Positions 1-64,000 of a stretch of DNA of 64,000 nt are shown in pieces; position 1 is the first letter of the stretch; every line of letters starts with the position of its first letter. The notes beneath the pieces were generated by a model. It saw nothing but the letters and a program-made list of their open reading frames with translations, was not told where the DNA came from and did no database searches. Source of the stretch: Isoptericola cucumis (GTDB lineage Bacteria; Actinomycetota; Actinomycetes; Actinomycetales; Cellulomonadaceae); the NCBI RefSeq assembly GCF_014635665.1, contig NZ_BMDG01000009.1:1-64000 (forward strand), read 5' to 3'. A program made the position numbers and the translations under genes.

Positions 1-430
1 TCGGTGCAGCCATGACTCTCATCCTTCCGTGGAATGAGAGCCTCCATCAGACCCGGGGCGGGACAGGTCGAGGGCGCGACCCCGGTCAACGCTGCCAGTT
101 GGACCGGACCCAGCCGCTTACGCAGCCGCAACGACACGATCCGCCGCGTGGTAGCCGGGCTGGTCTTGGCCGGCATCCGTCGCGGCCGGCTGGAGCGGTC
201 TGCCATCGGCTCACCCGCGGCGTACCGATCGGCCCACCGCTTGACCGTCGGCCACGAGCACTGGAATCGGGCCGCGACCTCCGCGATCGGAACGTGCTGA
301 TCGATCACGAGCCGGGCGACCGTGAGCCGAGCCCGGGGAGTCAGAGCAGCGTTAGCGTGGGACACGAGGGCCTCCTGTGAGCAGAGCGGATACCTAGGCA
401 GTTCCACTCCACCGCGGGAGGCCCTCGTGC
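1..430. mobile_element. Remnant of an IS481-type element, probably hit by a second element
   Basis: The block carries the 5' part of an IS481-family transposase on the minus strand and, upstream of it, a perfect 13-bp inverted repeat (363-375 and 417-429, GGAGGCCCTCGTG on one strand). Transposase similarity stops abruptly near position 65. The next 50 bases on the minus strand contain a small hairpin (CTCTCAT at 16-22 with ATGAGAG at 34-40) and then an ATG at 13-11 that would begin Met-Ala-Ala-Pro and run off the window. That is compatible with the start of another transposase, but too little is visible to name it. The DNA is visibly less GC-rich than the rest of the window. Confidence 0.5.
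66..365 (-). pseudogene. IS481-family transposase, N-terminal fragment
   Basis: Reading leftwards from a GTG at 365 with an AGGAGG ribosome site just before it gives about 100 residues starting MSHANAALTPRARLTVARLV. This is the N-terminal helix-turn-helix of IS481-family DDE transposases (PIAEVAARFQCSWPTVKRWADRY, split as PIAEVAARFQ and CSWPTVKRWADRY), followed by the DRSSRP and RLGPVQ-A motifs. After A-P-S-T, where the family continues into the catalytic DDE core, the reading frame stays open but the sequence no longer resembles the family. The gene is therefore read as truncated or interrupted and should be inactive. It is an N-terminal fragment either way, because the rest would lie outside the window. 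Confidence 0.6.
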
Positions 431-670
431 GCCATCAGTCAGATCAGCGCGTCACACTCTCTCGACCAACGTGCCCGGTCAGTACAACTAGCCGTCCCTC
501 GCAGTCGGGCGCGACACGGGGAAGCTGTCCACGCTAGCCCAGCCCGGCCGGCACCTTCACAACTCCACCCCCGCTCCAGGAAGATCCACTACTCGGATCC
601 TGTTAGCCTCTATGTCTGCAAGGCCCTATGTGATCTTCGTGGTCACTCAGAGGGTCTTGCACCTCGCGGA

Positions 671-689
671 CCCCCGGCTACGCCGGGGG
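671..689 (+). terminator. Stem-loop with T-rich tail
   Basis: An 8-bp perfect GC stem (CCCCCGGC at 671-678, GCCGGGGG at 682-689) with a TAC loop is followed on the plus strand by TTCTTGCGTT. It looks like a rho-independent terminator for rightward transcription. It also overlaps the stop codon of the DUF3800 gene on the other strand and may serve both directions. The stretch 430-670 to its left contains no gene I can recognise. Confidence 0.5.
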
Positions 690-1460
690 TTCTTGCGTTG
701 TGGGATCAAGCCACACGATTCCCTTCTCGGCGCCCGGAACCCACCGGTCGTGGGTGCGCATGTATGCCCGGATCGCATCGGCCTGGACGCGGTTCTTCGT
801 GCCCCAGATCTCCGGGTGGTCTTGCCTGTGCAGGTGGTACGCGCCGTAGGCAATCAGGTCGACAGCCTGGATCAACTGGCTGTACTGGCTGTCCTGCATG
901 ATCACGTCCTCGACGACGCGACGTGTGCTGAGGTCGAGGTCGCGGTGGGCTCGCCTGTACGGGGTGGCGTTGCGCACTGCGGTCTTCCAGAGTTCGCTGA
1001 GTTCCTCCGGAGAGGGGTCTGTCGCCCCGTGGTGCAGGCCTTGCTGTCCGTCGTAGAACACCATCAGATGGGCATCCAGGCGTTCAGCCCAGTCCTCGAG
1101 CCATGCGATGAACTTGGCGTAAACGGTGGGCGTGGTAGTCAGCGGGCTCGCGACGGTCACCACCTGAAAGTGCTCGAAGCGCGAGAGGTGACTGAGCATG
1201 ATGCGCCCGGTCGCTGCTCGCTGGGATGTCCCGAACGACCGTTCCTGCTCGGACGTCTCGCAGTACTTGCCACGCCCCTTGTAGAGCTGGTTGGCGTGGA
1301 GCTCCGCATGCTTGCGGACGCCGAACGTGCGGTGGATCTCGCGGCGCCCGGTAAGCCAGGCATCCAGCAAGCCACTCCAGTGCTGGGCCTCGACGATGAG
1401 CGCGCTGAGCGTTGTCCCGCGCCGGGAATCGCCAGAGTCGTCGACGTAGCAGAGGTACAC
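678..1460 (-). CDS. DUF3800 family protein
   Basis: The 260-residue product begins MYLCYVDDSGD, the hallmark start of DUF3800 proteins. These have an RNase H-like acidic core (the YVDDSGD strand and later acidic residues around QAVDLIAYG) and unknown function, and are often found on mobile or defence-type DNA. The GTG at 1460 is chosen because it matches the family start and because a -10-like GACGCT lies 7 nt upstream, suggesting a leaderless mRNA. The frame stays open further upstream but loses similarity. No partner gene is adjacent; the nearest neighbours are the IS remnant and the polysaccharide locus. Lower GC suggests acquisition. The 279-base gap on its right (1461-1739) shows no gene, tRNA or repeat. 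Confidence 0.7.
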   Translation of the reverse strand: MYLCYVDDSGDSRRGTTLSALIVEAQHWSGLLDAWLTGRREIHRTFGVRKHAELHANQLYKGRGKYCETSEQERSFGTSQRAATGRIMLSHLSRFEHFQVVTVASPLTTTPTVYAKFIAWLEDWAERLDAHLMVFYDGQQGLHHGATDPSPEELSELWKTAVRNATPYRRAHRDLDLSTRRVVEDVIMQDSQYSQLIQAVDLIAYGAYHLHRQDHPEIWGTKNRVQADAIRAYMRTHDRWVPGAEKGIVWLDPTTQEPPA

Positions 1461-1739
1461 GGCTACGAGCGTCCCAGCAGCCACGGGATACTCGGCGAGC
1501 GAGTCGCTGACATCGACGCGTGATCCAGCGCAACAGGAGGTGCCCACCCACTGCTGGCCCGGCTGGCACCTCGGTGTTCGCCGCGCGCCGCGCGGAACTG
1601 TGTCGCGCGCACCCGCATCTTCAGCTTGGCCAACGGTTGCCCGCCTGGATCCGACACGTTGCCCGACGACGTCATGCGCGACATCCTGCCGTATCCCGCC
1701 CACGGGGCTCAGATAGTGGGTTGATGCGATGGGCCGGCT

Positions 1740-2666
1740 TCAGGCGCGGCCGAGGCGGTGCCGCACCCGGTGCGTCGCCTCCCGCGCCGCGGCGCGCGCG
1801 TCGAGCCGCACCGCCCGGCCGAGCATGCGAGCCGCTCCGGGCAGGTGCCCGTGCCGCAGGCGGTCGAGGCCCTCGCCCACGGAGTCCGCGGCGTCGCGGG
1901 CGTCGAGCGCGGCGAGGTTCGCGCGGACGTCGGCGAGCACGTGGGGGTCCCGGTGGTGCTCCGCCCCCCACAGCTGCATGCCGATCATGCGGCGGGCCCA
2001 GTCGTGCACCAGGGTCGGGTTGCCGTGAGTCGTGTTGGAGCCGTGCCGCCGGTAGAGCGTCAGCACCGCCGGGACGCCGACGAGGCGTGAGTACTGCAGC
2101 AGCCGGAAGGTGAGATCGGTGTCCTCGGCATAGGCGAGAGCGGGGTTGAACCCGCCCACGCGGAGCAGAGCCGTACGGCGGTAGAGGAAGGCGACGACGT
2201 TGGGGAAGGGCACGCGACCTGACAGCAGGTCACGGGCAGATTCGCCGGACACCACGTAGTGCGGGCCCTGACGCGCGCCCTGGGCGTCGATCGTGTCGAT
2301 CGACGAGTACGCGGCGCCCGCGCCAGGGTCCGCATCGAGCGCGTCGACCAGCACCTGGAGCCGGTCGGGCAGCCACACGTCGTCGTCGTCCAGGAACGTC
2401 ACGTACTCGCCCCGGGCGAGCGCCGCCCCGTGGTTGAGCGGTACCGACACGACGTGCCCCGCCTCGCGGACGACGACGGCACCCGGGACGGCGGACGCGG
2501 CCTCCCGCACGCCGTCGGGGTCGGGCGAGCCGTTGTCCATGACGACCAGCCGCCAGTCGGTGAACGACTGTTCCTTGACGCTCCGCAGCGCCTCGGCGAG
2601 GTACGGGGAGACGCGGTTGGTCGACATGACCACCGTCACGCGGGGTCGGTCGGTCGGCGCGCCCAT
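1740..2666 (-). CDS. Family 2 glycosyltransferase
   Basis: A 308-residue GT-A fold enzyme. The N-terminus MGAPTDRPRVTVVMSTNR leads into the nucleotide-sugar binding strand, VVMDNGSPD follows, and the metal-binding DXD-type motif is FLDDDDVWLPD near residue 97. A later acidic loop is AYAEDTDLTFRLLQ. No membrane segment is seen, so it should act at the cytoplasmic face and transfer a sugar to a lipid-linked polysaccharide intermediate. Donor and acceptor cannot be read from sequence. The ATG overlaps the stop codon of the exporter permease (TGATG), so the genes are translationally coupled. It is the last gene of a leftward operon from the promoter near 4753. The family is certain, the specificity unknown. 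Confidence 0.85.
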   Translation of the reverse strand: MGAPTDRPRVTVVMSTNRVSPYLAEALRSVKEQSFTDWRLVVMDNGSPDPDGVREAASAVPGAVVVREAGHVVSVPLNHGAALARGEYVTFLDDDDVWLPDRLQVLVDALDADPGAGAAYSSIDTIDAQGARQGPHYVVSGESARDLLSGRVPFPNVVAFLYRRTALLRVGGFNPALAYAEDTDLTFRLLQYSRLVGVPAVLTLYRRHGSNTTHGNPTLVHDWARRMIGMQLWGAEHHRDPHVLADVRANLAALDARDAADSVGEGLDRLRHGHLPGAARMLGRAVRLDARAAAREATHRVRHRLGRA

Positions 2667-3490
2667 CAGATCAGGTCCGCGAACTCGCGCTCGCGCCGCT
2701 GGAACACCAGCAGCCCGCCGACCACCGCCACCGCCGACGCCCCCAGCAGCCCGGCCACCTGCCACGCCGGTGGCGCGGCGGTGCCGAGCATCGACCAGCG
2801 GAAGCACTCCATGAGCCAGGTCAGCGGGTTCGCCTCGAACCACCACGACAGCCCCGCGGGGACGGCGTCCAGCGAGTATGCCACCGGCGTCGCGTACATC
2901 AGCACCTGCACGAGCCACGGGAGCACGTACTGGACGTCGCGGTACTTGACCATGATCGCGGAGGCGGCGAGGCCGATCCCGGACCCGAGCGCGAGGGCGC
3001 AGAGCGTCCACAGCGGCAGGGCGAGCACCGCCCAGCCGGGATTGACGCCGTTGACGGCGAGCAGCACCGCGAACAGCGCGAGCGAGACGACGAAGTCGAG
3101 CAGCACCGACATGACGACAGACAGCGGCACCACGACGCGGGGGAAGAACACCTTCGACACGAGCGCCTGGTTGGCCACGAGCGAGGGCGCGGCCCGCGTG
3201 AGCACGCCCGAGAACACCGTCCACGCCGCCGTGCCGGCGAAGGCGAACAGGAAGTAGGGCACGCCGCCCGTGGGCAGGCCCGCCACCCGGCCGAAGACGA
3301 TCGCGAAGATCGCCGCCGTGACGAGCGGCTGCAGCACCACCCAGGCGACGCCGATCGCCGTCTGCCGGTAGCGCAGCACGATGTCGCGGACGCCGAAGCT
3401 GTAGAAGATCTCCCGCGCCTCCCACACCTCACGCCACCGGGGCACGTTCAGCCGCCGGGGCGGCGTGATGACGATCCTGGCCGTCGTCAT
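2666..3490 (-). CDS. wzm: ABC-2 type polysaccharide exporter, permease (Wzm-like)
   Basis: A 274-residue integral membrane protein of the ABC-2 polysaccharide/teichoic-acid export family. It has a cytoplasmic N-terminus with the family pattern REIFYSFGVRDIVLRYRQT, then about six hydrophobic segments (first GVAWVVLQPLVTAAIFAIVF), ending REREFADLI. With the ATPase gene immediately upstream it should form the transporter that flips a completed undecaprenyl-linked glycan across the membrane. The ATG at 3490 lies 5 bp after the ATPase stop. An in-frame GTG at 3499 overlapping that stop (GTGA) is an equally plausible coupled start adding three residues. Confidence 0.88.
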   Translation of the reverse strand: MTTARIVITPPRRLNVPRWREVWEAREIFYSFGVRDIVLRYRQTAIGVAWVVLQPLVTAAIFAIVFGRVAGLPTGGVPYFLFAFAGTAAWTVFSGVLTRAAPSLVANQALVSKVFFPRVVVPLSVVMSVLLDFVVSLALFAVLLAVNGVNPGWAVLALPLWTLCALALGSGIGLAASAIMVKYRDVQYVLPWLVQVLMYATPVAYSLDAVPAGLSWWFEANPLTWLMECFRWSMLGTAAPPAWQVAGLLGASAVAVVGGLLVFQRREREFADLI

Positions 3491-3495
3491 GGGGC

Positions 3496-4719
3496 TCACC
3501 ACGCCTCGTAGTCGAAGTCGCACAGCACGGCGCCGAAGATGCCGTCCTCGATGACGACCTCCGGGTACGGCAGGTGGGGGAGCACTTCGAACGTGGCCGC
3601 AGCCTGCCACTCGTCGAACACGCCGGCCTGGCACAGGTACATGTCGACGGTGTAGAGCCCGGGCTGCAGCCAGAGGTCCTTGATGCGGACCTCGCCGCCG
3701 TGGGGCTCGGACGGGTCGAACCACTGGCTCACGAGCCGGGAGTCGCACTGCGTGACGATGACGCCCCGCTGGTCGCGGACGTGGCAGGTGACGAAGTACT
3801 TCCCGACGATCTCCGGGTTGGCGCCGACCTCGAACGTGATCACCGTGTCGTCGACGGGTTCACGCACCTCGGGCGTCGTGACCCGCGCGAAGCGGATCAG
3901 CCCGCTCCCTGGCCGCCGCCGGACGTCCTCCTGGCTCTCGCGGAAGCTGGTGAAGCTGTCGCGGTAGGCGGCCATGACGTCGTCCACGGTGCCGTGGTGC
4001 ACCAGGCGGCCGCGGTCGAGGAACATCGCCGACGTGCACAGCGTCGTCACCGTCTGCATCTGGTGGCTGACGTAGAGGACCGCCCGGCCGTCCTTCGCGA
4101 CGTCGCGCATCTTGTCCAGCGACTTGCGCTGGAACTCGGCGTCGCCCACCGCGAGCACCTCGTCGATGGCGAGGATCTCGGTCTCGAGGTGGGCGGCGAC
4201 GGAGAACGCCAGCCGCACGTACATGCCGGAGGAGTAGCGCTTGACCGGGGTGTCGAGGAACTTCTCGACGCCGGAGAACCGCACGATGTCGTCGAACCGC
4301 CGCTTGATCTCGCTGCGGCCCATGCCCAGCAGGGAGCCGTTGAGGTAGATGTTCTCGCGGCCGGTGAGCTCGGGGTGGAAGCCCGTGCCGACCTCGAGCA
4401 GGCTGCCCACCCGTCCGCCGAGCTCCACCCGGCCGCCGCTCGGGGCCGTGATCCGCGTGAGGATCTTCAGCAGCGTGCTCTTGCCGGCGCCGTTGCGCCC
4501 GACGATGCCCACGGCCTCGCCCCACGGGATGTCGAACGAGAGGTCGTGCAGCGCGTCGAACGTCTCGAACTCGCGGCGGTGGAACGGGCGCCGGACCCGC
4601 GCGACGAGCGCCTCGGACAGGCGGTCGTGCGAGCGCCCGGACGTCGCGATGCGGTACGACTTCGCCAGCCCGCGGCTGGAGATCGCGGTGTCCGGGGGGC
4701 TGCTGGTGGTGGCGCTCAT
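3496..4719 (-). CDS. wzt: ABC-2 type polysaccharide exporter, ATPase (Wzt-like)
   Basis: The 407-residue product has an N-terminal ATPase domain with Walker A GRNGAGKST at about 74-82, the polysaccharide-type signature YSSGMYVRLAFSVA near 170, and Walker B leading into AIDEVLAVGD. Residues from about 270 form an extra C-terminal beta domain (VGKYFVTCHVRDQRGVIVTQ and following) as in Wzt proteins, where it recognises the non-reducing end of the glycan to be exported. It pairs with the permease downstream. The ATG has a GAGGGA ribosome site. Upstream lies a GGGGTGAAAA element and a TAGCGT -10 box (see the promoter entry), so this gene heads the leftward operon. Confidence 0.9.
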   Translation of the reverse strand: MSATTSSPPDTAISSRGLAKSYRIATSGRSHDRLSEALVARVRRPFHRREFETFDALHDLSFDIPWGEAVGIVGRNGAGKSTLLKILTRITAPSGGRVELGGRVGSLLEVGTGFHPELTGRENIYLNGSLLGMGRSEIKRRFDDIVRFSGVEKFLDTPVKRYSSGMYVRLAFSVAAHLETEILAIDEVLAVGDAEFQRKSLDKMRDVAKDGRAVLYVSHQMQTVTTLCTSAMFLDRGRLVHHGTVDDVMAAYRDSFTSFRESQEDVRRRPGSGLIRFARVTTPEVREPVDDTVITFEVGANPEIVGKYFVTCHVRDQRGVIVTQCDSRLVSQWFDPSEPHGGEVRIKDLWLQPGLYTVDMYLCQAGVFDEWQAAATFEVLPHLPYPEVVIEDGIFGAVLCDFDYEAW

Positions 4720-4747
4720 GCGGTTCCCTCGAGGTAGGAGTGCGGTC

Positions 4748-4811
4748 ACGCTAGTCCGGCGGGGAGGGCGCGCCGAGGGGTTCGAGGGCGTTTTCACCCC
4801 GGTCAGGGGTG
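4748..4811 (-). promoter_or_regulatory. Promoter of the wzt operon with GGGTGAA element
   Basis: On the minus strand an imperfect palindrome CACCCC-TGACC-GGGGTG (4811-4795) continues into GGGGTGAAAA. The GGGTGAA half-site starts 46 nt before a TAGCGT -10 box (4753-4748). The same spacing recurs at other promoters in this window. The element lies inside the 3' end of the preceding glycosyltransferase gene. Confidence 0.5.
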
Positions 4812-5836
4812 GATTCCACCCGGCCCTCGCCGGCCGCCGGCTCGGCTGCCTGGTCGGCCTGGTCGGCCCGCTGGCGGGCGCGGGCGGCCCAGGTGGCGGC
4901 GAGGGCCTCGAGGGCGCGCGGGGCCCTGCCGTGGGCGCCCACGACGTGGGCGGCCAGGGCGGTGGCGACGACGACCGCGGTGCGCAGGCCCTCCCGCGGC
5001 CCGTGGTCCCGCCAGGTGCGCACGGGCCGGGGGAGCACCCGGTGCCGCAGCACCCCCCAGCGGCGGACGCCGGACGCGTGCCAGCGCCCCGCGAGCAGCA
5101 GCGCGTTGCGCGCGTAGTAGAACGTGCCGAGGTACGACGCCGGCCCGGTGAACGACGCCGAGACCCGGTGCCGCACCACGGCGCCGGGGTCGACGACGAG
5201 CCGCACGCCGCGCTGCCGCGCGCGCAGGCTCCAGTCGGAGTCCTCGAAGTCGAGGAAGTACCGGGCGTCGAAGCCCCCGACGCGGCGCCACGTGGCGGCC
5301 GTGGCGCACACGCAGCAGCCCGTGAGCAGGTCGGCGCCGAACGGCTCGCCGGCGGCGAGCTCGGCGGCCGCCTCCGCCGCGCTCCGGTGTCGGGGGAGCC
5401 CGTCGACGTCGTCGAGCACGGCGCCCGCGAACCAGAGGTCGCCGTCGCCCGCCCCGCCGGGGCCGGCGCCGAGCCGCACGATCCGGGGGCTCGCGGCGAC
5501 GGCGCCCGCGGTCGCCAGGGCGGCCAGGCGGTCGAGGGCCCCGGGGTCCACGAGCGTGTCGTTGTTGAGGACGGTGAGCAGGCCGTAGCCCCGCTCGAGC
5601 CCCCACGCCAGCCCGCGGTCCATGCCGCCCGCGAAGCCGAGGTTGTCGCCGGTCTGCAGGGTCGCGACGTGCGGCCAGCGTTCGGTCACCGCGTCGAGGA
5701 CACCGTCGTCGGAACCGTTGTCCACCACGAGCACGTCCGTGGCCGGCGACCCGGCGACGAGGGAGTCGACGCAGCGGAGCGTGTCGTGGCGGCCGTGCCA
5801 GCTGAGGACCACCACCAGGTGCTCCCGCTCAGGCAC
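4751..5836 (-). CDS. Family 2 glycosyltransferase (rhamnosyltransferase-like)
   Basis: The 361-residue product starts MPEREHLVVVLSWHGRHDTLRCV. It has VDNGSDDG, the NNDT motif (LTVLNNDTLVDPG, near residue 92) typical of rhamnosyl/galactosyl-type GT2 enzymes, and the acidic DFEDSDWSLRARQRG motif expected near the catalytic base. The last 60 residues are Ala/Glu/Arg-rich and probably disordered. The GTG at 5836 overlaps the upstream gene by 8 bp, favouring coupled translation; upstream in-frame codons show no similarity. It should act in the cytoplasm on the same glycan as its neighbours. The stop codon overlaps the -10 region of the wzt promoter. Confidence 0.83.
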   Translation of the reverse strand: MPEREHLVVVLSWHGRHDTLRCVDSLVAGSPATDVLVVDNGSDDGVLDAVTERWPHVATLQTGDNLGFAGGMDRGLAWGLERGYGLLTVLNNDTLVDPGALDRLAALATAGAVAASPRIVRLGAGPGGAGDGDLWFAGAVLDDVDGLPRHRSAAEAAAELAAGEPFGADLLTGCCVCATAATWRRVGGFDARYFLDFEDSDWSLRARQRGVRLVVDPGAVVRHRVSASFTGPASYLGTFYYARNALLLAGRWHASGVRRWGVLRHRVLPRPVRTWRDHGPREGLRTAVVVATALAAHVVGAHGRAPRALEALAATWAARARQRADQADQAAEPAAGEGRVESTPDRGENALEPLGAPSPPD

Positions 5837-6740
5837 GGGGGGCCTCCGTCCCGGCCAGGGCCGTCGGGTCGCCGGGAGGCGCCTCCTGCCGGGCGGGGAG
5901 CACCTCGGCCTCCGCGACCGGGCGCAGGCGCGGCCAGACGGCGCCGAACAGCGGGTGCACGTCGCGCTGCACGCGCCACGCCACCGGGGACGGCCACCAG
6001 ACGAGCCACAGGTACCGCCCGGCCGCGAAGTCGCGGGCGTGCCCCCACCCGCGGACCTTCGCGCGGACGTGCCCCAGCGTCCGGGCCCACGAGTTGTGCA
6101 CGATCGCGTCCTGCGGCCGCGCGCCGAGCACCCGCACCTCGCCCGGCTCGGCGGGCCGCCGGACCGCCGGCGACGCGGTGTCGCCGTGCACGAGCACCCG
6201 CAGGTGCCGGCCGTCGGTGCGGCGGGCGGACGCGAGCCGCGTGCCGCGGCGCACGGCGACCGGCCCCGGGTACTCGTACGCGGGGGTGCCGGCCGCCGTC
6301 GTGACCTCGAGGTAGCCACGGCGGGTGCGCCGGTACAGCACGCGCATCGGCCACTCGACGGCGTCGCAGCCGTGCACCTGCGCCGTGCGGAGCGCGGCCA
6401 GCAGCGCCTCCGGGCGGGGGAGCAGCTCGTCGCCGTCGAGCTGCAGCACCCAGTCGACGTCTCCGGAGAACGCGTCGAGCGCGGCCTGCCGCTGCGCGGT
6501 CTCGCCCCGCAAGGGGTCGGCGACGTCCCGCCAGGTGCCGGGCACCACGCGCAGCACGCCGCGGGTGTCGACCGCCCGGACCACCTCGAGGCACTCCCGG
6601 GCGGGCACCGGCCGGCCGTTCCACCCCAGCCCGTCCTCCGGGTAGGGCACCACGAGCTCGTCCACCGCCGGGTAGGAGGCGCGCAGCGTGGCCTCGAGCC
6701 ACGTCAGGTCGCCGGGCAGGACGTACGCGCCGATCCTCAT
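5829..6740 (-). CDS. Glycosyltransferase family 2-like protein
   Basis: The 303-residue product starts MRIGAYVLPGDLTWLEATLRASYPAVDELVVPYPEDG. The pattern VLQLDGDELLPRPEAL (about residue 107) is the metal-binding DXD motif of GT2 enzymes of the beta-1,4-transferase-like type that act on lipid or protein acceptors. Two aromatic-rich stretches (YLWLVWWPSPVAW) lie in the C-terminal third, possibly a membrane-interfacing helix. The ATG at 6740 has a strong GGGGAGGG ribosome site, so the longer in-frame start at 6782 is not used. It is the first gene of a short leftward unit, with a TAGCCT -10 box at 6811-6806. The substrate is unknown. Confidence 0.75.
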   Translation of the reverse strand: MRIGAYVLPGDLTWLEATLRASYPAVDELVVPYPEDGLGWNGRPVPARECLEVVRAVDTRGVLRVVPGTWRDVADPLRGETAQRQAALDAFSGDVDWVLQLDGDELLPRPEALLAALRTAQVHGCDAVEWPMRVLYRRTRRGYLEVTTAAGTPAYEYPGPVAVRRGTRLASARRTDGRHLRVLVHGDTASPAVRRPAEPGEVRVLGARPQDAIVHNSWARTLGHVRAKVRGWGHARDFAAGRYLWLVWWPSPVAWRVQRDVHPLFGAVWPRLRPVAEAEVLPARQEAPPGDPTALAGTEAPRA

Positions 6741-6832
6741 GACCCTCCCCGTCGGTCGTCGTCGGGAGGCCAGCTCGGCCACGTGCGGGCTCGCCTCCTA
6801 CGGCGAGGCTAGGCGGGTGCGGGCCGTCCGCC

Positions 6833-6916
6833 GGGGTGAAGTTGGGCCCCCGGAGCCCGCCGCCGGGGTGAAATACCGCCACCGTCGTTGAGCCGGACCG
6901 GATCGCTGCACAGACT
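6833..6916 (+). promoter_or_regulatory. Divergent control region with paired GGGGTGAA elements
   Basis: GGGGTGAA occurs twice in direct orientation (6833-6840 and 6865-6872), 32 bp apart, which is three helical turns. The GGGTGAA of the proximal copy begins 45 nt before a possible -10 box CAGACT (6911-6916) for the rightward wbsX-like gene. The distal copy starts 29 nt from the TAGCCT -10 box (6811-6806) of the leftward glycosyltransferase gene. The whole intergenic region is 6741-6952. Confidence 0.45.
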
Positions 6917-6952
6917 CGGGACGACCGACGACGACGGCGAGGGGAGGCGACG

Positions 6953-8071
6953 ATGGCGACGGCGCGCGCGGTGGCGTTCTACCTGCCGCAGTTCCACCCG
7001 ATCCCCGAGAACGACGCGTGGTGGGGGCCCGGGTTCACCGAGTGGACCAACGTGGCGCGGGCGCGCCGGCTGTACCCCGGGCACGCCCAGCCCGACCTGC
7101 CCGCCGACCTGGGCTTCTACGACCTGCGCCTGCCGGAGGCACGGGCCGCGCAGGCGGAGCTCGCGCAGCAGCACGGCGTGGAGGCGTTCGCGTACTGGCA
7201 CTACTGGTTCGGCGACGGGCGCCGCATCCTCGAGCGCCCGTTCACGGAGGTGCTCGCCACGGGGGAGCCCGGCATCTCGTTCTGCCTCGCGTGGGCCAAC
7301 CAGACGTGGAGCGGCATCTGGCACGGGGACGCCGACCGGGTGCTGATGGAGCAGCGCTACCCCGGCCGGGCGGACCACGTGGCGCACTTCGAGGCGGTGC
7401 TGCCCGCGTTCCGCGACCCGCGCTACCTGCGCGTCGGCGGGCGGCCGGTGTTCTACGTCTTCCGGCCCGAGGAGCTGCCGGACGCGGCGGGGTTCGTCGA
7501 CCTGTGGCAGTCGCTCGCCCGCCGCGCCGGCCTGGAGGGCCTCTACCTGGTGGCGGAGATGAGCGACCTCGTGGGCCGCGGGGTGCGGTACGACCGGGTC
7601 AAGGAGGACGGGTTCGACGCCGGGGTGTACATGCGGATGCCGGCCGGGACGTCGCGGGCGGACGTGCTGCGCATGCGCGCCGTCCGCAAGCTCGCCGGCG
7701 GGCCGGAGATCCACCCGTACACGACGACGTGGGCCCGGCAGAACCGCACCGGCGACCTCGTGCAGCCGTGCGTCTACCCGAACTGGGACAACACGCCCCG
7801 CTCCGGGCGGCGCGGCATCGTGCTGCGCGGGGCGACGCCCGACGGCTTCCGCGAGAACGTCCGCCAGGCGGCCGCGTCCGTGGCCCACCGGCCCGCCGAC
7901 GAGCGCCTGCTGTGGGTCAAGTCGTGGAACGAGTGGGCCGAGGGCAACCACCTCGAGCCCGACCAGCGCTTCGGCCGCGGCTGGCTCGAGGCGCTGCGCG
8001 ACGGGCTGAGCGACGGTGCGGGCGAGGGTGCGGGCGAGGGTGCGGGCCACGAGCCGGAGGGGGCGCCGTGA
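6953..8071 (+). CDS. WbsX-like / GH99-like domain glycan biosynthesis protein
   Basis: The 372-residue product starts MATARAVAFYLPQFHPIPENDAWWG, the characteristic start of the WbsX family (glycosyltransferase WbsX / GH99-like (beta/alpha)8 domain). Further family motifs are GPGFTEWTNVARA, AYWHYWFG, LAWANQTW and WNEWAEGNHLEPD (about 315). These proteins sit in O-antigen, capsule and rhamnan loci; their exact reaction is not settled. The C-terminus carries a GEGA repeat (three copies, from a 12-bp DNA repeat at 8018-8047) and is probably a flexible tail. The ribosome site GAGGGGAGG precedes the ATG. The stop overlaps the GTG of the next gene (GTGA). Confidence 0.82.
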   Translation: MATARAVAFYLPQFHPIPENDAWWGPGFTEWTNVARARRLYPGHAQPDLPADLGFYDLRLPEARAAQAELAQQHGVEAFAYWHYWFGDGRRILERPFTEVLATGEPGISFCLAWANQTWSGIWHGDADRVLMEQRYPGRADHVAHFEAVLPAFRDPRYLRVGGRPVFYVFRPEELPDAAGFVDLWQSLARRAGLEGLYLVAEMSDLVGRGVRYDRVKEDGFDAGVYMRMPAGTSRADVLRMRAVRKLAGGPEIHPYTTTWARQNRTGDLVQPCVYPNWDNTPRSGRRGIVLRGATPDGFRENVRQAAASVAHRPADERLLWVKSWNEWAEGNHLEPDQRFGRGWLEALRDGLSDGAGEGAGEGAGHEPEGAP

Positions 8072-9123
8072 GGATCGCGATGGTCTCCTACTACCTGCCC
8101 AGCGCCAGCAAGCAGGGCATCGGCTACCAGGTGCACGAGCTGGCCACCGAGCTGGTGCGGCGCGGCCACCACGTCGACGTGATCAGCGAGTGCCCGCCCG
8201 TGCCCGGCGCCGTCTACGGGCACCGGCACGTGGAGCTGTCCGGCGCGCTGCGCACGTTCCGGTTCGCGACCGCGGTGCGACGGCTCGGCCTGTCCGGCTA
8301 CGACGTGCTGCACGCGCACGGCGACGACTACTGGCTGTGGCGCCGCCGGGTGCCGCGACACGTGCGCACCCTGCACGGCTCGTGCTTCGAGGAGGCGCGC
8401 CGCATCCGGGGCGCCAAGGAGCGCCTGCGGATGGTGCTGCTCGGGTGCTCCGAGCTGCTGGCGAGCGTGGTCGCGGACCGCACCGTCGTCGTCTTGCCCG
8501 CCACGCGGCGCTGGTACCCGTGGGTGCACGACGTGGTGCCGAACGGGGTCGACACGTCCCGCTTCGCTCCCGGCGCCGCCGGCGCCCGCGCCGGCCACCC
8601 GGTCGTGCTGTTCGTCGGCGCGTGGCACGGCCGCAAGAACGGCGCCGAGCTCGCGCGCCAGTTCGTCCGCGACGTGCGCCCGCGGCATCCCGACGCGGAG
8701 CTGTGGATGGTCTCGCGCGACGTGCCCGACGACGCCGGCCCCGGGGTGCGGGCCCTCGGGGCGCTCGACGACGCGGCGCTCGCGGACGCCTACCGGCGGG
8801 CCTGGGCGTTCTGCCTGCCGTCCGACTACGAGGGCTTCGGCATCCCGTACGTGGAGGCGATGGCCAGCGGGCTGCCGGTCGTGACGACGCCGAACGTCGG
8901 CGCGCGCTACGTGACCGACGAGGGCCGGGCCGCGGTCGTCGCCCCCCTGGAGTCGGTCGGGGGAGCGCTCGCCGACCTGCTCGCCGACGGCCCCCGCCGG
9001 GCGGCGTTGGCCGACGCCGGCCTCGCGCGCTCCCGGGACTTCTCCCTGCCGCGGGTCGTGGACCGGTACGAGGAGCTGTACCGGCCTACGGCGCCCGCAC
9101 GGGCGGCCGCCGCCGCACGCTGA
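8068..9123 (+). CDS. Family 4 glycosyltransferase (GT-B)
   Basis: A 351-residue GT-B enzyme. The N-terminal Rossmann domain begins MRIAMVSYYLPSASKQGIGYQVHELATEL, with the glycine-rich acceptor loop. The C-terminal domain has FVGAWHGRKNGAELARQF and the retaining-enzyme E-X7-E motif PSDYEGFGIPYVEAMASGLPVV (positions about 252-275). It should transfer a sugar from a nucleotide donor to the growing lipid-linked glycan. The GTG overlaps the previous stop as GTGA, so the two genes form one unit. Its 3' end overlaps the convergent PAP2 gene by 38 bp. Confidence 0.87.
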   Translation: MRIAMVSYYLPSASKQGIGYQVHELATELVRRGHHVDVISECPPVPGAVYGHRHVELSGALRTFRFATAVRRLGLSGYDVLHAHGDDYWLWRRRVPRHVRTLHGSCFEEARRIRGAKERLRMVLLGCSELLASVVADRTVVVLPATRRWYPWVHDVVPNGVDTSRFAPGAAGARAGHPVVLFVGAWHGRKNGAELARQFVRDVRPRHPDAELWMVSRDVPDDAGPGVRALGALDDAALADAYRRAWAFCLPSDYEGFGIPYVEAMASGLPVVTTPNVGARYVTDEGRAAVVAPLESVGGALADLLADGPRRAALADAGLARSRDFSLPRVVDRYEELYRPTAPARAAAAAR

Positions 9124-9784
9124 CCGGCGGGACGTCCCCGAGGCGCAGCGCCCACCAGGTCGCGCCGGTCACCGCGCCGACCAGCAGCAGCGAGCCCAGG
9201 ACGTCGGCCGGCCGGTGCGCGAACGACACGACGTTCGCCGCCCCGGCCACGAGCGCGACGACGGACCAGCCGGCGACGACGGCGCGCGACGCGCCGCCCG
9301 GCCACAGCAGCACGACGGCGACGCACAGCGCCGTCACCGCCGCCACGTGCCCGCTGGGGTAGGAGTTCTCGGGGATGGCCTGGTGGCCCAGGTCGGGCCG
9401 GTCGAGCAGCACGTGCTTGAGGAGCTGCGACCCGAGGGCCGAGACGCCCACGACCAGCGCCGCCGCCGCGAGCCGCCGCCACGCTCGCGCTCCCACGGCG
9501 CGCGCCAGCGGCACGAGCACCACCGCGGCCAGCAGCAGCGGGAGGGCGGCCCGCACGAGGCGGGTCACCGGGACGGCGGCGTCCCACAGGCTCGCCGTCG
9601 CGGCGAGCGCCTCGTCGTCCAGCCGCTGGCCCGCGTCGGTGCGGACCGCGAGCAGGTACAGCGCGGCGAAGGCGAGCCCCAGCACGACGCCCACGAGGGC
9701 GGGCGTGCCCGAGGCGTGACCCGGGGTCGCCGCCGTCTCGCCGTGCTCCACGACGCGACCGTCCGCGGGGGCGTCGTCGCGCAT
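9086..9784 (-). CDS. PAP2-family membrane phosphatase
   Basis: The 232-residue product has about six hydrophobic helices. Phosphatase motifs are KHVLLDRP (motif 1), PSGHVAAVTAL with the catalytic His (motif 2), and SFAHRPADVLG with the motif-3 HxxxD. The Arg usual in SR-x5-H is not in its normal place. Family members dephosphorylate undecaprenyl pyrophosphate or phosphatidate at the membrane, and a role in lipid-carrier recycling would fit a polysaccharide locus, but this is inference. The ATG at 9784 is preceded by GAGGAG. An upstream GTG two codons earlier cannot be excluded. Confidence 0.8.
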   Translation of the reverse strand: MRDDAPADGRVVEHGETAATPGHASGTPALVGVVLGLAFAALYLLAVRTDAGQRLDDEALAATASLWDAAVPVTRLVRAALPLLLAAVVLVPLARAVGARAWRRLAAAALVVGVSALGSQLLKHVLLDRPDLGHQAIPENSYPSGHVAAVTALCVAVVLLWPGGASRAVVAGWSVVALVAGAANVVSFAHRPADVLGSLLLVGAVTGATWWALRLGDVPPVSVRRRPPVRAP

Positions 9785-9910
9785 CGTCACTCCTCGGTCT
9801 CGTCCCGTCTCGTCCCGCGGTCTCGTCGGGCCGGCGCCGGGGCAGGCGGGCGACGGCAGACGTCCTGGACAGTGTTTCGGGCACCCGGCGCGCCTGTCCC
9901 CGTGCGGCCC

Positions 9911-9982
9911 GGGTGAAACGGTCCCGGCCACGGGTGAACTGCCCTCGCGGCCCCGTCGCCCGTGCCCTGCGGTGCCTAGCCT
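9911..9982 (+). promoter_or_regulatory. Promoter of the GH39-like gene with paired GGGTGAA elements
   Basis: GGGTGAAA (9911-9918) and GGGTGAAC (9932-9939) are direct repeats 21 bp apart, two helical turns. The proximal one begins 45 nt before a TAGCCT -10 box (9977-9982). The gene starts at 10013 after a GGGAGG ribosome site. The rest of the 9785-10012 gap shows no gene. Confidence 0.5.
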
Positions 9983-10012
9983 GGCCGGACGCACGCGTTC
10001 CCGGGAGGACCA

Positions 10013-13000
10013 GTGTCGCGACGAGTGGTGGTGACGGCGTCGGCGCTCGCGGCGTGCCTCGTCGTCGTGCTCGTCGTCGCGCTCGGCGTCGCCCCGGCGC
10101 TGCTCCGGGGGAAGGACGAGGGAGGCGCCGCACCGGCCCCGTCCGCCGCTCCGGCCGTGGCGGTCACCGGTGACGTCCCCGTCTGCGGGGTCCCCGACCT
10201 GGCGCGGGTGGTCGACGACGGCCTCGACCACGCCGCGTCGGGCGGGGTGCGCACCGTGGTCGACGACGTCCGGCCGACGACGGGGGAGGTGATCACCGCC
10301 CGGGTCTCCGGCGGGACGGCGTACGTCCTGTCCCGGGTCGACGCGACGTACACGGTGGCGAGGTTCGCGCTCGCCGACGGCGAGGCCGAGGGCGAGACGG
10401 TCGTCGAGCTCGACCGGGACGGGGCGGCCGAGACCTTCGGCACGGATTCCTTCGAGGTGGCCGCGGACGGCTCGGTGTACCTGCTCGACACCTTGATGGG
10501 ACGCCGTGACCTCGTCAAGGTGGCGCCGGACGGCACCGAGACGTGGCGCACGACGCTGCCCGAGGGACCGCAGACCACCGGCGCCGTCCTCGACCTGGAG
10601 GGGACCGTCCGGTGGGACGACGCCGGGCAGGAGGACGCCGGGCACCGCGAGGTCGTGGGGGTGGCCGACGCCGGGGCGGTGCTGCACCGCGTGGGCGGGG
10701 ACGGCGCCCTCCTCGACCCGTTGGCGATCGACGGGGCCGTGCTCGGGCAGCTCGCCGGCGGCGCCGCCGTCCTCGCCGCCGCGCGGCCGGCCGCGGGCGG
10801 CGACCGGACCGACCTGCGGATGACGGTGGTGGGGCCGGACGGCGGGGTGCGGGCGCGCCTCGGGTCGTCGGCCCCGGCGGGGCCGACTTTCGGCGTGCCG
10901 ACGCTGCCGTGGACGGACGCGACCGGTGCGGGGGCGGCCCCCGGCGGCGGGCTGCTGCTCGCCGAGCCGGGCACCGGGCTGCGCCGGTACGGCACCGACG
11001 GCGTGCTGCTCGGGACGTGGCCCGACGCCAGCATGGACGCGGAGCAGCCGTTCACCCTGGCCGCCCGCACCCCGGTGCTCCAGGACGGCGACACCTCCTA
11101 CGTGCTCACGGACGGCACGGACGGCGCGCTGTCGCTGACGGCGATCTCCGCGGACCGGATGGCCGCGGGACTGCGCGCGCCGATCACGCTCACCGCCGAC
11201 AGCGAGAGCCTGGTCGCGGACCTGGGCCTGGGGGCGGGCCTGCTCGTCGACCGCCCGTACGGGGTGTTCGCCGCCGACGAGGAGCCCCGGGTGGTCGCGG
11301 CGTTCGACGAGGCGTGGGGCGCGCACGCGGACCGCTACCGCCTGCGCTACCAGGTGCGCGGCGACCCGCGGGTGCCGGACCCCGTCGTCGGCGAGGAGCA
11401 CCTGGCCGAGCTTCCCGCGGACGGCGGCAGGATCGAGCTCGACCTCCCGCCGTCGCGCCCGGGCGTCTACGAGGTCGACGCGGCGCTGGTGGACGACGAC
11501 GGGACCGCGGTGTCCGGGGACTGCCTGCGCTACACCGTGACCCCGGCGGGCAGCGCGCTCGACCCGGCGTCGCTCGCGGACGGCGCCGACTGGGGCGGCG
11601 CCCAGCCGCTGCGCGGCGCGCAGCTCGCCGACCAGCTCGGTGTCGGGTCGCACCGCGTGCAGCTCGACTTCGCCGCGCTCGTGCCGGACCCCACGGCCGA
11701 CCCCGGCCCGGCCGGGGTCGCGTGGGAAGGGCTGCCCGGCGCCACCGTGGGCGCCGACGGCGCGGCGGACGGCGAGCCGGAGGAGACGACCGACCCGTTC
11801 GCCGACCTCGCCGCCGCGGCGCGGGAGGCCGAGCGCACCGGGGTGCGGCTCGTCGTGCAGGTGGGCCAGGGCGGCGACGCCGAGCGCGCCGCCGCGGAGG
11901 CGGGCACCTGGGAGGGCTGGGTGCGGCAGGTCGTCGCCGGCCTGCGGGACCGCGCGCCGGGGATCGTGCACTGGTCGCCGTGGAACGAGCCGAACGGCAC
12001 GGGTTACGACGACCCCGCCCGGTACGAGCGCGAGGTCGGCGCGCCCTTCGCCCGCGGCGTCCGCGCGGCCGACCCGGACGCCGTCGTCGTCGGGGGCAAC
12101 ACGCTGGGGTTCGCGCTCGACTGGTGGGAGGGTCTCGTCGCCGCGGGCGGCTGCGAGTCGCTGGACGTCGTCGGCATCCACCCGTACACGGGGCACAACA
12201 GGTCGTGGGAGGAGGAGGGGTTCTCGGCCGACGGCGCCGAGCTGGACCAGCTCCGGGAGATCCTCCGCCCGTGCGGCGACCGGCCGGTGTGGGACACGGA
12301 GACCGGATGGTGGTCCGACGGCGTCGTGAGCTTCTGGGCGTCCGGCTGGGACGTGGCGCGCAAGCTGTGGTGGTACGCCCTCGAGGACGTCGAGGAGTGG
12401 ACGTACTTCTTCAGCGAGGGCGGCTTCGGCGAGGCGGGCAACTCCTGGTCGCTGCTGCAGTACGACGCCTACGTGAAACCGGCCGGCGCGGCGATGGCGG
12501 CGACGGCCCCCGTCCTGGCGGGGCTCGACGACGTCGCCGCCGTGGGCACCGGGACGCCCGGGGTGCACGCGATGCAGGGGCGCGCGGACGACGGCACCAC
12601 GGTCCTGGCGCTGTGGTCGGAGGAGCTGTCGACGTCGGTCGTGGTGGCGCCGCGCGGCGGGCGGGAGGTCGAGGTCACCCGCCGCGACGTCTACGGGGCC
12701 GAGCAGGACCTGACCCTCGCGGCCCGGGGCACCGAGGTGCCCGTGACGGGCAGCCCGGTGCTGCTGCGCGTCCCGGCGGGCGCCCGGCTCCAGGTGCGTG
12801 CCACCGAGCCGTTCGGCGAGGACGTGCTCGCGGGACGCCCCGTGACCGTGTCGTCCACCCACCCGGACGCGGGCGAGGCGGCCACGATCACGTCGGGCAC
12901 CTTCGACGTGCGCGAGCCGTGGCGCTCCGGCCGGCTCGCGGACGGCTCGGTCGACCCGGCCCCGACCGTGGAGATCGAGACCGGCGGCCCGGTCACGGTC

Positions 13001-13336
13001 GACCGGATCGCCGTGGCCACGGCGGGCATCAGGTGCTGCACCGCCGGCCTGCGGGACTACACGGTGGCGGTGCGCGTCGCGGACGGCGGCTGGCGCACCG
13101 TGGCGGCGCCCTCCGACCAGCTGTGGGACCGGGTGGCGCTCCTCGAGGTCGACCCGGTGGAGATCACCGCCGTGCGCGTCTCGGTGCCGTGGACCGAGAT
13201 CCGCGGCACGCGGGTGCTCGACGTCAACTACTCCGGCGTTCTGGGCGGCCCGCCGACGCCGTTCATGCCGCTGGTCACCGAGAGCGACTGGCTGGTCGCC
13301 GTCAGCGCCGTGCGGGCGTGGGAACCTGCCGGCTGA
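10013..13336 (+). CDS. Large membrane-anchored GH39-like glycoside hydrolase
   Basis: The 1107-residue product has an N-terminal signal anchor (VVVTASALAACLVVVLVVALGVAPALL) without a clear lipobox. Residues about 50-440 form a repetitive beta-rich, propeller-like region, followed by an Ig-like linker. A TIM-barrel cellulase-superfamily domain covers about 530-830, with the acid/base Glu in PWNEPNGTGYDDP (about 659) and the nucleophile Glu in WDTETGWWSDG (about 763), resembling GH39/PslG-type hydrolases. The C-terminal 280 residues look like beta-sandwich, discoidin-like carbohydrate-binding modules. It faces outside the membrane and probably trims or degrades the glycan made by this locus, as PslG does for Psl. 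The substrate is unproven. The GTG start has GGGAGG 5 bp upstream. Confidence 0.75.
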   Translation: MSRRVVVTASALAACLVVVLVVALGVAPALLRGKDEGGAAPAPSAAPAVAVTGDVPVCGVPDLARVVDDGLDHAASGGVRTVVDDVRPTTGEVITARVSGGTAYVLSRVDATYTVARFALADGEAEGETVVELDRDGAAETFGTDSFEVAADGSVYLLDTLMGRRDLVKVAPDGTETWRTTLPEGPQTTGAVLDLEGTVRWDDAGQEDAGHREVVGVADAGAVLHRVGGDGALLDPLAIDGAVLGQLAGGAAVLAAARPAAGGDRTDLRMTVVGPDGGVRARLGSSAPAGPTFGVPTLPWTDATGAGAAPGGGLLLAEPGTGLRRYGTDGVLLGTWPDASMDAEQPFTLAARTPVLQDGDTSYVLTDGTDGALSLTAISADRMAAGLRAPITLTADSESLVADLGLGAGLLVDRPYGVFAADEEPRVVAAFDEAWGAHADRYRLRYQVRGDPRVPDPVVGEEHLAELPADGGRIELDLPPSRPGVYEVDAALVDDDGTAVSGDCLRYTVTPAGSALDPASLADGADWGGAQPLRGAQLADQLGVGSHRVQLDFAALVPDPTADPGPAGVAWEGLPGATVGADGAADGEPEETTDPFADLAAAAREAERTGVRLVVQVGQGGDAERAAAEAGTWEGWVRQVVAGLRDRAPGIVHWSPWNEPNGTGYDDPARYEREVGAPFARGVRAADPDAVVVGGNTLGFALDWWEGLVAAGGCESLDVVGIHPYTGHNRSWEEEGFSADGAELDQLREILRPCGDRPVWDTETGWWSDGVVSFWASGWDVARKLWWYALEDVEEWTYFFSEGGFGEAGNSWSLLQYDAYVKPAGAAMAATAPVLAGLDDVAAVGTGTPGVHAMQGRADDGTTVLALWSEELSTSVVVAPRGGREVEVTRRDVYGAEQDLTLAARGTEVPVTGSPVLLRVPAGARLQVRATEPFGEDVLAGRPVTVSSTHPDAGEAATITSGTFDVREPWRSGRLADGSVDPAPTVEIETGGPVTVDRIAVATAGIRCCTAGLRDYTVAVRVADGGWRTVAAPSDQLWDRVALLEVDPVEITAVRVSVPWTEIRGTRVLDVNYSGVLGGPPTPFMPLVTESDWLVAVSAVRAWEPAG

Positions 13337-13372
13337 CCAGGCTTCGGCTCAGGCCCCGGCTCAGGATTCGAC

Positions 13373-13630
13373 TCAGGCCTCGACCAGCAGCTCGCGCCGG
13401 CGCAGCTCGGCGAGGAACGCCTCCGTGTCGCGGGCGGCGACCGCACGATCGACCCCGTACTCGGCGACGAGCGCCGCGGTCAGGTCCTCGGCGGACCGCT
13501 CCGCCTGGAGGAGCTTGGCGACGAGCGCGCCGCTGCCGTTCGTCGTGAGATATGTCGACGACGCGAGGTCGAGGATGACCAGCTCGCCGTCGATCTCCTG
13601 CCAGGTGACGCCGTCCTCGCGCAGCCGCAT
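13373..13630 (-). CDS. lasB1: PqqD-like RiPP recognition element (lasso B1)
   Basis: The 85-residue product is MRLREDGVTWQEIDGELVILDLASSTYLTTNGSGALVAKLLQ (split: start to LVILDL, then ASSTYLTTNGSGALVAKL), a winged-helix PqqD domain with the usual DLASSTYLTTN strand-turn. In lasso-peptide clusters this stand-alone protein binds the precursor leader and delivers it to the B2 protease. It is divergent from the precursor gene and shares a palindromic control region with it. Its -10 box is TATCCT (13687-13682). The 36-bp gap to the GH39-like gene (convergent) contains three GGCTCAGG-type repeats but no obvious terminator. Confidence 0.85.
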   Translation of the reverse strand: MRLREDGVTWQEIDGELVILDLASSTYLTTNGSGALVAKLLQAERSAEDLTAALVAEYGVDRAVAARDTEAFLAELRRRELLVEA

Positions 13631-13681
13631 CGTCGTGCCTCTCGTCGTCGGCGGGTCCGGCCTCGCGCCGGACGTCGAGTC

Positions 13682-13746
13682 GAGGATAGGCAGCCGACGG
13701 GCCGCTCGACGGTGCGGGGCCGCGGTTTCACCCGGCGCCGGGTGAA
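13682..13746 (-). promoter_or_regulatory. lasB1 promoter and 22-bp perfect palindrome
   Basis: A perfect 22-bp palindrome occupies 13725-13746 (each arm TTTCACCCGGC). Read on the minus strand, its GGGTGAAA half begins 45 nt before a TATCCT -10 box (13687-13682) for lasB1. It is the best-conserved copy of the GGGTGAA element in the window and a likely dimeric operator. Confidence 0.6.
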
Positions 13747-13760
13747 AGGCCGCGGGCCAG

Positions 13761-13812
13761 CGGGTGACATCGCCGCGGAGCGCTTGACCGGCCGTGCGGG
13801 CCGGGCGACGTT
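13761..13812 (+). promoter_or_regulatory. lasA promoter region
   Basis: GGGTGACA (13761-13768) lies 22 bp downstream of the GGGTGAAA half of the palindrome and 46 nt before a weak -10-like GACGTT (13807-13812). A TTGACC at 13783-13788, 18 bp before that box, could be a -35 element. Confidence 0.4.
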
Positions 13813-13849
13813 GAACGCGTCCTGCACGCACGAGAGGAAGGAGCCTCCC

Positions 13850-13963
13850 ATGTACGAGGCACCGCGCATCACCGAGGTGGGTTCGGTCAAGGACGTCACG
13901 CTGGAGCAGCAGTGGGCCTTCGACTTCGACGGCGACCTGTTCCACAAGGGCAACGCGTCCTGA
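13850..13963 (+). CDS. lasA: Lasso peptide precursor
   Basis: A 37-residue peptide. The leader starts MYEAPRITEVGSVKDVTL and shows the actinobacterial lasso pattern Y2-x2-P5 ... G11 ... T17, with the conserved Thr at the penultimate leader position if cleavage follows Leu18. The core would then be EQQWAFDFDGDLFHKGNAS, with Asp7 or Asp9 as macrolactam acceptor. A Glu at core position 1 is unusual. Cleavage after Gln21 would give a Trp1 core with Asp8 as acceptor. The peptide ends in Ser, matching the kinase encoded four genes on. A strong GAGGAAGGAG ribosome site (13834-13843) precedes the ATG. The maturation genes follow on the same strand after a hairpin. Confidence 0.82.
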   Translation: MYEAPRITEVGSVKDVTLEQQWAFDFDGDLFHKGNAS

Positions 13964-13973
13964 CCCCAGGCGC

Positions 13974-14008
13974 GGTGCCGGCCCTCCGACGGTGGAGGGA
14001 CCGGCGCC
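13974..14008 (+). terminator. Attenuator-like hairpin between lasA and lasC
   Basis: A 14-bp stem (13974-13987 with 13994-13999 and 14001-14008, one bulged A at 14000) has a 6-nt loop and no T-run. In RiPP operons such a structure commonly lets the precursor mRNA be made in excess over the enzymes, by partial termination or 3'-end protection. It also argues against the in-frame GTG at 13992 being the lasC start, since that codon lies in the hairpin. Confidence 0.55.
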
Positions 14009-14036
14009 GTGTCGTCTCGACAACATCGGCTGGGAC

Positions 14037-15194
14037 ATGACGACCTTTTACCGTCCGACGGCGTTCGAGACCGCGGCGTGCTGGCTGCCGGGGCTGGTCG
14101 AGCCCGCCGCCCCCGCCGGCGCGGTCAGGCGCGACCCGCTCGACGAGCTCAAGGACGCGGTCCGGCGGTCGAGCGACGGACGGCCCGTCGCCGTCACCTT
14201 CTCGGGCGGCCGCGACTCCTCCGCCGTGCTCGCCGTGGCCACCGCGGTCTCGCGCGAGGACGGGCTCCCGGACCCGGTGCCCGTGACGTTCTGCTACCCG
14301 GGCGTCGCGGAGGCGGACGAGACCGACTGGCAGGAACGCGTCGTCGCGCACCTGGGCCTGTCGACGTGGCGGCGCCTCACCGTCGAGGACGAGAACGACC
14401 TCCTGGGGCGCGAGGCGCAGGCGAGCCTGCTGCGCCGCGGTCCGCTGTTCCCCGCGACGATGCACGTCAAGGACGCGATGCTCCGGGGGCTCGCCGGCCG
14501 CGTGGTGCTCACCGGCGAGGGCGGTGACGAGGTCTTCGGCGACCGTCGTGCCCGCGCACTGCTGCGCACCGCACGTGAGCGCGCGCGGCCGGGGACGCCC
14601 CGGCGCGCCGCCCTCGGCTCGCTGCTGCCCGCGCCGGTGCGCCGGCGCCGCGAGCACGCCGAGGTCCGGCGGAGCGTCGCTGCGCTGCCGTGGCTGACGG
14701 GCGCGACCGGTGAGCGCCTCGCGGACGCGATCGCCCGGGACGCCGCCGCCGAGCCGCTGTCGTACGCCGGTGGGCTGCGCTGGGTGCGCCGCCGCCGGGC
14801 GGGCCGGGTGTTCCTCCGCACGTACGGGCAGGTGGCCGCCGAGCACGACGTGGTGCTCGCGCACCCGCTCCTGGACGACGGCTTCCTCCGTTCGCTGGGG
14901 CGTCGCTTCCCCTGGGGGTTCACCGACCGGACCGCCGGCATGCGGGCCGTCTTCGGCCCGCTGCTGCCCGACGCCGTCTGCGCCCGGTCGAGCAAGGCGT
15001 CGTTCAACCGCGCGTACCTCGGCTCCGCGACCCGCGAGTTCGCCGCCCGGTGGGACGGCGAGGGCGTCGACCCGGAGCTGGTCGACGTCGACGCGCTGCG
15101 GGCCGCCTGGCTCTCCGGGTACCCGCCCGGCCCGACGAGCCTGCTGCTCCAGCAGGCGTGGCTCGCGTCGGTCGGCGCCCCGGTGCCGCCGTGA
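14037..15194 (+). CDS. lasC: Lasso macrolactam synthetase (asparagine synthetase-like, C protein)
   Basis: The 385-residue product belongs to the asparagine synthetase B superfamily. The ATP-pyrophosphatase loop SGGRDSS is at about 56-62 and the second nucleotide motif is LTGEGGDEVFGDRR near 160. In lasso biosynthesis this enzyme adenylates the ring Asp/Glu side chain and couples it to the core N-terminus. The protein begins almost directly with the synthetase domain. The N-terminal Ntn glutaminase-like domain found in many roughly 600-residue C proteins is absent. The ATG at 14037 has only a weak GGGA site, so translation may depend on the upstream hairpin context. The stop overlaps the B2 start (GTGA). 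Confidence 0.85.
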   Translation: MTTFYRPTAFETAACWLPGLVEPAAPAGAVRRDPLDELKDAVRRSSDGRPVAVTFSGGRDSSAVLAVATAVSREDGLPDPVPVTFCYPGVAEADETDWQERVVAHLGLSTWRRLTVEDENDLLGREAQASLLRRGPLFPATMHVKDAMLRGLAGRVVLTGEGGDEVFGDRRARALLRTARERARPGTPRRAALGSLLPAPVRRRREHAEVRRSVAALPWLTGATGERLADAIARDAAAEPLSYAGGLRWVRRRRAGRVFLRTYGQVAAEHDVVLAHPLLDDGFLRSLGRRFPWGFTDRTAGMRAVFGPLLPDAVCARSSKASFNRAYLGSATREFAARWDGEGVDPELVDVDALRAAWLSGYPPGPTSLLLQQAWLASVGAPVPP

Positions 15195-15631
15195 CGGCGG
15201 CGGGAGCGTTCCGCCGGCTCGGCGCCGTCCCGCTCGCGGTGTGGTTCCTCGCGTCCGCGCTGGTCCTGGAGGCACGGCTGCGGCGCTGGGACCTGGCCCG
15301 GGTCGCGCAGCACTACGGGCTCGGCCTGCTGTCCACCCCGGGGGAGTCCCTCGGGGACCTCGACCTCGCCGGCCTCGGCGCCCGCGAGGTGCGGGAGCTG
15401 CGGGTGCTGCGCCGCGTCCTGCGGCTGCCCGGGGTCAACGGCACCTGCCTGCGCTCCACGGTGCTCGCGGGCCGCGTGCTGCGCGCGCGGCACCCGGCGC
15501 TCGTGCTGGGCGTCGCCAAGACCGGCGGCGTCGTCCGCGCCCACGCGTGGCTGCGGATCGGCCGCCACGACCTCGACCTGGACCGTGGGACGGGATTCCG
15601 CCCCCTCGTCGTCGACCACCAAGGAGCGTGA
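15191..15631 (+). CDS. lasB2: Lasso leader peptidase (transglutaminase-like B2)
   Basis: The 146-residue product is a B2-type cysteine protease. The catalytic Cys86 sits in GVNGTCLRSTVLAGRVL, His118 in VVRAHAWLRIG, and the acid is Asp127 or Asp129 in RHDLDLD. This is the order of the transglutaminase-like triad. It removes the leader before or during ring closure, guided by the separate RRE protein encoded at 13373-13630. The GTG start overlaps the lasC stop, showing tight coupling. The length matches stand-alone B2 proteins. Confidence 0.88.
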   Translation: MTAAGAFRRLGAVPLAVWFLASALVLEARLRRWDLARVAQHYGLGLLSTPGESLGDLDLAGLGAREVRELRVLRRVLRLPGVNGTCLRSTVLAGRVLRARHPALVLGVAKTGGVVRAHAWLRIGRHDLDLDRGTGFRPLVVDHQGA

Positions 15632-15636
15632 CCGCC

Positions 15637-16626
15637 GTGGACCGCCAGCTGCTGTACGGCCTCGTCGTCGAGGCGCCGTTCGACCTGCACCAGGACCGGC
15701 GCGACGGCGGCGCGCGACCGGCGGACGTCGTCGTCACGACGGGCCCGGGCACCGACCAGCGCACCGTGCCGACGGGTCGGGAGATCCTGCACCACGCCGT
15801 CGCCGACGACCCCTGGTACACGGCGTGGGACCTCGGCGCGGACGGCCACCTCCTGCGGTTCCACGGCGCGTGCGACTTCGAGGTCTCCGCGGACCTCCGC
15901 GACGTGGTGCTCCGGGAGTCGGACGGCGTGGACCCCGGCCTGAGCCGGGTGCTCACGACGGGCGGGATGCTCGCCTTCCAGCTCGCGCTGCGCGGCGAGA
16001 TCGTGCTGCACGCCAGCGCCGTCGAGGACGACGAGGGTGTCCTCGCCTTCGTCGGGTACTCGGGCATGGGCAAGTCGACGATGGCGACGCTGATGTGCGC
16101 CGACGGTGCCGCGCTCGTCACGGACGACGTCCTGCGGCTGGACCGCGACGGCGACGGCTTCGCGGCCCGGCTGGGGGCGACCGAGGTCCGCCTGCGCAAG
16201 GGGGCCGACACGCTGGTCGACCGCTTCGCCGGCCGCGCGCCGGGCCGGCGGGTCAGCGCCGACGCCCGCCACGTGCTGCAGCTCGGGGCCGGCGCGCGCG
16301 ACGGCCGGCGCCTGCGCGCGATCGTCGTGCCGCGGCCCGACCGCGGCGGCGGCGACCTCGCCGTGTGCCGTCGCACGGGGACGGCGGCGCTCCTGGAGCT
16401 GCTCCACTACCCGCGCCTGCACGGCTGGCGGGACGCACGGCTGCAGAGCGAGCAGCTGGGTCACATGGCCGACGTCGCGCGCGGCGTGCCCGTGCTCGTC
16501 GCCGACGTGCCGTGGGGGCCGCCGTTCGGCCCGACGCTGGGGGCCCGGCTGGCCGAGGCGGTGTCGCGCGCGGTGGCGCCGTCGTCGGACCCCGCGCTGG
16601 TGGGCGCGGACGTCCCCGCCAGGTAG
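15637..16626 (+). CDS. HPr kinase-like lasso peptide kinase
   Basis: The 329-residue product has a C-terminal HPrK/PckA-type P-loop domain. The Walker A motif is FVGYSGMGKSTMATLM (about 139-150), preceded by GEIVLHASAV and followed by LVTDDVLRLD, the acidic motif of HPr kinases. Homologues in the paeninodin (PadeK) and pseudomycoidin clusters phosphorylate the C-terminal Ser of the lasso peptide; the precursor here ends in Ser. The start at GTG 15637 is chosen for its AAGGAG site 10 nt upstream; a GTG at 15628 overlapping the B2 stop is the alternative. The 3' end overlaps the convergent exporter gene by 166 bp. Confidence 0.78.
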   Translation: MDRQLLYGLVVEAPFDLHQDRRDGGARPADVVVTTGPGTDQRTVPTGREILHHAVADDPWYTAWDLGADGHLLRFHGACDFEVSADLRDVVLRESDGVDPGLSRVLTTGGMLAFQLALRGEIVLHASAVEDDEGVLAFVGYSGMGKSTMATLMCADGAALVTDDVLRLDRDGDGFAARLGATEVRLRKGADTLVDRFAGRAPGRRVSADARHVLQLGAGARDGRRLRAIVVPRPDRGGGDLAVCRRTGTAALLELLHYPRLHGWRDARLQSEQLGHMADVARGVPVLVADVPWGPPFGPTLGARLAEAVSRAVAPSSDPALVGADVPAR

Positions 16627-18440
16627 GACCGCGCCTGGACGGTGAACATCTCGGCGTAGGCGCCGTCGAGCGCCATCAGCTCGTCGTGGCTGCCCTCCTC
16701 GACGACGGCGCCGTCGTCGAGGACGACGATGCGGTCCGCGGAGCGCACGGTCGAGAAGCGGTGCGAGACGAAGAGCGCCGTCCGCCCGTCGAGCGTGGCC
16801 CGCAGCGACGAGAACAGGTCGTGCTCGGCCAGCGGGTCCATCGCCGCCGTCGGCTCGTCGAGGATGACGAGCGCGGCGTCGCGGTAGAAGGCGCGGGCGA
16901 TCGCCACCCGCTGCCACTGGCCGCCGGACAGCTCCGTCCCCCCGGGGAACATCCGCGACAGCCGGGACTCGTAGCCGTCGGGGAGGCTCGCGAGCGCGGC
17001 GTCGACGCCCGCGACCCGGGCGGAGCGTCGCACGCGCTCGTGGTCCACCGGGACCTCGGAGCGGCCCAGCGCGACGTTCCACGTGGCGGTGTAGGCGTAG
17101 TGGACGAAGTCCTGGAAGATCACCGCGACCTGGTCGCGCACCGCCGCCCGGCGCAGCTCGGCCAGAGGACGCTCACCCCAGCGGACCTCGCCCGACGTCG
17201 GCACGTACAGCCCGGCCAGCAGCTTGGCGAGGGTGGTCTTGCCCGAGCCGTTGGCGCCGACGAGCGCCACGACCTCGCCCGGACGCAGGGCCAGGTCGAC
17301 GGCCTGCAGCGCCGGCCGTTCCGCTCCGGGATAGGTGAACGACACCTTGCGGGCGAAGACGCCGGGGAACTCCGCGGGCGGCTCGGCGACGCCCTCGGCC
17401 GTGGCAGCCGCCGCGCGCCCCTCGTCCAGGAACTCGTGCACGTCGTCGAGGAACAGCCCGGACTCGAAGATCTGCTGGACGCCGCCGAAGATGCCCTGGA
17501 TCTGACCCTGCAGCATCCGCACCGCGACGACGGCGGCGCCCGCCTCCGAGAACGAGACCGCGCCACGGGTGATGAGCCAGGCGAGCACGAGGAGCACGCC
17601 GGCCAGGACCACCGCGGCGGCGAGGTTCCCCACGCCGTGGGTGAGGGCCCGCCGGCGGACGTGCCGGCCCAGCGCGACCAGGTACGTCGCGTACAGCTCC
17701 CGGTAGCGCGACTGCAGCCACGGGGCGGACCCGAACGCCCGGATCTCCTTGGCCTCGTCGCGGGTGCTCTGCACGTAGTTGGTGTAGATGCGCTCGCGCT
17801 CGTTCGTCGTCTGGGCGACCTTGAACCCGAACTCCAGCCTGCCCTCACGCCGCCCGGTGACCAGCAGGGGCAGGCCCCCGACGGCGAGGAGCGGCAGCAG
17901 CACGGGGTGCAGCGCCACCAGGGCGGCGCCCACGCCCACCGTCGAGATCGTGGAGCCGACGAGGTCGAACACCCCCTGGGTGACCTGGAACGGCCGGGAG
18001 AGGGCGTTCACACGCACCCGTTGGAGCCGGTCGTAGAACACGGCCGACTCGAACTGCTCGAGCGGGACGCTCGTCGAGACGGCCTGGACGTCTTCGGCCA
18101 TCAGCCGCGCGACGTGCTCGCCGAGCACCCGGCGCACCGAGACCTGGAGCCCGCCGGCCACCGTGGTCACGGCGGTGAGCGCGGCCAGCGCGATCACCGG
18201 CCCCACGACCGACCGCAACGTGCCGGAGCCGTCCGAGAGGCCGAGCAGCACGTCGAGCAGCGACGCGACGACCAGCACCTGGCCCGCCAGGGCGGCGGCG
18301 ACGAGGACCTGCAGGGCGAGCATGACGACGAACGACGCGCGGCTCGCGCGCCACGAGACCGCGAGCGACCCGCGGACGTGGCGCAGCAGGCGCCGCGACC
18401 TCGCCTCGCCCGCGTCCCCGCCCGCCGTCGTCTCCGACAC
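16461..18440 (-). CDS. lasD: Lasso peptide ABC exporter (fused TMD-NBD)
   Basis: The 659-residue half-transporter of the ABCB/MsbA type has six helices within about residues 30-320. The nucleotide-binding domain has Walker A GANGSGKTT (about 396-404), signature LSGGQWQRVAIA and Walker B LVILDEPTAAMDP. It should act as a homodimer to export the mature peptide and confer immunity. The last 55 residues after QARSYL are Ser/Thr/Ala-rich, have no family counterpart, and lie antisense to the end of the kinase gene. The GTG at 18440 has GGAG upstream. A TAGCGT -10 box (18509-18504) lies 45 nt from a GGGCGAAA element. Confidence 0.85.
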   Translation of the reverse strand: MSETTAGGDAGEARSRRLLRHVRGSLAVSWRASRASFVVMLALQVLVAAALAGQVLVVASLLDVLLGLSDGSGTLRSVVGPVIALAALTAVTTVAGGLQVSVRRVLGEHVARLMAEDVQAVSTSVPLEQFESAVFYDRLQRVRVNALSRPFQVTQGVFDLVGSTISTVGVGAALVALHPVLLPLLAVGGLPLLVTGRREGRLEFGFKVAQTTNERERIYTNYVQSTRDEAKEIRAFGSAPWLQSRYRELYATYLVALGRHVRRRALTHGVGNLAAAVVLAGVLLVLAWLITRGAVSFSEAGAAVVAVRMLQGQIQGIFGGVQQIFESGLFLDDVHEFLDEGRAAAATAEGVAEPPAEFPGVFARKVSFTYPGAERPALQAVDLALRPGEVVALVGANGSGKTTLAKLLAGLYVPTSGEVRWGERPLAELRRAAVRDQVAVIFQDFVHYAYTATWNVALGRSEVPVDHERVRRSARVAGVDAALASLPDGYESRLSRMFPGGTELSGGQWQRVAIARAFYRDAALVILDEPTAAMDPLAEHDLFSSLRATLDGRTALFVSHRFSTVRSADRIVVLDDGAVVEEGSHDELMALDGAYAEMFTVQARSYLAGTSAPTSAGSDDGATARDTASASRAPSVGPNGGPHGTSATSTGTPRATSAM

Positions 18441-18503
18441 TGCGATCGCTCCGTCCCGGCCGTCGCCCGAGGGCGCCCGCGCCGGCGGATGCCGGCGCCA
18501 CTC

Positions 18504-18593
18504 ACGCTAGCCGCGACCGGGCGGCCGGTGGGCGGTCCCGGCGGGATTTCGCCCGCTGGCGGGGGTCCGCCGGGCTCGGTGCGCGCCTATCGT
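18504..18593. promoter_or_regulatory. Divergent promoters of the lasso exporter and nucleotidyltransferase
   Basis: An imperfect palindrome (TTTCGCCCG at 18547-18555, CGGGGG at 18560-18565) resembles the lasB1 operator. On the minus strand its GGGCGAAA begins 45 nt before TAGCGT (18509-18504), the -10 box of the exporter. On the plus strand TATCGT (18588-18593) ends 7 nt before the GTG at 18601, implying a leaderless mRNA for the nucleotidyltransferase. Confidence 0.5.
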
Positions 18594-18600
18594 GCCGAGG

Positions 18601-19749
18601 GTGGACGGACGAACGACGGCGCGTCGACCGCTGGCCCAGCTGCTGGTCGACTCCGTCGCGCCGTCGGCCGCGCGGGGCCTCGCACCGCTCGAGAGCATCT
18701 CGCTGGAGCTGCTGGCCGACGCGGCGCAGGACCACCGGGTCCTCCCCGCGGTCGCCAAGCACGTCTCCGGGCGCCCGGACTGCCCGGAGGCGTGGCGGGC
18801 GCCGTTGCGCAGGGCGCGCGACGAGCAGGTGGTGCGGCACCTCGGGGTCCTCGCGGAGCTGTCCCGGCTCGGGGCGGTGCTCGACGGCGCCGACGTGCCG
18901 TGGGTCGTGGGCAAGGGCCCGACGGCCGCAGCGCTGTGGCCGGCGCCGGACATGCGGGAGTACTACGACCTCGACCTCTACGTGCCGCGCGCGATGTTCC
19001 GGCGTGCGGTCGGAGCGCTGGAGGACGGCGGGTGCACGGGCGAGGACCGCAACTGGCCGCTCATGGCGACGTCGCGCCGCGCCGAGTACGCGATGCGGGG
19101 CCCGCTGGGGGTGCACCTCGACCTGCACTGGGACGTCGCCGTCCCGCGCGGCACGCGACGTACCTATCGGACGGACCCGGACGCGATGATCGGCCGGCGC
19201 CGGGCGGTCGACCTGGGCGGGGGCCGGACCGCTCCTACCTTCGACCCGGTCGACACGGTGCTCGTGCTGGCGTTCCACGCCGCGCAGTGCGGCGCCGGTC
19301 GGCTCATGTGGCTCGTGGACGTGGCGCGCGCGGTCGAGGCCTGCGGTGCGGCGCGGGCCGGGATCGGGGCGCGTGCCCGGGCCATGCGGATGGAGGCGCC
19401 CGTGGGCCTCGTGCTGGACCGCGCGGCCCGGGTGCTCGGGGACCTGGGGGAGACCGGCCTGCGTCGCCGAGGCGCCCTGGGGGCGGCGACGGCGGCGCTC
19501 GACGCGCGGCACGGCTTCCCGGACCTGCCGGGGGACCGGCACCGCGCCGGCCGGCTCTACTCGAGCGCTCGGCCGCGGGCGTGGGGGACCGCGGCGGCCC
19601 TGGTGCGCGACGCGGTCGCGGACCGCAGGATCGAACGAGCGATCCGGCGCGGTGTGCCGGGCGCGGACGAGAAGGCCCTGCGGCACGACGTCCCCGACCC
19701 CGCCGCGCGGGCGGACTACTTCCGGTTCGTGGACTCGGGTGCCGGCTGA
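18601..19749 (+). CDS. Nucleotidyltransferase family protein associated with lasso cluster
   Basis: The 382-residue product belongs to the NTP_transf_5 group. The nucleotidyltransferase signature is WVVGKGPTAAALWP followed by the metal-binding pair in YYDLDLYVPRAMF (about 123), with HLDLHWDV further on. Such proteins recur beside HPrK-like kinases in lasso clusters. In the pseudomycoidin system the corresponding protein (PsmN) is reported to extend the phosphorylated C-terminus with sugars. A second tailoring step after the kinase is therefore inferred here. The GTG at 18601 is preferred because a TATCGT -10 box ends 7 nt before it; the longer form from GTG 18592 would overlap that box. Confidence 0.72.
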   Translation: MDGRTTARRPLAQLLVDSVAPSAARGLAPLESISLELLADAAQDHRVLPAVAKHVSGRPDCPEAWRAPLRRARDEQVVRHLGVLAELSRLGAVLDGADVPWVVGKGPTAAALWPAPDMREYYDLDLYVPRAMFRRAVGALEDGGCTGEDRNWPLMATSRRAEYAMRGPLGVHLDLHWDVAVPRGTRRTYRTDPDAMIGRRRAVDLGGGRTAPTFDPVDTVLVLAFHAAQCGAGRLMWLVDVARAVEACGAARAGIGARARAMRMEAPVGLVLDRAARVLGDLGETGLRRRGALGAATAALDARHGFPDLPGDRHRAGRLYSSARPRAWGTAAALVRDAVADRRIERAIRRGVPGADEKALRHDVPDPAARADYFRFVDSGAG

Positions 19750-19764
19750 CCCGCGGCGACGGCC

Positions 19765-20982
19765 TCAGCGCACTCCCACCAGCGTCCGGTCCAGCTCCGC
19801 CTGGACGTGCGCGGCGATCTCGAGCGACGCCGTCGCGGCGGGCGACGGCGCGTTGACGACGTGCACCTGCCGCGGCGCGGTGCGCAGCAGGAAGTCGTCG
19901 ACGAGGGAGCCGTCGCGGTGCAGCGCCTGCGCCCGGACGCCGGCGGGCGCGGGGTGCAGGTCGTCGGCGGTGGTGCCGGGCAGCATGCGGGCGACGGCGG
20001 AGGCGAACAGGGTGCGCGACATCGAGCGCGCCACCTCCTCGGCGCCCGGCACGAGGTTGCGGCCGGCGAGCCGCCACAGGCCGGGCCAGGAGAGCGAGTC
20101 GGCGACGTCGCGCAGGGAGACGTCGCGGCGGCGGTACCCCTCGCGGGCCAGGGCGAGCACGGCGTTCGGCCCGGCGTGCACCCCGCCGGTGACGCCGCGC
20201 GTCAGGTGCACGCCCAGGAACGGGAACCGCGGGTCGGGCACCGGGTAGACGAGGCCGCGCACGCGGTCCGCCGCGGCGGGCGCGAGGTCGAAGTACTCGC
20301 CGCGGAAGGGCACGATCCGCGCGCCGGGGTCGACGCCGCAGGCGAGCGCGAGCCGGTCGGCGTGCAGGCCGCCGCAGACGACCAGCGCGTCGGCGACCAG
20401 CTCGGACGTCCCGTGCCCGCCGCCCGCGGTGGTCTCCACCTCGGCGCGTACCTCCTGACCGACGGTGCGCGCGCGGCGCAGGGCGCGGCCGAGCAGCAGC
20501 GTCCCGCCGGCGTCGGTCACCTGGCGGGCGAGGACGTCGCAGACGCCGCGGTAGTCGACCACGCCGGTGGTCTCGACGCGCAGCGCCCCCACGCACCTGA
20601 TCTCCGGCTCGTGCTCCCGCGCCTCGGCGGGGCTGAGCTCCCGCACCGGCACGCCGTTCGCGGCCCCCCGCGCGGCGAGCGTGCGCAGCCGGTCGAGCTC
20701 GTCCGCGGCGGTCGCGACGACGAGCTTGCCGGGGGTCGCGACGGCGACGCCGTGCTCGGCGGCGAAGCGCGTCATGGACGCGGCGCCCGCGGTGCCGAGC
20801 CGGGCCTTCAGACTCCCGGGCGCGTAGTAGAGGCCGGAGTGGATGACGCCGGAGTTGCGCCCGGTCTGGTGGTGGGCGAGGCCCGGTTCCTTGTCGATCA
20901 CCGTGACCTCGTCGCCGCGACGCGCGAGGCGTGCCGCGGTGGCGAGCCCGATGATCCCGGCGCCGACGACGAGTACCCGCAC
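19765..20982 (-). CDS. lhgO: L-2-hydroxyglutarate oxidase
   Basis: A 405-residue FAD-dependent oxidoreductase of the DAO/LhgO family. The N-terminal dinucleotide fold is VVGAGIIGLATAARLARRG. The family hallmarks QTGRNSGVIHSGLYYAPGS and FPFLGVHLTRGV are present. It oxidises L-2-hydroxyglutarate to 2-oxoglutarate and passes electrons to the quinone pool in homologues. GTG 20982 has a GGAGGG ribosome site. It stands alone; the convergent gene on its left ends 15 bp away. A relation to the lasso cluster is not evident. Confidence 0.88.
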   Translation of the reverse strand: MRVLVVGAGIIGLATAARLARRGDEVTVIDKEPGLAHHQTGRNSGVIHSGLYYAPGSLKARLGTAGAASMTRFAAEHGVAVATPGKLVVATAADELDRLRTLAARGAANGVPVRELSPAEAREHEPEIRCVGALRVETTGVVDYRGVCDVLARQVTDAGGTLLLGRALRRARTVGQEVRAEVETTAGGGHGTSELVADALVVCGGLHADRLALACGVDPGARIVPFRGEYFDLAPAAADRVRGLVYPVPDPRFPFLGVHLTRGVTGGVHAGPNAVLALAREGYRRRDVSLRDVADSLSWPGLWRLAGRNLVPGAEEVARSMSRTLFASAVARMLPGTTADDLHPAPAGVRAQALHRDGSLVDDFLLRTAPRQVHVVNAPSPAATASLEIAAHVQAELDRTLVGVR

Positions 20983-21235
20983 GATCCCTCCAGGTGCTGG
21001 CAGGAAGCTGGTGGCGGGCCGGGTCCCAGGCCGGGCCCGCCGGCATCAGGATGTCACCGGCCGCGGGGCCGGCGGGAGTGCCGGACGGGGTGAACGGACG
21101 GGTGAACAGCGGTCCATGGTGACGAAACGGTCACGAGAGGGCGAGGCGTCTTGTGGCGGCGTCGTCCGCGGTGCGACTCTCGGCGCTGCACGCGCGGGGG
21201 ACGGCTCTCGTCGCGACGGACGGAGAGTGGTGGGC

Positions 21236-21925
21236 ATGGACCAGGGTGACGGGTTCCGGGGCACGGGCGCGACGGACGGGTGGAACCCGTACGAGCCGGT
21301 CGCGGACGACCAGGGCGGGTCGACGACGCCGCCCGGTCAGGCCCACGGCCCGGCGACCTCCACGGTCGCGGAGCCCTACACGGGCTACACGACGCAGGAG
21401 ACCTCGCCGTACGCGCAGTCGCCGTACGCGCAGTCGCCGTACGCGCAGTCCCCGTATCCGGCCGCGGCGCCGGCGCCGCAGGGCACCGACGGCGTGTCGA
21501 TCGCGGCGCTCGTCACCGGGATCCTCGGGCTCGCGCTGGTCCCGCTGGTCCTCGGCATCGTGGGGGTGTCGAGGACGACCAGGTCCCAGCGGCCGGGCAA
21601 GGGGCTCGCCATCGCCGGCATCGTGCTCGGCGCGCTCTCGACCGTCGGCTGGCTGATCGGGGTGCTGGTCCTCGTGGCGACGTTCGGGGCGCTGGAGCAG
21701 CAGGGCGTGCTGGACGACCTGAGCTCGGAGATCTCGCAGGGCACGGCCCAGTCCTACGGTGACGACGCGACCCTCGACGGCCTCTACGACTCCTGCGAGG
21801 GCGGTGACGACCTCGCCTGCGACGAGCTCTACTGGGAGTCCGCCCCGGGTTCCGAGTACGAAGACTTCGCCCTGACCTGCGGCGGGCGCGGCGACCGGTG
21901 CCTGTTCGACGTGGGCGAGGACTGA
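21236..21925 (+). CDS. DUF4190-type membrane protein with SPYAQ repeats
   Basis: The 229-residue product has a low-complexity Pro/Tyr/Gln-rich cytoplasmic N-terminus (residues 1-80) with the pentapeptide SPYAQ repeated three times. A DUF4190 unit of two membrane helices follows (VSIAALVTGILGLALVPLVLG and GLAIAGIVLGALSTVGWLIGV, joined by a basic loop). The acidic C-terminal domain has four Cys (YDSCEGGDDLACDELY and LTCGGRGDRCLFD), possibly two disulphides outside the cell. DUF4190 function is unknown. It is the first of three similar proteins in 3.2 kb. ATG 21236 has GGAGAG upstream. The 20983-21235 gap carries two GGGTGAAC copies 12 bp apart (21088 and 21100). Confidence 0.75.
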   Translation: MDQGDGFRGTGATDGWNPYEPVADDQGGSTTPPGQAHGPATSTVAEPYTGYTTQETSPYAQSPYAQSPYAQSPYPAAAPAPQGTDGVSIAALVTGILGLALVPLVLGIVGVSRTTRSQRPGKGLAIAGIVLGALSTVGWLIGVLVLVATFGALEQQGVLDDLSSEISQGTAQSYGDDATLDGLYDSCEGGDDLACDELYWESAPGSEYEDFALTCGGRGDRCLFDVGED

Positions 21926-22054
21926 CGGGGCTCGCCGACGCGCGGGCGGCACGACAGGTCCCTCCTCGCCGCGCAGACGGTGCAGGTCGGGCATAGTGGG
22001 AGGTCACAGGGCGCCGCGGGTCTCGCGGCGGACGCCGACGAGGGAGGAACGGCC

Positions 22055-22711
22055 ATGAGCCAGGACGACGGCACGCAGCCGAACCCGGACGAGCGGACGC
22101 CGGGGGAGTCGCAGCCGCCGCAGCCGGGCACGCCGGCGTCGCCGCAGCAGCCCGACCCGTACGCGCAGCCCGACCCGTACGCGCAGCCCGACCCGTACGC
22201 GCAGCCCGACCCGTCGGCCGGGCCGGACCCCGCCGCCCGGCCGGACCCGTACGGGCAGCCGCCGGCGGCACCGCAGGTCTCGTACGGCCAGCAGCCCCCG
22301 GGTTCCCCGCAGGACCCGAACCAGCCGCCCGGCTACGCGTCCGGCCAGCCGGAGGGGCAGTATCCCCAGCAGTACCCCCAGCAGCAGTACGCCCAGCCGT
22401 ACGGGCAGCAGTACGCGCCGCCGTCGGCCGGCACGGACGGCTTCTCTATCGCGGCGCTGGTCACCGGCATCCTCGGCCTGGCGATCATCCCGGTGGTGCT
22501 GGGCATCATCGGGCTGTCGCGGGTGAAGCGCACCGGCCAGTCCGGCAAGGGGCTCGCGATCGCGGGCATCGTGCTCGGCGCGATCGGGATCATCGCGTGG
22601 ATCGTCTTCATCGTGCTGGCCGCGGCTCTCGTCAGCCAGGTCGACCCCGACGACATCCAGCGCATGTACGACTCGTCGGCGCAGCTGTCCGGCGTGCTCC
22701 AGACGGTGTAG
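22055..22711 (+). CDS. DUF4190-type membrane protein with QPDPYA repeats
   Basis: The 218-residue product is a paralogue of the preceding gene. The first 125 residues are Pro/Gln/Tyr-rich with three exact QPDPYA repeats (18-bp DNA repeat at about 22147-22204) and a YPQQYPQQQYAQPYGQQY tract. Two DUF4190 helices follow (FSIAALVTGILGLAIIPVVLG and GLAIAGIVLGAIGIIAWIVFI). There is only a short C-terminal tail and no Cys. A strong AGGGAGGAA site precedes the ATG. Such Tyr/Pro/Gln-rich tails often mediate clustering at the membrane; function is unknown. Confidence 0.75.
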   Translation: MSQDDGTQPNPDERTPGESQPPQPGTPASPQQPDPYAQPDPYAQPDPYAQPDPSAGPDPAARPDPYGQPPAAPQVSYGQQPPGSPQDPNQPPGYASGQPEGQYPQQYPQQQYAQPYGQQYAPPSAGTDGFSIAALVTGILGLAIIPVVLGIIGLSRVKRTGQSGKGLAIAGIVLGAIGIIAWIVFIVLAAALVSQVDPDDIQRMYDSSAQLSGVLQTV

Positions 22712-22728
22712 GGCGGCCCGGGGCAGCC

Positions 22729-23292
22729 GTGGTCGAGGTCGTCGACCACCAGCCGGCCTGGGCGGAGCGTTTCTCCGAGCTGCGGGCCGCGTACGCCCGT
22801 GCCCTCGACGCGGCCGGCGCGCCCTACCGGAGCATCGAGCACGTGGGCAGCACCGCGGTCCCCGGCCTGGCGGCGAAGCCGGTGGTCGACGTCGACGTCG
22901 TGGTCGCCGAGGCCGGCGTCGACGGCGCGACGGCGGCGCTGGCGGGCCTCGGCCTCGTCCCGCGCGGTGACCTCGGGGTGGCCGGCCGCTACGCCTTCGG
23001 CGTCCCCGAGCGCTTTCGGCCGAGCAACACCTACGTCGTGGTCGACGGCTCCCTGGCGCTGCGGAACCACCTGGCCGTGCGTGACACCCTCCGGTCGGAC
23101 GCCGCGCTGCGGGCCGAGTACGACGCGGTCAAGCGCCGGGCCGCCGCGGTGGCCGCCGACATCGACGAGTACCTCCTGCTCAAGAGCGAGGTCCTCGGCC
23201 GCATCCTGGCTCGGGCGGGGCTGTCGGACGACGAGCGGGCCGCGATCGCCGACACCAACCGTCGCATCGCCACCCGCGGCGCGCACGGCTGA
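22729..23292 (+). CDS. GrpB family protein (UPF0157, nucleotidyltransferase-like)
   Basis: The 187-residue product has the GrpB/UPF0157 signature EHVGSTAVPGLAAKPVVDVDVVV near residue 38, a nucleotidyltransferase-fold motif with the D-x-D pair, followed by the conserved NTYVVVDGSLALRNHLAVRD. The biochemical role of this family in bacteria is not established. The GTG at 22729 starts 17 bp after the previous stop, and the pair may be co-transcribed. Confidence 0.8.
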   Translation: MVEVVDHQPAWAERFSELRAAYARALDAAGAPYRSIEHVGSTAVPGLAAKPVVDVDVVVAEAGVDGATAALAGLGLVPRGDLGVAGRYAFGVPERFRPSNTYVVVDGSLALRNHLAVRDTLRSDAALRAEYDAVKRRAAAVAADIDEYLLLKSEVLGRILARAGLSDDERAAIADTNRRIATRGAHG

Positions 23293-23431
23293 GGCACCCC
23301 GGGGACGGGCCCGGCGGCACCGGGCGACGTGCCGGTTCGGTGGAGGCGTCGTGACGCCGGCGGACCGGGGCTGACTCCGACCGGTCGGGTTGCGTAGCAT
23401 CGGCGTCTCGTCGACTCGACCCGGGAGCCTC

Positions 23432-24427
23432 ATGAGCCAGCAGCACGGCGCCGACCAGCACGGATACGACCCGCGGTCGGAACCGCACACCCAGGTGCTG
23501 CCCGGGCAGCGGGACGTGCCCCCGCCGCCGGCGGACCACACGCAGGTGATGTCGCCGGCGGCCTCGGACCACACGCAGGTGATGTCGCCGGCCGCCTCGG
23601 ACCGCACGCAGGTGCTGCCGCCGCACCAGCAGGCGCCGGCGCCCGAGGCCACCCAGGTGCTGCCCGCGTCCGCCCCGGAGCGCACGCAGGCGCTCCCGTC
23701 GCGCGGCACCGACGCACCGTTCGGCGGGCAGACGCCGCCCCCGGCGCCGCGACAGGACCCGTGGGGCGCGGCGCAGCCGTACCCGCAGGCGCAGGCACCC
23801 GCGCCGGCGCCCGTGCACGGCGCGCGCCCCGGTGGGGACGGCTACGGGCAGGGCGGCTACGGGCAGGGCGGCCACCAGCCCGCGCCGACGCCGCCGCGCG
23901 AGCCCGCGCGACGCGGCACGGAGCCGACGGCGGTCGCGGCCCTCCTGTTCGGGCTGCTGGGCATCGTCGTCCCGCTGGTCGGGATCCTGGCGATCATCCT
24001 GGGCAGCATCGGCCGCGACCGGACGCGCCGGCGCGGCACCAGCGGCCGGGGCATGGCCACGACGGGCGTGGTGCTGGGCACCATCCAGCTGATCCTCACC
24101 ACGCTGCTGGTGGTGGGGGGCCTGCTGTTCTGGAACGCCTACGGCGACCAGATCGAGGCGGCCCTGGACTCCGCGAGCGAGCTGGCCGGCACGGACATCT
24201 CCGTGCCCGAGCTGCTGCTGGGCGGGATCACGGGCGACTTCTCCCTCGACGACCTGCAGGAGCTCGGCGGCCTGGTCGGCAACGCGGGCGAGCTGCAGGA
24301 GCTGGGCGGCCAGTGCCAGGCCGGCGACGCCGCGGCCTGCGAGGACCTGCTGCAGAACGTGCCCGAGGACCTGATCCCGGAGAACCTGCCCGAGAACCTG
24401 CAGGACTACCTGCCCTCCGGGAGCTGA
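23432..24427 (+). CDS. DUF4190-type membrane protein with TQV repeats and acidic C-terminus
   Basis: The 331-residue product has an N-terminal 165 residues that are Pro/Gln/Ala-rich with five spaced TQV(L/M) or TQAL motifs; a 33-bp DNA repeat near 23534-23599 encodes two of them. Two DUF4190 helices follow (VAALLFGLLGIVVPLVGILAIIL and GVVLGTIQLILTTLLVVGGLLF). The extracytoplasmic C-terminus is acidic, Leu-rich and has two Cys. Repeated Thr-Gln-hydrophobic sites resemble phospho-Thr docking sites for FHA proteins, so Ser/Thr kinase control is conceivable but unproven. The ATG has GGGAG upstream. Confidence 0.73.
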   Translation: MSQQHGADQHGYDPRSEPHTQVLPGQRDVPPPPADHTQVMSPAASDHTQVMSPAASDRTQVLPPHQQAPAPEATQVLPASAPERTQALPSRGTDAPFGGQTPPPAPRQDPWGAAQPYPQAQAPAPAPVHGARPGGDGYGQGGYGQGGHQPAPTPPREPARRGTEPTAVAALLFGLLGIVVPLVGILAIILGSIGRDRTRRRGTSGRGMATTGVVLGTIQLILTTLLVVGGLLFWNAYGDQIEAALDSASELAGTDISVPELLLGGITGDFSLDDLQELGGLVGNAGELQELGGQCQAGDAAACEDLLQNVPEDLIPENLPENLQDYLPSGS

Positions 24428-24534
24428 CGGCGCCCGACCCCGGCGCCCACCCGACCCGGTGCCCACCCGCCCTGGCGCCCGCGAGTGCTGGCCCGGGGGC
24501 CGGTCGCCGCGGGCGGGGCGTCGGAGGGTCGGCG

Positions 24535-24570
24535 TAGTCTGGTGCGGCACGCCCGGCCCCCCCGCCGGGC
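24535..24570 (+). promoter_or_regulatory. Possible mfd promoter and leader hairpin
   Basis: The 327-bp gap 24428-24754 before mfd contains a TAGTCT -10-like box (24535-24540). A 7-bp GCCCGGC/GCCGGGC stem with a C6 loop (24551-24570) follows, implying a 5' leader of about 210 nt. No small gene is supported in it. Confidence 0.3.
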
Positions 24571-24754
24571 GCACGGTGCCCGCCCCAGGCCCGCCCGCAC
24601 GGTCGGTGCGCTCACGGTCGGTCCACCTCGTGCGTCCCGGGGAGAGCTGGGCCTGTCGTCGTGCCTGCGCCCGTCGAGCCGCGTGCTCGTCGAGGCGCCC
24701 GCCCGGCGTGACCGCCGTTCGACAGACGCGCCCAGCCCGCCCCGAAGGACCCGC

Positions 24755-27700
24755 ATGAACCTCACCGGCATCGTCCCCGCCCTGCTCGCCGACCCCGGCG
24801 CCGCGGCCGCCCTGGACCACGTGACGGCGGGCGGCGAGGCCGACGTCGTCGGGCCGGCGGGCGTGCGCGCGCCCCTGCTGGCCGCGGCCGCCGAGCGGCG
24901 CCCGCTCGTCGTCGTCACCGCCACGGGCCGCGAGGCCGACGAGCTCGCCGCGGCGGTGCGGGCGTACCTGCCCGACGAGCACGCCGACGACGTCGCCGTG
25001 CTGCCCGCGTGGGAGACGCTGCCGCACGAGCGCCTGTCGCCCCGCGCGGACACCGTCGCCAAGCGGCTCGCCGTCTTCCGGCGGCTCGCGCACCCCGCCG
25101 CCGAGCGGGGGCAGACCGGCCCGATCCGGGTCCTCGTCATGCCTGCCCGGGCGCTGCTGCAGCCCGTCGTCGACGGCCTCGGCGAGCTGGAGCCCGTCGA
25201 GCTGCACACCGGCACGTCGGCGGACCTCACGGACGTGGCCGACCGCCTCGTCGGCGCGGCGTACACGCGCGTGGACATGGTGGAGCGGCGCGGGGAGTTC
25301 GCGGTGCGCGGCGGCATCCTCGACGTCTTCCCGCCCACCGAGGACCACCCGCTGCGCGTCGAGTTCTGGGGCGACGAGGTCACGGAGATCCGCTGGTTCG
25401 CCGTCGCCGACCAGCGCTCCCTCGAGATCGCCGAGCAGGGTCTGTGGGCGCCGCCGTGCCGGGAGATCCTGCTGACCGACGCCGTGCGCGAGCGCGCCGC
25501 CGCCCTCACCGAGCGCCTGCCCGGCGCCATCGAGATGCTGGACCGGCTGGCCGCGGGCGTCGCCGTCGAGGGCATGGAGTCGCTCGCTCCCGTGCTGGTC
25601 GACCGCATGGTGCCGGTGCTCGACCTCGTGCCCGACGACGCGCTGCTGATCCTCGACGAGCCGGAGCGCGTGCGCAGGCGCGCGCACGACCTCGTCGCGA
25701 CCACCGAGGAGTTCCTCGCCGCCGCCTGGACGGGCGCCGTCGCGGGGGGCGCGGCGCCGATCGACCTCTCCGCCGCGTCGTTCGAGACGTTCACCGAGGT
25801 GCGCGACGTCGCCGCCCGCCGCGGGCTCGGCTGGTGGACGCTGTCGAGCTTCGCGCTCGACGCCGGCGCGCCCGAGGGCGAGGACGTCGACGCCGTGCCC
25901 GCCCAGGGTGCCGCGGTCGACGGCGTCGCGACGTTCACCGTCGGCGCGCGCGACGTCGAGCACTACCGCGGCGACCTGCAGCGCGCGCTGGACGACGTGC
26001 AGACCCTGCAGCGCGCGGGCTGGCGGCTCGTGCTCACCACGGAGGGCCACGGCCCGGCGCGGCGCATGGTCGAGCAGCTCGCGTCCGTCGACACGGCCGC
26101 CCGGCTGGTGACCGAGCTGGGCGAGGAGCCGGAGGGCGGCGTCGTGCTGGTCGCCCCGGCGCTGGTCGGCAAGGGCTTCGTCGCCACCGACCTGCGGCTC
26201 GCCGTCTTCAGCGAGTCCGACCTCACCGGCCGGCAGGGCTCCACGACGCGCGACATGCGCAAGATGCCGAGCCGGCGGCGCAACGTCGTCGACCCGCTGC
26301 AGCTCAAGGCCGGCGACTTCGTCGTGCACGAGCAGCACGGCGTCGGCCGGTTCGTCGAGATGGTGCAGCGCACCCTCGGCGCGGGCGCGAACGCCGCGAC
26401 GCGTGAGTACCTGGTGATCGAGTACGCGTCGTCGAAGCGGGGCCAGCCGGGCGACCGGCTGTTCGTGCCCATGGACCAGCTCGACCAGGTCACCAAGTAC
26501 ACGGGCGGCGAGTCGCCGTCGCTGTCCAAGATGGGCGGCGCCGACTGGAAGAACACCAAGGCGCGGGCGCGCAAGCACGTGCGGGAGATCGCGAGCGAGC
26601 TCATCCGCCTGTACTCGGCCCGCATGGCCACGCAGGGGCACGCCTTCGGCCCGGACACGCCGTGGCAGCGCGAGCTCGAGGACGCGTTCGCGTACGTCGA
26701 GACGCCCGACCAGCTCGTCACCATCGACGAGGTCAAGGCCGACATGGAGAAGGCCGTCCCGATGGACCGGCTGATCTGCGGCGACGTCGGCTACGGCAAG
26801 ACGGAGATCGCCATCCGCGCGGCGTTCAAGGCGGTGCAGGACGGCAAGCAGGTGGCCGTCCTCGTGCCCACGACGCTGCTGGTGCAGCAGCACTTCGACA
26901 CCTTCTCGGAGCGGTACGCCGGCTTCCCCGTCACGGTCCGGGCGCTGTCGCGCTTCCAGTCGGAGAAGGAGTCGAAGGACACCATCGAGGGGCTGCGCCA
27001 GGGCACCGTCGACGTCGTCATCGGCACGCACCGCCTCATCACCGGGCAGGTGCCGTTCAAGGACCTCGGCCTGGTGATCGTCGACGAGGAGCAGCGCTTC
27101 GGCGTCGAGCACAAGGAGACGCTCAAGCAGCTGCGCACCAACGTGGACGTGCTCGCGATGAGCGCCACGCCCATCCCGCGCACGCTGGAGATGGCGGTCA
27201 CCGGCATCCGGGAGATGTCGACGCTGGCCACCCCGCCGGAGGAGCGCCACCCCGTGCTCACGTACGTGGGCGCGTACGAGGAGAAGCAGATCGCCGCGGC
27301 CCTGCGGCGCGAGCTGCTGCGCGAGGGCCAGGTCTTCTACGTGCACAACAAGGTCGAGACGATCGACCGCACGGCGAGCAAGCTGCGCGAGCTCGTGCCC
27401 GAGGCCCGCGTCGGCGTCGCGCACGGCAAGATGAGCGAGCACCAGCTGGACCAGGTGATCCGCGCCTTCTGGGAGAAGGAGCTGGACGTGCTGGTCTGCA
27501 CCACGATCATCGAGACCGGCCTGGACATCTCGAACTCGAACACGCTGATCCTGGAGCGGGCGGACGTGCTCGGCCTGTCGCAGCTGCACCAGCTGCGCGG
27601 CCGCGTGGGCCGCGGCCGCGAGCGCGCGTACGCGTACTTCCTGTACCCGCCGGAGCGCCCGCTCACCGACACCGCGCACGACCGGCTCGCCACCATGGCG

Positions 27701-28375
27701 GCGCACACCGACCTCGGGGCCGGCATGCAGATCGCGATGAAGGACCTCGAGATCCGCGGGGCGGGCAACCTGCTCGGCGGGGAGCAGTCGGGGCACATCG
27801 CGGGCGTCGGCTTCGACCTCTACGTGCGCATGGTCGGCGAGGCGGTGGCCGCCTTCCGCGGGGACCGCGAGGAGGAGCAGCCCGACGTCACCATCGAGCT
27901 GCCCGTGGACGCGCACCTGCCCGAGTCGTACATCGCGACCGAGCGGCTGCGCCTGGAGGCGTACAAGAAGATCGCGGCGGCGCAGGACGCCGCGGGCCTC
28001 GCGGAGGTGCGGGCCGAGCTCGTCGACCGCTACGGCGCGCTGCCGGACGTCGCGTCCGCGCTGTTCGAGGTCGCCGACTTCCGCAACCACGCGCGCCGCG
28101 CCGGGCTCACCGACGTCACCGCGCAGGGCAAGTTCGTGCGGTTCGCGCCGGTCGACCTGCCCGAGTCGGCGCAGCTGCGGCTCAAGCGGCTGTACCCGGG
28201 CACGATCCTCAAGCCCGCCATCCGCGCCTTCCTCGTGCCGTTCCCGACGACGGCGCGCATCGGCGGCCGCCCGCTGCGGGGCGCCGAGGTGCTCACGTGG
28301 GCGCGTCAGCTCATCGACGCCGTGGTGCTGGGGGAGGTCTCCGCCGCCGCGACGGTGGGCACGTCGTCCCGCTGA
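24755..28375 (+). CDS. mfd: Transcription-repair coupling factor
   Basis: The 1206-residue product is full length for Mfd. The N-terminal UvrB-homology module includes LPAWETLPHERLSPRADTV and RRGEFAVRGGILDVFPPTE. The RNA polymerase interaction domain (about 525) has GDFVVHEQHGVGRF. RecG-like helicase motifs are GDVGYGKTEIAIRAAF (Walker A, about 676), IVDEEQRFGVEHKE (DEEQ box, about 777) and GRVGRGRERAYAY (motif VI). It removes stalled RNA polymerase and recruits UvrA to transcribed-strand lesions. The ATG has GAAGGA upstream. The very long frames on the other strand and in other phases are artefacts of high GC. Confidence 0.98.
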   Translation: MNLTGIVPALLADPGAAAALDHVTAGGEADVVGPAGVRAPLLAAAAERRPLVVVTATGREADELAAAVRAYLPDEHADDVAVLPAWETLPHERLSPRADTVAKRLAVFRRLAHPAAERGQTGPIRVLVMPARALLQPVVDGLGELEPVELHTGTSADLTDVADRLVGAAYTRVDMVERRGEFAVRGGILDVFPPTEDHPLRVEFWGDEVTEIRWFAVADQRSLEIAEQGLWAPPCREILLTDAVRERAAALTERLPGAIEMLDRLAAGVAVEGMESLAPVLVDRMVPVLDLVPDDALLILDEPERVRRRAHDLVATTEEFLAAAWTGAVAGGAAPIDLSAASFETFTEVRDVAARRGLGWWTLSSFALDAGAPEGEDVDAVPAQGAAVDGVATFTVGARDVEHYRGDLQRALDDVQTLQRAGWRLVLTTEGHGPARRMVEQLASVDTAARLVTELGEEPEGGVVLVAPALVGKGFVATDLRLAVFSESDLTGRQGSTTRDMRKMPSRRRNVVDPLQLKAGDFVVHEQHGVGRFVEMVQRTLGAGANAATREYLVIEYASSKRGQPGDRLFVPMDQLDQVTKYTGGESPSLSKMGGADWKNTKARARKHVREIASELIRLYSARMATQGHAFGPDTPWQRELEDAFAYVETPDQLVTIDEVKADMEKAVPMDRLICGDVGYGKTEIAIRAAFKAVQDGKQVAVLVPTTLLVQQHFDTFSERYAGFPVTVRALSRFQSEKESKDTIEGLRQGTVDVVIGTHRLITGQVPFKDLGLVIVDEEQRFGVEHKETLKQLRTNVDVLAMSATPIPRTLEMAVTGIREMSTLATPPEERHPVLTYVGAYEEKQIAAALRRELLREGQVFYVHNKVETIDRTASKLRELVPEARVGVAHGKMSEHQLDQVIRAFWEKELDVLVCTTIIETGLDISNSNTLILERADVLGLSQLHQLRGRVGRGRERAYAYFLYPPERPLTDTAHDRLATMAAHTDLGAGMQIAMKDLEIRGAGNLLGGEQSGHIAGVGFDLYVRMVGEAVAAFRGDREEEQPDVTIELPVDAHLPESYIATERLRLEAYKKIAAAQDAAGLAEVRAELVDRYGALPDVASALFEVADFRNHARRAGLTDVTAQGKFVRFAPVDLPESAQLRLKRLYPGTILKPAIRAFLVPFPTTARIGGRPLRGAEVLTWARQLIDAVVLGEVSAAATVGTSSR

Positions 28376-28407
28376 CGGATCGGCCGGGGCACATCAGCCG
28401 GAGGTCG

Positions 28408-28827
28408 TCAGCCGAACGACATCGCCGTGGCGTGCTCGACCTCCGCCAGGAAGACGACGCGGTCCTCGTCGCGCGAGTACGGCGCGCCCGTGTAGGCGCA
28501 CGACATCCGGTCCACGACGACCCACGCCGTCGCGCCCACCAGGACCTCGACGACGCGGCCGCGCAGCATCGCCATCTCCCACGGCCGCTCCGCGTGGGTC
28601 ACGGACACCGCCACCCGGGGGTCGTGGTCGACGTTGCGCGCCTTGCGCGAGCGGGGGCCGGTGAGGAACGCGAGCCGCTCGCCCTCCCACGCGACCCAGA
28701 CGGGCACGGAGTGCGGCGACCCGTCCGGCAGCAGCGTCGCCAGGTGCGCGACGTGCGGCTCCGCGACGAGCGTGCGGGCGAGGTCCGGGACGTGGGCGGG
28801 GCCGGGGACGTGCGTGGCGGTCGTCAT
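28408..28827 (-). CDS. Pyridoxamine 5'-phosphate oxidase-fold protein
   Basis: The 139-residue protein has the split-barrel flavin-binding fold. The core patterns are PHVAHLATLLPDGSPHSVPVWV, RKARNVDHDPRVAVSVT and GRVVEVLVG, as in small FMN- or F420-dependent PPOX proteins of actinobacteria. The cofactor cannot be decided by eye. It is divergent from the sulfatase gene. No clear ribosome site or leaderless -10 box is seen before the ATG at 28827. Confidence 0.78.
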   Translation of the reverse strand: MTTATHVPGPAHVPDLARTLVAEPHVAHLATLLPDGSPHSVPVWVAWEGERLAFLTGPRSRKARNVDHDPRVAVSVTHAERPWEMAMLRGRVVEVLVGATAWVVVDRMSCAYTGAPYSRDEDRVVFLAEVEHATAMSFG

Positions 28828-28894
28828 GCGGGTGTGACCCCGCGGGCCGGCGGGACTCATCGACGGTCGCACCGGCGCGAGCTGCGCCGGGCGT

Positions 28895-28940
28895 TCACCC
28901 GGTCTGGGTGATGTGCCGGGGGCGGACCTCTCCCTAGCGT
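28895..28940 (+). promoter_or_regulatory. Palindromic operator and promoter of the sulfatase gene
   Basis: TCACCC-GGTCT-GGGTGA (28895-28911) is a perfect 6-5-6 palindrome. Its right half begins 29 nt before a TAGCGT -10 box (28935-28940). The sequence around the box, CCTAGCGTCGA followed by a GTCCGT, is nearly identical to the promoter at 40823-40846. The centre lies near -44, the position of class II LuxR-type activators. Confidence 0.6.
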
Positions 28941-28981
28941 CGATGCTGTCCGTTCCCCGAGCCCGACCGGCGGAGTCCCTG

Positions 28982-31348
28982 ATGCGTCCTGACGTGCACG
29001 CCCGCACCATGCTGCCCATCCCGGACCGCCCGGCACCGGGTCTCACCACCTACGACGCGAAGGACCCGGACACCGCGTACCCGCCGATCGAGCCGCTGCT
29101 GCCGCCGGAGGGCGCGCCGAACGTCGTCGTCGTCCTGCTGGACGACGTCGGGTTCGGGGCGTCGAGCGTGTTCGGCGGGCCGTGCCGCACGCCCACGGCC
29201 GAGCGGCTCGCCGCGAACGGGCTGCGGTTCAACCGGTTCCACACGACGGCGCTGTGCGCCCCGACGCGCCAGTCCCTGCTCACGGGACGCAACCACCACT
29301 CGGTCGGCATGGGCAGCATCACCGAGACGGCGACGTCCGCCCCGGGGAACAGCTCGCTGCGGCCCAACACCAAGGCCCCGCTGGCGACGACCCTGAAGCT
29401 CAACGGCTACTCGACGGCCCAGTTCGGCAAGTGTCACGAGGTGCCCGTCTGGCAGACGTCGCCGATGGGCCCGTTCGACGCCTGGCCCACGGGCGGGGGC
29501 GGGTTCGAGACCTTCTACGGCTTCATCGGCGGCGAGAACAACCAGTGGGACCCGGCGCTCTACGACGGCACGACGCCGGTCGAGCCGCCCGCGACCGCCG
29601 AGGAGGGCTACCACCTCACCGAGGACCTCCTCGACCACGCGTGCGCCTGGGTGCGCCAGCAGAAGGCGCTCATGCCGGACCGGCCGTTCTTCGTCTACCT
29701 GGCGCCCGGAGCGGCGCACGCCCCGCACCACGTGGCCCCCGAGTGGATCGAGAAGTACCGGGGCGACTTCGACGACGGGTGGGACGTGCAGCGCGAGCGG
29801 ACGTTCGCCCGCCAGCAGGAGCTCGGCGTCGTGCCGCCCGACGCGGCGCTCACCGCACGGCACGACGAGATCCCCGCGTGGGACGACATGCCCGACGACC
29901 TCAAGCCCGTGCTCGCCCGGCAGATGGAGACGTACGCGGGCTTCCTCGAGCACACCGACGTGCAGGTGGGCCGGCTGATCGACACCCTCGCCGACCTCGA
30001 GGTCCTGGACGACACCCTCGTCCTGTACATCATCGGCGACAACGGCGCGTCGGCCGAGGGCACCGTCCAGGGCGCGTTCAACGAGATGGCGAACTTCAAC
30101 GGCATGGCCGCGCTCGAGACGCCCGAGTTCCTGCGCTCCAAGATGGACGAGTTCGGCTCCCCGTCGTCGTACAACCACTACGCCGTGGGCTGGGCGTGGG
30201 CCATGGACACCCCGTACCAGTGGACCAAGCAGGTCGCCTCGCACTGGGGCGGCACCCGGAACGGCACGCTCGTGCACTGGCCGCGAGGCATCGCCGAGCG
30301 CGGCGGGCTGCGCTCGCAGTTCACGCACGTCGTCGACGTGGCGCCCACGGTGCTGGAGGCCGCGGGGATCCCGGAGCCGGTCATGGTCAACGGCGTGCAG
30401 CAGGCGCCCATGGAGGGGACGTCGATGCTGTACGCCTTCGGCGATGGCGACAGCCCCGAGCGGCACGACCTGCAGTACTTCGAGATGTTCGGCAACCGGG
30501 GCGTCTACCACCGGGGCTGGAGCGCCGTCACCAAGCACCGCACGCCGTGGGTCATGGTCGGCGGCATCGTGCCGGCGTTCGACGACGACATGTGGGAGCT
30601 GTACGACGGGACGAGCGACTTCAGCCAGGCCCACGACCTCGCGGCCGACCGTCCGGACGTCCTCGCGCGGCTGCAGCGGCTGTGGCTCATCGAGGCCACC
30701 AAGTACAACGTGCTGCCCCTGGACGACCGCACGTCCGAGCGGCTGGAGCCCACGATGGCGGGGCGCCCGACGCTCGTGCACGGCACGTCGCAGCTCTTCT
30801 ACCCCGGCATGGGCCGGCTGAGCGAGAACAGCGTGGTGAGCGTGAAGAACCGGTCGTTCTCCGTGACCGCGGAGGTGGAGGTGCCGGGCTCCGGGGCCGA
30901 GGGCGTGCTCCTCGCACAGGGCGGGCGGTTCGGAGGGTGGAGCGTGTACGCCCACGACGGCCGGCTGACCTTCGCGTACAACGTGCTCGGCATCCACCTG
31001 TACCGGGTGGTGGCCGACGAACCGGTCCCCGAGGGCACGCACCAGCTGCGGGCCGAGCTCGCGTACGACGGGGGCGGGCTCGGCAAGGGCGGCGACGTGA
31101 CGCTCTACCACGACGGTGTCCTGGTGGGGTCGGGCCGGGTCGACGCGACGCAGCCGCTCGTCTTCTCCGCCGACGAGACGACGGACGTCGGGTACGAGTC
31201 GGGCACCACCGTCTCGCCGGACTACACCGCGCACGACAGCAGGTTCACCGGCCGGCTCCGCTGGGTCCAGCTCGACGTGGGGAAGGACGACCACGACCAC
31301 TTCATCAGCCCGGAGGAGCGCCTCCGGGTCGCGATGGCACGGCAGTAG
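28982..31348 (+). CDS. Arylsulfatase
   Basis: The 788-residue product is a type I sulfatase. The N-terminal metal site is VVVVLLDDVGFG. The signature CAPTRQSLLTGRN carries the Cys (about 92) that is converted to formylglycine. IGDNGASAEGTVQG holds further metal ligands. A C-terminal beta-sandwich of about 170 residues (GRLTFAYNVLGIHLY) resembles those of large bacterial arylsulfatases. No signal peptide is seen, so it is predicted cytoplasmic. It hydrolyses sulfate esters; the natural substrate is unknown. The formylglycine-generating enzyme is not encoded in the window. The ATG has GGGAG upstream, and the next gene starts 10 bp after the stop. Confidence 0.88.
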   Translation: MRPDVHARTMLPIPDRPAPGLTTYDAKDPDTAYPPIEPLLPPEGAPNVVVVLLDDVGFGASSVFGGPCRTPTAERLAANGLRFNRFHTTALCAPTRQSLLTGRNHHSVGMGSITETATSAPGNSSLRPNTKAPLATTLKLNGYSTAQFGKCHEVPVWQTSPMGPFDAWPTGGGGFETFYGFIGGENNQWDPALYDGTTPVEPPATAEEGYHLTEDLLDHACAWVRQQKALMPDRPFFVYLAPGAAHAPHHVAPEWIEKYRGDFDDGWDVQRERTFARQQELGVVPPDAALTARHDEIPAWDDMPDDLKPVLARQMETYAGFLEHTDVQVGRLIDTLADLEVLDDTLVLYIIGDNGASAEGTVQGAFNEMANFNGMAALETPEFLRSKMDEFGSPSSYNHYAVGWAWAMDTPYQWTKQVASHWGGTRNGTLVHWPRGIAERGGLRSQFTHVVDVAPTVLEAAGIPEPVMVNGVQQAPMEGTSMLYAFGDGDSPERHDLQYFEMFGNRGVYHRGWSAVTKHRTPWVMVGGIVPAFDDDMWELYDGTSDFSQAHDLAADRPDVLARLQRLWLIEATKYNVLPLDDRTSERLEPTMAGRPTLVHGTSQLFYPGMGRLSENSVVSVKNRSFSVTAEVEVPGSGAEGVLLAQGGRFGGWSVYAHDGRLTFAYNVLGIHLYRVVADEPVPEGTHQLRAELAYDGGGLGKGGDVTLYHDGVLVGSGRVDATQPLVFSADETTDVGYESGTTVSPDYTAHDSRFTGRLRWVQLDVGKDDHDHFISPEERLRVAMARQ

Positions 31349-31357
31349 CGACCCGCC

Positions 31358-31891
31358 GTGCGGACCGACGAGCAGGGGCCAGGAGCCGGGGCGGGCACGC
31401 AAGGCCCCGGCGTCGACGAGCGCGAGGAGTTCGAGCACCGTTCCGCGTACCTGTACGGGCTCGTGATCACGGGCTCCGTCCTCGCGGCGGCGCCGGACGG
31501 CACGCCCCTCCTGAGGGTCGCGGCCCTCCTCGCCGGGACGCTCTTCGTCTACTGGTGCGCCGAGGCGTACGCGCACCTCATCGCGGCCCGGGCACACCTG
31601 CGCCGCACCCTGCGCGCGCACGAACGGCGGGCCGTCGTCGCCGCCGGCCTGCCGCTGGTCGCGGCGTGCGCCGTCCCGGTGCTCGTGATCCTGCTCGAGG
31701 CCGTGCTGCGGGTGGACCCGTCGGTCGCCGTCGACGTCGCCCTCGTGGTCAACGTCCTGCTGCTCGTGGGCGTCGGCTGGCGGATGAGCACCGCGAGCGG
31801 ACTGACGGGGATCCGCCGGCTGGCGTCGACCGCCCTGTCGGGGCTGCTGGGTGTCGTGATGATCGTGCTCAAGCTGTCGTTGCACCACTAG
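31358..31891 (+). CDS. Small four-helix membrane protein
   Basis: The 177-residue product has a hydrophilic N-terminus and then four hydrophobic segments (YLYGLVITGSVLAAAP, LLRVAALLAGTLFVYWCAEAYAHLI, VVAAGLPLVAACAVPVLVILL and DVALVVNVLLLVGVGW). I do not recognise the family with certainty. It follows the sulfatase gene by 9 bp and is probably in the same transcript. The GTG lacks a strong ribosome site, so re-initiation after the sulfatase is likely. Confidence 0.65.
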   Translation: MRTDEQGPGAGAGTQGPGVDEREEFEHRSAYLYGLVITGSVLAAAPDGTPLLRVAALLAGTLFVYWCAEAYAHLIAARAHLRRTLRAHERRAVVAAGLPLVAACAVPVLVILLEAVLRVDPSVAVDVALVVNVLLLVGVGWRMSTASGLTGIRRLASTALSGLLGVVMIVLKLSLHH

Positions 31892-31907
31892 CACGAGCTC
31901 GGACAGC

Positions 31908-32195
31908 TCAGGATCCGAGCAACCTGGCCTTCTGCGCGGCGAACTCGGCGTCGGTGAGCACCCCGTTGTCGCGCAGCTGCCCGAGCCGCTCCAGCTGGGC
32001 GATCACGTCGCCGCCTCCGGTCGTCGGGGCAGGGGCCTGCAGCGGCGGGGGTGGCGCGTACTGCTGCGGCGGGGGCGCCGTCTGGTCCTCCTGCGCCGCC
32101 CAGCGCCCGGCCTGGCGCCGGGACACCCGGTTCGACACCGCTGTCGCCGTCCCCGCGACCACCGCGGTCCGTGCCATGCCTCGGATCAGTCCCAT
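31908..32195 (-). CDS. SHOCT-domain protein
   Basis: The 95-residue product has a short N-terminal amphipathic or hydrophobic stretch ([16 protein letters not shown]), a Pro/Gln-rich linker, and a C-terminal SHOCT motif ([21 protein letters not shown] and AAQKARLL). SHOCT is a small helical module thought to mediate oligomerisation. It is one of three SHOCT proteins in this island. The ATG has GGAGGG upstream. The gene lies 28 bp downstream of the DUF6325 gene on the same strand and is probably co-transcribed with it. Confidence 0.75.
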
Positions 32196-32223
32196 CTCGT
32201 CCCTCCATCAGGTCGGTGGCGCC

Positions 32224-32670
32224 TCACGCCGGCGCCTCGCTGGCCTCGAGCGTCTCGAGCGCCGCGACGACGTCGTCGGCCGGGATCCGGCCGCTCGCGA
32301 CCATCTCGGCGCCGGCCTCGCGCATCGCCGTGACGAACGGGCCCGCCCACGTGTTCTCGTACACGATCAGGCCGACCGCGTTGCCGGGGGCGACCAGACG
32401 GGCGCTCTCGGCGAGGTCGTCGTCGTCCAGGAGACCGGATCGGGCGCCCTCGAAGACGGCCAGGTCGAGCTCGCCGTCGTCGTCGAGGTCTGTGAGGGCG
32501 ACACCCATGACGTCGCCGGACTCGGTCACCGTGGCCACCCGGAGGTCCAGGATCCGGATGATCCCTCGCTCGACCAGGTCCAGCAGCGCGGCCAGGCCCT
32601 TGCCCCGCAGCCTTGCGCCCGGGAACTCCACGGCGAGGTAGTCGATCGGTCCTACGTCCTGCGTGGTCAT
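32224..32670 (-). CDS. DUF6325 family protein
   Basis: The 148-residue product starts MTTQDVGPIDYLAVEFPG, with VERGIIRILDLRVATV, LTDLDDDGELDLAVFEGA and AVGLIVYENTWAGPFVTAMRE. This is the ferredoxin-like alpha/beta pattern of DUF6325 (formerly grouped with DUF1269) proteins found in actinobacterial stress islands with SHOCT proteins. Molecular function is unknown. The ATG has AGGAGG upstream. A -10 box CAGCCT (32740-32735) sits 29 nt from the left half of the shared palindrome, so it is probably induced together with the divergent P-type ATPase. Confidence 0.72.
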   Translation of the reverse strand: MTTQDVGPIDYLAVEFPGARLRGKGLAALLDLVERGIIRILDLRVATVTESGDVMGVALTDLDDDGELDLAVFEGARSGLLDDDDLAESARLVAPGNAVGLIVYENTWAGPFVTAMREAGAEMVASGRIPADDVVAALETLEASEAPA

Positions 32671-32734
32671 CGGTGGTCCTCCTGAGGTGGTGGTCCTCGA
32701 GCGCCGGGCGCCGTCGCGTCGCGCCGCGACTGGA

Positions 32735-32810
32735 AGGCTGACACCGGGACGGGTGGTCGCACCCCACCCCGCGAGGGGTGGAGCCCCACCACCCGGACTC
32801 CGGACAGGAT
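32735..32810. promoter_or_regulatory. Symmetric bidirectional operator between DUF6325 gene and P-type ATPase
   Basis: The palindrome CCACCCC-GCGA-GGGGTGG spans 32764-32781. Rightwards, GGGTGG at 32776 is 29 nt from CAGGAT (32805-32810). Leftwards, GGGTGG starting at 32769 on the minus strand is 29 nt from CAGCCT (32740-32735). One operator appears to activate both genes. Confidence 0.5.
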
Positions 32811-32849
32811 CGGTCGTGATGCTGCCCCGCCCGACGACCGGAGCCGACG

Positions 32850-35561
32850 ATGACGAGCACCGCACCGAGATCCCGCCCCGTGGTCGACCCGGTTGGCGCT
32901 GCGGCCCAGGACGTGGCGCGCGGCCTCGGCGTCGACCCGCCGCGGGGGCTGTCGGCCGACCAGGTGCGGTCCCGGCTCGCCGAGCACGGCCCCAACGAGC
33001 TGGCCGCGGCGAAGGGGGAGCCGGGGTGGCGTGCGTTCCTGCGCCAGTACGAGGACTTCATGCAGGTGGTGCTGCTGGTCGCCGCGGCGGTGAACCAGCT
33101 CGTCACGGGTGACGCCGGGACGACGGCGGTGCTGGCCGGGCTCACGGTGTTCAACGCGGTGATCGGTCTCCGGCAGGAGGCCAAGGCCGAAGAGAGCGTC
33201 AAGGCGTTGGCACAGATGATGCGGACGGTCTGCCGGGTCCGCCGTGACGGCCAGGCGGTCGAGATCGACGCGGCCCGGCTGGTGCCCGGCGACGTCGTCC
33301 TCGTCGAGGCGGGCGACCGGGTGCCCGCCGACGGCCGCCTGTGGCTGGCGGCCTCGCTCGAGGTGGAGGAGGCGGCGCTCACGGGGGAGAGCCTGCCGGT
33401 CGCGAAGTCGGTCGCCCCCGTCCCCGGGGACGACGTCCCCCTCGGCGACCGGCTCTGCATGGTCTACATGAACACGTCGGTCACGCGGGGTCGGGGAGAG
33501 CTGGTCGTCACGGCGACCGGGATGGACACCGAGATCGGGCACATCGCCGACATGCTGGCGGGTACCGAGACCGGCAGGACGCCGTTGCAGCGCCAGCTCG
33601 ACTCGCTCTCCAGGATCATCGCGTCGATCGCGGCCGTCGCCCTCGTGCTCGTCGTGATGCTCGGCCTCGCCCAGGGGCAGCCGTTCGACGCGCTCTTCAT
33701 CACCGGCGTCGCGCTCGCCGTGGCGGCGATCCCGACCGGCCTGCCCGCGGTCGTCACCGCTCTGCTCTCGATGGGCACGCGCGAGATCGCCCGCCGGCAC
33801 GCCATCGTCAAGCGGCTCCCGGCCGTCGAGACCCTCGGGTCGACGTCGGCGATCTGCTCGGACAAGACGGGCACGCTGACGCTCAACAAGATGACCGCCC
33901 GCCAGCTGGTCGTCCCTGGCGAGGGACGCTTCACCGTGACCGGGGAGGGATACGGCACCGACGGGGAGATCCGGCACGTCGGGGGGCAGGGCTTCGACCT
34001 CGACCCCTACCTGCTGCCGATGGTCCTGTGCGCGGACGCCGTCCTCGACGGCGAGAGCCTCGTCGGCGACCCGACGGAGGGCGCGCTGGTCGTGCTGGGC
34101 GCGAAGGGCGGGCTGGACGTCGACGCGACCCGGGCTGCGCTCCCGCGCGTCGCCGAGGTGCCGTTCGACTCCGCGCACAAGTTCATGGCGACGTTCCACG
34201 AGATGACGACCGGCGACGGGCGCCGCGTGGTCCGCTGCTACGTGAAGGGCGCCCCGGACGTCCTGATCGCCCGGTCCACCACGGTGCGGCGCCCGGACGG
34301 CACCGTGTCGCCGATCACCGACGACGAGCGGGACCGCGCGCTCGCCGCCAACGACGCCATCGCGAGCGCGGGCGAGCGGGTGATGGTGGTCGCCCAGCGC
34401 GACCTGGAGCCCGCGGCCGTCCGCGCCGGCGGGGAGCTGATCGACCTCGTCGACGAGCTCACGCTGCTCGCGATGGTCGGCATCGTCGACCCGCCCCGGC
34501 CGGAGGCGAAGGCCGCCATCGCCGAGTGCCGCGAGGCCGGGATCCGCGTGCGGATGATCACCGGCGACCACGTGACGACGGCCGCCGCCATCGCGGCCGA
34601 GCTCGGGATCGAGGGTCGGGCCGTGACGGGCCGGGAGTTCGCCGCGGCGAGCGACGAGCGGCTGCTCGACGAGCTCGACGACGTCGGCGTCGTCGCGCGG
34701 GTCGCCCCGGAGGACAAGGTGCGGCTGGTGCGGCTCCTCCAGCAGCGGGGCGACGTCGTCGCGATGACGGGCGACGGCGTCAACGACGCCCCAGCGCTGA
34801 AGACGGCGGACATCGGCGTCGCCATGGGCATCACCGGCACGGAGGTCTCGAAGGAGGCCGCCGTCATGGTGCTCACCGACGACAACTTCGCCACGATCGT
34901 CGGGGCGGTGTCCTACGGCCGCGCCCTCTACGACAACCTCGTGAAGTACCTGCGCTTCCAGATGTCGACGCTCGTCGCCTACATCGCGATCTTCCTCGGG
35001 GCCGGCACCCTGGGCATCGCCGCCGGGGTGCCGTTGAACCCCCTGCAGATCCTGTGGCTCAACATGGTCATCGACATCCCGCTCGCCATCGCGCTGGGCT
35101 TCGACCGGCCCGCGCGAGGGCTGATGTCGCGGCCCCCGCGACCGGTCTCCGCCCCGGTGCTCTCGCGGGCGAGCTGGTTCCGGCTGTGCGCGCAGGGCGC
35201 CGTCATGACCGTCGGCGCGCTGGTCGCGTACCAGATCGGCGCGGGCGACGGTGGTGCGCTCGTCGCGACGACGATGCTGCTCACGACGCTGTCGCTCTTC
35301 CACCTCGCCGGCGCCCTGCTCTCGCGTGACCCGCAGGGCACGATCTTCGACCGCGAGGCCCTGCCGGGCGCAGTCCAGCTGCGTCGGTACGGCCTCGCGC
35401 TGCTCGCGATCGTCGCCGTGACCGGGGTCGACCTGCTCGCGCGGATCTTCGGCACCACCGGCCTGTCGTTCGAGCAGTGGTCCGTCTGCGTCGGCCTCGC
35501 GTGCACCCTGGTCGTGCTGGAGGAGCTGTGGAAGCTCGTCGCCCGCCGGAGGTCCCGATGA
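32850..35561 (+). CDS. P2-type cation-transporting ATPase
   Basis: The 903-residue product has the complete P-type layout: N-terminal cation-ATPase domain, actuator with ALTGES (about 172), phosphorylation site CSDKTGTLT (about 338), KGAPD nucleotide-binding motif, hinge TGDGVNDAPALK (about 640), and ten predicted helices. It is closest in pattern to PacL/CtpF calcium-type pumps. However, the M4 motif reads AAIPTGLPAVVT where calcium pumps have PEGLP, so a key cation-ligand Glu is Thr and ion specificity is open. The ATG follows CCGGAGCCGACG. Its promoter shares the palindrome at 32764-32781. Confidence 0.92.
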   Translation: MTSTAPRSRPVVDPVGAAAQDVARGLGVDPPRGLSADQVRSRLAEHGPNELAAAKGEPGWRAFLRQYEDFMQVVLLVAAAVNQLVTGDAGTTAVLAGLTVFNAVIGLRQEAKAEESVKALAQMMRTVCRVRRDGQAVEIDAARLVPGDVVLVEAGDRVPADGRLWLAASLEVEEAALTGESLPVAKSVAPVPGDDVPLGDRLCMVYMNTSVTRGRGELVVTATGMDTEIGHIADMLAGTETGRTPLQRQLDSLSRIIASIAAVALVLVVMLGLAQGQPFDALFITGVALAVAAIPTGLPAVVTALLSMGTREIARRHAIVKRLPAVETLGSTSAICSDKTGTLTLNKMTARQLVVPGEGRFTVTGEGYGTDGEIRHVGGQGFDLDPYLLPMVLCADAVLDGESLVGDPTEGALVVLGAKGGLDVDATRAALPRVAEVPFDSAHKFMATFHEMTTGDGRRVVRCYVKGAPDVLIARSTTVRRPDGTVSPITDDERDRALAANDAIASAGERVMVVAQRDLEPAAVRAGGELIDLVDELTLLAMVGIVDPPRPEAKAAIAECREAGIRVRMITGDHVTTAAAIAAELGIEGRAVTGREFAAASDERLLDELDDVGVVARVAPEDKVRLVRLLQQRGDVVAMTGDGVNDAPALKTADIGVAMGITGTEVSKEAAVMVLTDDNFATIVGAVSYGRALYDNLVKYLRFQMSTLVAYIAIFLGAGTLGIAAGVPLNPLQILWLNMVIDIPLAIALGFDRPARGLMSRPPRPVSAPVLSRASWFRLCAQGAVMTVGALVAYQIGAGDGGALVATTMLLTTLSLFHLAGALLSRDPQGTIFDREALPGAVQLRRYGLALLAIVAVTGVDLLARIFGTTGLSFEQWSVCVGLACTLVVLEELWKLVARRRSR

Positions 35562-35725
35562 CCGCGCTCCCGTCGTACGACACCGATCAGCTCGCCGGGC
35601 TGCTCGACGACACGCAGCGGACGATGCTGGGCGGGGCTCGCCGGGCGGTTGAGCGTCGTCTCGGCCCTATGCGGAGGGCTCGGGCTCCCTTCCGCCGGCG
35701 GGCTCGGTCGGCAGCAGCCGGGTGA
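35558..35725 (+). CDS. Possible small protein coupled to the P-type ATPase
   Basis: The 55-residue frame starts MTALPSYDTDQLAGLLDDTQ and ends in an Arg/Ala-rich tail. Its ATG overlaps the ATPase stop (ATGA) and has GGAGG upstream, which favours translation. The last 59 bp run antisense to the end of the MFS gene. I recognise no family. The first 30 residues look protein-like, whereas the basic tail may be non-functional read-through. Confidence 0.4.
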   Translation: MTALPSYDTDQLAGLLDDTQRTMLGGARRAVERRLGPMRRARAPFRRRARSAAAG

Positions 35726-37295
35726 GGACGACCGCCACCGCGGCCAGGACGGCCAGCACCGCCAGGCTCGTGCGGAGCCCGTCGATCCGGGCCGCCGCGT
35801 TCTCCTCGACCACGGCGTCGACCTGGTCCGCCGGCAGCCCTGCCTCGGCCAGCCCGGTCTCCAGCTGCGCGTCGGACAGGAACGGGATGCCGCCGGCCAG
35901 CTGGACCGTGGCGGTCGCGGCCAGGTCGTCCGGCACGGCGGGGTTGTCCTCGACGCCGAGGAGGAAGCTCGTGGTGAGCGCGCCGATCAGCACCGACCCG
36001 GCCAGCGCGGTGCCGAGCGACGCCCCGAGGTTGGTCGAGGTGTTCTGCAGGCCACCGACCTCGCCGCTGAGCCGGTCGGGGACCGCGGAGACGGTGACCG
36101 CGCCGAGCTGGGAGGCGAGGGCCCCCACCCCGAGCCCCGCGAGCAGCAGGGGGACCGAGACGATCTCCGGGCCGGCCCCGAGGTCGAGCGCCAGGATCAG
36201 GGAGACGATGCCGGCCAGCAGCGCGACGAGACCGACCGTGACGACGCGGCGCGGAGAGGCCCGCGGCCACAGCTTCGGGACCGCGACGGCGGCGAGGAGC
36301 AGCGTCACCGACAGCGGCAGCAGCCGCAGCCCGGTCTCGAACGCGCTGAGCCCGAGCGCCACCGAGAGGTACAGCGGGATCGTGAAGAACAACCCGGCCT
36401 GGAGGAGGAACTGGAAGCCGAACATCACGAGGCCGCCGACCAGGCGCGCGTCGTGCAGCAGGGTGACGTCCACGAGCGGCTCCTGGCCGCGCGCCACCCT
36501 CCGCGCCTGCCACCAGAAGAACACCCGGAGCACCAGCAGGCCCGCGACGATCAGCAGCAGCGTCGCGGAGATCCCCCCGATCCCCGGCGCGCCCGGCTTC
36601 GCCCGGACCCACCCCCACTCGCTCGAGCGGAGCACGCCGAACACCGCGACCCCGAGCCCGAGGGCCGAGAGCACGACGCCGACGAGGTCGATCCGGGACC
36701 GGGCGGCCGGCACCGCGTCCTGGATCCGGCGCGTGAGCACGAGGATCGCGGCGACGACCACCACCTCGCCCGCAAACACCAGCCGCCACGTCCAGAAGGT
36801 GGTCACCGCGCCGCCGACCAGGGGTCCGACGGCGACGGCGATCGCGCCCGCGGAGGCGACCAGTCCGTAGGCGCGGGGTCGTCCGTCGGGCGCGAAGTTG
36901 GACGCGACCAGCGCGACGATGGCGGGCATGATGAGCGCGGCGCCGAGCCCTTCGAGCACCGACCACCCGAGGATCAGCACGCCCAGGTTGGGGGCGAGGG
37001 CGGTGATCAGCGAGCCGGCCCCGTAGATCACGCAGCCGATCGAGAAGGCCTTGCGTCGGCCGATCATGGTGCCGATCTTGCCGCCGGTGATCATCATCGT
37101 GGCCATCACGAGCGTGTAGAGCGTGATCGCGGTCTGCACCCCGGTCACGGTGGTCCCGACCTCCTCGGCGACCTGCGCGATCGAGACGTTCATGACCGAG
37201 CTGTCCAGGGTCATGAGGAACTGGCCCGACGCCAGCGTGAGCAGCACGATCCCCGCGCCCGCGGCCGTCCGTCCCGTCGTCGGCTCCGTCGCCAT
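35667..37295 (-). CDS. DHA2-family MFS drug efflux transporter
   Basis: A 542-residue, 14-helix major facilitator. The N-terminal motif LMTLDSSVMNVSIAQVAEEVG and motif A-like GGKIGTMIGRRKAFSIG are typical of DHA2 (EmrB/QacA) drug:H+ antiporters. Motif C-like GAIAVAVGPLVGG and a long extracytoplasmic loop before the last helix (FLSDAQLETGLAEAGLPADQ) are also seen. The start at ATG 37295 is supported by a -10 box GATGCT (37307-37302) that ends 6 nt upstream and lies 29 nt from a CCATCC operator half-site. An in-frame ATG at 37334 is the alternative. Substrates are unknown. Confidence 0.87.
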   Translation of the reverse strand: MATEPTTGRTAAGAGIVLLTLASGQFLMTLDSSVMNVSIAQVAEEVGTTVTGVQTAITLYTLVMATMMITGGKIGTMIGRRKAFSIGCVIYGAGSLITALAPNLGVLILGWSVLEGLGAALIMPAIVALVASNFAPDGRPRAYGLVASAGAIAVAVGPLVGGAVTTFWTWRLVFAGEVVVVAAILVLTRRIQDAVPAARSRIDLVGVVLSALGLGVAVFGVLRSSEWGWVRAKPGAPGIGGISATLLLIVAGLLVLRVFFWWQARRVARGQEPLVDVTLLHDARLVGGLVMFGFQFLLQAGLFFTIPLYLSVALGLSAFETGLRLLPLSVTLLLAAVAVPKLWPRASPRRVVTVGLVALLAGIVSLILALDLGAGPEIVSVPLLLAGLGVGALASQLGAVTVSAVPDRLSGEVGGLQNTSTNLGASLGTALAGSVLIGALTTSFLLGVEDNPAVPDDLAATATVQLAGGIPFLSDAQLETGLAEAGLPADQVDAVVEENAAARIDGLRTSLAVLAVLAAVAVVLTRLLPTEPAGGREPEPSA

Positions 37296-37301
37296 CGCAC
37301 G

Positions 37302-37377
37302 AGCATCCGACCGTGCCGGGTGGTCCCGCGCCATCCGCTCGGGGGTGGTGCCCGCCCACCCGCGCCCGGGCCAGCAT
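37302..37377. promoter_or_regulatory. Bidirectional operator between MFS gene and DUF6325-SHOCT gene
   Basis: The imperfect palindrome CCATCC (37331-37336) / GGGTGG (37343-37348) has a CAGCAT -10 box 29 nt to the right (37372-37377) and a GATGCT -10 box 29 nt to the left on the minus strand (37307-37302). The geometry matches the operator at 32764-32781. Confidence 0.45.
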
Positions 37378-37417
37378 GGCGCGTGCGGGAGGCGACGACG
37401 GCGGGACAGGAGATCCC

Positions 37418-38044
37418 ATGACCGAGGTGCCGGTGGTGGACGCGGCCGCGGGGCCGGACGCCGACCTGCTCGAGTACCTCCTGGTCGCCGTTCCCACCGC
37501 CGGTCGGCTCGACGGCGTCGTCGCGACGGTGGCCGGGCTGGTCCGGTCGGGACGGATCGGGCTGATCGACGTGGTGCTGCTGCACCGCGCCGAGGACCAA
37601 GCATCTGTCGCGGTGCGGTCGTGGCAGGAGTCCGGGCTGCTCGCGCCGCTCGCCGGGCTCGCGGACCCGAGGGCGCGGCTCAGCGCGCACGACGTCGCGC
37701 TGGCCGCCGTGGCGGTGGAGCCGGGCGTGTCCGCCCTCCTGCTCCTGGTCGAGGACCGCTGGGCCGCCGCGCTCGCGGCCACCGCGCGTGAGGCCGGGGG
37801 AAGGGTCCTCGGCGGTGAGCGGGTGGGCCGCGACCGCTTCCGGTCGGCGGTCGGGGCGTCGGTCGACGGTGCGGACCGCTGGGCGATCGCCGACCTGCTG
37901 GTACGGGGCCCCGCCACGAGCCTCCGACCGGAGCTCGCCGTGGACCCGGCGGCGCAGCTGCAGACGCTCGCGGAGCTCGTGGACCGCGGCGTCCTCACGC
38001 TCGAGCAGTACGAGGCTCAGCGGCGCCGGGTGCTCGACGGCTGA
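37418..38044 (+). CDS. DUF6325-like protein with C-terminal SHOCT motif
   Basis: The 208-residue product has an N-terminal alpha/beta domain (LEYLLVAVPTAGRLDGVVATV, VRSGRIGLIDVVLLHRAED, ALAAVAVEPGVSALLLLVED) similar in layout to the DUF6325 protein at 32224-32670. A SHOCT motif (LQTLAELVDRGVLTLEQYEAQ) ends the chain, so it is effectively a fusion of the two neighbouring small proteins at 31908-32670. The ATG has ACAGGAG upstream. It overlaps the convergent LuxR gene by 28 bp. Function is unknown. Confidence 0.7.
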   Translation: MTEVPVVDAAAGPDADLLEYLLVAVPTAGRLDGVVATVAGLVRSGRIGLIDVVLLHRAEDQASVAVRSWQESGLLAPLAGLADPRARLSAHDVALAAVAVEPGVSALLLLVEDRWAAALAATAREAGGRVLGGERVGRDRFRSAVGASVDGADRWAIADLLVRGPATSLRPELAVDPAAQLQTLAELVDRGVLTLEQYEAQRRRVLDG

Positions 38045-40731
38045 TCGTGCCGGTGCGGGCTCACGAGCGCGCGCGCGACCTCGGCCGCCTCGGCACGCGA
38101 CGCGCACCCGAGCTCGCGGTAGACCGCCTTGAGGTGGAACTTCAGCGTGTTCACGGAGATGAACAGCTCGTCGGCGATCTCCCGCAGCGTGAGCCGGCTC
38201 GGCAGCATCCGCAGGATCCCGAGCTGACGCTCGGTCAGGGTCCGGGCGAGCTCGGCCGCCGATGCGCCCCACGCGGTTGCGCCGTGCGCGGGGGCGCGCC
38301 GTAGCCGGGCCAGCCACGTCTGCGGAACGCGCCACGCCAGCCGTTCGATCGACTCGACGACGTCCGGACCCTCGGCGGCGACGGTCTGGACGAGGCCGTG
38401 CGCGGCGGCGAGCTCGGCTGCCCGCAGGAGGAAGGACTCGCCGTCCGCCGCGCTCGTCACGGTCCTGCTGAGCAGCAGGTCGCGGACCACGTGGTGGCGC
38501 ACGCACCGGGGCTCGACCTCGCGCAGCTCGGCCGCGACGGCCTCGGTGTCGCCCTCGGCCAGGTGTATCCGCGCGGCCTTGACGCCCGCCCAGAACGGGT
38601 CGTCCACCTGGGCCACCCAGCGCCATGCTTCGTCCGTCCGTCCGGCGGCCAGGGCCAGGAGCGTGCCCGTGCGGGCCAGCCAGCTGCGGCCCCCCGGTCC
38701 CGACACCTCGGTGTCCACGATCTCGGCCGCCTGGCCGAACGACCGCTCGGCCGCTTCGAGGTCGTCCCGGTCGAGCCACGACCGGGTGAGCTCGAGGCAC
38801 GCCAGCAACCGGCAGTGCGGCGCCAGGTCGCAGCCGGTCGCCGCGAGTCGCAGCAGTGCCGGGAACGCCGCAGGCATGTCGCCGATCTCGCGGTGGGCGA
38901 TCGCCTCGGCGGTCAGGAGCTCCGCGCGCAGCATGGTGAGGTTCGACTCCTCGGAGCCCTGCCGGGCACCCGCGACGAGACGCAGGGCGTCGACCGGGTG
39001 CCCGGCCAGAGCGTCGCCGAGGGCCCGCGTGCCCTCGAAGCCGAGCCGCCGCTCAGGCGCGGCACTGATCGTCGACGCGACCTTGCGCACCTCCGCGCTC
39101 GCGTCGTCCCAGCGTTCGGTGAGCGCGATCTCGCGGGCCACCAGGTTCCAGCCGTACCGGACGACGGGGTCGAGCAGCCAGGGCTCGCCGATCGTCGCGA
39201 GCGCGGCGCGAGCGAGCCCGGCGCCGTCGGCCCAGTCGCCGCGGACGGTGGCCCCGACCGCCTGCAGCATCCGGAGCCGTGCGCTCGGGACCGGACCGCT
39301 GCTTGCGCCCGTGTCGAGGTCGGCGCCTTCGTCCGTCCGGGTGACCAGGTCGTCGACGGTCCGGAGGAACTGGTCCCGGTCGACGTACAGCCGGCACCAG
39401 GCGAGGTCGACGACGGCGGCGAGGTCGTCCCCGGCGACGCCCTCCGGGATCGCGGCGACCGTGCGCCGGACGGTGGCCTCGAGCCCGTTGTCGTAGAGCT
39501 CAGCGACGCACGACGCGAGCAGCCGCAGCGCCTCGCGGTGCGCGCCCGCACGCAGCAGCTGCTCCAGGGCCGGCACCGGCCGGCCGTGCTCCCCGTACCA
39601 ACCCGCGGCGCTCCGGTGCAGCGCCGCGACCCGCTCGGGTGACCGCCGGCGCTGCACCGCGACGAGGGACTCCCGCACGAGGGCGTGCGTCTCGTACGCC
39701 CCGGAGGGCTCGATGCGGGCGGTGAACAGGCCGCTCTCCTCGGCGCGGGCCAGGAGGTCGGGCGCGTCGGCGCGACCCGTGAGCGCCTCCGCGAGACCCG
39801 GGTCGACGCGCTCCACGACGGCGGTCGACTCCAGCACGCCGACCACGTCGGGCGGCTCGCCCTGCAGGATCTCGTGCCAGACGTAGTCCTCCAGGTTCCG
39901 GGCGCCGTCGTCCGGCGGCGGGGCGCCGGGACCGGCAGCGGTGTCGGCCGCCCGGGCCTCGGCCGCCCGGGCCGCGAGCGCCGTGAGCTGGATGCTGGCG
40001 GCCCAGCCGCCCGCCCGCACGGCCGCGGCGTCCACCTGGTCGGCGGGCAGCCCGGGTGCCAGCCGGGCGAGCATCTCGGCCGCCTCGTCGAACGAGAACC
40101 GCAGCTCCGGAAACCGGACCTCCCCGAGCATCCCCCGGGCCCGGAGCCGGTCCACCGGGAGCCGCGGGAGCCGCCGGCTCGCCACGACGACGCGCAACCA
40201 GCCGGGCAGGTGCTGGAGGAAGACCGCGAGGGAGGCGTTCACGTCGTCCTCGTCGTCGACGAGCTGAAGGTCGTCGATCACCAGCACGCGGGCGTCGTAC
40301 GGGCGCTTCTCGAGGTCGTCGAGGAGCACCCCCACGGCGTCGAGGAGCGCCCCCTGGCGCCGCAGCAGGGGCGTCGCCTGCGTCGCGCACCCGGGCGCGA
40401 TCCCCTCGAGCGCGGCGAGGATCCCCGCCCAGAGCTGCGCGGCGTCGCGGTCGGGCTCGTCGACGGAGAGCCACGCGTGCGGCAGGGCCGTGCCGGCGAC
40501 CCACTCGCGCAGCAGGGACGTCTTGCCGGAACCGGCCGGGGCGACGACGAGCGTCACCGGCGCGCGCACCGCCGCGTCGAGGAGCGTGACGAGGCGTGGC
40601 CTCGCCACGAGGTACTCGGGGTTCACCGCCGGGCGCAGCTTGGCCTGGTGGACCGTCGAGACGAGTCCGCGCGCGGGGGCGGGCACGGTGTCGAGGTCCG
40701 TGGTCGCGAACTCGTCGTGGTCACCCGTCAT
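38017..40731 (-). CDS. MalT-like LuxR-family transcriptional regulator (904 aa)
   Basis: A large ATP-dependent LuxR regulator (STAND class). The N-terminal NTPase has Walker A VVAPAGSGKTSLLREWV (about 63-79) and Walker B VLVIDDLQLVDDEDD. A winged helix and a long TPR-like helical region follow (about 350-780). The C-terminal LuxR HTH is LTLREIADELFISVNTLKFHLKAVYRELG (split: LTLREIADELF and ISVNTLKFHLKAVYRELG) at about 850-880. Such proteins activate transcription after binding an inducer and ATP. It lies inside the group of genes that carry the palindromic operator and is a candidate for reading it. ATG 40731 has GGAG upstream. Confidence 0.87.
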   Translation of the reverse strand: MTGDHDEFATTDLDTVPAPARGLVSTVHQAKLRPAVNPEYLVARPRLVTLLDAAVRAPVTLVVAPAGSGKTSLLREWVAGTALPHAWLSVDEPDRDAAQLWAGILAALEGIAPGCATQATPLLRRQGALLDAVGVLLDDLEKRPYDARVLVIDDLQLVDDEDDVNASLAVFLQHLPGWLRVVVASRRLPRLPVDRLRARGMLGEVRFPELRFSFDEAAEMLARLAPGLPADQVDAAAVRAGGWAASIQLTALAARAAEARAADTAAGPGAPPPDDGARNLEDYVWHEILQGEPPDVVGVLESTAVVERVDPGLAEALTGRADAPDLLARAEESGLFTARIEPSGAYETHALVRESLVAVQRRRSPERVAALHRSAAGWYGEHGRPVPALEQLLRAGAHREALRLLASCVAELYDNGLEATVRRTVAAIPEGVAGDDLAAVVDLAWCRLYVDRDQFLRTVDDLVTRTDEGADLDTGASSGPVPSARLRMLQAVGATVRGDWADGAGLARAALATIGEPWLLDPVVRYGWNLVAREIALTERWDDASAEVRKVASTISAAPERRLGFEGTRALGDALAGHPVDALRLVAGARQGSEESNLTMLRAELLTAEAIAHREIGDMPAAFPALLRLAATGCDLAPHCRLLACLELTRSWLDRDDLEAAERSFGQAAEIVDTEVSGPGGRSWLARTGTLLALAAGRTDEAWRWVAQVDDPFWAGVKAARIHLAEGDTEAVAAELREVEPRCVRHHVVRDLLLSRTVTSAADGESFLLRAAELAAAHGLVQTVAAEGPDVVESIERLAWRVPQTWLARLRRAPAHGATAWGASAAELARTLTERQLGILRMLPSRLTLREIADELFISVNTLKFHLKAVYRELGCASRAEAAEVARALVSPHRHDQPSSTRRR

Positions 40732-40786
40732 CTGCGGCTCCGCCGGTCGTGTTACCAGCAGCCTCGGGCCTGCCGCGCACGGAGCC

Positions 40787-40832
40787 ATCACCTGTTCTGG
40801 GTGATGTCGTGCAGCGATCGCCTCCCTAGCGT
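40787..40832 (+). promoter_or_regulatory. Palindromic operator and promoter before the 479-aa membrane protein
   Basis: ATCACC-TGTTCTG-GGTGAT (40787-40805) is a 19-bp palindrome. Its GGGTGA begins 28 nt before TAGCGT (40827-40832). The downstream bases match the sulfatase promoter almost exactly (CCCTAGCGTCGA). On the minus strand AGGTGAT starts 28 nt before a weak GAGGCT box (40765-40760), so the LuxR gene may be under the same control. Confidence 0.55.
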
Positions 40833-40872
40833 CGACGGTGTCCGTGCGACGAGCACGGCATCGGAGGGCAAC

Positions 40873-42312
40873 GTGGAGCACAGACCGTCCGCCGCGGTGG
40901 CCGCGGGAGTGGACGCGCACACGGCAGGGGCGGCCGGCGGCCCGCCTGACGTCGCCGCACGGCTCGCGGACCTGGAGCGGGAGAACGCGGACCTGCGTCG
41001 GCGGCTTCTCGAGCTGTCGGACGACGGACGACGGCCACCGGCGTCGGGCGGTGGGCCACGTACGGCCCGGCACCGGTGGCGCAGCGCCACAGCCGTCGTC
41101 CTCCTCGTGCTGGGCACGCTGCTGGCGCCGGCGGGGGCGATCGCGGCGTGGGCCAAGGGCCAGCTCACCGACACCGACGCCTACGCCGCCACGGTCGCGC
41201 CGCTCGCGAGCGACCCCGTCGTGCAGTCCGCCGTGTCCGGGCGGCTCACGGAGGCCGTGATGTCGCGGATCGACGTGGGCGCGCTGCTCGACGACGTCGT
41301 GACAGGCCTGGACGAGGCGGACGTCGCACCGCGTGCCGTGACGGCGCTCGGCGCCCTCGAGGCGCCGCTGACGAGCGGCGTCGAGTCGTTCGTGCGCAGC
41401 GCCGCCGACCGCGTCGTGACCAGCGACGCGTTCGTCACCGCCTGGGAGCGGGCGAACCGGGTGGCGCACGAGGAGCTCGTCGCCGTGATGGAAGGACAGG
41501 GCGGCGACCTGGTCCAGGTCGGCCGGGACGGCCAGCTGACGATCCAGCTCGCGGGGATGATCGAGCTGCTCAAGGAGCGGCTCGTCGAGCGTGGGCTGGA
41601 CGTGGCCGCGAACATCCCCACGGTGGACGCGACGTTCGTGATCATGGAGACGACCCAGCTGGTCGAGATCCAGAACCGGTACGGGCAGCTGGTCACCCTG
41701 ACCACGTGGCTGCCGTGGGTCGCGCTGGGCCTCCTGGCCGCCGGCGTCCTCGTCTCGACGCACCGGCTGCGCACCCTGATGGTGGCCGGGCTGGCGCTGG
41801 CGGCGGCGATGGTGGCGCTGGGCATCGCCCTCGCGCTGGCGCGGAGCCTGTACCTCGGCGCCCTCAGCGACGTCGTCGTCCGTCTCGACGCCGCCGAGGT
41901 GGTGTTCGACCAGGTCGCGTCACCTCTGCGGGGCACGCTGCGCACCGCCGGCGTGCTCGGGCTGGTCGTCGCGCTGGCGGCCTTCCTCGCCGGCGGGAGC
42001 GCGTCGGCACGGAGCCTGCGCGCCGGGGCCGGCCGAGGCTTCGCGTCCGCCCGCACCTGGGGCGAGACACGGGGCTGGACGACAGGCGCGGTGGGTCTCT
42101 GGCTCGGGCGGCACCGCAGCTTCGCCCGGGCGGTGGTGATCGCCGTCGCGGCACTGGTCCTGCTGCTCGCCGCCGACCCGACGGCGGGTCTGGTGATCGG
42201 CACCGCCGTCGTCGCGGGGGCGGTGGTCGCCCTGCTGGAGCTCCTCGCCCGACCGGCCGACGAGGCCCGACCGGGCGAGGACCTGCCCGTCAGCCCAGCG
42301 CCTTCTCCTTGA
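40873..42312 (+). CDS. Membrane protein, four or more helices, coiled-coil start
   Basis: The 479-residue product has a short heptad-like coiled coil (VAARLADLERENADLRRRLLEL, about 27-48), then a first membrane helix (ATAVVLLVLGTLLAPAGAIAAW). A large extracytoplasmic region of about 220 residues follows (AKGQLTDTDAYAATVAPLASDP ... IEIQNRYGQL), and then several helices (LVTLTTWLPWVALGLLAAGVLV onward). The layout, ending in a cytoplasmic Ala/Glu tail, recurs in actinobacterial integral membrane proteins of unknown function. The GTG has GGAGGG upstream. Its promoter carries the island palindrome. The 3' end overlaps the convergent SHOCT gene by 23 bp. Confidence 0.72.
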   Translation: MEHRPSAAVAAGVDAHTAGAAGGPPDVAARLADLERENADLRRRLLELSDDGRRPPASGGGPRTARHRWRSATAVVLLVLGTLLAPAGAIAAWAKGQLTDTDAYAATVAPLASDPVVQSAVSGRLTEAVMSRIDVGALLDDVVTGLDEADVAPRAVTALGALEAPLTSGVESFVRSAADRVVTSDAFVTAWERANRVAHEELVAVMEGQGGDLVQVGRDGQLTIQLAGMIELLKERLVERGLDVAANIPTVDATFVIMETTQLVEIQNRYGQLVTLTTWLPWVALGLLAAGVLVSTHRLRTLMVAGLALAAAMVALGIALALARSLYLGALSDVVVRLDAAEVVFDQVASPLRGTLRTAGVLGLVVALAAFLAGGSASARSLRAGAGRGFASARTWGETRGWTTGAVGLWLGRHRSFARAVVIAVAALVLLLAADPTAGLVIGTAVVAGAVVALLELLARPADEARPGEDLPVSPAPSP

Positions 42313-42670
42313 GCGCGACGAACTCCTTGTCGTCGATCACGCCGGCGTCGTACAGGCCCTTGGCCTCGGTGATCTGCGAGGCGGCGGTCGGCCCGCCGGC
42401 CGTCGCGCGGATGTAGGCGTCGGTGTCCTCGCGGGTCCGCGTCATCCTCGCCGACTGCCGCTCGGCCATCCCGCGGCCGCGGACAATGAGGTACACCAGC
42501 GCGGAGAGGAACGGGAGCACGATCAGGGCGACCAGCCACAGGGCCTTCCACCACCCGTTCAGGTCCCGGTCGCGGAACAGGTCGCCGATGATGTGGAACA
42601 GCACCATGAGGTACATGACGAACGCGAACCACCACAGCATGAGCCAGAACCAGTCCATGAAGCTGTCCAT
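42290..42670 (-). CDS. PLDc_N / SHOCT membrane protein
   Basis: The 126-residue product starts MDSFMDWFWLMLWWFAFVMYL. It has two membrane helices (WFAFVMYLMVLFHIIGDLF and WKALWLVALIVLPFLSALVYLIVRG) that form the phospholipase D N-terminal-like module. A C-terminal SHOCT motif follows (AASQITEAKGLYDAGVIDDKEF, KEKAL). It is a common small membrane protein of actinobacterial stress islands with no established function. The ATG has AGGAGG upstream. A palindrome at 42752-42768 and a CACGCT -10 box (42728-42723) precede it. Confidence 0.8.
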   Translation of the reverse strand: MDSFMDWFWLMLWWFAFVMYLMVLFHIIGDLFRDRDLNGWWKALWLVALIVLPFLSALVYLIVRGRGMAERQSARMTRTREDTDAYIRATAGGPTAASQITEAKGLYDAGVIDDKEFVALKEKALG

Positions 42671-42722
42671 CAGACCTGCCTCCTCGCACGTCGTGGGCCT
42701 CGACCGTCACGGCCCTGACCGC

Positions 42723-42838
42723 AGCGTGCGCCGGAGGCCCGGCCGCCGTCGTCACGCAGACTGCGTGAAATCGCGCAGGTCGCGGGGCAGGTTCACCCGA
42801 TCAGCGTGATGCGTCCCGCCGTGCTCCGGCGTGTCAAT
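42723..42838. promoter_or_regulatory. Two palindromic operators between SHOCT gene and CMD-like gene
   Basis: TCACGC-AGACT-GCGTGA (42752-42768) is a perfect palindrome. Its minus-strand GCGTGA starts 29 nt before CACGCT (42728-42723), serving the SHOCT gene. TCACCC-GATCA-GCGTGA (42793-42809) has its right half 29 nt before GTCAAT (42833-42838), a weaker -10 box, serving the rightward gene. Both share the 6-5-6 spacing of the sulfatase operator. Confidence 0.5.
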
Positions 42839-42876
42839 GGACGGGCAGGTCGACCGACGCCGGAGAGGCGAGCCTC

Positions 42877-43197
42877 GTGGACTACATCGACCGACTGCGG
42901 CGGTTCGCCGTGAACGACCCCAGCCTCGACGTCGACCAGCAGGTCGAGCCCACCGCGCTCGACCCCCGGACCGTCGCCGTGGCCCGCCTCGCCGCCCTCG
43001 TCGCGGTGGGCGGGGCCGAGCCGACGTACGGGAGCCTGGTCGACGAGGCCGTCACGGCGGGGGCGACGACGTCCGAGATCGTCGACGTCCTCGCCGCCGT
43101 CGTGCCGATCGTCGGGCTGCCCGGCGTCGTCGCGGCGGCGCCGAAGCTCGCGCTGGCGCTGGGTCACGACCCGTTCGGCGCGGACTCGCCCGGCTGA
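42877..43197 (+). CDS. Carboxymuconolactone decarboxylase-like small protein
   Basis: The 106-residue all-helical protein has VAVARLAALVAVGGAEPTYGSLVDEAVTAGATTSEIVDVLAAV (split at AEPTYG), the core pattern of the CMD/AhpD fold. The CxxC pair of AhpD peroxidases is absent, so it is not a thiol peroxidase, and catalytic activity cannot be assigned. The GTG has GGAGAGG upstream. It is probably an island member under the palindrome at 42793-42809. Confidence 0.65.
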   Translation: MDYIDRLRRFAVNDPSLDVDQQVEPTALDPRTVAVARLAALVAVGGAEPTYGSLVDEAVTAGATTSEIVDVLAAVVPIVGLPGVVAAAPKLALALGHDPFGADSPG

Positions 43198-43210
43198 GGC
43201 CGCCACGCCG

Positions 43211-43250
43211 ACGAGCGGCCACGAGCGGCCACGAGCGGTCACGAGCCGAG
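43211..43250. repeat. Four tandem 10-bp repeats
   Basis: ACGAGCGGCC, ACGAGCGGCC, ACGAGCGGTC and a diverged ACGAGCCGAG lie head to tail between two convergent genes, covering the stop codon of the LuxR gene. No terminator hairpin is evident here. The repeat probably arose by slippage. Confidence 0.7.
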
Positions 43251-45488
43251 CAGGCCCATCGCGAGGGCTCGGTCGACGGCTCCGCTGCGCGAGGTGGTCC
43301 CGAGCTTGCGGTAGATCGAGCCCACCTGGGAGCTGGCGGTGTTGCGGGTCACGAACAGCCGCTCCCCGATCTCCCGGATGGTCAGGTGCGTCTGCAGGTA
43401 CGGCAGGAGCCGCAGCTCGGCGGGCGTGAGCGGCGCACCCGGGCTGCCGTGGACGGGGAGATGCTCGTCGGTGCCGAACGCCTTGCGCAGGTCGTGCGCC
43501 TCGTCGACCAGCGACCCCAGCGCCGGCCGGTGCAGCAGGACGTCGTCGACCTCGCGGAGCAGGTGCCGGACGGCGGCGACGTCCCCGGTCGACCAGCTGG
43601 CACGTGCGAGCTGGAGCCGGACGCGGACGGCCAGCGTCGGGAAGGCGTAGGTGCAGAAGGCACGCGCCCGCATCCCCTGCGTCAGCCGCCGGCGCGCCTC
43701 GTCCACGTCCCCGCGGTGGAGCGCGAGGCGCGCGCCGGCCGCGTACCCGAGGGCGCTCGTCGCGTAGTCGTCCATCCGGTGGGCCGCGACGGCGCCGAGG
43801 GCCTGACGGACCCGCTCCGCGGCGAGGTCCCAGCGGTCGTGATCCATGTCGAGCTGCGCGAGCAGCGACTGGCTGAACACGAGGGTGTCCGTGTTGCGGA
43901 GGGCGCGCGCCGTGGCGACCGCGTCCTCCAGGTACCGCGTCGCGCCGACGACGTCCCCGGCCAGCAGGAGCGCGTCGCCGGCGAGCGTGAGCGCGGTGTC
44001 GCGCCACGGGCTCCACACCGGCTCCTGGCCGAGCGCCAGGCGGGCGTCGTCGATCATCCGCTGCGGCCCGTCGGGGCAGCGCAGCGCCCGGAACATCGCG
44101 CGGGCGGAGGTGAACGAGGCGGAGCCGTCGACGGTCTCGCCGTCGAAGGACGCGGCGTCGGCCACGGCGCCCCAGCGCTCGGCCTCGAGGGTGTGCCCCT
44201 CGTACACCGCGACGTATCCGGCGAGCACCACGAGCGGGGGGTAGCCGGAGACCGCGTCGTCGCCGAGGGCGTGCAGCCACCGTTCCACTGTCGTGATGCG
44301 CCCGGCCTGGAAGTTCGCGGCGACGATCCGTGTGACGAGCCGGACGCAGCGGTCGTGCTCGGGCGTCGCGAGCAGGTGCTCGACCGCCTGCTCGGGGGAG
44401 CCGTGCGCCTCGAACCAGTCGGCGGCGCGGACCCGCAGGGTGTCGGCGAGACCAGGCTCGGCGTCCTCCAGCTCTCCGAGGAGGAACTCCCGGAAGAGGG
44501 CGTGGTAGCGGTAGAGCTCGCGACTCCGGTCGAGGGGGACGAGGAACAGGCTCGACGCCTCGAGCCGCCGCAGCAGGCGCCGTGACGAGCCCTCCCCGGT
44601 GACCACTTCGCACAGCGGGCCGGACAGGGTGTCCAGCACGGCCGAGCGGCGCAGGAAGCGCCGCATCGACGCGGGCAGCCGGCGGAACGTCTCGCGCTGC
44701 AGGTAGTCGGCGATGTACGGGTCCGCGCCCGTGACGGGCAGCTCCCGCGGGTCGCGGTGCCGCGCGACGAGCGAGGCGAGGTACACGCCCGCCGGCCAGC
44801 CCTCGGTGCGCTCCGTCACCGCGGCGGCCACCTCCCGCGAGACAGGGACGTGCGAGGCCTCGAACACCCGCTCGGTGCCGGCGACGTCGAGCACGAGGTC
44901 GACGGCGGTGAGCTCGAGGGCGTCGCCCGAGGCGCGGAGCCGCGGCAGGTGCGGCTGCTCGGCACGGCTCGCTGCGACGAGCTGCGACCCGGTGGGCACG
45001 CCGGCCAGCACGACCCCGAGCACGTCGTGGCAGGCGGGGGAACGGATCTCGTGCAGGTCGTCCAGCACCAGAAGGAACGGCCGGGTGCCGGTGCGCAGGG
45101 CGGAAGCCAGCCGCGGCGCCGCGCGGGCGAGCGCGGCCGCGTCGGGACCGACCATGTCCTCGGACAGGTCCGGGTACCGCGGGTCGATGCGGGAGAACGC
45201 GGACGCGAGGACGACGAGGAGGGGCAGCGGGCTGTCGTCGGCCCGGTCGAGCGTGACCCAGGCGACCGGCCGGTCGTCGCGTGCCGCCCACTCGGCCAGC
45301 AGCGTCGACTTGCCGTAGCCGGCGGGCGCGGTCACGCCGACCACCCGGCGGCGGCTGGCGCGGGCGGCGTCGACGAGACGGGCCCGGCTCACCGTGCCCG
45401 GTCGCGGGCGGGGCACGGCGAACTTGGCCTCGAGGAGCCGATGGTCGAGCTCCGCGGACACCCGTGCCGTGCCCGGCTCGTGGCTCAC
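43239..45488 (-). CDS. MalT-like LuxR-family transcriptional regulator (749 aa)
   Basis: The second STAND/LuxR regulator of the island. Walker A is VTAPAGYGKSTLLAEWA (about 52-68) and Walker B FLLVLDDLHEI. Winged-helix and TPR-like repeats run to about residue 680. The LuxR HTH is LTIREIGERLFVTRNTASSQV followed by GSIYRKLG. The GTG at 45488 is preferred because a TACAGT -10 box (45501-45496) ends 7 nt upstream, making the mRNA leaderless; a TTG at 45524 would lie upstream of the transcription start. GGGTGAAT 45 nt before that box places the gene in the same group as the polysaccharide and lasso promoters. Confidence 0.87.
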   Translation of the reverse strand: MSHEPGTARVSAELDHRLLEAKFAVPRPRPGTVSRARLVDAARASRRRVVGVTAPAGYGKSTLLAEWAARDDRPVAWVTLDRADDSPLPLLVVLASAFSRIDPRYPDLSEDMVGPDAAALARAAPRLASALRTGTRPFLLVLDDLHEIRSPACHDVLGVVLAGVPTGSQLVAASRAEQPHLPRLRASGDALELTAVDLVLDVAGTERVFEASHVPVSREVAAAVTERTEGWPAGVYLASLVARHRDPRELPVTGADPYIADYLQRETFRRLPASMRRFLRRSAVLDTLSGPLCEVVTGEGSSRRLLRRLEASSLFLVPLDRSRELYRYHALFREFLLGELEDAEPGLADTLRVRAADWFEAHGSPEQAVEHLLATPEHDRCVRLVTRIVAANFQAGRITTVERWLHALGDDAVSGYPPLVVLAGYVAVYEGHTLEAERWGAVADAASFDGETVDGSASFTSARAMFRALRCPDGPQRMIDDARLALGQEPVWSPWRDTALTLAGDALLLAGDVVGATRYLEDAVATARALRNTDTLVFSQSLLAQLDMDHDRWDLAAERVRQALGAVAAHRMDDYATSALGYAAGARLALHRGDVDEARRRLTQGMRARAFCTYAFPTLAVRVRLQLARASWSTGDVAAVRHLLREVDDVLLHRPALGSLVDEAHDLRKAFGTDEHLPVHGSPGAPLTPAELRLLPYLQTHLTIREIGERLFVTRNTASSQVGSIYRKLGTTSRSGAVDRALAMGLLGS

Positions 45489-45495
45489 GCCTTCG

Positions 45496-45546
45496 ACTGT
45501 AGGAACGGCGCCGGCGCCGGACAACCGCCCGCGGCGTCATTCACCC
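45496..45546 (-). promoter_or_regulatory. Promoter of the 749-aa LuxR gene
   Basis: On the minus strand GGGTGAAT (45546-45539) starts exactly 45 nt before TACAGT (45501-45496), and the GTG start follows 7 nt after that box. Spacing and element agree with the wzt, GH39-like and lasB1 promoters. Confidence 0.5.
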
Positions 45547-45560
45547 GCTCGCCGCCGTCG

Positions 45561-45590
45561 TTGACAGTAACGCCCCTGGTCACGTAGGGA
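45561..45590 (+). promoter_or_regulatory. Sigma-70-like promoter of ectD
   Basis: TTGACA (45561-45566) and TAGGGA (45585-45590) are separated by 18 bp. It is one of few canonical -35/-10 pairs in the window and lies about 100 bp before the ectD start. Confidence 0.5.
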
Positions 45591-45692
45591 GGGAACTCGT
45601 GCGGAGCCGCGCGATCGTCCGCGGACGACGTGCGCCCGCAGCGTGCATGACGACACCACGAACCCGGGACCTCCCGGGAGAGAGGACGAGAC

Positions 45693-46601
45693 ATGACCGC
45701 GACCATCGACACGACGACGGACGTCTTCCCGACCCGCCTCAGCGCTCCGGGAGAGATGATCGAGCGTCGGCAGCCCACGGTGTGGGGCACGGCCGACGAC
45801 GGACCGTTCGACGCCCCCGCGCTCGAGGCGCACGCCACGCGCGGGTTCACGATCCTCGAGGACTTCATCACGTCCGAGGAGGTGGCCGGGTACACCGCCG
45901 AGCTGGACCGGCTCGCGACCGACAGCTCGCTCGCGGGCGACCCGCGGGTGATCACGGAGCAGGCGTCCGGCGAGGTCCGCTCGGTCTTCGAGGTGACGGC
46001 CCTGAGCCGAGCCATCGACGCGCTGAGCCGCGACCCGCGGCTGCTCGACCGGGCCCGGCAGCTCCTCGGCTCCGAGGTCTACCTGCACCAGTCCCGGGTG
46101 AACTACATGCCGGGCTACAAGGGCACCGGCTTCTACTGGCACTCGGACTTCGAGACCTGGCACGCGGAGGACGGCATGCCCGCCCCGCGCGCGGTGAGCT
46201 GCTCCATCGCGCTCACGCCGAACTTCCCGTACAACGGCGGTCTGATGGTGATGCCGGGCTCGCACCGCACGTACGTCCCGTGCGTGGGCGAGACGCCCGA
46301 GAACTACCACGAGGCCTCGCTGAAGGAGCAGCGGATCGGCGTGCCCTCCGAGGACGCGATCACCGACATGGCCCACCGGTACGGCGTCGAGCAGTTCACG
46401 GGCCCCGCCGGTTCGGCACTGTGGTTCGACTGCAACATCATGCACGGGTCGGGAAACAACATCACGCCGTTCCCGCGGTCGAACATCTTCCTGGTGTTCA
46501 ACAGCGTCGAGAACGCGCTGACCGACCCGTACGCGGCCCCCGCGCCGCGGCCGGACCACATCGGCAACCGGGACGTGACACCGCTGCGTCCGCTGTCCTG
46601 A
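45693..46601 (+). CDS. ectD: Ectoine hydroxylase
   Basis: The 302-residue Fe(II)/2-oxoglutarate dioxygenase matches EctD over its length. It has the EctD signature YLHQSRVNYMPGYKGTGFYWHSDFETWH (split at NYMPGYKG), with Fe ligands His and Asp in WHSDF (about 149-151), the distal His in CNIMHGSGNNI (about 250), and substrate residues around WHAEDGMP. It converts ectoine to 5-hydroxyectoine for osmo- and thermoprotection. No ectABC genes lie in the window, so ectoine is made elsewhere or imported. GAGAGAGGACGAG precedes the ATG. A strong hairpin terminator follows. Confidence 0.92.
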   Translation: MTATIDTTTDVFPTRLSAPGEMIERRQPTVWGTADDGPFDAPALEAHATRGFTILEDFITSEEVAGYTAELDRLATDSSLAGDPRVITEQASGEVRSVFEVTALSRAIDALSRDPRLLDRARQLLGSEVYLHQSRVNYMPGYKGTGFYWHSDFETWHAEDGMPAPRAVSCSIALTPNFPYNGGLMVMPGSHRTYVPCVGETPENYHEASLKEQRIGVPSEDAITDMAHRYGVEQFTGPAGSALWFDCNIMHGSGNNITPFPRSNIFLVFNSVENALTDPYAAPAPRPDHIGNRDVTPLRPLS

Positions 46602-46650
46602 CCACGGGTCCCTGACGGCGCGGTCCTGAACCGGGCCGGCGCGACGACGA

Positions 46651-46698
46651 CCGGGCCCTGGCCGGCGCACCCCCTGAGGTGCGCGGGCCAGGGCCCGG
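46651..46698. terminator. Strong hairpin after ectD
   Basis: Two 21-nt arms (46651-46671 and 46678-46698) pair with a single central mismatch around a CCCTGA loop. There is no T-run, as is usual for high-GC actinobacterial terminators. It separates ectD from the AlkD-like gene. Confidence 0.65.
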
Positions 46699-46750
46699 CC
46701 GCGTCCCGGAGCCACCGGTACGGAGCGGGACGACGGCGTACGGTGGCGGC

Positions 46751-47419
46751 GTGGAGCTCACCGCCGCTGCCCTCGTCGCCGACCTGCGCGCCGTCGCGGA
46801 CCCTGTCGCGCAGCCGAACCACCACTACGGGGGCGACGGCGAGGTGCTCGGGGTGCGGATGGGGACGCTGTTCGACATCGCGAAGCGGTACACCACGATG
46901 CCGCTGGCGGAGGTGCACCGGCTCCTCGACGAGCCCGCGTACGAGCCGCGGATGGCGGCGTTCTGCGTGCTCGACTTCTTCGTGCGCCGCCGGTCGGCGA
47001 CGGACGGGGAGCGCGCGGCGCGCTACCGCCTCTACCTCGACCGGCACGACCGCATCGACAGCTGGGGGATGGTCGACCGGGCGGCCCCGCGCGTCGTCGG
47101 CGGATACCTGAGGGACCGTTCCCGGGAGCCGCTGTTCGACCTCGCCCGCTCGGCGGACCCGCTGCGTCGCCGCACGGCGATGACTGCGCCCCTCGCCTAC
47201 ACGCGGCCGCCGCACCCGGCGGGGATCGCCGACCTCCTGCGGCTGGCGGAGCTGCTCGCCGGCGACCCCGACCCGGTGGTGCGCAATCCGGTCGGCATCG
47301 CTCTGCGGCATGCGGGCGGGGCGGATCCCGAGGCCGTGCGTGCCTTCCTCGACCGGCTCGGCGACCGGCTGCCCGCGCCGGTGCGGAGGATGGCGGGCGA
47401 CAAGCTGCCGGGCACCTGA
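46751..47419 (+). CDS. DNA alkylation repair protein (AlkD-like HEAT repeat)
   Basis: The 222-residue all-helical protein has LRAVADPVAQPNHHYGGDGEVLGVRMGTLFDIAKRY near the start, DRIDSWGMVDRAAPRVVGGYL and VRNPVGIALRHAG, the pattern of the DNA alkylation repair (AlkD) family. This family excises 3- and 7-alkylpurines using a HEAT-repeat scaffold. The catalytic Asp of AlkD (in the W-D-x-V-D region) is matched by SWGMVD, where one acidic residue remains. The start at GTG 46751 is 6 nt after a TACGGT -10-like box, so the mRNA is probably leaderless. Confidence 0.75.
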   Translation: MELTAAALVADLRAVADPVAQPNHHYGGDGEVLGVRMGTLFDIAKRYTTMPLAEVHRLLDEPAYEPRMAAFCVLDFFVRRRSATDGERAARYRLYLDRHDRIDSWGMVDRAAPRVVGGYLRDRSREPLFDLARSADPLRRRTAMTAPLAYTRPPHPAGIADLLRLAELLAGDPDPVVRNPVGIALRHAGGADPEAVRAFLDRLGDRLPAPVRRMAGDKLPGT

Positions 47420-47464
47420 CGACCGCCGGTCCGGCGGCCGAGTGCGGCAGTTGCGACGCAGCGG

Positions 47465-48190
47465 TCAGGGCCGAGCGGGCCCGGCCCCGGGATCGCCGCC
47501 CTCGTGCTCGGCGCCCTGGCCGAGCAGCCCGGCGATGCGCTGCTCGAGCGCCTCGGTCGCGGCGTCGGGCAGGGCGACGATCCCCTCGAGCTCCTTGACG
47601 GCCCGCCGGTAGGCCGACTGCCGCTCGGCGTGGGTGGCCCCCTCGTCGTCGGCGAGCGCGAGGAGCGTCTTCGCCCGGTCGAGGGCCTGGCGCTCCGCCG
47701 GGGAGAAGTCGGAGGCGCGGCGTCGCTTCGCCTCCCGCTCGGCGACGTCGAAACGCGTCTGCAGCTCGCGGACCGCGGCGCGGTACCGGTCCAGGCGGGG
47801 GCGGTCGCGGAGCTCGTCCGGGTCCTGCGGACGCAGCCCCTCGGCGTCCCGCCTGGCGCGGTGGAAGTCGACGGTCACCTGCTCGCGCATGTCCGTCATG
47901 ACCGGGTACTCGAGGACCTTGACGGCGTCGAGCTCGTAGTCGAGCCAGCGGCGCTCGACCTCGTCGTGCTCGGCCAGCGTCCGCTGGATCTCGCTGGTGA
48001 GCGCCTCCTCGGACTCCTTCGCGGCCTGGGCGCCGGCGTGCTTGATCCGGTACATCTCGATCTTGTCCCGGCGGCGGCGCTCGTCCCACTTCTGGGCGCC
48101 CTTGACCCAGCCGCCGACGATGCCGCTGAGGGGGAAGACCAGCCACCAGTAGGAACCGACGAAGTCCCAGAATCCGTCCACCTCCCTCAC
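47465..48190 (-). CDS. Membrane-anchored coiled-coil protein of unknown function
   Basis: The 241-residue product has one N-terminal hydrophobic segment (FVGSYWWLVFPLSGIVGGWV, about 10-29). Then come about 190 highly charged, helical residues (KESEEALTSEIQRTLAEHDEV, RDAEGLRPQDPDELRDRPRL, AEREAKRRRASDFSPAERQAL) with heptad character, and an acidic tail. The family resembles hypothetical actinobacterial proteins located beside enolase; no function is known. It is divergent from eno. The GTG start at 48190 lacks a clear ribosome site, and GTG 48181 is possible. Confidence 0.65.
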   Translation of the reverse strand: MREVDGFWDFVGSYWWLVFPLSGIVGGWVKGAQKWDERRRRDKIEMYRIKHAGAQAAKESEEALTSEIQRTLAEHDEVERRWLDYELDAVKVLEYPVMTDMREQVTVDFHRARRDAEGLRPQDPDELRDRPRLDRYRAAVRELQTRFDVAEREAKRRRASDFSPAERQALDRAKTLLALADDEGATHAERQSAYRRAVKELEGIVALPDAATEALEQRIAGLLGQGAEHEGGDPGAGPARP

Positions 48191-48245
48191 GGTAGCGGTG
48201 GGCGCCCGCCCTGTGGTCGCGGGAGACCCTGGGGCCGGCCCGGTC

Positions 48246-49634
<1,389 letters not shown>

Positions 49635-49663
49635 CGCCCGGAGCGCCAGCTCCCCGCACGTCC

Positions 49664-49704
49664 GACGACGGCCGGTCACCCCACGGGGGTGGCCGGCCGT
49701 CGTC
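49664..49704 (+). terminator. Terminator of eno
   Basis: A 19-bp stem (49664-49682 with 49686-49704, one G-T wobble) closes on a 3-nt ACG loop. No U-tract follows, but stem length and position, 30 bp after the eno stop, support termination. Confidence 0.75.
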
Positions 49705-49776
49705 GCCCCACGTCGGGGAGGGGGCGCGCCGACGACCCTCCACGGCGGTGGCGTCCGGTATCGGCAGAATCAGGGG

Positions 49777-50538
49777 GTGCCCTCCCGTCGCCCGACCCCG
49801 CCGCCCTCGCGCCGCCCGGCGTCGCGACCCGGCGGCGCGCGCGGAGGTGCCGGGTCGCGCCCCACCGGTTCCCGTGCGGCCCGCCCCACGACCACGGCGA
49901 ACGGTGCGGTGGGGGCGCCGCCCGCCTCGAAGACGACCAAGAACACCAAGAGCGGGTCGAAGTCGTCGAAGACGTCGACGTCATCGTCGCCGAGGTCCAC
50001 GAAGTCCACCAAGGCGACCGGGTCCACCAAGGCCGCGACCTCGCGGGCGTCGTCGGGCCGCGGCTCGAGGCGGCCGGCCGGCCCCGCGAGGGACGAGCGT
50101 CGCCGCAGCCGCTACGGGCTCGTGCTGCCCGAGGTGCTGACGGTCCGGCTGCTGGTGCTGTCGGTGGTGGTGCTGCTCGCGGTGGTGCTGCTGCTGCCGA
50201 CGGTGCGCGGGGCGGTGCAGCAGGCGGGCGACCTCGACCGGCTGCGCGCCGAGCTCGCCGCCAACCAGACCGAGCGCGAGCGGCTGACGGTCGAGCTCGA
50301 CCGCTGGGACGACCGCTCGTACGTGGAGGAGCAGGCCCGCTCGCGGCTGAGCTACGTCATGCCGTCGGACCGGGTGTGGCGCGTCGTGGACCCGGACGCG
50401 GCGGGCCCGGACGACGTCGACCCCGTCACCGGCGAGGCGGTGGACGCCGGCCCGGTGGGCACGTCGGCGGGGCCGGGAGTGCCCTGGTACCAGTCGGTCT
50501 GGGAGTCGGTGCAGGTCGCCGACGGCGCCGGCGGCTGA
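49777..50538 (+). CDS. Septum formation initiator family protein (FtsB/DivIC)
   Basis: The 253-residue product has a long Ser/Thr/Lys/Pro-rich cytoplasmic tail (1-115) and one membrane helix (TVRLLVLSVVVLLAVVLLLPTV). A coiled coil follows (DLDRLRAELAANQTERERLTVELDRWDD), then SYVEEQARSRLSYVMPSDRVW, the FtsB/DivIC signature. It should join FtsL and FtsQ in the divisome. The enolase-DivIC-DUF501-Ppx order is typical of actinobacteria; here an inserted sugar-acid operon separates it from DUF501. A CAGAAT box ends 6 nt before the GTG, suggesting a leaderless mRNA. Low-complexity Lys/Ser/Thr repeats at residues 50-90 are coded by a trinucleotide-rich tract. Confidence 0.88.
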   Translation: MPSRRPTPPPSRRPASRPGGARGGAGSRPTGSRAARPTTTANGAVGAPPASKTTKNTKSGSKSSKTSTSSSPRSTKSTKATGSTKAATSRASSGRGSRRPAGPARDERRRSRYGLVLPEVLTVRLLVLSVVVLLAVVLLLPTVRGAVQQAGDLDRLRAELAANQTERERLTVELDRWDDRSYVEEQARSRLSYVMPSDRVWRVVDPDAAGPDDVDPVTGEAVDAGPVGTSAGPGVPWYQSVWESVQVADGAGG

Positions 50539-50544
50539 CGGCGC

Positions 50545-51336
50545 TCAGGCCCGCGACCCGCGGTACCCGAGCCCGGTGGAGATGCGGCCGGCGGCGTCGA
50601 GCACGACGGGCGCGAGGGTCTCGAGGCGTTGCGGCGGCATGTACGGGCGGGTCGCGGAGACGCTGACGGCGGCGACGATCGACCCCGACGTGTCGCGCAC
50701 GGGGGCGGCGACGCAGAGGATGCCCGGCTCGTTCTCCTCCAGGTCGAACGCCACGCCGCGGGCCGCGGAGGCCTGCATGACGGTGACGAAGGCGTCCGGG
50801 GTGAGCACGTCGTCGGCCGGCGCCAGGTCGGTGTCCACCACGCGACGCTCGGCGACGAAGGTCTCGCTCCACCGGCCGGGGCTGTCGAGCAGCAGGGCCT
50901 TGCCGATCCCGGTGCGGGTGAGGGGCATGCGGTGCCCGACCTGCGAGCGCATCTGGGCGCCGCGCGTGCCGGGGATCTTGTCCAGGTAGAGCACCTGCCC
51001 GCGGTCCTCGATGGCGAGGTGCACGGTGTCGTGCACCTGCGCGGCGAGGGTCCGCAGCACGGGTGTCGCGACGGACGTCACGGGGTTCTCCTGGAGGGCC
51101 TGGTAGCCGAGCTCGATGAGCGCGGGTCCCAGGGCGTAGGCGCCGTCGTCGAGCTGGCGGAGGTACCCCGACGACCGCAGCAGCTGGAGCAGCCGGTGGG
51201 TGGTGCTGCGCCCGACGCCGACCTCGGCGGAGATGTCGCGCAGGCGGGAGTGGCCGCGGGCGACCGCGTCCACGACGGCGATGCCGCGGGCGAGCGTCTG
51301 GGTGCCGGGCGGTGGGGCGGGGTTCATGGGCGTCAC
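50545..51336 (-). CDS. IclR-family regulator of the galactonate operon
   Basis: The 263-residue product has an N-terminal winged HTH (RLRDISAEVGVGRSTTHRLLQLLRSSGYL) and a C-terminal IclR effector domain (VATPVLRTLAAQVHDTVHLAI, PLTRTGIGKALLLD, DLEENEPGILCVAAPVRD). It is divergent from dgoK and probably represses dgoKADT until galactonate or a derivative binds. E. coli uses a GntR regulator (DgoR) instead. The GTG at 51336 lies 9 nt after a GATAAT -10 box (51351-51346); ATG 51327 is an alternative start. It ends 6 bp from the divIC stop (convergent). Confidence 0.85.
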   Translation of the reverse strand: MTPMNPAPPPGTQTLARGIAVVDAVARGHSRLRDISAEVGVGRSTTHRLLQLLRSSGYLRQLDDGAYALGPALIELGYQALQENPVTSVATPVLRTLAAQVHDTVHLAIEDRGQVLYLDKIPGTRGAQMRSQVGHRMPLTRTGIGKALLLDSPGRWSETFVAERRVVDTDLAPADDVLTPDAFVTVMQASAARGVAFDLEENEPGILCVAAPVRDTSGSIVAAVSVSATRPYMPPQRLETLAPVVLDAAGRISTGLGYRGSRA

Positions 51337-51345
51337 CGTATCCCT

Positions 51346-51390
51346 ATTATCGGGACGCGGTTCTCAATATCGGGACGGTCGTCCTAGCGT
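51346..51390. promoter_or_regulatory. IclR-type operator and divergent promoters
   Basis: The direct repeat A(T/A)TATCGGGACG occurs at 51346-51357 and 51366-51377, 20 bp apart. The first overlaps GATAAT, the minus-strand -10 box of the regulator (51351-51346). TAGCGT (51385-51390) is the dgoK -10 box, 7 nt before its ATG. The second repeat would cover the -35/-20 zone of dgoK, a position suited to repression. Confidence 0.55.
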
Positions 51391-51397
51391 CCGGGGC

Positions 51398-52420
51398 ATG
51401 TCCGACGACGTACGGCGGCCCGACGCCGCGCTCGTGGCCCTCGACTGGGGCACGACGACCTTCCGCGCCTGGCTCCTCGACCCCGAGGGGCGGGTGCTGG
51501 AGCAGGCCCGCACCTCCGACGGCACCCTGCGGTGCTCGGAAGGCACCGACGACGCCCGGGAGCGGGCGGCCGCCTTCGAGCGGACGTTCCTGCGCCTGGT
51601 CGGCCCCTGGCTGAGGCAGCACCCGGCGGCGCCCGTGCTGTGCGCGGGGATGGCGGGCTCCAACCACGGCTGGGCCGAGGCCGGGTACCTCGACGTCCCG
51701 GCCGATCTCGGCGACCTCGCCGGCCGGCTGACGACGGTCGCCACGACCGGACGCGCCGTGCACCTCGTCCCCGGGCTGCGGGTCACGGGGCCGGACCCGG
51801 ACGTCATGCGGGGCGAGGAGGTCCAGCTGGTCGGCGCGCTCGACGCCCCCGAGCCGGTGACCACGGTGGTGCTGCCCGGCACCCACTCCAAGTGGGTGCG
51901 GCTGGACGGCCGGCGCGTCACGGGCTTCAGCACCGCCATGACCGGCGAGCTGTACGGCCTGCTGATGCGCGACAGCATCCTCGCCCGGCTCTCCGACGGC
52001 GGCCCGGGTGCGGCGTCGCCGGACGGGCGCGGCTCCGGCGCGTTCGTCCGCGGGCTCGAGGTCGAGGCGGCCCGCGGGGACGAGCGCGGGCTGCCCGCCC
52101 TGCTGTTCACGGCACGCACCCTCGTCATGGCCGGCGACCTGCGGCCGGACGAGGTGGCCGACTACGTGTCGGGCCTGCTCGTGGGCGCCGAGGTGCGGCA
52201 CGCGCTGCGCTCCGCCGGCCCGCCCGGCGAGGCCCTCGGCGGCGTCGCCGTCTGCGGCTCCGGCTCGACCGCCCCCCGCTACCGGCTCGCGCTCGAGCGT
52301 GCCGGCGTCCCCGTCCGCACGGTGGACGAGGACGCCGCCGCGCGCGGCCTCTGGCGAGTCGCCCTGGACGCCGGCCTCGTCGCACGCACCGCACCACCGA
52401 TCCTGGAGGACCAGCCATGA
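51398..52420 (+). CDS. dgoK: 2-dehydro-3-deoxygalactonokinase
   Basis: The 340-residue sugar-acid kinase has the DgoK family pattern: ALVALDWGTTTFRAWLLD (phosphate 1), LCAGMAGSNHGWAEAGYL, VVLPGTHSKWVRLDG (phosphate 2/substrate), FSTAMTGELYGLL, and VAVCGSGSTAPRYRLAL. It phosphorylates 2-keto-3-deoxygalactonate at O6. The ATG is 7 nt after a TAGCGT -10 box, so translation is probably leaderless. The stop overlaps the next ATG (ATGA), making it the first gene of the dgo operon. Confidence 0.9.
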   Translation: MSDDVRRPDAALVALDWGTTTFRAWLLDPEGRVLEQARTSDGTLRCSEGTDDARERAAAFERTFLRLVGPWLRQHPAAPVLCAGMAGSNHGWAEAGYLDVPADLGDLAGRLTTVATTGRAVHLVPGLRVTGPDPDVMRGEEVQLVGALDAPEPVTTVVLPGTHSKWVRLDGRRVTGFSTAMTGELYGLLMRDSILARLSDGGPGAASPDGRGSGAFVRGLEVEAARGDERGLPALLFTARTLVMAGDLRPDEVADYVSGLLVGAEVRHALRSAGPPGEALGGVAVCGSGSTAPRYRLALERAGVPVRTVDEDAAARGLWRVALDAGLVARTAPPILEDQP

Positions 52421-53049
52421 CCCACCGAACCGTCGGCCTCGTCGCCATCCTGCGGGGCGTCACACCCGCCGAGGCCGGCGACGTCGCGACCGCGGTCCTC
52501 GCGGCCGGGTTCGACGCCGTCGAGGTGCCGCTCAACTCGCCCGAGCCGCTCGAGTCCGTCCGCCGCATCCGCGCCGCCGCGGGCCCGGACGCCCGGGTGG
52601 GAGCGGGCACCGTGCTCACGCCCGACGACGTGCGCCGGGCCGCCGACGCGGGCGCGTCGCTCGTCGTCTCGCCGAACACCCGGCCCGACGTCGTCGCCGA
52701 GACCGTCCGGCTCGGGCTGGAGAGCTACCCGGGGGCGGCGACGCCGACCGAGGCGTTCGCGGCCCTGGACGCCGGGGCCGACGCGGTCAAGATCTTCCCC
52801 GCCACCGCGGTCGGCACCGCCGGCATGCGCGCGTGGGCGAGCGTCCTGCCCGCCGGGGCCGCCCTGGTCCCCGTCGGCGGGGTCGACGCCGGGAACCTCG
52901 GCGACTGGGCGCGCGCGGGCGCGGCCGGCGCCGGCATCGGCACCTCGCTGTACCGGCCGGGCGACGCGCCCGGCACGGTCGGCGACCGGGCCGCCGCGTT
53001 CGTGCAGGCCTGGGTGAGCGCCACCCGGCAGAGCGCGACAGAGCGCTGA
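52417..53049 (+). CDS. dgoA: 2-dehydro-3-deoxy-6-phosphogalactonate aldolase
   Basis: A 210-residue class I aldolase of the KDPG/KDPGal family. The motifs are VAILRGVTPAEA, the catalytic Glu in AVEVPLNSPEPLESVRRI (the DgoA-type variant of the Eda motif), VGAGTVLTPDDV, and the Schiff-base Lys in GADAVKIFPATAVG. It cleaves 2-keto-3-deoxy-6-phosphogalactonate to pyruvate and glyceraldehyde 3-phosphate. The start overlaps the dgoK stop, with TGGAGG upstream. Confidence 0.92.
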   Translation: MTHRTVGLVAILRGVTPAEAGDVATAVLAAGFDAVEVPLNSPEPLESVRRIRAAAGPDARVGAGTVLTPDDVRRAADAGASLVVSPNTRPDVVAETVRLGLESYPGAATPTEAFAALDAGADAVKIFPATAVGTAGMRAWASVLPAGAALVPVGGVDAGNLGDWARAGAAGAGIGTSLYRPGDAPGTVGDRAAAFVQAWVSATRQSATER

Positions 53050-53097
53050 CCGAGCACGACCTGAGACCGAACGAGCGACGAAGCTGAGAGAGATGCT

Positions 53098-54246
53098 GTG
53101 AAGATCACGTCGATGACGACATTCGTCGTCCCGCCGCGCTGGCTGTTCCTGAAGATCGAGACCGACGAAGGGATCGTCGGCTGGGGCGAGCCGGTCCTGG
53201 AAGGGCGCGCGGCGAGCGTCGCAGCCGCCGTCGAGGAGCTGGCCGACTACCTGGTCGGCAAGGACCCGCGCCAGATCGAGGACCACTGGACGGTGCTGTA
53301 CCGCTCCGGGTTCTACCGGGGCGGCGGGATCCACATGAGCGCGCTCGCCGGCATCGACCAGGCGCTGTGGGACATCAAGGGCAAGGCGCTCGGGGTGCCC
53401 GTGCACGAGCTGCTGGGCGGCCGCGTCCGCGACCGCATCAAGGTGTACTCGTGGATCGGCGGCGACCGCCCGGCGGAGACCGCGGCGGCCGCGAAGGAGG
53501 CCGTCGGGCGCGGGTTCAGCGCCGTCAAGATGAACGGCCCGGAGGAGCTGCAGTTCCTCGACACGCGCGACAAGGTCGAGAAGGTCGTGGCCAACGTCGC
53601 CGCGGTGCGCGAGGCCGTGGGCCCGGACGTCGGGATCGGCGTCGACTTCCACGGGCGCGTGCACCGGCCCATGGCGCGGGTGCTGCTCGAGGCGCTGGAG
53701 CCCTACCACCTGATGTTCGTCGAGGAGCCGGTGCTGTCCGAGCACGTCGACGGGATCGCGGACGTGCTGCGCAGCTCCAGCACGCCGATCGCGCTGGGGG
53801 AGCGGCTGTTCTCGCGCTGGGACTTCAAGGACGTCATCACCAGCGGCGTCGTCGACGTCATCCAGCCCGACCTCTCGCACGCCGGCGGCATCACCGAGGT
53901 GCGCAAGATCGCCGCGATGGCGGAGGCCTACGACATCGCGGTCGCGCCGCACTGCCCGCTGGGGCCGATCGCGCTCGCGGCCTGCCTGCAGCTCGACGCC
54001 GTCGCGTACAACGCGGTGATCCAGGAGCAGAGCCTGGGCATCCACTACAACACCTCCAACGACCTGCTCGACTACGTCGCCGACCCGACGGTCTTCGCCT
54101 ACGCGGACGGCGCGGTCGAGATCCCCCGTGGCCCGGGCCTCGGCATCGAGGTGGACGAGGACTACGTCCGCGAGCGGGCCGCCGTCGGGCACCGGTGGCG
54201 CAACCCCGTGTGGCGGCACACCGACGGCTCGTTCGCGGAGTGGTGA
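53098..54246 (+). CDS. dgoD: D-galactonate dehydratase
   Basis: A 382-residue enolase-superfamily enzyme of the mandelate racemase subgroup. It begins [32 protein letters not shown], as in GalD/DgoD. Metal ligands lie in [16 protein letters not shown] and [13 protein letters not shown], and the general acid/base His in [16 protein letters not shown]. It dehydrates D-galactonate to 2-keto-3-deoxygalactonate, the first step of the De Ley-Doudoroff route. GTG start with GAGAG upstream, 48 bp after dgoA and in the same operon. Confidence 0.93.
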
Positions 54247-54251
54247 GGCGG

Positions 54252-55601
54252 ATGTCGATCGGCAACGCCCAGCGCACCGTCGCCCCCGCGGTCCGCCGCC
54301 AGGCGTCCCGCGCGCGCGTGCTCATCGCCGTGATGCTCTTCGTCACGGTCGTCATCAACTACCTCGACCGGGCGAACCTCTCGGTCGCCATGCCGGCCAT
54401 CGCGGCCGAGCTCGAGCTCACGCCGCAGATGCAAGGCCTGCTGCTCAGCGCCTTCGGCTGGACGTACGCCGCGATGCAGATCCCGGGCGGCTGGCTCATC
54501 GACCGCGTCCCTCCCCGGGTGCTGTACCCGGTGTGCCTGGTGCTGTGGTCGCTGGCGACGGCGTTCATGGGCGTCGCGGGCGGGTTCGTGGCGCTGATCT
54601 GCCTGCGCCTGATGGTCGGGATGCTCGAGGCGCCCGCCTACCCGATCAACAACCGGGTGGCCACGACGTGGTTCCCCGACCGGGAGCGGGCGACCGTCAT
54701 CGGGTTCTACACGTCGGGCCAGTTCATCGGCCTGGCGCTGCTCACGCCGGTCCTGACCTGGCTGCAGACGGCCTTCAGCTGGCACTGGGTCTTCATCGCC
54801 ACGGGCGGTGTCGGGGTCGTGTGGGGCGTGGTCTGGTACGTCGCGTACCGCGAGCCGCGCGAGTCGCGGGCCAACGACGCCGAGGTCGCGTACATCGCCG
54901 ACGGCGGCGGCCTGGTCGACGTCGAGGCGCAGACCCGGGCGACGAACCGCAAGAAGGTCGACCTGCGCGACTTCGCCCACGTGCTGCGCTCGCGCAAGCT
55001 CTGGGGCATCTACCTCGGGCAGTTCTGCCTGACGTCGACCATGTGGTTCTTCCTCACCTGGTTCCCCACGTACCTCGTGGACTACCGCGGCATGGACTAC
55101 ATCCAGTCCGGGTTCCTCGTGTCGCTGCCGTACGTCGCGGCGCTGGTCGGGGTGCTCCTGTCCGGGGTGGTGTCCGACGCGCTGCTGAAGCGCGGCCGGT
55201 CGGTCGGGTTCGCGCGCAAGGCGCCGATCATCACCGGCCTGGTGCTGTCCACGGTGATCATCGGGGCCAACTTCACCGACAGCACGGCGCTGGTGATCCT
55301 GTTCCTGTCCGTGGCGTTCTTCGGCAACGGGTTCGCGTCCATCACCTGGTCCCTGGTGTCGGCGCTCGCGCCGCAGCGGCTGCTCGGCACCACGGGCGGG
55401 ATGTTCAACTTCATCGGCAACCTGTCGTCGATCGCGACGCCGATCGTCATCGGGTTCCTCGTGAGCGAGACGAGCTTCGCGCCCGGCTTCGCGTACATCA
55501 CGGCGGTGACGCTCGTCGGGATCGCGGTGTACGTCTTCATGGTCGGGCGGGTCGAGCGCATCGCCGACCGGCCGGACGTCGTCGCGGCCGACGCCGCGTG
55601 A
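54252..55601 (+). CDS. dgoT: MFS transporter, D-galactonate (ACS family)
   Basis: A 449-residue, 12-helix anion:cation symporter. Motifs typical of ACS/DgoT-like sugar-acid transporters are VVINYLDRANLSVAMPAIAAEL, FGWTYAAMQIPGGWLIDRV and VGMLEAPAYPINNRVATTWFP, with a central cytoplasmic loop near residue 230. With dgoKAD it should import D-galactonate. The ATG at 54252 has GAGGCGG upstream; a GTG at 54243 overlapping the dgoD stop (GTGA) would add three residues. Confidence 0.88.
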   Translation: MSIGNAQRTVAPAVRRQASRARVLIAVMLFVTVVINYLDRANLSVAMPAIAAELELTPQMQGLLLSAFGWTYAAMQIPGGWLIDRVPPRVLYPVCLVLWSLATAFMGVAGGFVALICLRLMVGMLEAPAYPINNRVATTWFPDRERATVIGFYTSGQFIGLALLTPVLTWLQTAFSWHWVFIATGGVGVVWGVVWYVAYREPRESRANDAEVAYIADGGGLVDVEAQTRATNRKKVDLRDFAHVLRSRKLWGIYLGQFCLTSTMWFFLTWFPTYLVDYRGMDYIQSGFLVSLPYVAALVGVLLSGVVSDALLKRGRSVGFARKAPIITGLVLSTVIIGANFTDSTALVILFLSVAFFGNGFASITWSLVSALAPQRLLGTTGGMFNFIGNLSSIATPIVIGFLVSETSFAPGFAYITAVTLVGIAVYVFMVGRVERIADRPDVVAADAA

Positions 55602-55665
55602 GCCGAGCGGTCGCGGGTCGGGGAGAATGGGGCTGCTCCCGCCCGCGACCGCACCCGAGGTACCC

Positions 55666-56214
55666 GTGACCGACCCGACCCCCGGCAGCCCCGCCGTCGA
55701 CCCGTCCACCGACCCGTCCGCCGGCTCGACCGCCGTGACCGACGGCGACCTCCAGGTGCTCGCCGAGCAGCTCGGCCGCACCCCGCGCGGGGTGGTCGGC
55801 ATCGCCGCGCGCTGCGTGTGCGGCCGGCCGCTCGTCGTGCGCACGGCCCCGCGCCTGCCTGACGGCACGCCGTTCCCGACCACCTACTACCTCACGCACC
55901 CAGGCGCGGTGGCGGCGGCGTCGCGGCTCGAGGCCGAGGGTGTGATGAAGGAGATGACGGCGCGGCTCGGCGAGGACCCCGAGCTCGCGGCGGCGTACCG
56001 GCGGGCGCACGAGCACTACCTGGCGCGCCGCGAGGAGCTGGGCCACGTCGACGAGATCGACGGGATCTCCGCGGGCGGCATGCCCACCCGGGTCAAGTGC
56101 CTGCACGTGCTCATGGGGCACGCCCTGGCCGCCGGCCGCGGGGTGAACCCGCTCGGCGACGAGGCGCTCGACCGCGTCCGCGACCAGTGGCGGCCCGACC
56201 GCTGCACCTGCTGA
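55666..56214 (+). CDS. DUF501 domain-containing protein
   Basis: The 182-residue product has the DUF501 core EQLGRTPRGVVGIAARCVCGRPLVV, APRLPDGTPFPTTYYLTHP, GISAGGMPTRVKCLHVLMGHALA and the final DRCTC. Conserved Cys (CVC, KCLH, CTC) and His suggest a metal site, but function is unknown. The gene normally sits between divIC and ppx in actinobacteria. GTG 55666 is chosen for its GAGG site; ATG 55627 further upstream overlaps a GAGAAT -10-like box and is less likely. Confidence 0.85.
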   Translation: MTDPTPGSPAVDPSTDPSAGSTAVTDGDLQVLAEQLGRTPRGVVGIAARCVCGRPLVVRTAPRLPDGTPFPTTYYLTHPGAVAAASRLEAEGVMKEMTARLGEDPELAAAYRRAHEHYLARREELGHVDEIDGISAGGMPTRVKCLHVLMGHALAAGRGVNPLGDEALDRVRDQWRPDRCTC

Positions 56215-56222
56215 CGCACCGG

Positions 56223-56262
56223 CGGGCTCGACCGACCGGCTCGACCGGCCGGCTCGACCGGC
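56223..56262. repeat. Short tandem GGCTCGACCG repeat
   Basis: GGCTCGACCG occurs three times at 12- to 14-bp intervals between the DUF501 and ppx genes. It is partly self-complementary (CCGGCTCGACCGG), so small hairpins can form. It may act as a terminator or be a slippage product. Confidence 0.45.
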
Positions 56263-56295
56263 GGACGGTCGGTGGTGGATGAGACAGTGTCGCCC

Positions 56296-57267
56296 GTGAC
56301 TTCGAGCCCCACCACGCGCGTTGCCGCGATCGACTGCGGCACCAACTCCATCCGCCTCCTCGTCGCGGACGTCGCCGCCGACGGCACCCTGACGGAGGTG
56401 GACCGGCGCCTCCAGATCGTCCGGCTGGGGCAGGGCGTCGACCGCACAGGCGAGCTCGCGCCCGAGGCGCTGGAGCGCACGTTCGCCGCGTCCCGCGAGT
56501 ACGCCCGCGTCATCGCCGAGGCGGGCGCCACGCGCGTCCGCTTCGTCGCGACGTCCGCCACCCGCGACGCGCGCAACCGGGCGGCGTTCGCCGAGGGAGT
56601 CCGCGACGCCGTCGGTGTCGACCCGGAGGTCGCGTCCGGCGACGAGGAGGCGGAGCTGTCGTTCCGGGGCGCGACGGCGGGAGTCGCGTCGCGGCACGCC
56701 GGGCCCTACCTCGTGGTGGACCTGGGCGGCGGGTCGACCGAGCTGGTGCTCGGCACCAGCACGCCCAAGGCAGCCCTCTCGCTGGACGTCGGGTCCGTGC
56801 GGATGACCGAGCGGTACCTGCACTCCGACCCGCCGGTGCCCGACGAGGTCGAGGCCGCGCGCGCGGACGTCCGGGCCGCGCTGGACGGCGCGGCGCGCAC
56901 CGTGCCCTTCGGCGAGACGGTGACCCTCGTCGGCCTCGCCGGGTCCGTCACGTCCGTCACCGCGCACGCGCTGCGGCTGCCGAGCTACCAGCGGGAGCGG
57001 GTGCACGGCGCGGTGCTGCCGACGGACGACGTCCTCGCCGCCTGCGACGACCTGCTGCACCGCACGCGCGAGGAGCGCCGTGCGCTGGGGTTCATGCACC
57101 CCGGCCGGGCCGACGTCATCGGCGCCGGCGCGCTCGTGTGGGCGGAGGTCGTGACCCGCGTGCGCGACGACGTCGCCAGGTCGCAGGGCGCGGCGGGCGG
57201 TGCGTTGACGCAGGTCGTGACCAGCGAGAGCGACATCCTCGACGGCATCGCGCTCTCGCTCGCCTGA
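56296..57267 (+). CDS. ppx: Ppx/GppA family exopolyphosphatase
   Basis: The 323-residue ASKHA-fold enzyme has TTRVAAIDCGTNSIRLLVADV at the start (phosphate-1 loop), ATSATRDARN, YLVVDLGGGSTELVLG (phosphate-2 loop) and GLAGSVTSVTAHAL. It hydrolyses polyphosphate and/or pppGpp. The length matches the short actinobacterial Ppx1/2 type without the C-terminal HD domain. GTG 56296 is preferred because a GACAGT box ends 7 nt upstream (leaderless); a longer product from GTG 56272 would add eight non-conserved residues. Confidence 0.88.
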   Translation: MTSSPTTRVAAIDCGTNSIRLLVADVAADGTLTEVDRRLQIVRLGQGVDRTGELAPEALERTFAASREYARVIAEAGATRVRFVATSATRDARNRAAFAEGVRDAVGVDPEVASGDEEAELSFRGATAGVASRHAGPYLVVDLGGGSTELVLGTSTPKAALSLDVGSVRMTERYLHSDPPVPDEVEAARADVRAALDGAARTVPFGETVTLVGLAGSVTSVTAHALRLPSYQRERVHGAVLPTDDVLAACDDLLHRTREERRALGFMHPGRADVIGAGALVWAEVVTRVRDDVARSQGAAGGALTQVVTSESDILDGIALSLA

Positions 57268-57317
57268 GCTCGCGGTCGCAGGGTGGACGGCCCGACTGCG
57301 AGCGCCGCGGGCGGTCG

Positions 57318-57323
57318 TAGACT
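57318..57323 (+). promoter_or_regulatory. -10 box of ndh (leaderless)
   Basis: TAGACT at 57318-57323 ends 6 nt before the ATG of the type II NADH dehydrogenase gene, so the start codon is expected at or within a base of the transcript 5' end. Confidence 0.55.
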
Positions 57324-57329
57324 GAGTGC

Positions 57330-58793
57330 ATGCCTCAGAACGTTCTGTCGTCGGACACCCATGCCCAGGACGCGCCCGCACCGGCGTCGCGGCCCCGCAA
57401 GGTGCCTCGTGTCGTGGTCCTCGGCGGCGGGTCCGTCGGCCTCTACGTGGCGCGCCGCCTGCGCCGCAAGCTCGGGAAGCGCGACGCGGCGATCGTCGTC
57501 GTCGACCCGCGGCCGTACATGACCTACGCCCCGTTCCTGCCGGAGGCGGGTGCGGGCTCGATCGACGCCCGCGACGTCGTCGCGCCGCACCGCAAGGCGC
57601 TCAAGGGCGTCGACGTGCTGCAGGGCATGGTCGCGAACATCGACCACGCCGACAAGAAGGTCACGATCCACCCGGAGGAGGGCCCGGACTACGAGGTCTC
57701 CTACGACCAGCTGGTCGTCGGGCTCGGCTCCGTCTCCCGCACGCTGCCCATCCCGGGCCTCGCGGAGAACGGGATCGGCTTCAAGAACGTCGAGGAGGCC
57801 ATCGCCGTCCGCAACCACGTGCTCAACAAGATGGACGTCGCGTCGTCCACCTGGGACGCCGAGGCGCGCAAGCGGATGCTGACCTTCACGTTCGTGGGCG
57901 GCGGCTTCGCCGGCATCGAGGCGCTCGCCGAGATCGAGGACATGGCGCGCTACGCGACGCGCAACTACCCGACGATCGACGCCGAGGACCTGCGCTTCGT
58001 GATGATCGAGGGCGCCGGCCGCATCCTGCCCGAGGTCTCCGAGCCCATGGGCCTGTGGGCGCTCGAGGAGATGAAGAAGCGCGGCATCGAGTTCCACCTC
58101 AGCACGTTCCTGTCGTCCTGCGTGGACGGGCACGTGGTGACCTCCACGGGCGTCGAGTTCGACACCGACACGATCGTCTGGACCGCGGGCGTCAAGGCGA
58201 ACCCGGTCATCAAGGAGCGCTCGGACCTGCCCTTCGACCGGATGGGCCGCGTCACGGTGCTGCCGACGCTGCAGGTCGCGACCATGGACGACGACGGCAA
58301 CGGCGAGGTCGTGCCCGACGCCTGGGCCGCCGGCGACTGCGCCGCCGTGCCGGACCTGCTGAACCCGGGCGGCTTCTGCCCGCCGAACGCCCAGCACGCG
58401 ATCCGTGAGGCCACCCGGCTGGCGGACAACATCGTCGCCCAGTACCAGGGGCAGCCGATGGTCGAGTACAAGCACAAGAGCGTCGGCGTCGTGGCGTCGC
58501 TCGGCATGTACAAGGGCGTGGCGGAGCTGTTCGGCTTCCTCAAGCTGCGCGGGCCGCTGGCCTGGCTGGCGCACCGCGGCTACCACGTGATGGCGATGCC
58601 GACCGGCAACCGCAAGCTGCGGATCATGATCGGTTGGATCGGCCAGTTCATCATGGGCCGGGAGATCGTCTCGCTCGGTTCGCTGCACGACCCGCGCGAC
58701 GAGTTCCGCAAGGCGTCCGTGCCGCCGAAGCCCGCGGGGGAGAAGGTCGAGCAGAAGGCCGAGTCGTCGGCCGCGCGCGCCGAGAAGGGCTGA
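57330..58793 (+). CDS. ndh: Type II NADH dehydrogenase (NDH-2)
   Basis: The 487-residue product has two dinucleotide folds: VVVLGGGSVGLYVARRLRRK (FAD) and FTFVGGGFAGIEALAEIED (NADH). It also has YMTYAPFLPEAGAGSIDARDVV and AAGDCAAVPDL (FAD ribityl site), and AQHAIREATRLADNI near the quinone side. It oxidises NADH and reduces menaquinone at the membrane without proton pumping. The C-terminal amphipathic helices (LAWLAHRGYHVMAMPTGNRK) would bind the membrane. The last 30 residues are Lys/Ala/Glu-rich. A strong hairpin follows. Confidence 0.93.
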   Translation: MPQNVLSSDTHAQDAPAPASRPRKVPRVVVLGGGSVGLYVARRLRRKLGKRDAAIVVVDPRPYMTYAPFLPEAGAGSIDARDVVAPHRKALKGVDVLQGMVANIDHADKKVTIHPEEGPDYEVSYDQLVVGLGSVSRTLPIPGLAENGIGFKNVEEAIAVRNHVLNKMDVASSTWDAEARKRMLTFTFVGGGFAGIEALAEIEDMARYATRNYPTIDAEDLRFVMIEGAGRILPEVSEPMGLWALEEMKKRGIEFHLSTFLSSCVDGHVVTSTGVEFDTDTIVWTAGVKANPVIKERSDLPFDRMGRVTVLPTLQVATMDDDGNGEVVPDAWAAGDCAAVPDLLNPGGFCPPNAQHAIREATRLADNIVAQYQGQPMVEYKHKSVGVVASLGMYKGVAELFGFLKLRGPLAWLAHRGYHVMAMPTGNRKLRIMIGWIGQFIMGREIVSLGSLHDPRDEFRKASVPPKPAGEKVEQKAESSAARAEKG

Positions 58794-58810
58794 CCGGCCA
58801 CCGGTACCGT

Positions 58811-58858
58811 GAGCGGGCGCCGGGTCGACCTCCACCGAGGCCGACCGGGCGCCCGCTC
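58811..58858 (+). terminator. Terminator of ndh
   Basis: Arms 58811-58832 and 58837-58858 pair in 20 of 22 positions around a CACC loop, 18 bp after the ndh stop and just upstream of the tRNA. Confidence 0.7.
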
Positions 58859-58879
58859 TCGTGTCCTGGCCCCACCAGC

Positions 58880-58953
58880 GCCCCCGTAGCCCAACTGGCA
58901 GAGGCAGCCGGCTTAAACCCGGTCCAGTCCCGGTTCGAATCCGGGCGGGGGCA
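58880..58953 (+). tRNA. tRNA with anticodon UAA (tRNA-Leu by codon)
   Basis: A 74-nt cloverleaf. The acceptor is GCCCCCG/CGGGGGC; the D-arm has GCC/GGC with GG in the loop. The anticodon stem GCCGG/CCGGT encloses the loop CTTAAAC, giving anticodon UAA. The variable loop is 5 nt (CCAGT) and the T-arm CCCGG-TTCGAAT-CCGGG. The discriminator is A, and CC but not CCA is encoded. The anticodon reads UUA/UUG leucine codons, yet the short variable loop is class I, whereas canonical tRNA-Leu is class II with a long arm. The tRNA call is firm; the amino-acid identity is less so. Confidence 0.85.
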
Positions 58954-58965
58954 CCTTGCCTGAGG

Positions 58966-59874
58966 TCACGCCGTGTGCTGTCGTGTCACGGCGTCCGCCG
59001 CGCGGACGAAGGCGTCGACGACGCGGCGCACGGCGAGGCGCTCGGCCCGGTCGGGGCGCAGGACGGCGGAGACGTGCCGCGCGGACGCGACGCCGGCGAG
59101 CTCGCGCAGGGTGAGCCGGTCGCCGGTCGGGGTGGTGAAGCGGGGGAGCACGGCGACGTGCCGGCTGGAGGACACCAGGGCCTCGATGAGGCGGTTGTCG
59201 CGCAGCCGCTGGTCGATGCGCAGCCGGGTGCCGGTGACCCGCTCGAGTGTCTGCAGCACGGTGTCGAACGGGAAGCCGGGCGGCACGCCGATCCAGTCGC
59301 AGTCGGCGAGGTCGGCGGGGTGCACGACCTCGCCGGCCGCGAGCGGGTGGTCGGTGGCCATCGCGATGTCGAGCGGCTCGCGCGCCAGGGGGACCACCAC
59401 CAGGCCGTCGGTGCCGGCGGGACGGACGCTGGTGAGGCTGTGCGCGACCACGACGTCGTGGTCGGCGGTGAGCCCGCCGTACTCGGCCTCGGCGATGTCG
59501 GTGTCGGTCAGGCGCAGCGTGATCGAGGTGCCGGCGAGGTCGCGCACCACCCCGGGCAGCAGGAAGGTCGCGGCGCTCGGCAGGGCGGCGACGCTGACCG
59601 TGCCGGACGGCTCGCCGTGGAACGCGTCCCAGCGGGCCTGCACCTGCTCGACGGCGGCGGCGACGTCTGCCGCGCCCTCCGCCAGCAGCCGCCCCGCCTC
59701 GGTGAGCCGCAGCCCGCGACCGGCCGGTTCGACGAGCGCCGTGTGCAGCTCGCGCTGCGCGGTGCGCAGCTGCTGCGAGACGGCGGACGGCGTGCGGTGC
59801 GTGGCCCGCGCGACCGCGGTGACGCTCCCGCGGTCGGCCAGCTCGCGGAGCAGCTCGAGGTGCCTCACGTCCAT
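58966..59874 (-). CDS. LysR-family regulator
   Basis: The 302-residue product has the N-terminal HTH MDVRHLELLRELADRGSVTAVARATHRTPSAVSQQLRTAQ (split at GSVTAVA), followed by a LysR substrate-binding domain (SVAALPSAATFLLPGVVRDL, DVVVAHSLTS, DNRLIEALVSSSRHVAVLP). It is divergent from the EamA exporter gene, the usual arrangement for a LysR regulator controlling its neighbour. A TAGGTT box (59886-59881) ends 6 nt before its ATG, so the mRNA is probably leaderless. Confidence 0.88.
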   Translation of the reverse strand: MDVRHLELLRELADRGSVTAVARATHRTPSAVSQQLRTAQRELHTALVEPAGRGLRLTEAGRLLAEGAADVAAAVEQVQARWDAFHGEPSGTVSVAALPSAATFLLPGVVRDLAGTSITLRLTDTDIAEAEYGGLTADHDVVVAHSLTSVRPAGTDGLVVVPLAREPLDIAMATDHPLAAGEVVHPADLADCDWIGVPPGFPFDTVLQTLERVTGTRLRIDQRLRDNRLIEALVSSSRHVAVLPRFTTPTGDRLTLRELAGVASARHVSAVLRPDRAERLAVRRVVDAFVRAADAVTRQHTA

Positions 59875-59945
59875 GAAGGCAACCTACAGCGTCGGTGAAC
59901 CAATCATCGCTTGTCCTTCAGCATGTTCGTGGCGACGCTGGACGC

Positions 59946-60890
59946 ATGCCCGTCCGCCACCGGCTGCTCGCCGTCCTCGTCGCCCTCATGTGGGGGCTGA
60001 ACTTCATCGCCATCGACGTCTCCCTCGGGCACTTCCCGCCGTTCTTCCTCGTCGCGCTGCGCTTCGGGCTCATCGCCGTGCCGACGGTGCTGCTGGTGCC
60101 GTGGCCCGGGGTGCCGGTGCGCTGGCTGGTGGGCTACGGCCTCGGCTTCGGCACCCTGCAGTTCCTGTTCCTGTACTGGGGCATGGCGGCCGGGATGCCC
60201 GCCGGGCTCGCGTCCCTCGTGCTGCAGATGTCGGGCCCGTTCACGGTGGTGCTCGGCGCGACGTTCCTGCGCGAACGGGTGAGCGGACGGCAGGTGGCCG
60301 GCGTCCTGGTCGCCGTCGGCGGCCTCACGCTCGTCGCCTGGCAGCGGGCCGAGCACGCGAGCCTCGTCCCCCTCCTGCTGACCCTGGCGGGTGCGTTCGG
60401 CTGGGCGATCGGCAACGTCTGCAGCCGGCAGGCCCGGCCCGCCAGCCCGCTGCGCCTCACGCTGTGGATGTCGGTCGTGCCGCCGCTGCCGATGCTGGCC
60501 CTGTCGCTGGCCGTGGAGGGCCCGGACCGCATCGCGACCTCGCTCACCTCGTTCGACCAGCCCGGTGCCGTCGCCGCGCTGCTGGGGCTGGCGTACACGG
60601 TGCTGGTGGCGACGGTGCTCGGGTCGGGCGTGTGGACGTGGCTCATGACGCGGCACCCCGCCGGCGTGGTGGCGCCGTTCTCGATGCTCGTGCCCGTCGT
60701 GGGGATGACGGCGGCGTGGCTCGTGCTCGGAGAGCGCGTCACCGCCGGCGAGGGCGTGGGGGCCGCGCTCGTGGTCGGAGGAGTGCTGCTGGGCAGCAGC
60801 CGGGCGGGCGGCCTGCGACGCCTTCTGCCGACAGCGGAACGACGACGTCCGACGCCCGTCGCGCAGCCGTCGGGCGCCGGACGCGGGTAG
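59946..60890 (+). CDS. EamA/DMT-family exporter
   Basis: The 314-residue product has two EamA repeats of five helices each, beginning LLAVLVALMWGLNFIAIDVSLGHFPPFFLVALRFGLIAV (split at FIAIDV). Conserved patterns are LVLQMSGPFTVVLGATFLRERVS and FSMLVPVVGMTAAWLVLGERVTAGE. It resembles amino-acid and metabolite exporters such as YdeD/EamA; the substrate is unknown. A GACGCT box ends 6 nt before the ATG. Its stop codon overlaps the promoter and operator of the next gene. Confidence 0.87.
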   Translation: MPVRHRLLAVLVALMWGLNFIAIDVSLGHFPPFFLVALRFGLIAVPTVLLVPWPGVPVRWLVGYGLGFGTLQFLFLYWGMAAGMPAGLASLVLQMSGPFTVVLGATFLRERVSGRQVAGVLVAVGGLTLVAWQRAEHASLVPLLLTLAGAFGWAIGNVCSRQARPASPLRLTLWMSVVPPLPMLALSLAVEGPDRIATSLTSFDQPGAVAALLGLAYTVLVATVLGSGVWTWLMTRHPAGVVAPFSMLVPVVGMTAAWLVLGERVTAGEGVGAALVVGGVLLGSSRAGGLRRLLPTAERRRPTPVAQPSGAGRG

Positions 60891-60894
60891 CGTC
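60880..60894 (+). promoter_or_regulatory. ClgR-type operator over the clgR promoter
   Basis: GACGC-GGGTA-GCGTC (60880-60894) is a perfect palindrome containing CGC-N5-GCG, the core of the published ClgR binding site. It overlaps the TAGCGT -10 box (60888-60893), 7 nt before the clgR ATG, consistent with autoregulation. Confidence 0.6.
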
Positions 60895-60900
60895 GTCGGC

Positions 60901-61302
60901 ATGACGACCGCGATGCGAGCCCCCACGGGCACGGAGCAGGTGCGTGAACCGCTGCTGCGCCACCTGGTGGGAGCGATCCTGCGTCGCGCGCGGCTGCGGC
61001 AGGGACGCACCCTGCAGGAGGTCGCGTCCGCGGCCCGCATGTCGACCGCGTACCTGTCGGAGGTGGAGCGGGGCCGCAAGGAGGCGTCGTCGGAGATGCT
61101 GGCCGCCGTGTGCACGGCGCTCGGCATCCGGCTCGTCGACCTGGTCGCCCAGGCCCACGACGCCCTCGCCGCGAGCGTGGAGCAGCAGCAGGTCCGCGTG
61201 CTCACGTCCACGCGCGACCGGTCGACACCGGTCCGCCACGTCCGCTCGGTCCCGACGTCGGGCACGGTCACCACGTCGGACACGGTCACCCTCGCCGCCT
61301 GA
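60901..61302 (+). CDS. clgR: XRE-family regulator of clp genes (ClgR/PopR-like)
   Basis: The 133-residue product has an XRE HTH: GAILRRARLRQGRTLQEVASA, ARMSTAYLSEVERGRKEASSE, MLAAVCTALGIRLVDLV. The ARMSTAYLSEVERGRKEASSEML recognition region is characteristic of ClgR and PopR, activators of clp protease genes and themselves Clp substrates. The C-terminus ends in LAA, resembling a degradation tag. It faces the clpP pair, separated by a perfect inverted repeat. The start is leaderless, 7 nt after TAGCGT. Confidence 0.85.
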   Translation: MTTAMRAPTGTEQVREPLLRHLVGAILRRARLRQGRTLQEVASAARMSTAYLSEVERGRKEASSEMLAAVCTALGIRLVDLVAQAHDALAASVEQQQVRVLTSTRDRSTPVRHVRSVPTSGTVTTSDTVTLAA

Positions 61303-61317
61303 GCACCCGCCGCCGCA

Positions 61318-61376
61318 ACGTGCGTGCTGACATGATCCTCAAACAGAGGTCTTAAGGATCATGTCAGCACGCACGT
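61318..61376. terminator. Perfect 22-bp inverted repeat, likely bidirectional terminator
   Basis: Arms 61318-61339 and 61355-61376 are perfectly complementary (inner part TGACATGATCCT) around a 15-nt loop. The DNA is markedly more AT-rich than its surroundings. It lies exactly between the convergent clgR and clpP genes, so a two-way terminator is the simplest reading. A dispersed palindromic repeat is an alternative. Confidence 0.65.
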
Positions 61377-61383
61377 CGGTCGC

Positions 61384-62007
61384 TCAGGCCGCGGCGGGCG
61401 CCGTCAGCTTGCGCGAGGTGACGACGGCGTCCGCGACCCCGTAGTCCACGGCCTCGCGGGCCGACAGCAGCAGGTCGCGGTCGGTGTCCGCGCGCAGCCG
61501 TTCCACGGACTGCCCGGTGTGCCGCGCGAGCAGCGACTCCGTCTCGGCGCGCAGCCGCAGCACCTCGCGCGCCTGGATCGCCAGGTCGGACACCGTCCCC
61601 TGTCCCTGGGTGGACGGCTGGTGCAGCAGCACCCGGGAGTGCTCCAGGACGGTCCGCTTGCCGGGGGTGCCCGCGGCGAGCAGCACGGCCGCCGCCGACG
61701 CCGCCTGCCCCATGCAGGTGGTGGCCACGTCGGAGCGCACGAACTGCATGGTGTCGTAGATGGCCGTCATCGCCGTGGCCGAGCCGCCGGGGGAGTTGAT
61801 GTACAGGCCGATCTCCGTCTCCGGCGACTCCGACTCCAGGTGCAGCAGCTGGGCCATGACGACGTTCGCCACGCCGTCGTCGATCTCCGTCCCCAGGAAG
61901 ATGATGCGGTCCCGCAGCAGCCGGCTGAAGACGTCGGAGTAGCGCTCGCCGAGCGGGGTGCGCTCGACGACGTTCGGGATCGTGTAGCTCGACATGCGCT
62001 CCTGCAT
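61384..62007 (-). CDS. clpP: ATP-dependent Clp protease proteolytic subunit (second of pair)
   Basis: A 207-residue ClpP serine peptidase. The catalytic Ser104 is in [14 protein letters not shown], His129 in [14 protein letters not shown], and the Asp lies near [13 protein letters not shown]. The NSPGG loop that shapes the oxyanion hole is present. It assembles with the other subunit into a mixed barrel fed by ClpX or ClpC. The ATG overlaps the upstream clpP stop (TGATG), so the two are made together. ATG 61995 with CAGGAG before it is an alternative start. Confidence 0.92.
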
Positions 62008-62615
62008 CACAGCCCCGCCCTCCGGCCGGCGGCCGCGGGACGCACGTCCTCGACCGACTCCACGATCCGGTCGACCAGGCCGTACTCGAGCGCCTCGGAC
62101 GCGGTGAACCAGCGGTCGCGGTCGGCGTCGGCGGCGATCTGCTCGACGGTGCGACCGGTGTGCTTCGCGGTCAGCTCGTGCATGACGCGCTTGGTGTGCT
62201 CCAGGTTCTCGGCCTGGATCGCGATGTCGACGGCGGTGCCGCCGATGCCGGCCGAGGGCTGGTGCATCATCACGCGGGTGTGGGGCAGCACGTAGCGCTT
62301 GCCCTTCGCGCCGGCGGTGAGCAGGAACTGGCCCATGCTCGCGGCGAAGCCGAAGCCCACCGTCACGACGTCGTTCGGCAGCAGCCGCATCGTGTCGTAG
62401 ACGCCGAGGCCCGCGGTCACGGACCCCCCGGGCGAGTTGACGTAGAGGGCGACGTCGGCCACGGGGTCCTCGGCCGACAGCAGCAGGAGCTGGGCCGTGA
62501 CGCGGTTGGCCACCGCGTCGTCGATCTCGGTGCCGACGACGACGATGCGCTGGTGCAGCAGTCGCGCGGCGAGCTGGTCGTCGAATCCTGGAGGGGACGT
62601 GAGGGGTGTGCTCAT
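62007..62615 (-). CDS. clpP: ATP-dependent Clp protease proteolytic subunit (first of pair)
   Basis: The 202-residue ClpP has Ser93 in [13 protein letters not shown], His118 in [14 protein letters not shown] and the Asp near [19 protein letters not shown] is present. The neighbourhood lacks tig and clpX, which flank the main clpP1P2 operon of most actinobacteria, and instead has a ClgR/PopR regulator opposite. This may therefore be the accessory pair (like clpP3P4 of Streptomyces). The 91 bp upstream hold a TCTGCC-GTG-GGCAGA palindrome and a near-match to the ClgR site. Confidence 0.92.
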
Positions 62616-62658
62616 GCCTCCACGGTGCGCTCACCGGCCCGGCGGTGGGAGGGGTATC

Positions 62659-62686
62659 TGCCCGCAGCGCATCTGCCGTGGGCAGA
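62659..62686. promoter_or_regulatory. Candidate control sites before the clpP pair
   Basis: TGC-CCGCA-GCG (62659-62669), on the minus strand CGC-TGCGG-GCA, differs by one base from CGC-N5-GCG. Next to it TCTGCC-GTG-GGCAGA (62672-62686) is a perfect palindrome. The first could be a ClgR site; the second may belong to another regulator. Confidence 0.4.
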
Positions 62687-62705
62687 GGGACCCCTCCGCG
62701 GGCGG

Positions 62706-64000
62706 TCAGCGACCGCCCGTCCACCGCCGTCGCACCAGCACCAGCGCGAGCCCGGCGAGCACGAGCACCAGGGCCGCGGGGACCAGCCAGGCGTCGCCGA
62801 AGCCGGTCGCCGGCATCGGCCCGGAGCTCGGGACCACGTCGGACGGCGGGGCCTCGGCGCGCGAAGGGCCGTCGGCACGCGACGGCAGAGAGTCGCGCCC
62901 ACCGCCGCCCGCGTCGTCGTCGCCCGCGCCGCCGCCGGGGCCGCCGTCGTTCCCGCCCGGCCCGCCGCCGTTCCCGCCGCCGTTCCCGTCGCCTGGCCCG
63001 CCGCCGCCGCCGTCGCCGTCACCCGGCGGGTCGGTCGGGTCGGGGCCCGGCTCCTCGGCCTGCAGGGGCGTGCCGCCGCCGAGCCAGGCGACGGTCTCCG
63101 CGCCCTCGGCCAGCGTGCCGACCGCGTCCTGCGGCTGCGCCTCGACGGGGACGCGACCCGTGTCGTGGCGCGCCCGCTGGACGGTGCGCGGGAGCTTGGG
63201 GTGGTCGCGCTCGAACTCGGCCTTCGGCGTCTGGTCGCGCGGGGCGTCGGGCAGCTCGATGCCACCCATCACCTCGACGTAGTACTCGGCGCTGCCGTGC
63301 TCGTACTCGTACCGGTACTGCACGGTCTGGAGCACGTCCATGAGCTCGTCGAAGACGTCCTGCGGGTCGTAGTCCGTCCGTGCCGGCCAGGCCGAGACGT
63401 CGCCGGAGCCGATGACGTCGTGGAACGCGCCGGGGCGCTTCGCGTCGCGGTCCTTGATCCACTCCGCCGCCACGCGGGCGGTGTAGACGCGCCGCAGGTC
63501 GGCGAACTCCGGGGCGGTGTTGACGTAGTCCTCGAGCGGCTGCTCGAAGTCGTCGACGATGCGCTGGGTGTTGCGCTCGACCATGTCCTTCGGGGCGGTC
63601 TCGGTGCAGGGCTCCTCGCCGGGCACCGTCCAGTCGATCTCGAACGGCTCGATCTGCACCTGCAGCGGGGCGTCGAGGATGTAGAGCTGGTCGCCGTCCG
63701 TGCGGACCTTCGCGGGCTGCGGCTCGATCCACAGCCGGGTCCAGTCGTAGCAGATCACCCCGTCCTCGGTGCGCTCCAGGGAGTCCCAGTGCTTCTTGCC
63801 CAGCTCCGTCTCGGGGTTCGACAGGTCGGTCAGCGACTTCTTCATCTCGAGGTCGGCCTCGAGGAGCACCCGACCGGCGTCCGTCGTGCCGAACTCCTTG
63901 TCGACGATGGTCTCCGGGGTGTCCGGGTTGAGGTTCACCCAGAACTGGCTGGAGTCGAGCGCGAGCCACGTGAACAGGGCGTCGGACGACAGGTCGAGCG
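62706..64000 (-). CDS. Sortase-anchored surface protein, C-terminal part
   Basis: Partial; the frame is open to the right edge. At least 430 residues are visible. The first part ([47 protein letters not shown]) is a globular domain of unknown function, with single Cys residues in GVICYDW and EEPCTET. A Gly/Pro/Asp-rich linker of about 60 residues follows. The sorting signal is MPATG, then a helix ([19 protein letters not shown]) and a RRRW tail. MPATG replaces LPxTG, as in some actinobacterial class E-type anchors. The true start lies outside the window. Confidence 0.75.

Follow-up and report, generated by a model that had tools for sequence, protein, structure and literature searches.

Phosphorylated lasso peptides are described, in the literature excerpts consulted, from the Bacillota, Proteobacteria and Bradymonadales. 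Their phosphate is added by HPrK-like kinases, and those reported in the cited excerpts to act on the C-terminal serine are the paeninodin kinase, ThcoK, SyanK and PsmK (PMC9266682, PMC8498205). BsfK and LppK, by contrast, phosphorylate Ser3 in the passages available (PMC10368454, PMC13381572), so the C-terminal serine is not a universal target. The initial annotation of the DNA studied here had taken the HPrK-like kinases of the paeninodin and pseudomycoidin systems to act on the C-terminal serine, which agrees with these accounts. In pseudomycoidin, the excerpted accounts describe a phosphate on the C-terminal serine, followed by hexoses (PMC9266682, PMC8498205). The annotation credited these sugars to the nucleotidyltransferase; hexoses on the phosphate are indeed described, but whether PsmN itself adds them is left open in the passage of the review (PMC9266682). 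Linear phosphopeptides (LPP) and paeninodins are both said to be restricted to the Bacillota in the part of the source cited (PMC13381572).

Here, we analyse a lasso-type gene cluster from the actinobacterium Isoptericola cucumis. The cluster is real and complete, and it has three features that the initial annotation overlooked: a cyclase without the N-terminal region, a predicted ring start at Glu1, and membership of a widespread group of kinase-bearing actinobacterial clusters.

Gene content and organisation

The window, a stretch of 64,000 nucleotides, is taken from contig NZ_BMDG01000009.1 (C9). The genome measures 4.46 Mb, is split into 29 contigs and has an estimated completeness of 99.96%. 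The seven genes span 13373-19749 in the order B1, A, C, B2, K, D and N, with B1 and D on the minus strand (Table 1). All lie where the annotation had placed them and match Pfam or NCBIfam models, which upholds its proposal of a complete seven-gene lasso-type cluster.

Table 1. Features of the lasso-type cluster in the window
Feature	Position	Strand	Remarks
B1, PqqD-family stand-alone RiPP recognition element	13373..13630	-	85 aa; divergent from precursor gene
A, leader MYEAPRITEVGSVKDVTL	13850..13903	+	Y2, P5, G11, T at -2; from translation
A, core EQQWAFDFDGDLFHKGNAS, stop included	13904..13963	+	boundary inferred from the T(-2) rule
C, asparagine-synthetase-like cyclase	14037..15194	+	385 aa; SGGRDSS at residue 56
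B2, transglutaminase-like leader peptidase	15191..15631	+	Cys86/His118/Asp129
K, HPrK-like kinase	15628..16626	+	H128; P-loop G143-x2-G-x-GKS150; D166-D167
D, ABC exporter, fused permease/ATPase	16461..18440	-	ABC_tran 1e-31 (Pfam)
N, NTP_transf_5 protein	18592..19749	+	385 aa; K108-G109, D126-L-D128

By their coordinates, C and B2, as well as B2 and K, overlap by 4 bases, an operon-like arrangement. The open frame of D enters the 3' end of K by 166 nt, and the C-terminal tail of the exporter is encoded antisense to the kinase at window positions 16461-16626. Downstream of N lies a gene for an FAD-dependent oxidoreductase (19765-20982, minus strand), with an 85-86% identical match in four of eight same-genus stretches compared; one of these matches, in L024, is limited to 86 residues where the contig ends. 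The gene upstream of the cluster has a match in one of the eight.

B1, B2 and C occur together, each scoring below its own NCBIfam cut-off. B1 matches PqqD (Pfam, 4e-17) and lasso_PqqD_Strm (NCBIfam, 5e-13; 49 bits against a cut-off of 70), and its best PDB chain is TbiB1 (5v1u, E 7e-10). B2 matches Transglut_core3 (Pfam, 3e-8) and reaches 31.7 bits against an NCBIfam cut-off of 33. The catalytic triad announced for B2 is present, with Asp129 as its acidic member. Among ungapped rows of the family alignment, Cys86 is found in 46/49, His118 in 46/47 and Asp129 in 45/51, 17-21 of the 68 rows being gapped at those positions. The exporter D matches MsbA-like and peptide-export models of NCBIfam below their cut-offs. 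N matches NTP_transf_5 (Pfam, 2e-38); across 45 rows, K108 is retained in 38 and G109, D126 and D128 in 39, most of the others being gapped. A PDB sequence search with N gave no match at E 1, and its structure, predicted from three rows (window, L020, L021), has a mean pLDDT of 44.5, too low to support a comparison of folds.

The precursor and its predicted ring

The precursor has 37 residues and matches lasso_leader_L3 (NCBIfam) at 1.5e-6, above the cut-off, in accord with the Y-x2-P...G...T leader read from the sequence initially. It carries the lasso-type combination of Y-x2-P and T(-2), and a threonine at -2 is the standard landmark of lasso leader cleavage. With the cut placed by this rule, the core has Asp7 and Asp9, within the range of positions 7-9 where lasso peptides have Asp or Glu, and Ser19 is its sole hydroxyl residue (S/T/Y). 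Y2, P5, G11 and T17 of the leader and Asp9 of the core are invariant in the ten aligned nearest precursor rows.

The relatives help to locate the ring. Their cores read EQQFAFDYDGDLFHKGKAS in L023 and L024, EAQFDIDYDGDLFRGDRHGGGGVS in L025, EGQLALNYDGDLFRGPKDGGGGGVS in L026, EGQFALDYDGHLFRGDKEDGGLS in L027 and QNLFQGLHDSDGWIRGGENYS in L028. Position 7 is D, N or L in these stretches, while position 9 is always Asp, and a nine-residue ring between Glu1 and Asp9 is therefore predicted. We rejected ring closure at Asp7, where L026 has Asn. At the DNA level, two close relatives have precursor genes that depart from that of the window in 2-3 synonymous and 3 non-synonymous codons, too few changes for an informative dN/dS.

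The pattern is more than chance: 67 distinct precursors were found across 56 stretches, one of which is the window's own. When the T(-2) rule is applied, 42 of the 67 have Asp at core position 9 and 25 do not. The first residue of the 42 is Ala in 21, Gly in eight, Glu in five, Gln in three, Arg in two, and Ser, Thr and Asp in one each. Leu and Trp are known as first residues of lasso peptides. Other examples observed, in the excerpt cited, are Gly, Cys, Ser and Ala, with Asn reported as the first of its kind (PMC12670498). A text search of the literature found no lasso peptide with Glu1, which would be unusual as a ring residue. The literature searched likewise contained no match to the core EQQWAFDFDGDLFHKGNAS, in agreement with the early impression that it is not that of a characterised lasso peptide.

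A cyclase without the long N-terminal region

The N-terminal region of an ordinary lasso cyclase is amidotransferase-like. In six full-length cyclases scanned with Pfam, the Asn_synthase domain starts between residues 201 and 294; in the 385-residue cyclase of the window (P0003) it starts at residue 36 (1e-20). This means that C lacks the more than 200 N-terminal residues that give lasso cyclases their ordinary length. Against its NCBIfam model it scores 18 bits, with a cut-off of 525. GATase_7 was matched, below the cut-off, in two of the six full-length cyclases and in none of the other four, so the amidotransferase-like nature of the region is here partly a matter of established knowledge.

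The short form is shared by the family. Among 54 family frames, a count that excludes L073 and two frames with SGGIDSS, the ATP motif reads SGGRDSS in 53 and SGGLDSS in one. The distance from the upstream stop to this motif is below 226 residues in 50 of the 54, and below 70 in six, compared with at least 226 in the 38 control frames that have a motif (two of these 38 being chance frames). The four longer family frames (L025, L027, L035 and L055) gave no amidotransferase match when scanned over their whole length, and their upstream parts overlap precursor or B1 genes; they therefore look open by chance.

A tree of 86 cyclase domains, built after dropping five near-duplicates and rooted at the midpoint, places all 49 short cyclases on one side of a branch with support 100/100; a long-branch warning was given for L135 and L138. 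The full-length cyclases nearest to the short group are those of L073, L130 and L134. Kinase and NTP_transf_5 homologues also accompany the cyclases of L073 and L134; in L130, a stretch of 13 kb, NTP_transf_5 is seen without a kinase match. This midpoint-rooted topology would be consistent with one event in which the N-terminal region was lost, the kinase being already present in that lineage.

No lasso cyclase as short, or without the amidotransferase-like domain, was found in the literature searched, the primary paeninodin, pseudomycoidin and RODEO papers being outside its scope, and a PDB sequence search with C returned no match at E 0.1. Since the cyclase lacks a region of full-length lasso cyclases, a threaded macrolactam product is predicted, not established. 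If the short cyclase does close and thread its substrate, the N-terminal part of ordinary lasso cyclases would be dispensable for the chemistry. Such a result would bear on the role of that region, and would offer a smaller enzyme for engineering.

The kinase and the C-terminal serine

K matches its family models weakly, with Hpr_kinase_C at 0.001, below the cut-off, and HprK_rel_B at 6e-8 (32 bits, the cut-off being 200). It nevertheless fits the published BsfK motif with H128, G143, G146, G148, K149, S150, D166 and D167, each number being that of BsfK minus 20. Over 57 kinase rows, H128, G148 and K149 are present in all 57, G143, S150 and D166 in 56, D167 in 55 and G146 in 49. A PDB sequence search with K gave 16 matches, the best at E 0.15, and the structure predicted from three rows (window, L020, L021) has a mean pLDDT of 33.4, again too low for comparing folds.

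The C-terminal serine recurs with the kinase. A terminal Ser is found in 57 of the 67 distinct precursors, Ser-Arg in seven and another ending in three; for the 63 whose stretch shows a kinase, these numbers are 53, seven and three. The three exceptions are found in L034, in L052 (at 11166) and in L074 (at 7951).

For comparison, control loci were collected around lasso B2 genes (NF033537), which are present in 69 of 296 genomes of the class. Sixty of 87 places were fetched, 56 of them had no kinase match, and 30 credible precursors were picked by eye from the kinase-free loci. Not one of these 30 ends in Ser (Fisher p 4e-16, a value that overstates the contrast because the rows are related). 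A chance frame in L121, excluded from the 30, does end in Ser. The four control loci with a kinase match contain two clear precursors, both ending in Ser (L123, ...IGIGS; L134, ...LPLS); the one candidate in L135, which ends in Asn, is doubtful, and in L124 no precursor was seen. Nearly all kinase-positive rows belong to one cyclase clade, and the contrast therefore does not stem from independent events.

Core position 3 of the window is Gln. Judging from these C-termini (57/67 against 0/30), the kinase most likely targets the C-terminal Ser, as had been anticipated.

Distribution of the short-cyclase family

The cluster is not a singleton but a member of a widespread actinobacterial group. 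The nearest named relatives of the cyclase, in Krasilnikoviella flava and Isoptericola sp. QY 916, are 77-78% identical to it. A single-protein search of genome contigs returned two loci. Counting the genome under study at every rank, matches were found in 11 of 18 genomes of the genus, 17 of 150 of the family (two of them weak or partial), at least 21 of 396 of the order, at least 20 of 345 of the class (one being a distant full-length match) and at least 3 of 346 of the phylum; the last three are lower bounds because only five candidates per genome were scored. In plasmid searches, the precursor had one match at E 9 and the short cyclase none.

The 56 stretches, the window's own among them, were chosen by cyclase similarity and searched with iterative profiles that started from the window's proteins. 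Because the same set served to train these profiles, weak matches are partly circular. The kinase is found in 53 of the 56, including all 50 of at least 15 kb; it is missing from a slice of 11 kb, from one of 10 kb at the start of a contig and from a contig of 4.2 kb. In 48 of the 50 long stretches the cyclase reaches at least 200 bits, the others being L037, cut by a contig end, and L073, which is full-length. NTP_transf_5 is above threshold in 38 of these 50. With a kinase in every long enough stretch, a requirement of phosphorylation for cyclisation becomes testable.

Several branches of the family differ from the window in their precursors. Seven end in Gly-Ser-Arg (L045:6567, L045:8173, L046:11123, L047:13131, L049:8280, L032:9772 and L036:8221), and trimming of their C-terminal Arg is possible. 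In the L045 pair, L046, L047 and L049 the first acidic residue is Asp10 under the T(-2) rule, which would point either to ten-residue rings or to leader cleavage shifted downstream by one residue; in L032 and L036 there is an Asp8 as well. Another branch has a conserved Ser-Asp-Gly motif with Asp at 10 or 11 (L052:10996 and 11166, L053, L054, L055 and L071). Here, kinase and cyclase lie on opposite strands, and in L052-L054 two such precursors are adjacent. Long precursors with cores of 41-43 aa and a CK-x-G-x-G-x-D-N motif are found in L029 (9512), L031 (10138), L038 (9972) and L076 (939). They have no acidic residue at 7-9, and their first acceptor past position 1 is Asp13; judged by this spacing they are unlikely to be ordinary lasso peptides, despite adjoining a short cyclase.

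Gene numbers vary as well. In the loci of family f38 (L056, L057 and L059-L066), two different precursor genes lie between B1 and a single cyclase; each precursor has Asp at core position 9 and ends in Ser. L031, L047 and L074 each contain two short cyclase genes, with a precursor near each.

An Isoptericola genome with a lasso cluster is mentioned in the excerpt of one paper (PMC10425560). The literature searched, which left key primary papers outside its scope, contained no actinobacterial phosphorylated lasso peptides, and it is possible that genome-mining tables already mention these clusters. The group would add a widespread set of Actinomycetes to the Bacillota, Proteobacteria and Bradymonadales, from which the excerpts consulted describe phosphorylated lasso peptides.

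Proposed pathway and alternatives

We propose, as the probable reading, that the cluster makes a C-terminally phosphorylated lasso-type peptide with a Glu1-Asp9 ring and a phosphate on Ser19, where it is probably processed further. Observed in this analysis are the gene content, the catalytic residues, the conservation of Asp9 and of the terminal Ser, and the lack of the long N-terminal region in the cyclase. Characterised systems provide the model for the order of steps, ring closure, threading, the number of phosphates and the action of the NTP_transf_5 protein. By this analogy, B1 would bind the YEAP leader, and the HPrK-like kinase would add one or more phosphates at Ser19 of the precursor. 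B1 would then pass the precursor to B2, which would cut after TL. The short cyclase would use ATP to adenylate Asp9 and link this residue to the Glu1 amine, which yields a nine-residue ring followed by a ten-residue loop and tail, GDLFHKGNAS, with Phe13, His14 and Lys15 as likely plugs. The NTP_transf_5 protein may then decorate the Ser19 phosphate by transferring a nucleotidyl or sugar group, and the ABC protein would export the product. This second tailoring step is the weakest part of the scheme because the review, in the passage cited, leaves sugar addition by PsmN open (PMC9266682).

The missing cyclase region allows a different outcome, in which C closes the macrolactam but the product stays branched-cyclic and unthreaded, the region being needed for threading. 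Its absence from C, compared with the full-length lasso cyclases examined, would fit such a product, as would the spread of usable acidic residues from position 7 to 13 across the family precursors under one cleavage rule; known lasso rings have 7-9 residues in the excerpt cited (PMC13352647). We consider this unlikely, however, as Asp9 is fixed in the window's own group as in nine-residue lasso rings, bulky plug-like residues (Phe13, His14 and Lys15) follow the ring, and leader, B1 and B2 are all of lasso type. A shifted leader cut, for example TLE|Q with an eight-residue ring, would remove Glu1 from the ring altogether. Glu is not among the first residues named in the excerpt of PMC12670498, and a cut one residue later would restore Asp9 in some other branches of the family. 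Yet Gln1 would be no more usual than Glu1, and the standard T at -2 places Asp at position 9 in ten of ten aligned nearest rows, which leaves the shifted cut quite improbable.

Two further readings were rejected. LPP clusters of the Bacillota share with the window an RRE, an HprK-like kinase, an NTP transferase and an MsbA-like exporter (PMC13381572, in the passages available), and the product could on these grounds be a linear phosphopeptide, with another role for the cyclase homologue. LPP systems, however, have a signal-peptidase-like protease and no cyclase, whereas the window has B2, a cyclase that retains its SGGRDSS ATP motif and a conserved acidic ring-closing residue, so that a linear product is very improbable. 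Decay of the cluster in this strain, suggested by the overlap of D with the 3' end of K, is hardly plausible at all: every frame is open, none of the catalytic residues examined has been lost, and relatives have the gene set too.

Beyond the threaded, phosphorylated peptide that we favour, the family may form a separate actinobacterial class of macrolactam synthetases. In this scenario, one loss of the region from a kinase-associated full-length ancestor would have produced enzymes that act on C-terminally phosphorylated precursors alone, the phosphate serving substrate recognition instead of being a late decoration. Such enzymes would tolerate Glu, Gln or Arg as the first core residue, and those of some branches would close rings of more than nine residues. 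We regard this broader proposal as doubtful.

Comparison with known systems

Paeninodin-like systems share A, B1, B2, C, an HPrK-like kinase, an exporter and a C-terminal Ser with the window (PMC9266682, PMC8498205, as excerpted). In line with this, K has the catalytic H, P-loop and DD expected of a paeninodin-like kinase, and the precursor ends in ...NAS. The sole Bacillota cluster compared directly is L138, a paeninodin-like cluster on a plasmid of Paenibacillus cellulosilyticus (NZ_CP054613.1, 4174-11426), for which the plasmid collection's table has no annotated gene. It resembles the window in its NTP_transf_5 protein, homologous K, Asp9 (T(-2) rule) and a precursor ending in ...TVTIS. 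Its gene order (N, C, A, K, B1, B2, D) is different, and its full-length cyclase has 642 aa with GATase_7 at 7e-19, in contrast to the 385 aa without GATase_7 in the window. The leaders differ as well, with WxxP in L138 and YxxP in the window. A Trp-type leader is described for paeninodin RREs in the cited excerpt (PMC13381572), whereas the window has YEAP, with Tyr.

In pseudomycoidin, from Bacillus pseudomycoides (Bacillota), kinase and nucleotidyltransferase genes adjoin the lasso genes as they do in the window, in the excerpted accounts. The Bsf cluster of Bradymonas sediminis is alike in A, B1, B2, C, D, kinase and nucleotidyltransferase, and has the same kinase motif. According to the passages seen, BsfK acts on Ser3, and the Bsf core ends in Asp and is preceded by Ile at -2; the window has T(-2) and Gln3 instead. 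LPP systems have the RRE, HprK-like kinase, NTP transferase and MsbA-like exporter noted above, but differ in having no cyclase, an SpI-like protease and phosphorylation at Ser3 (PMC13381572, excerpt); the window has both B2 and C. The full-length actinobacterial clusters L073 and L134 share the kinase and NTP_transf_5 homologues, and their precursors end in NVS and PLS. They differ in their ordinary-length cyclases with an SGGVDSS motif, that of L134 with a partial GATase_7 match just below the cut-off. Set beside these systems, the cluster of I. cucumis consists of ordinary parts in an unusual combination.
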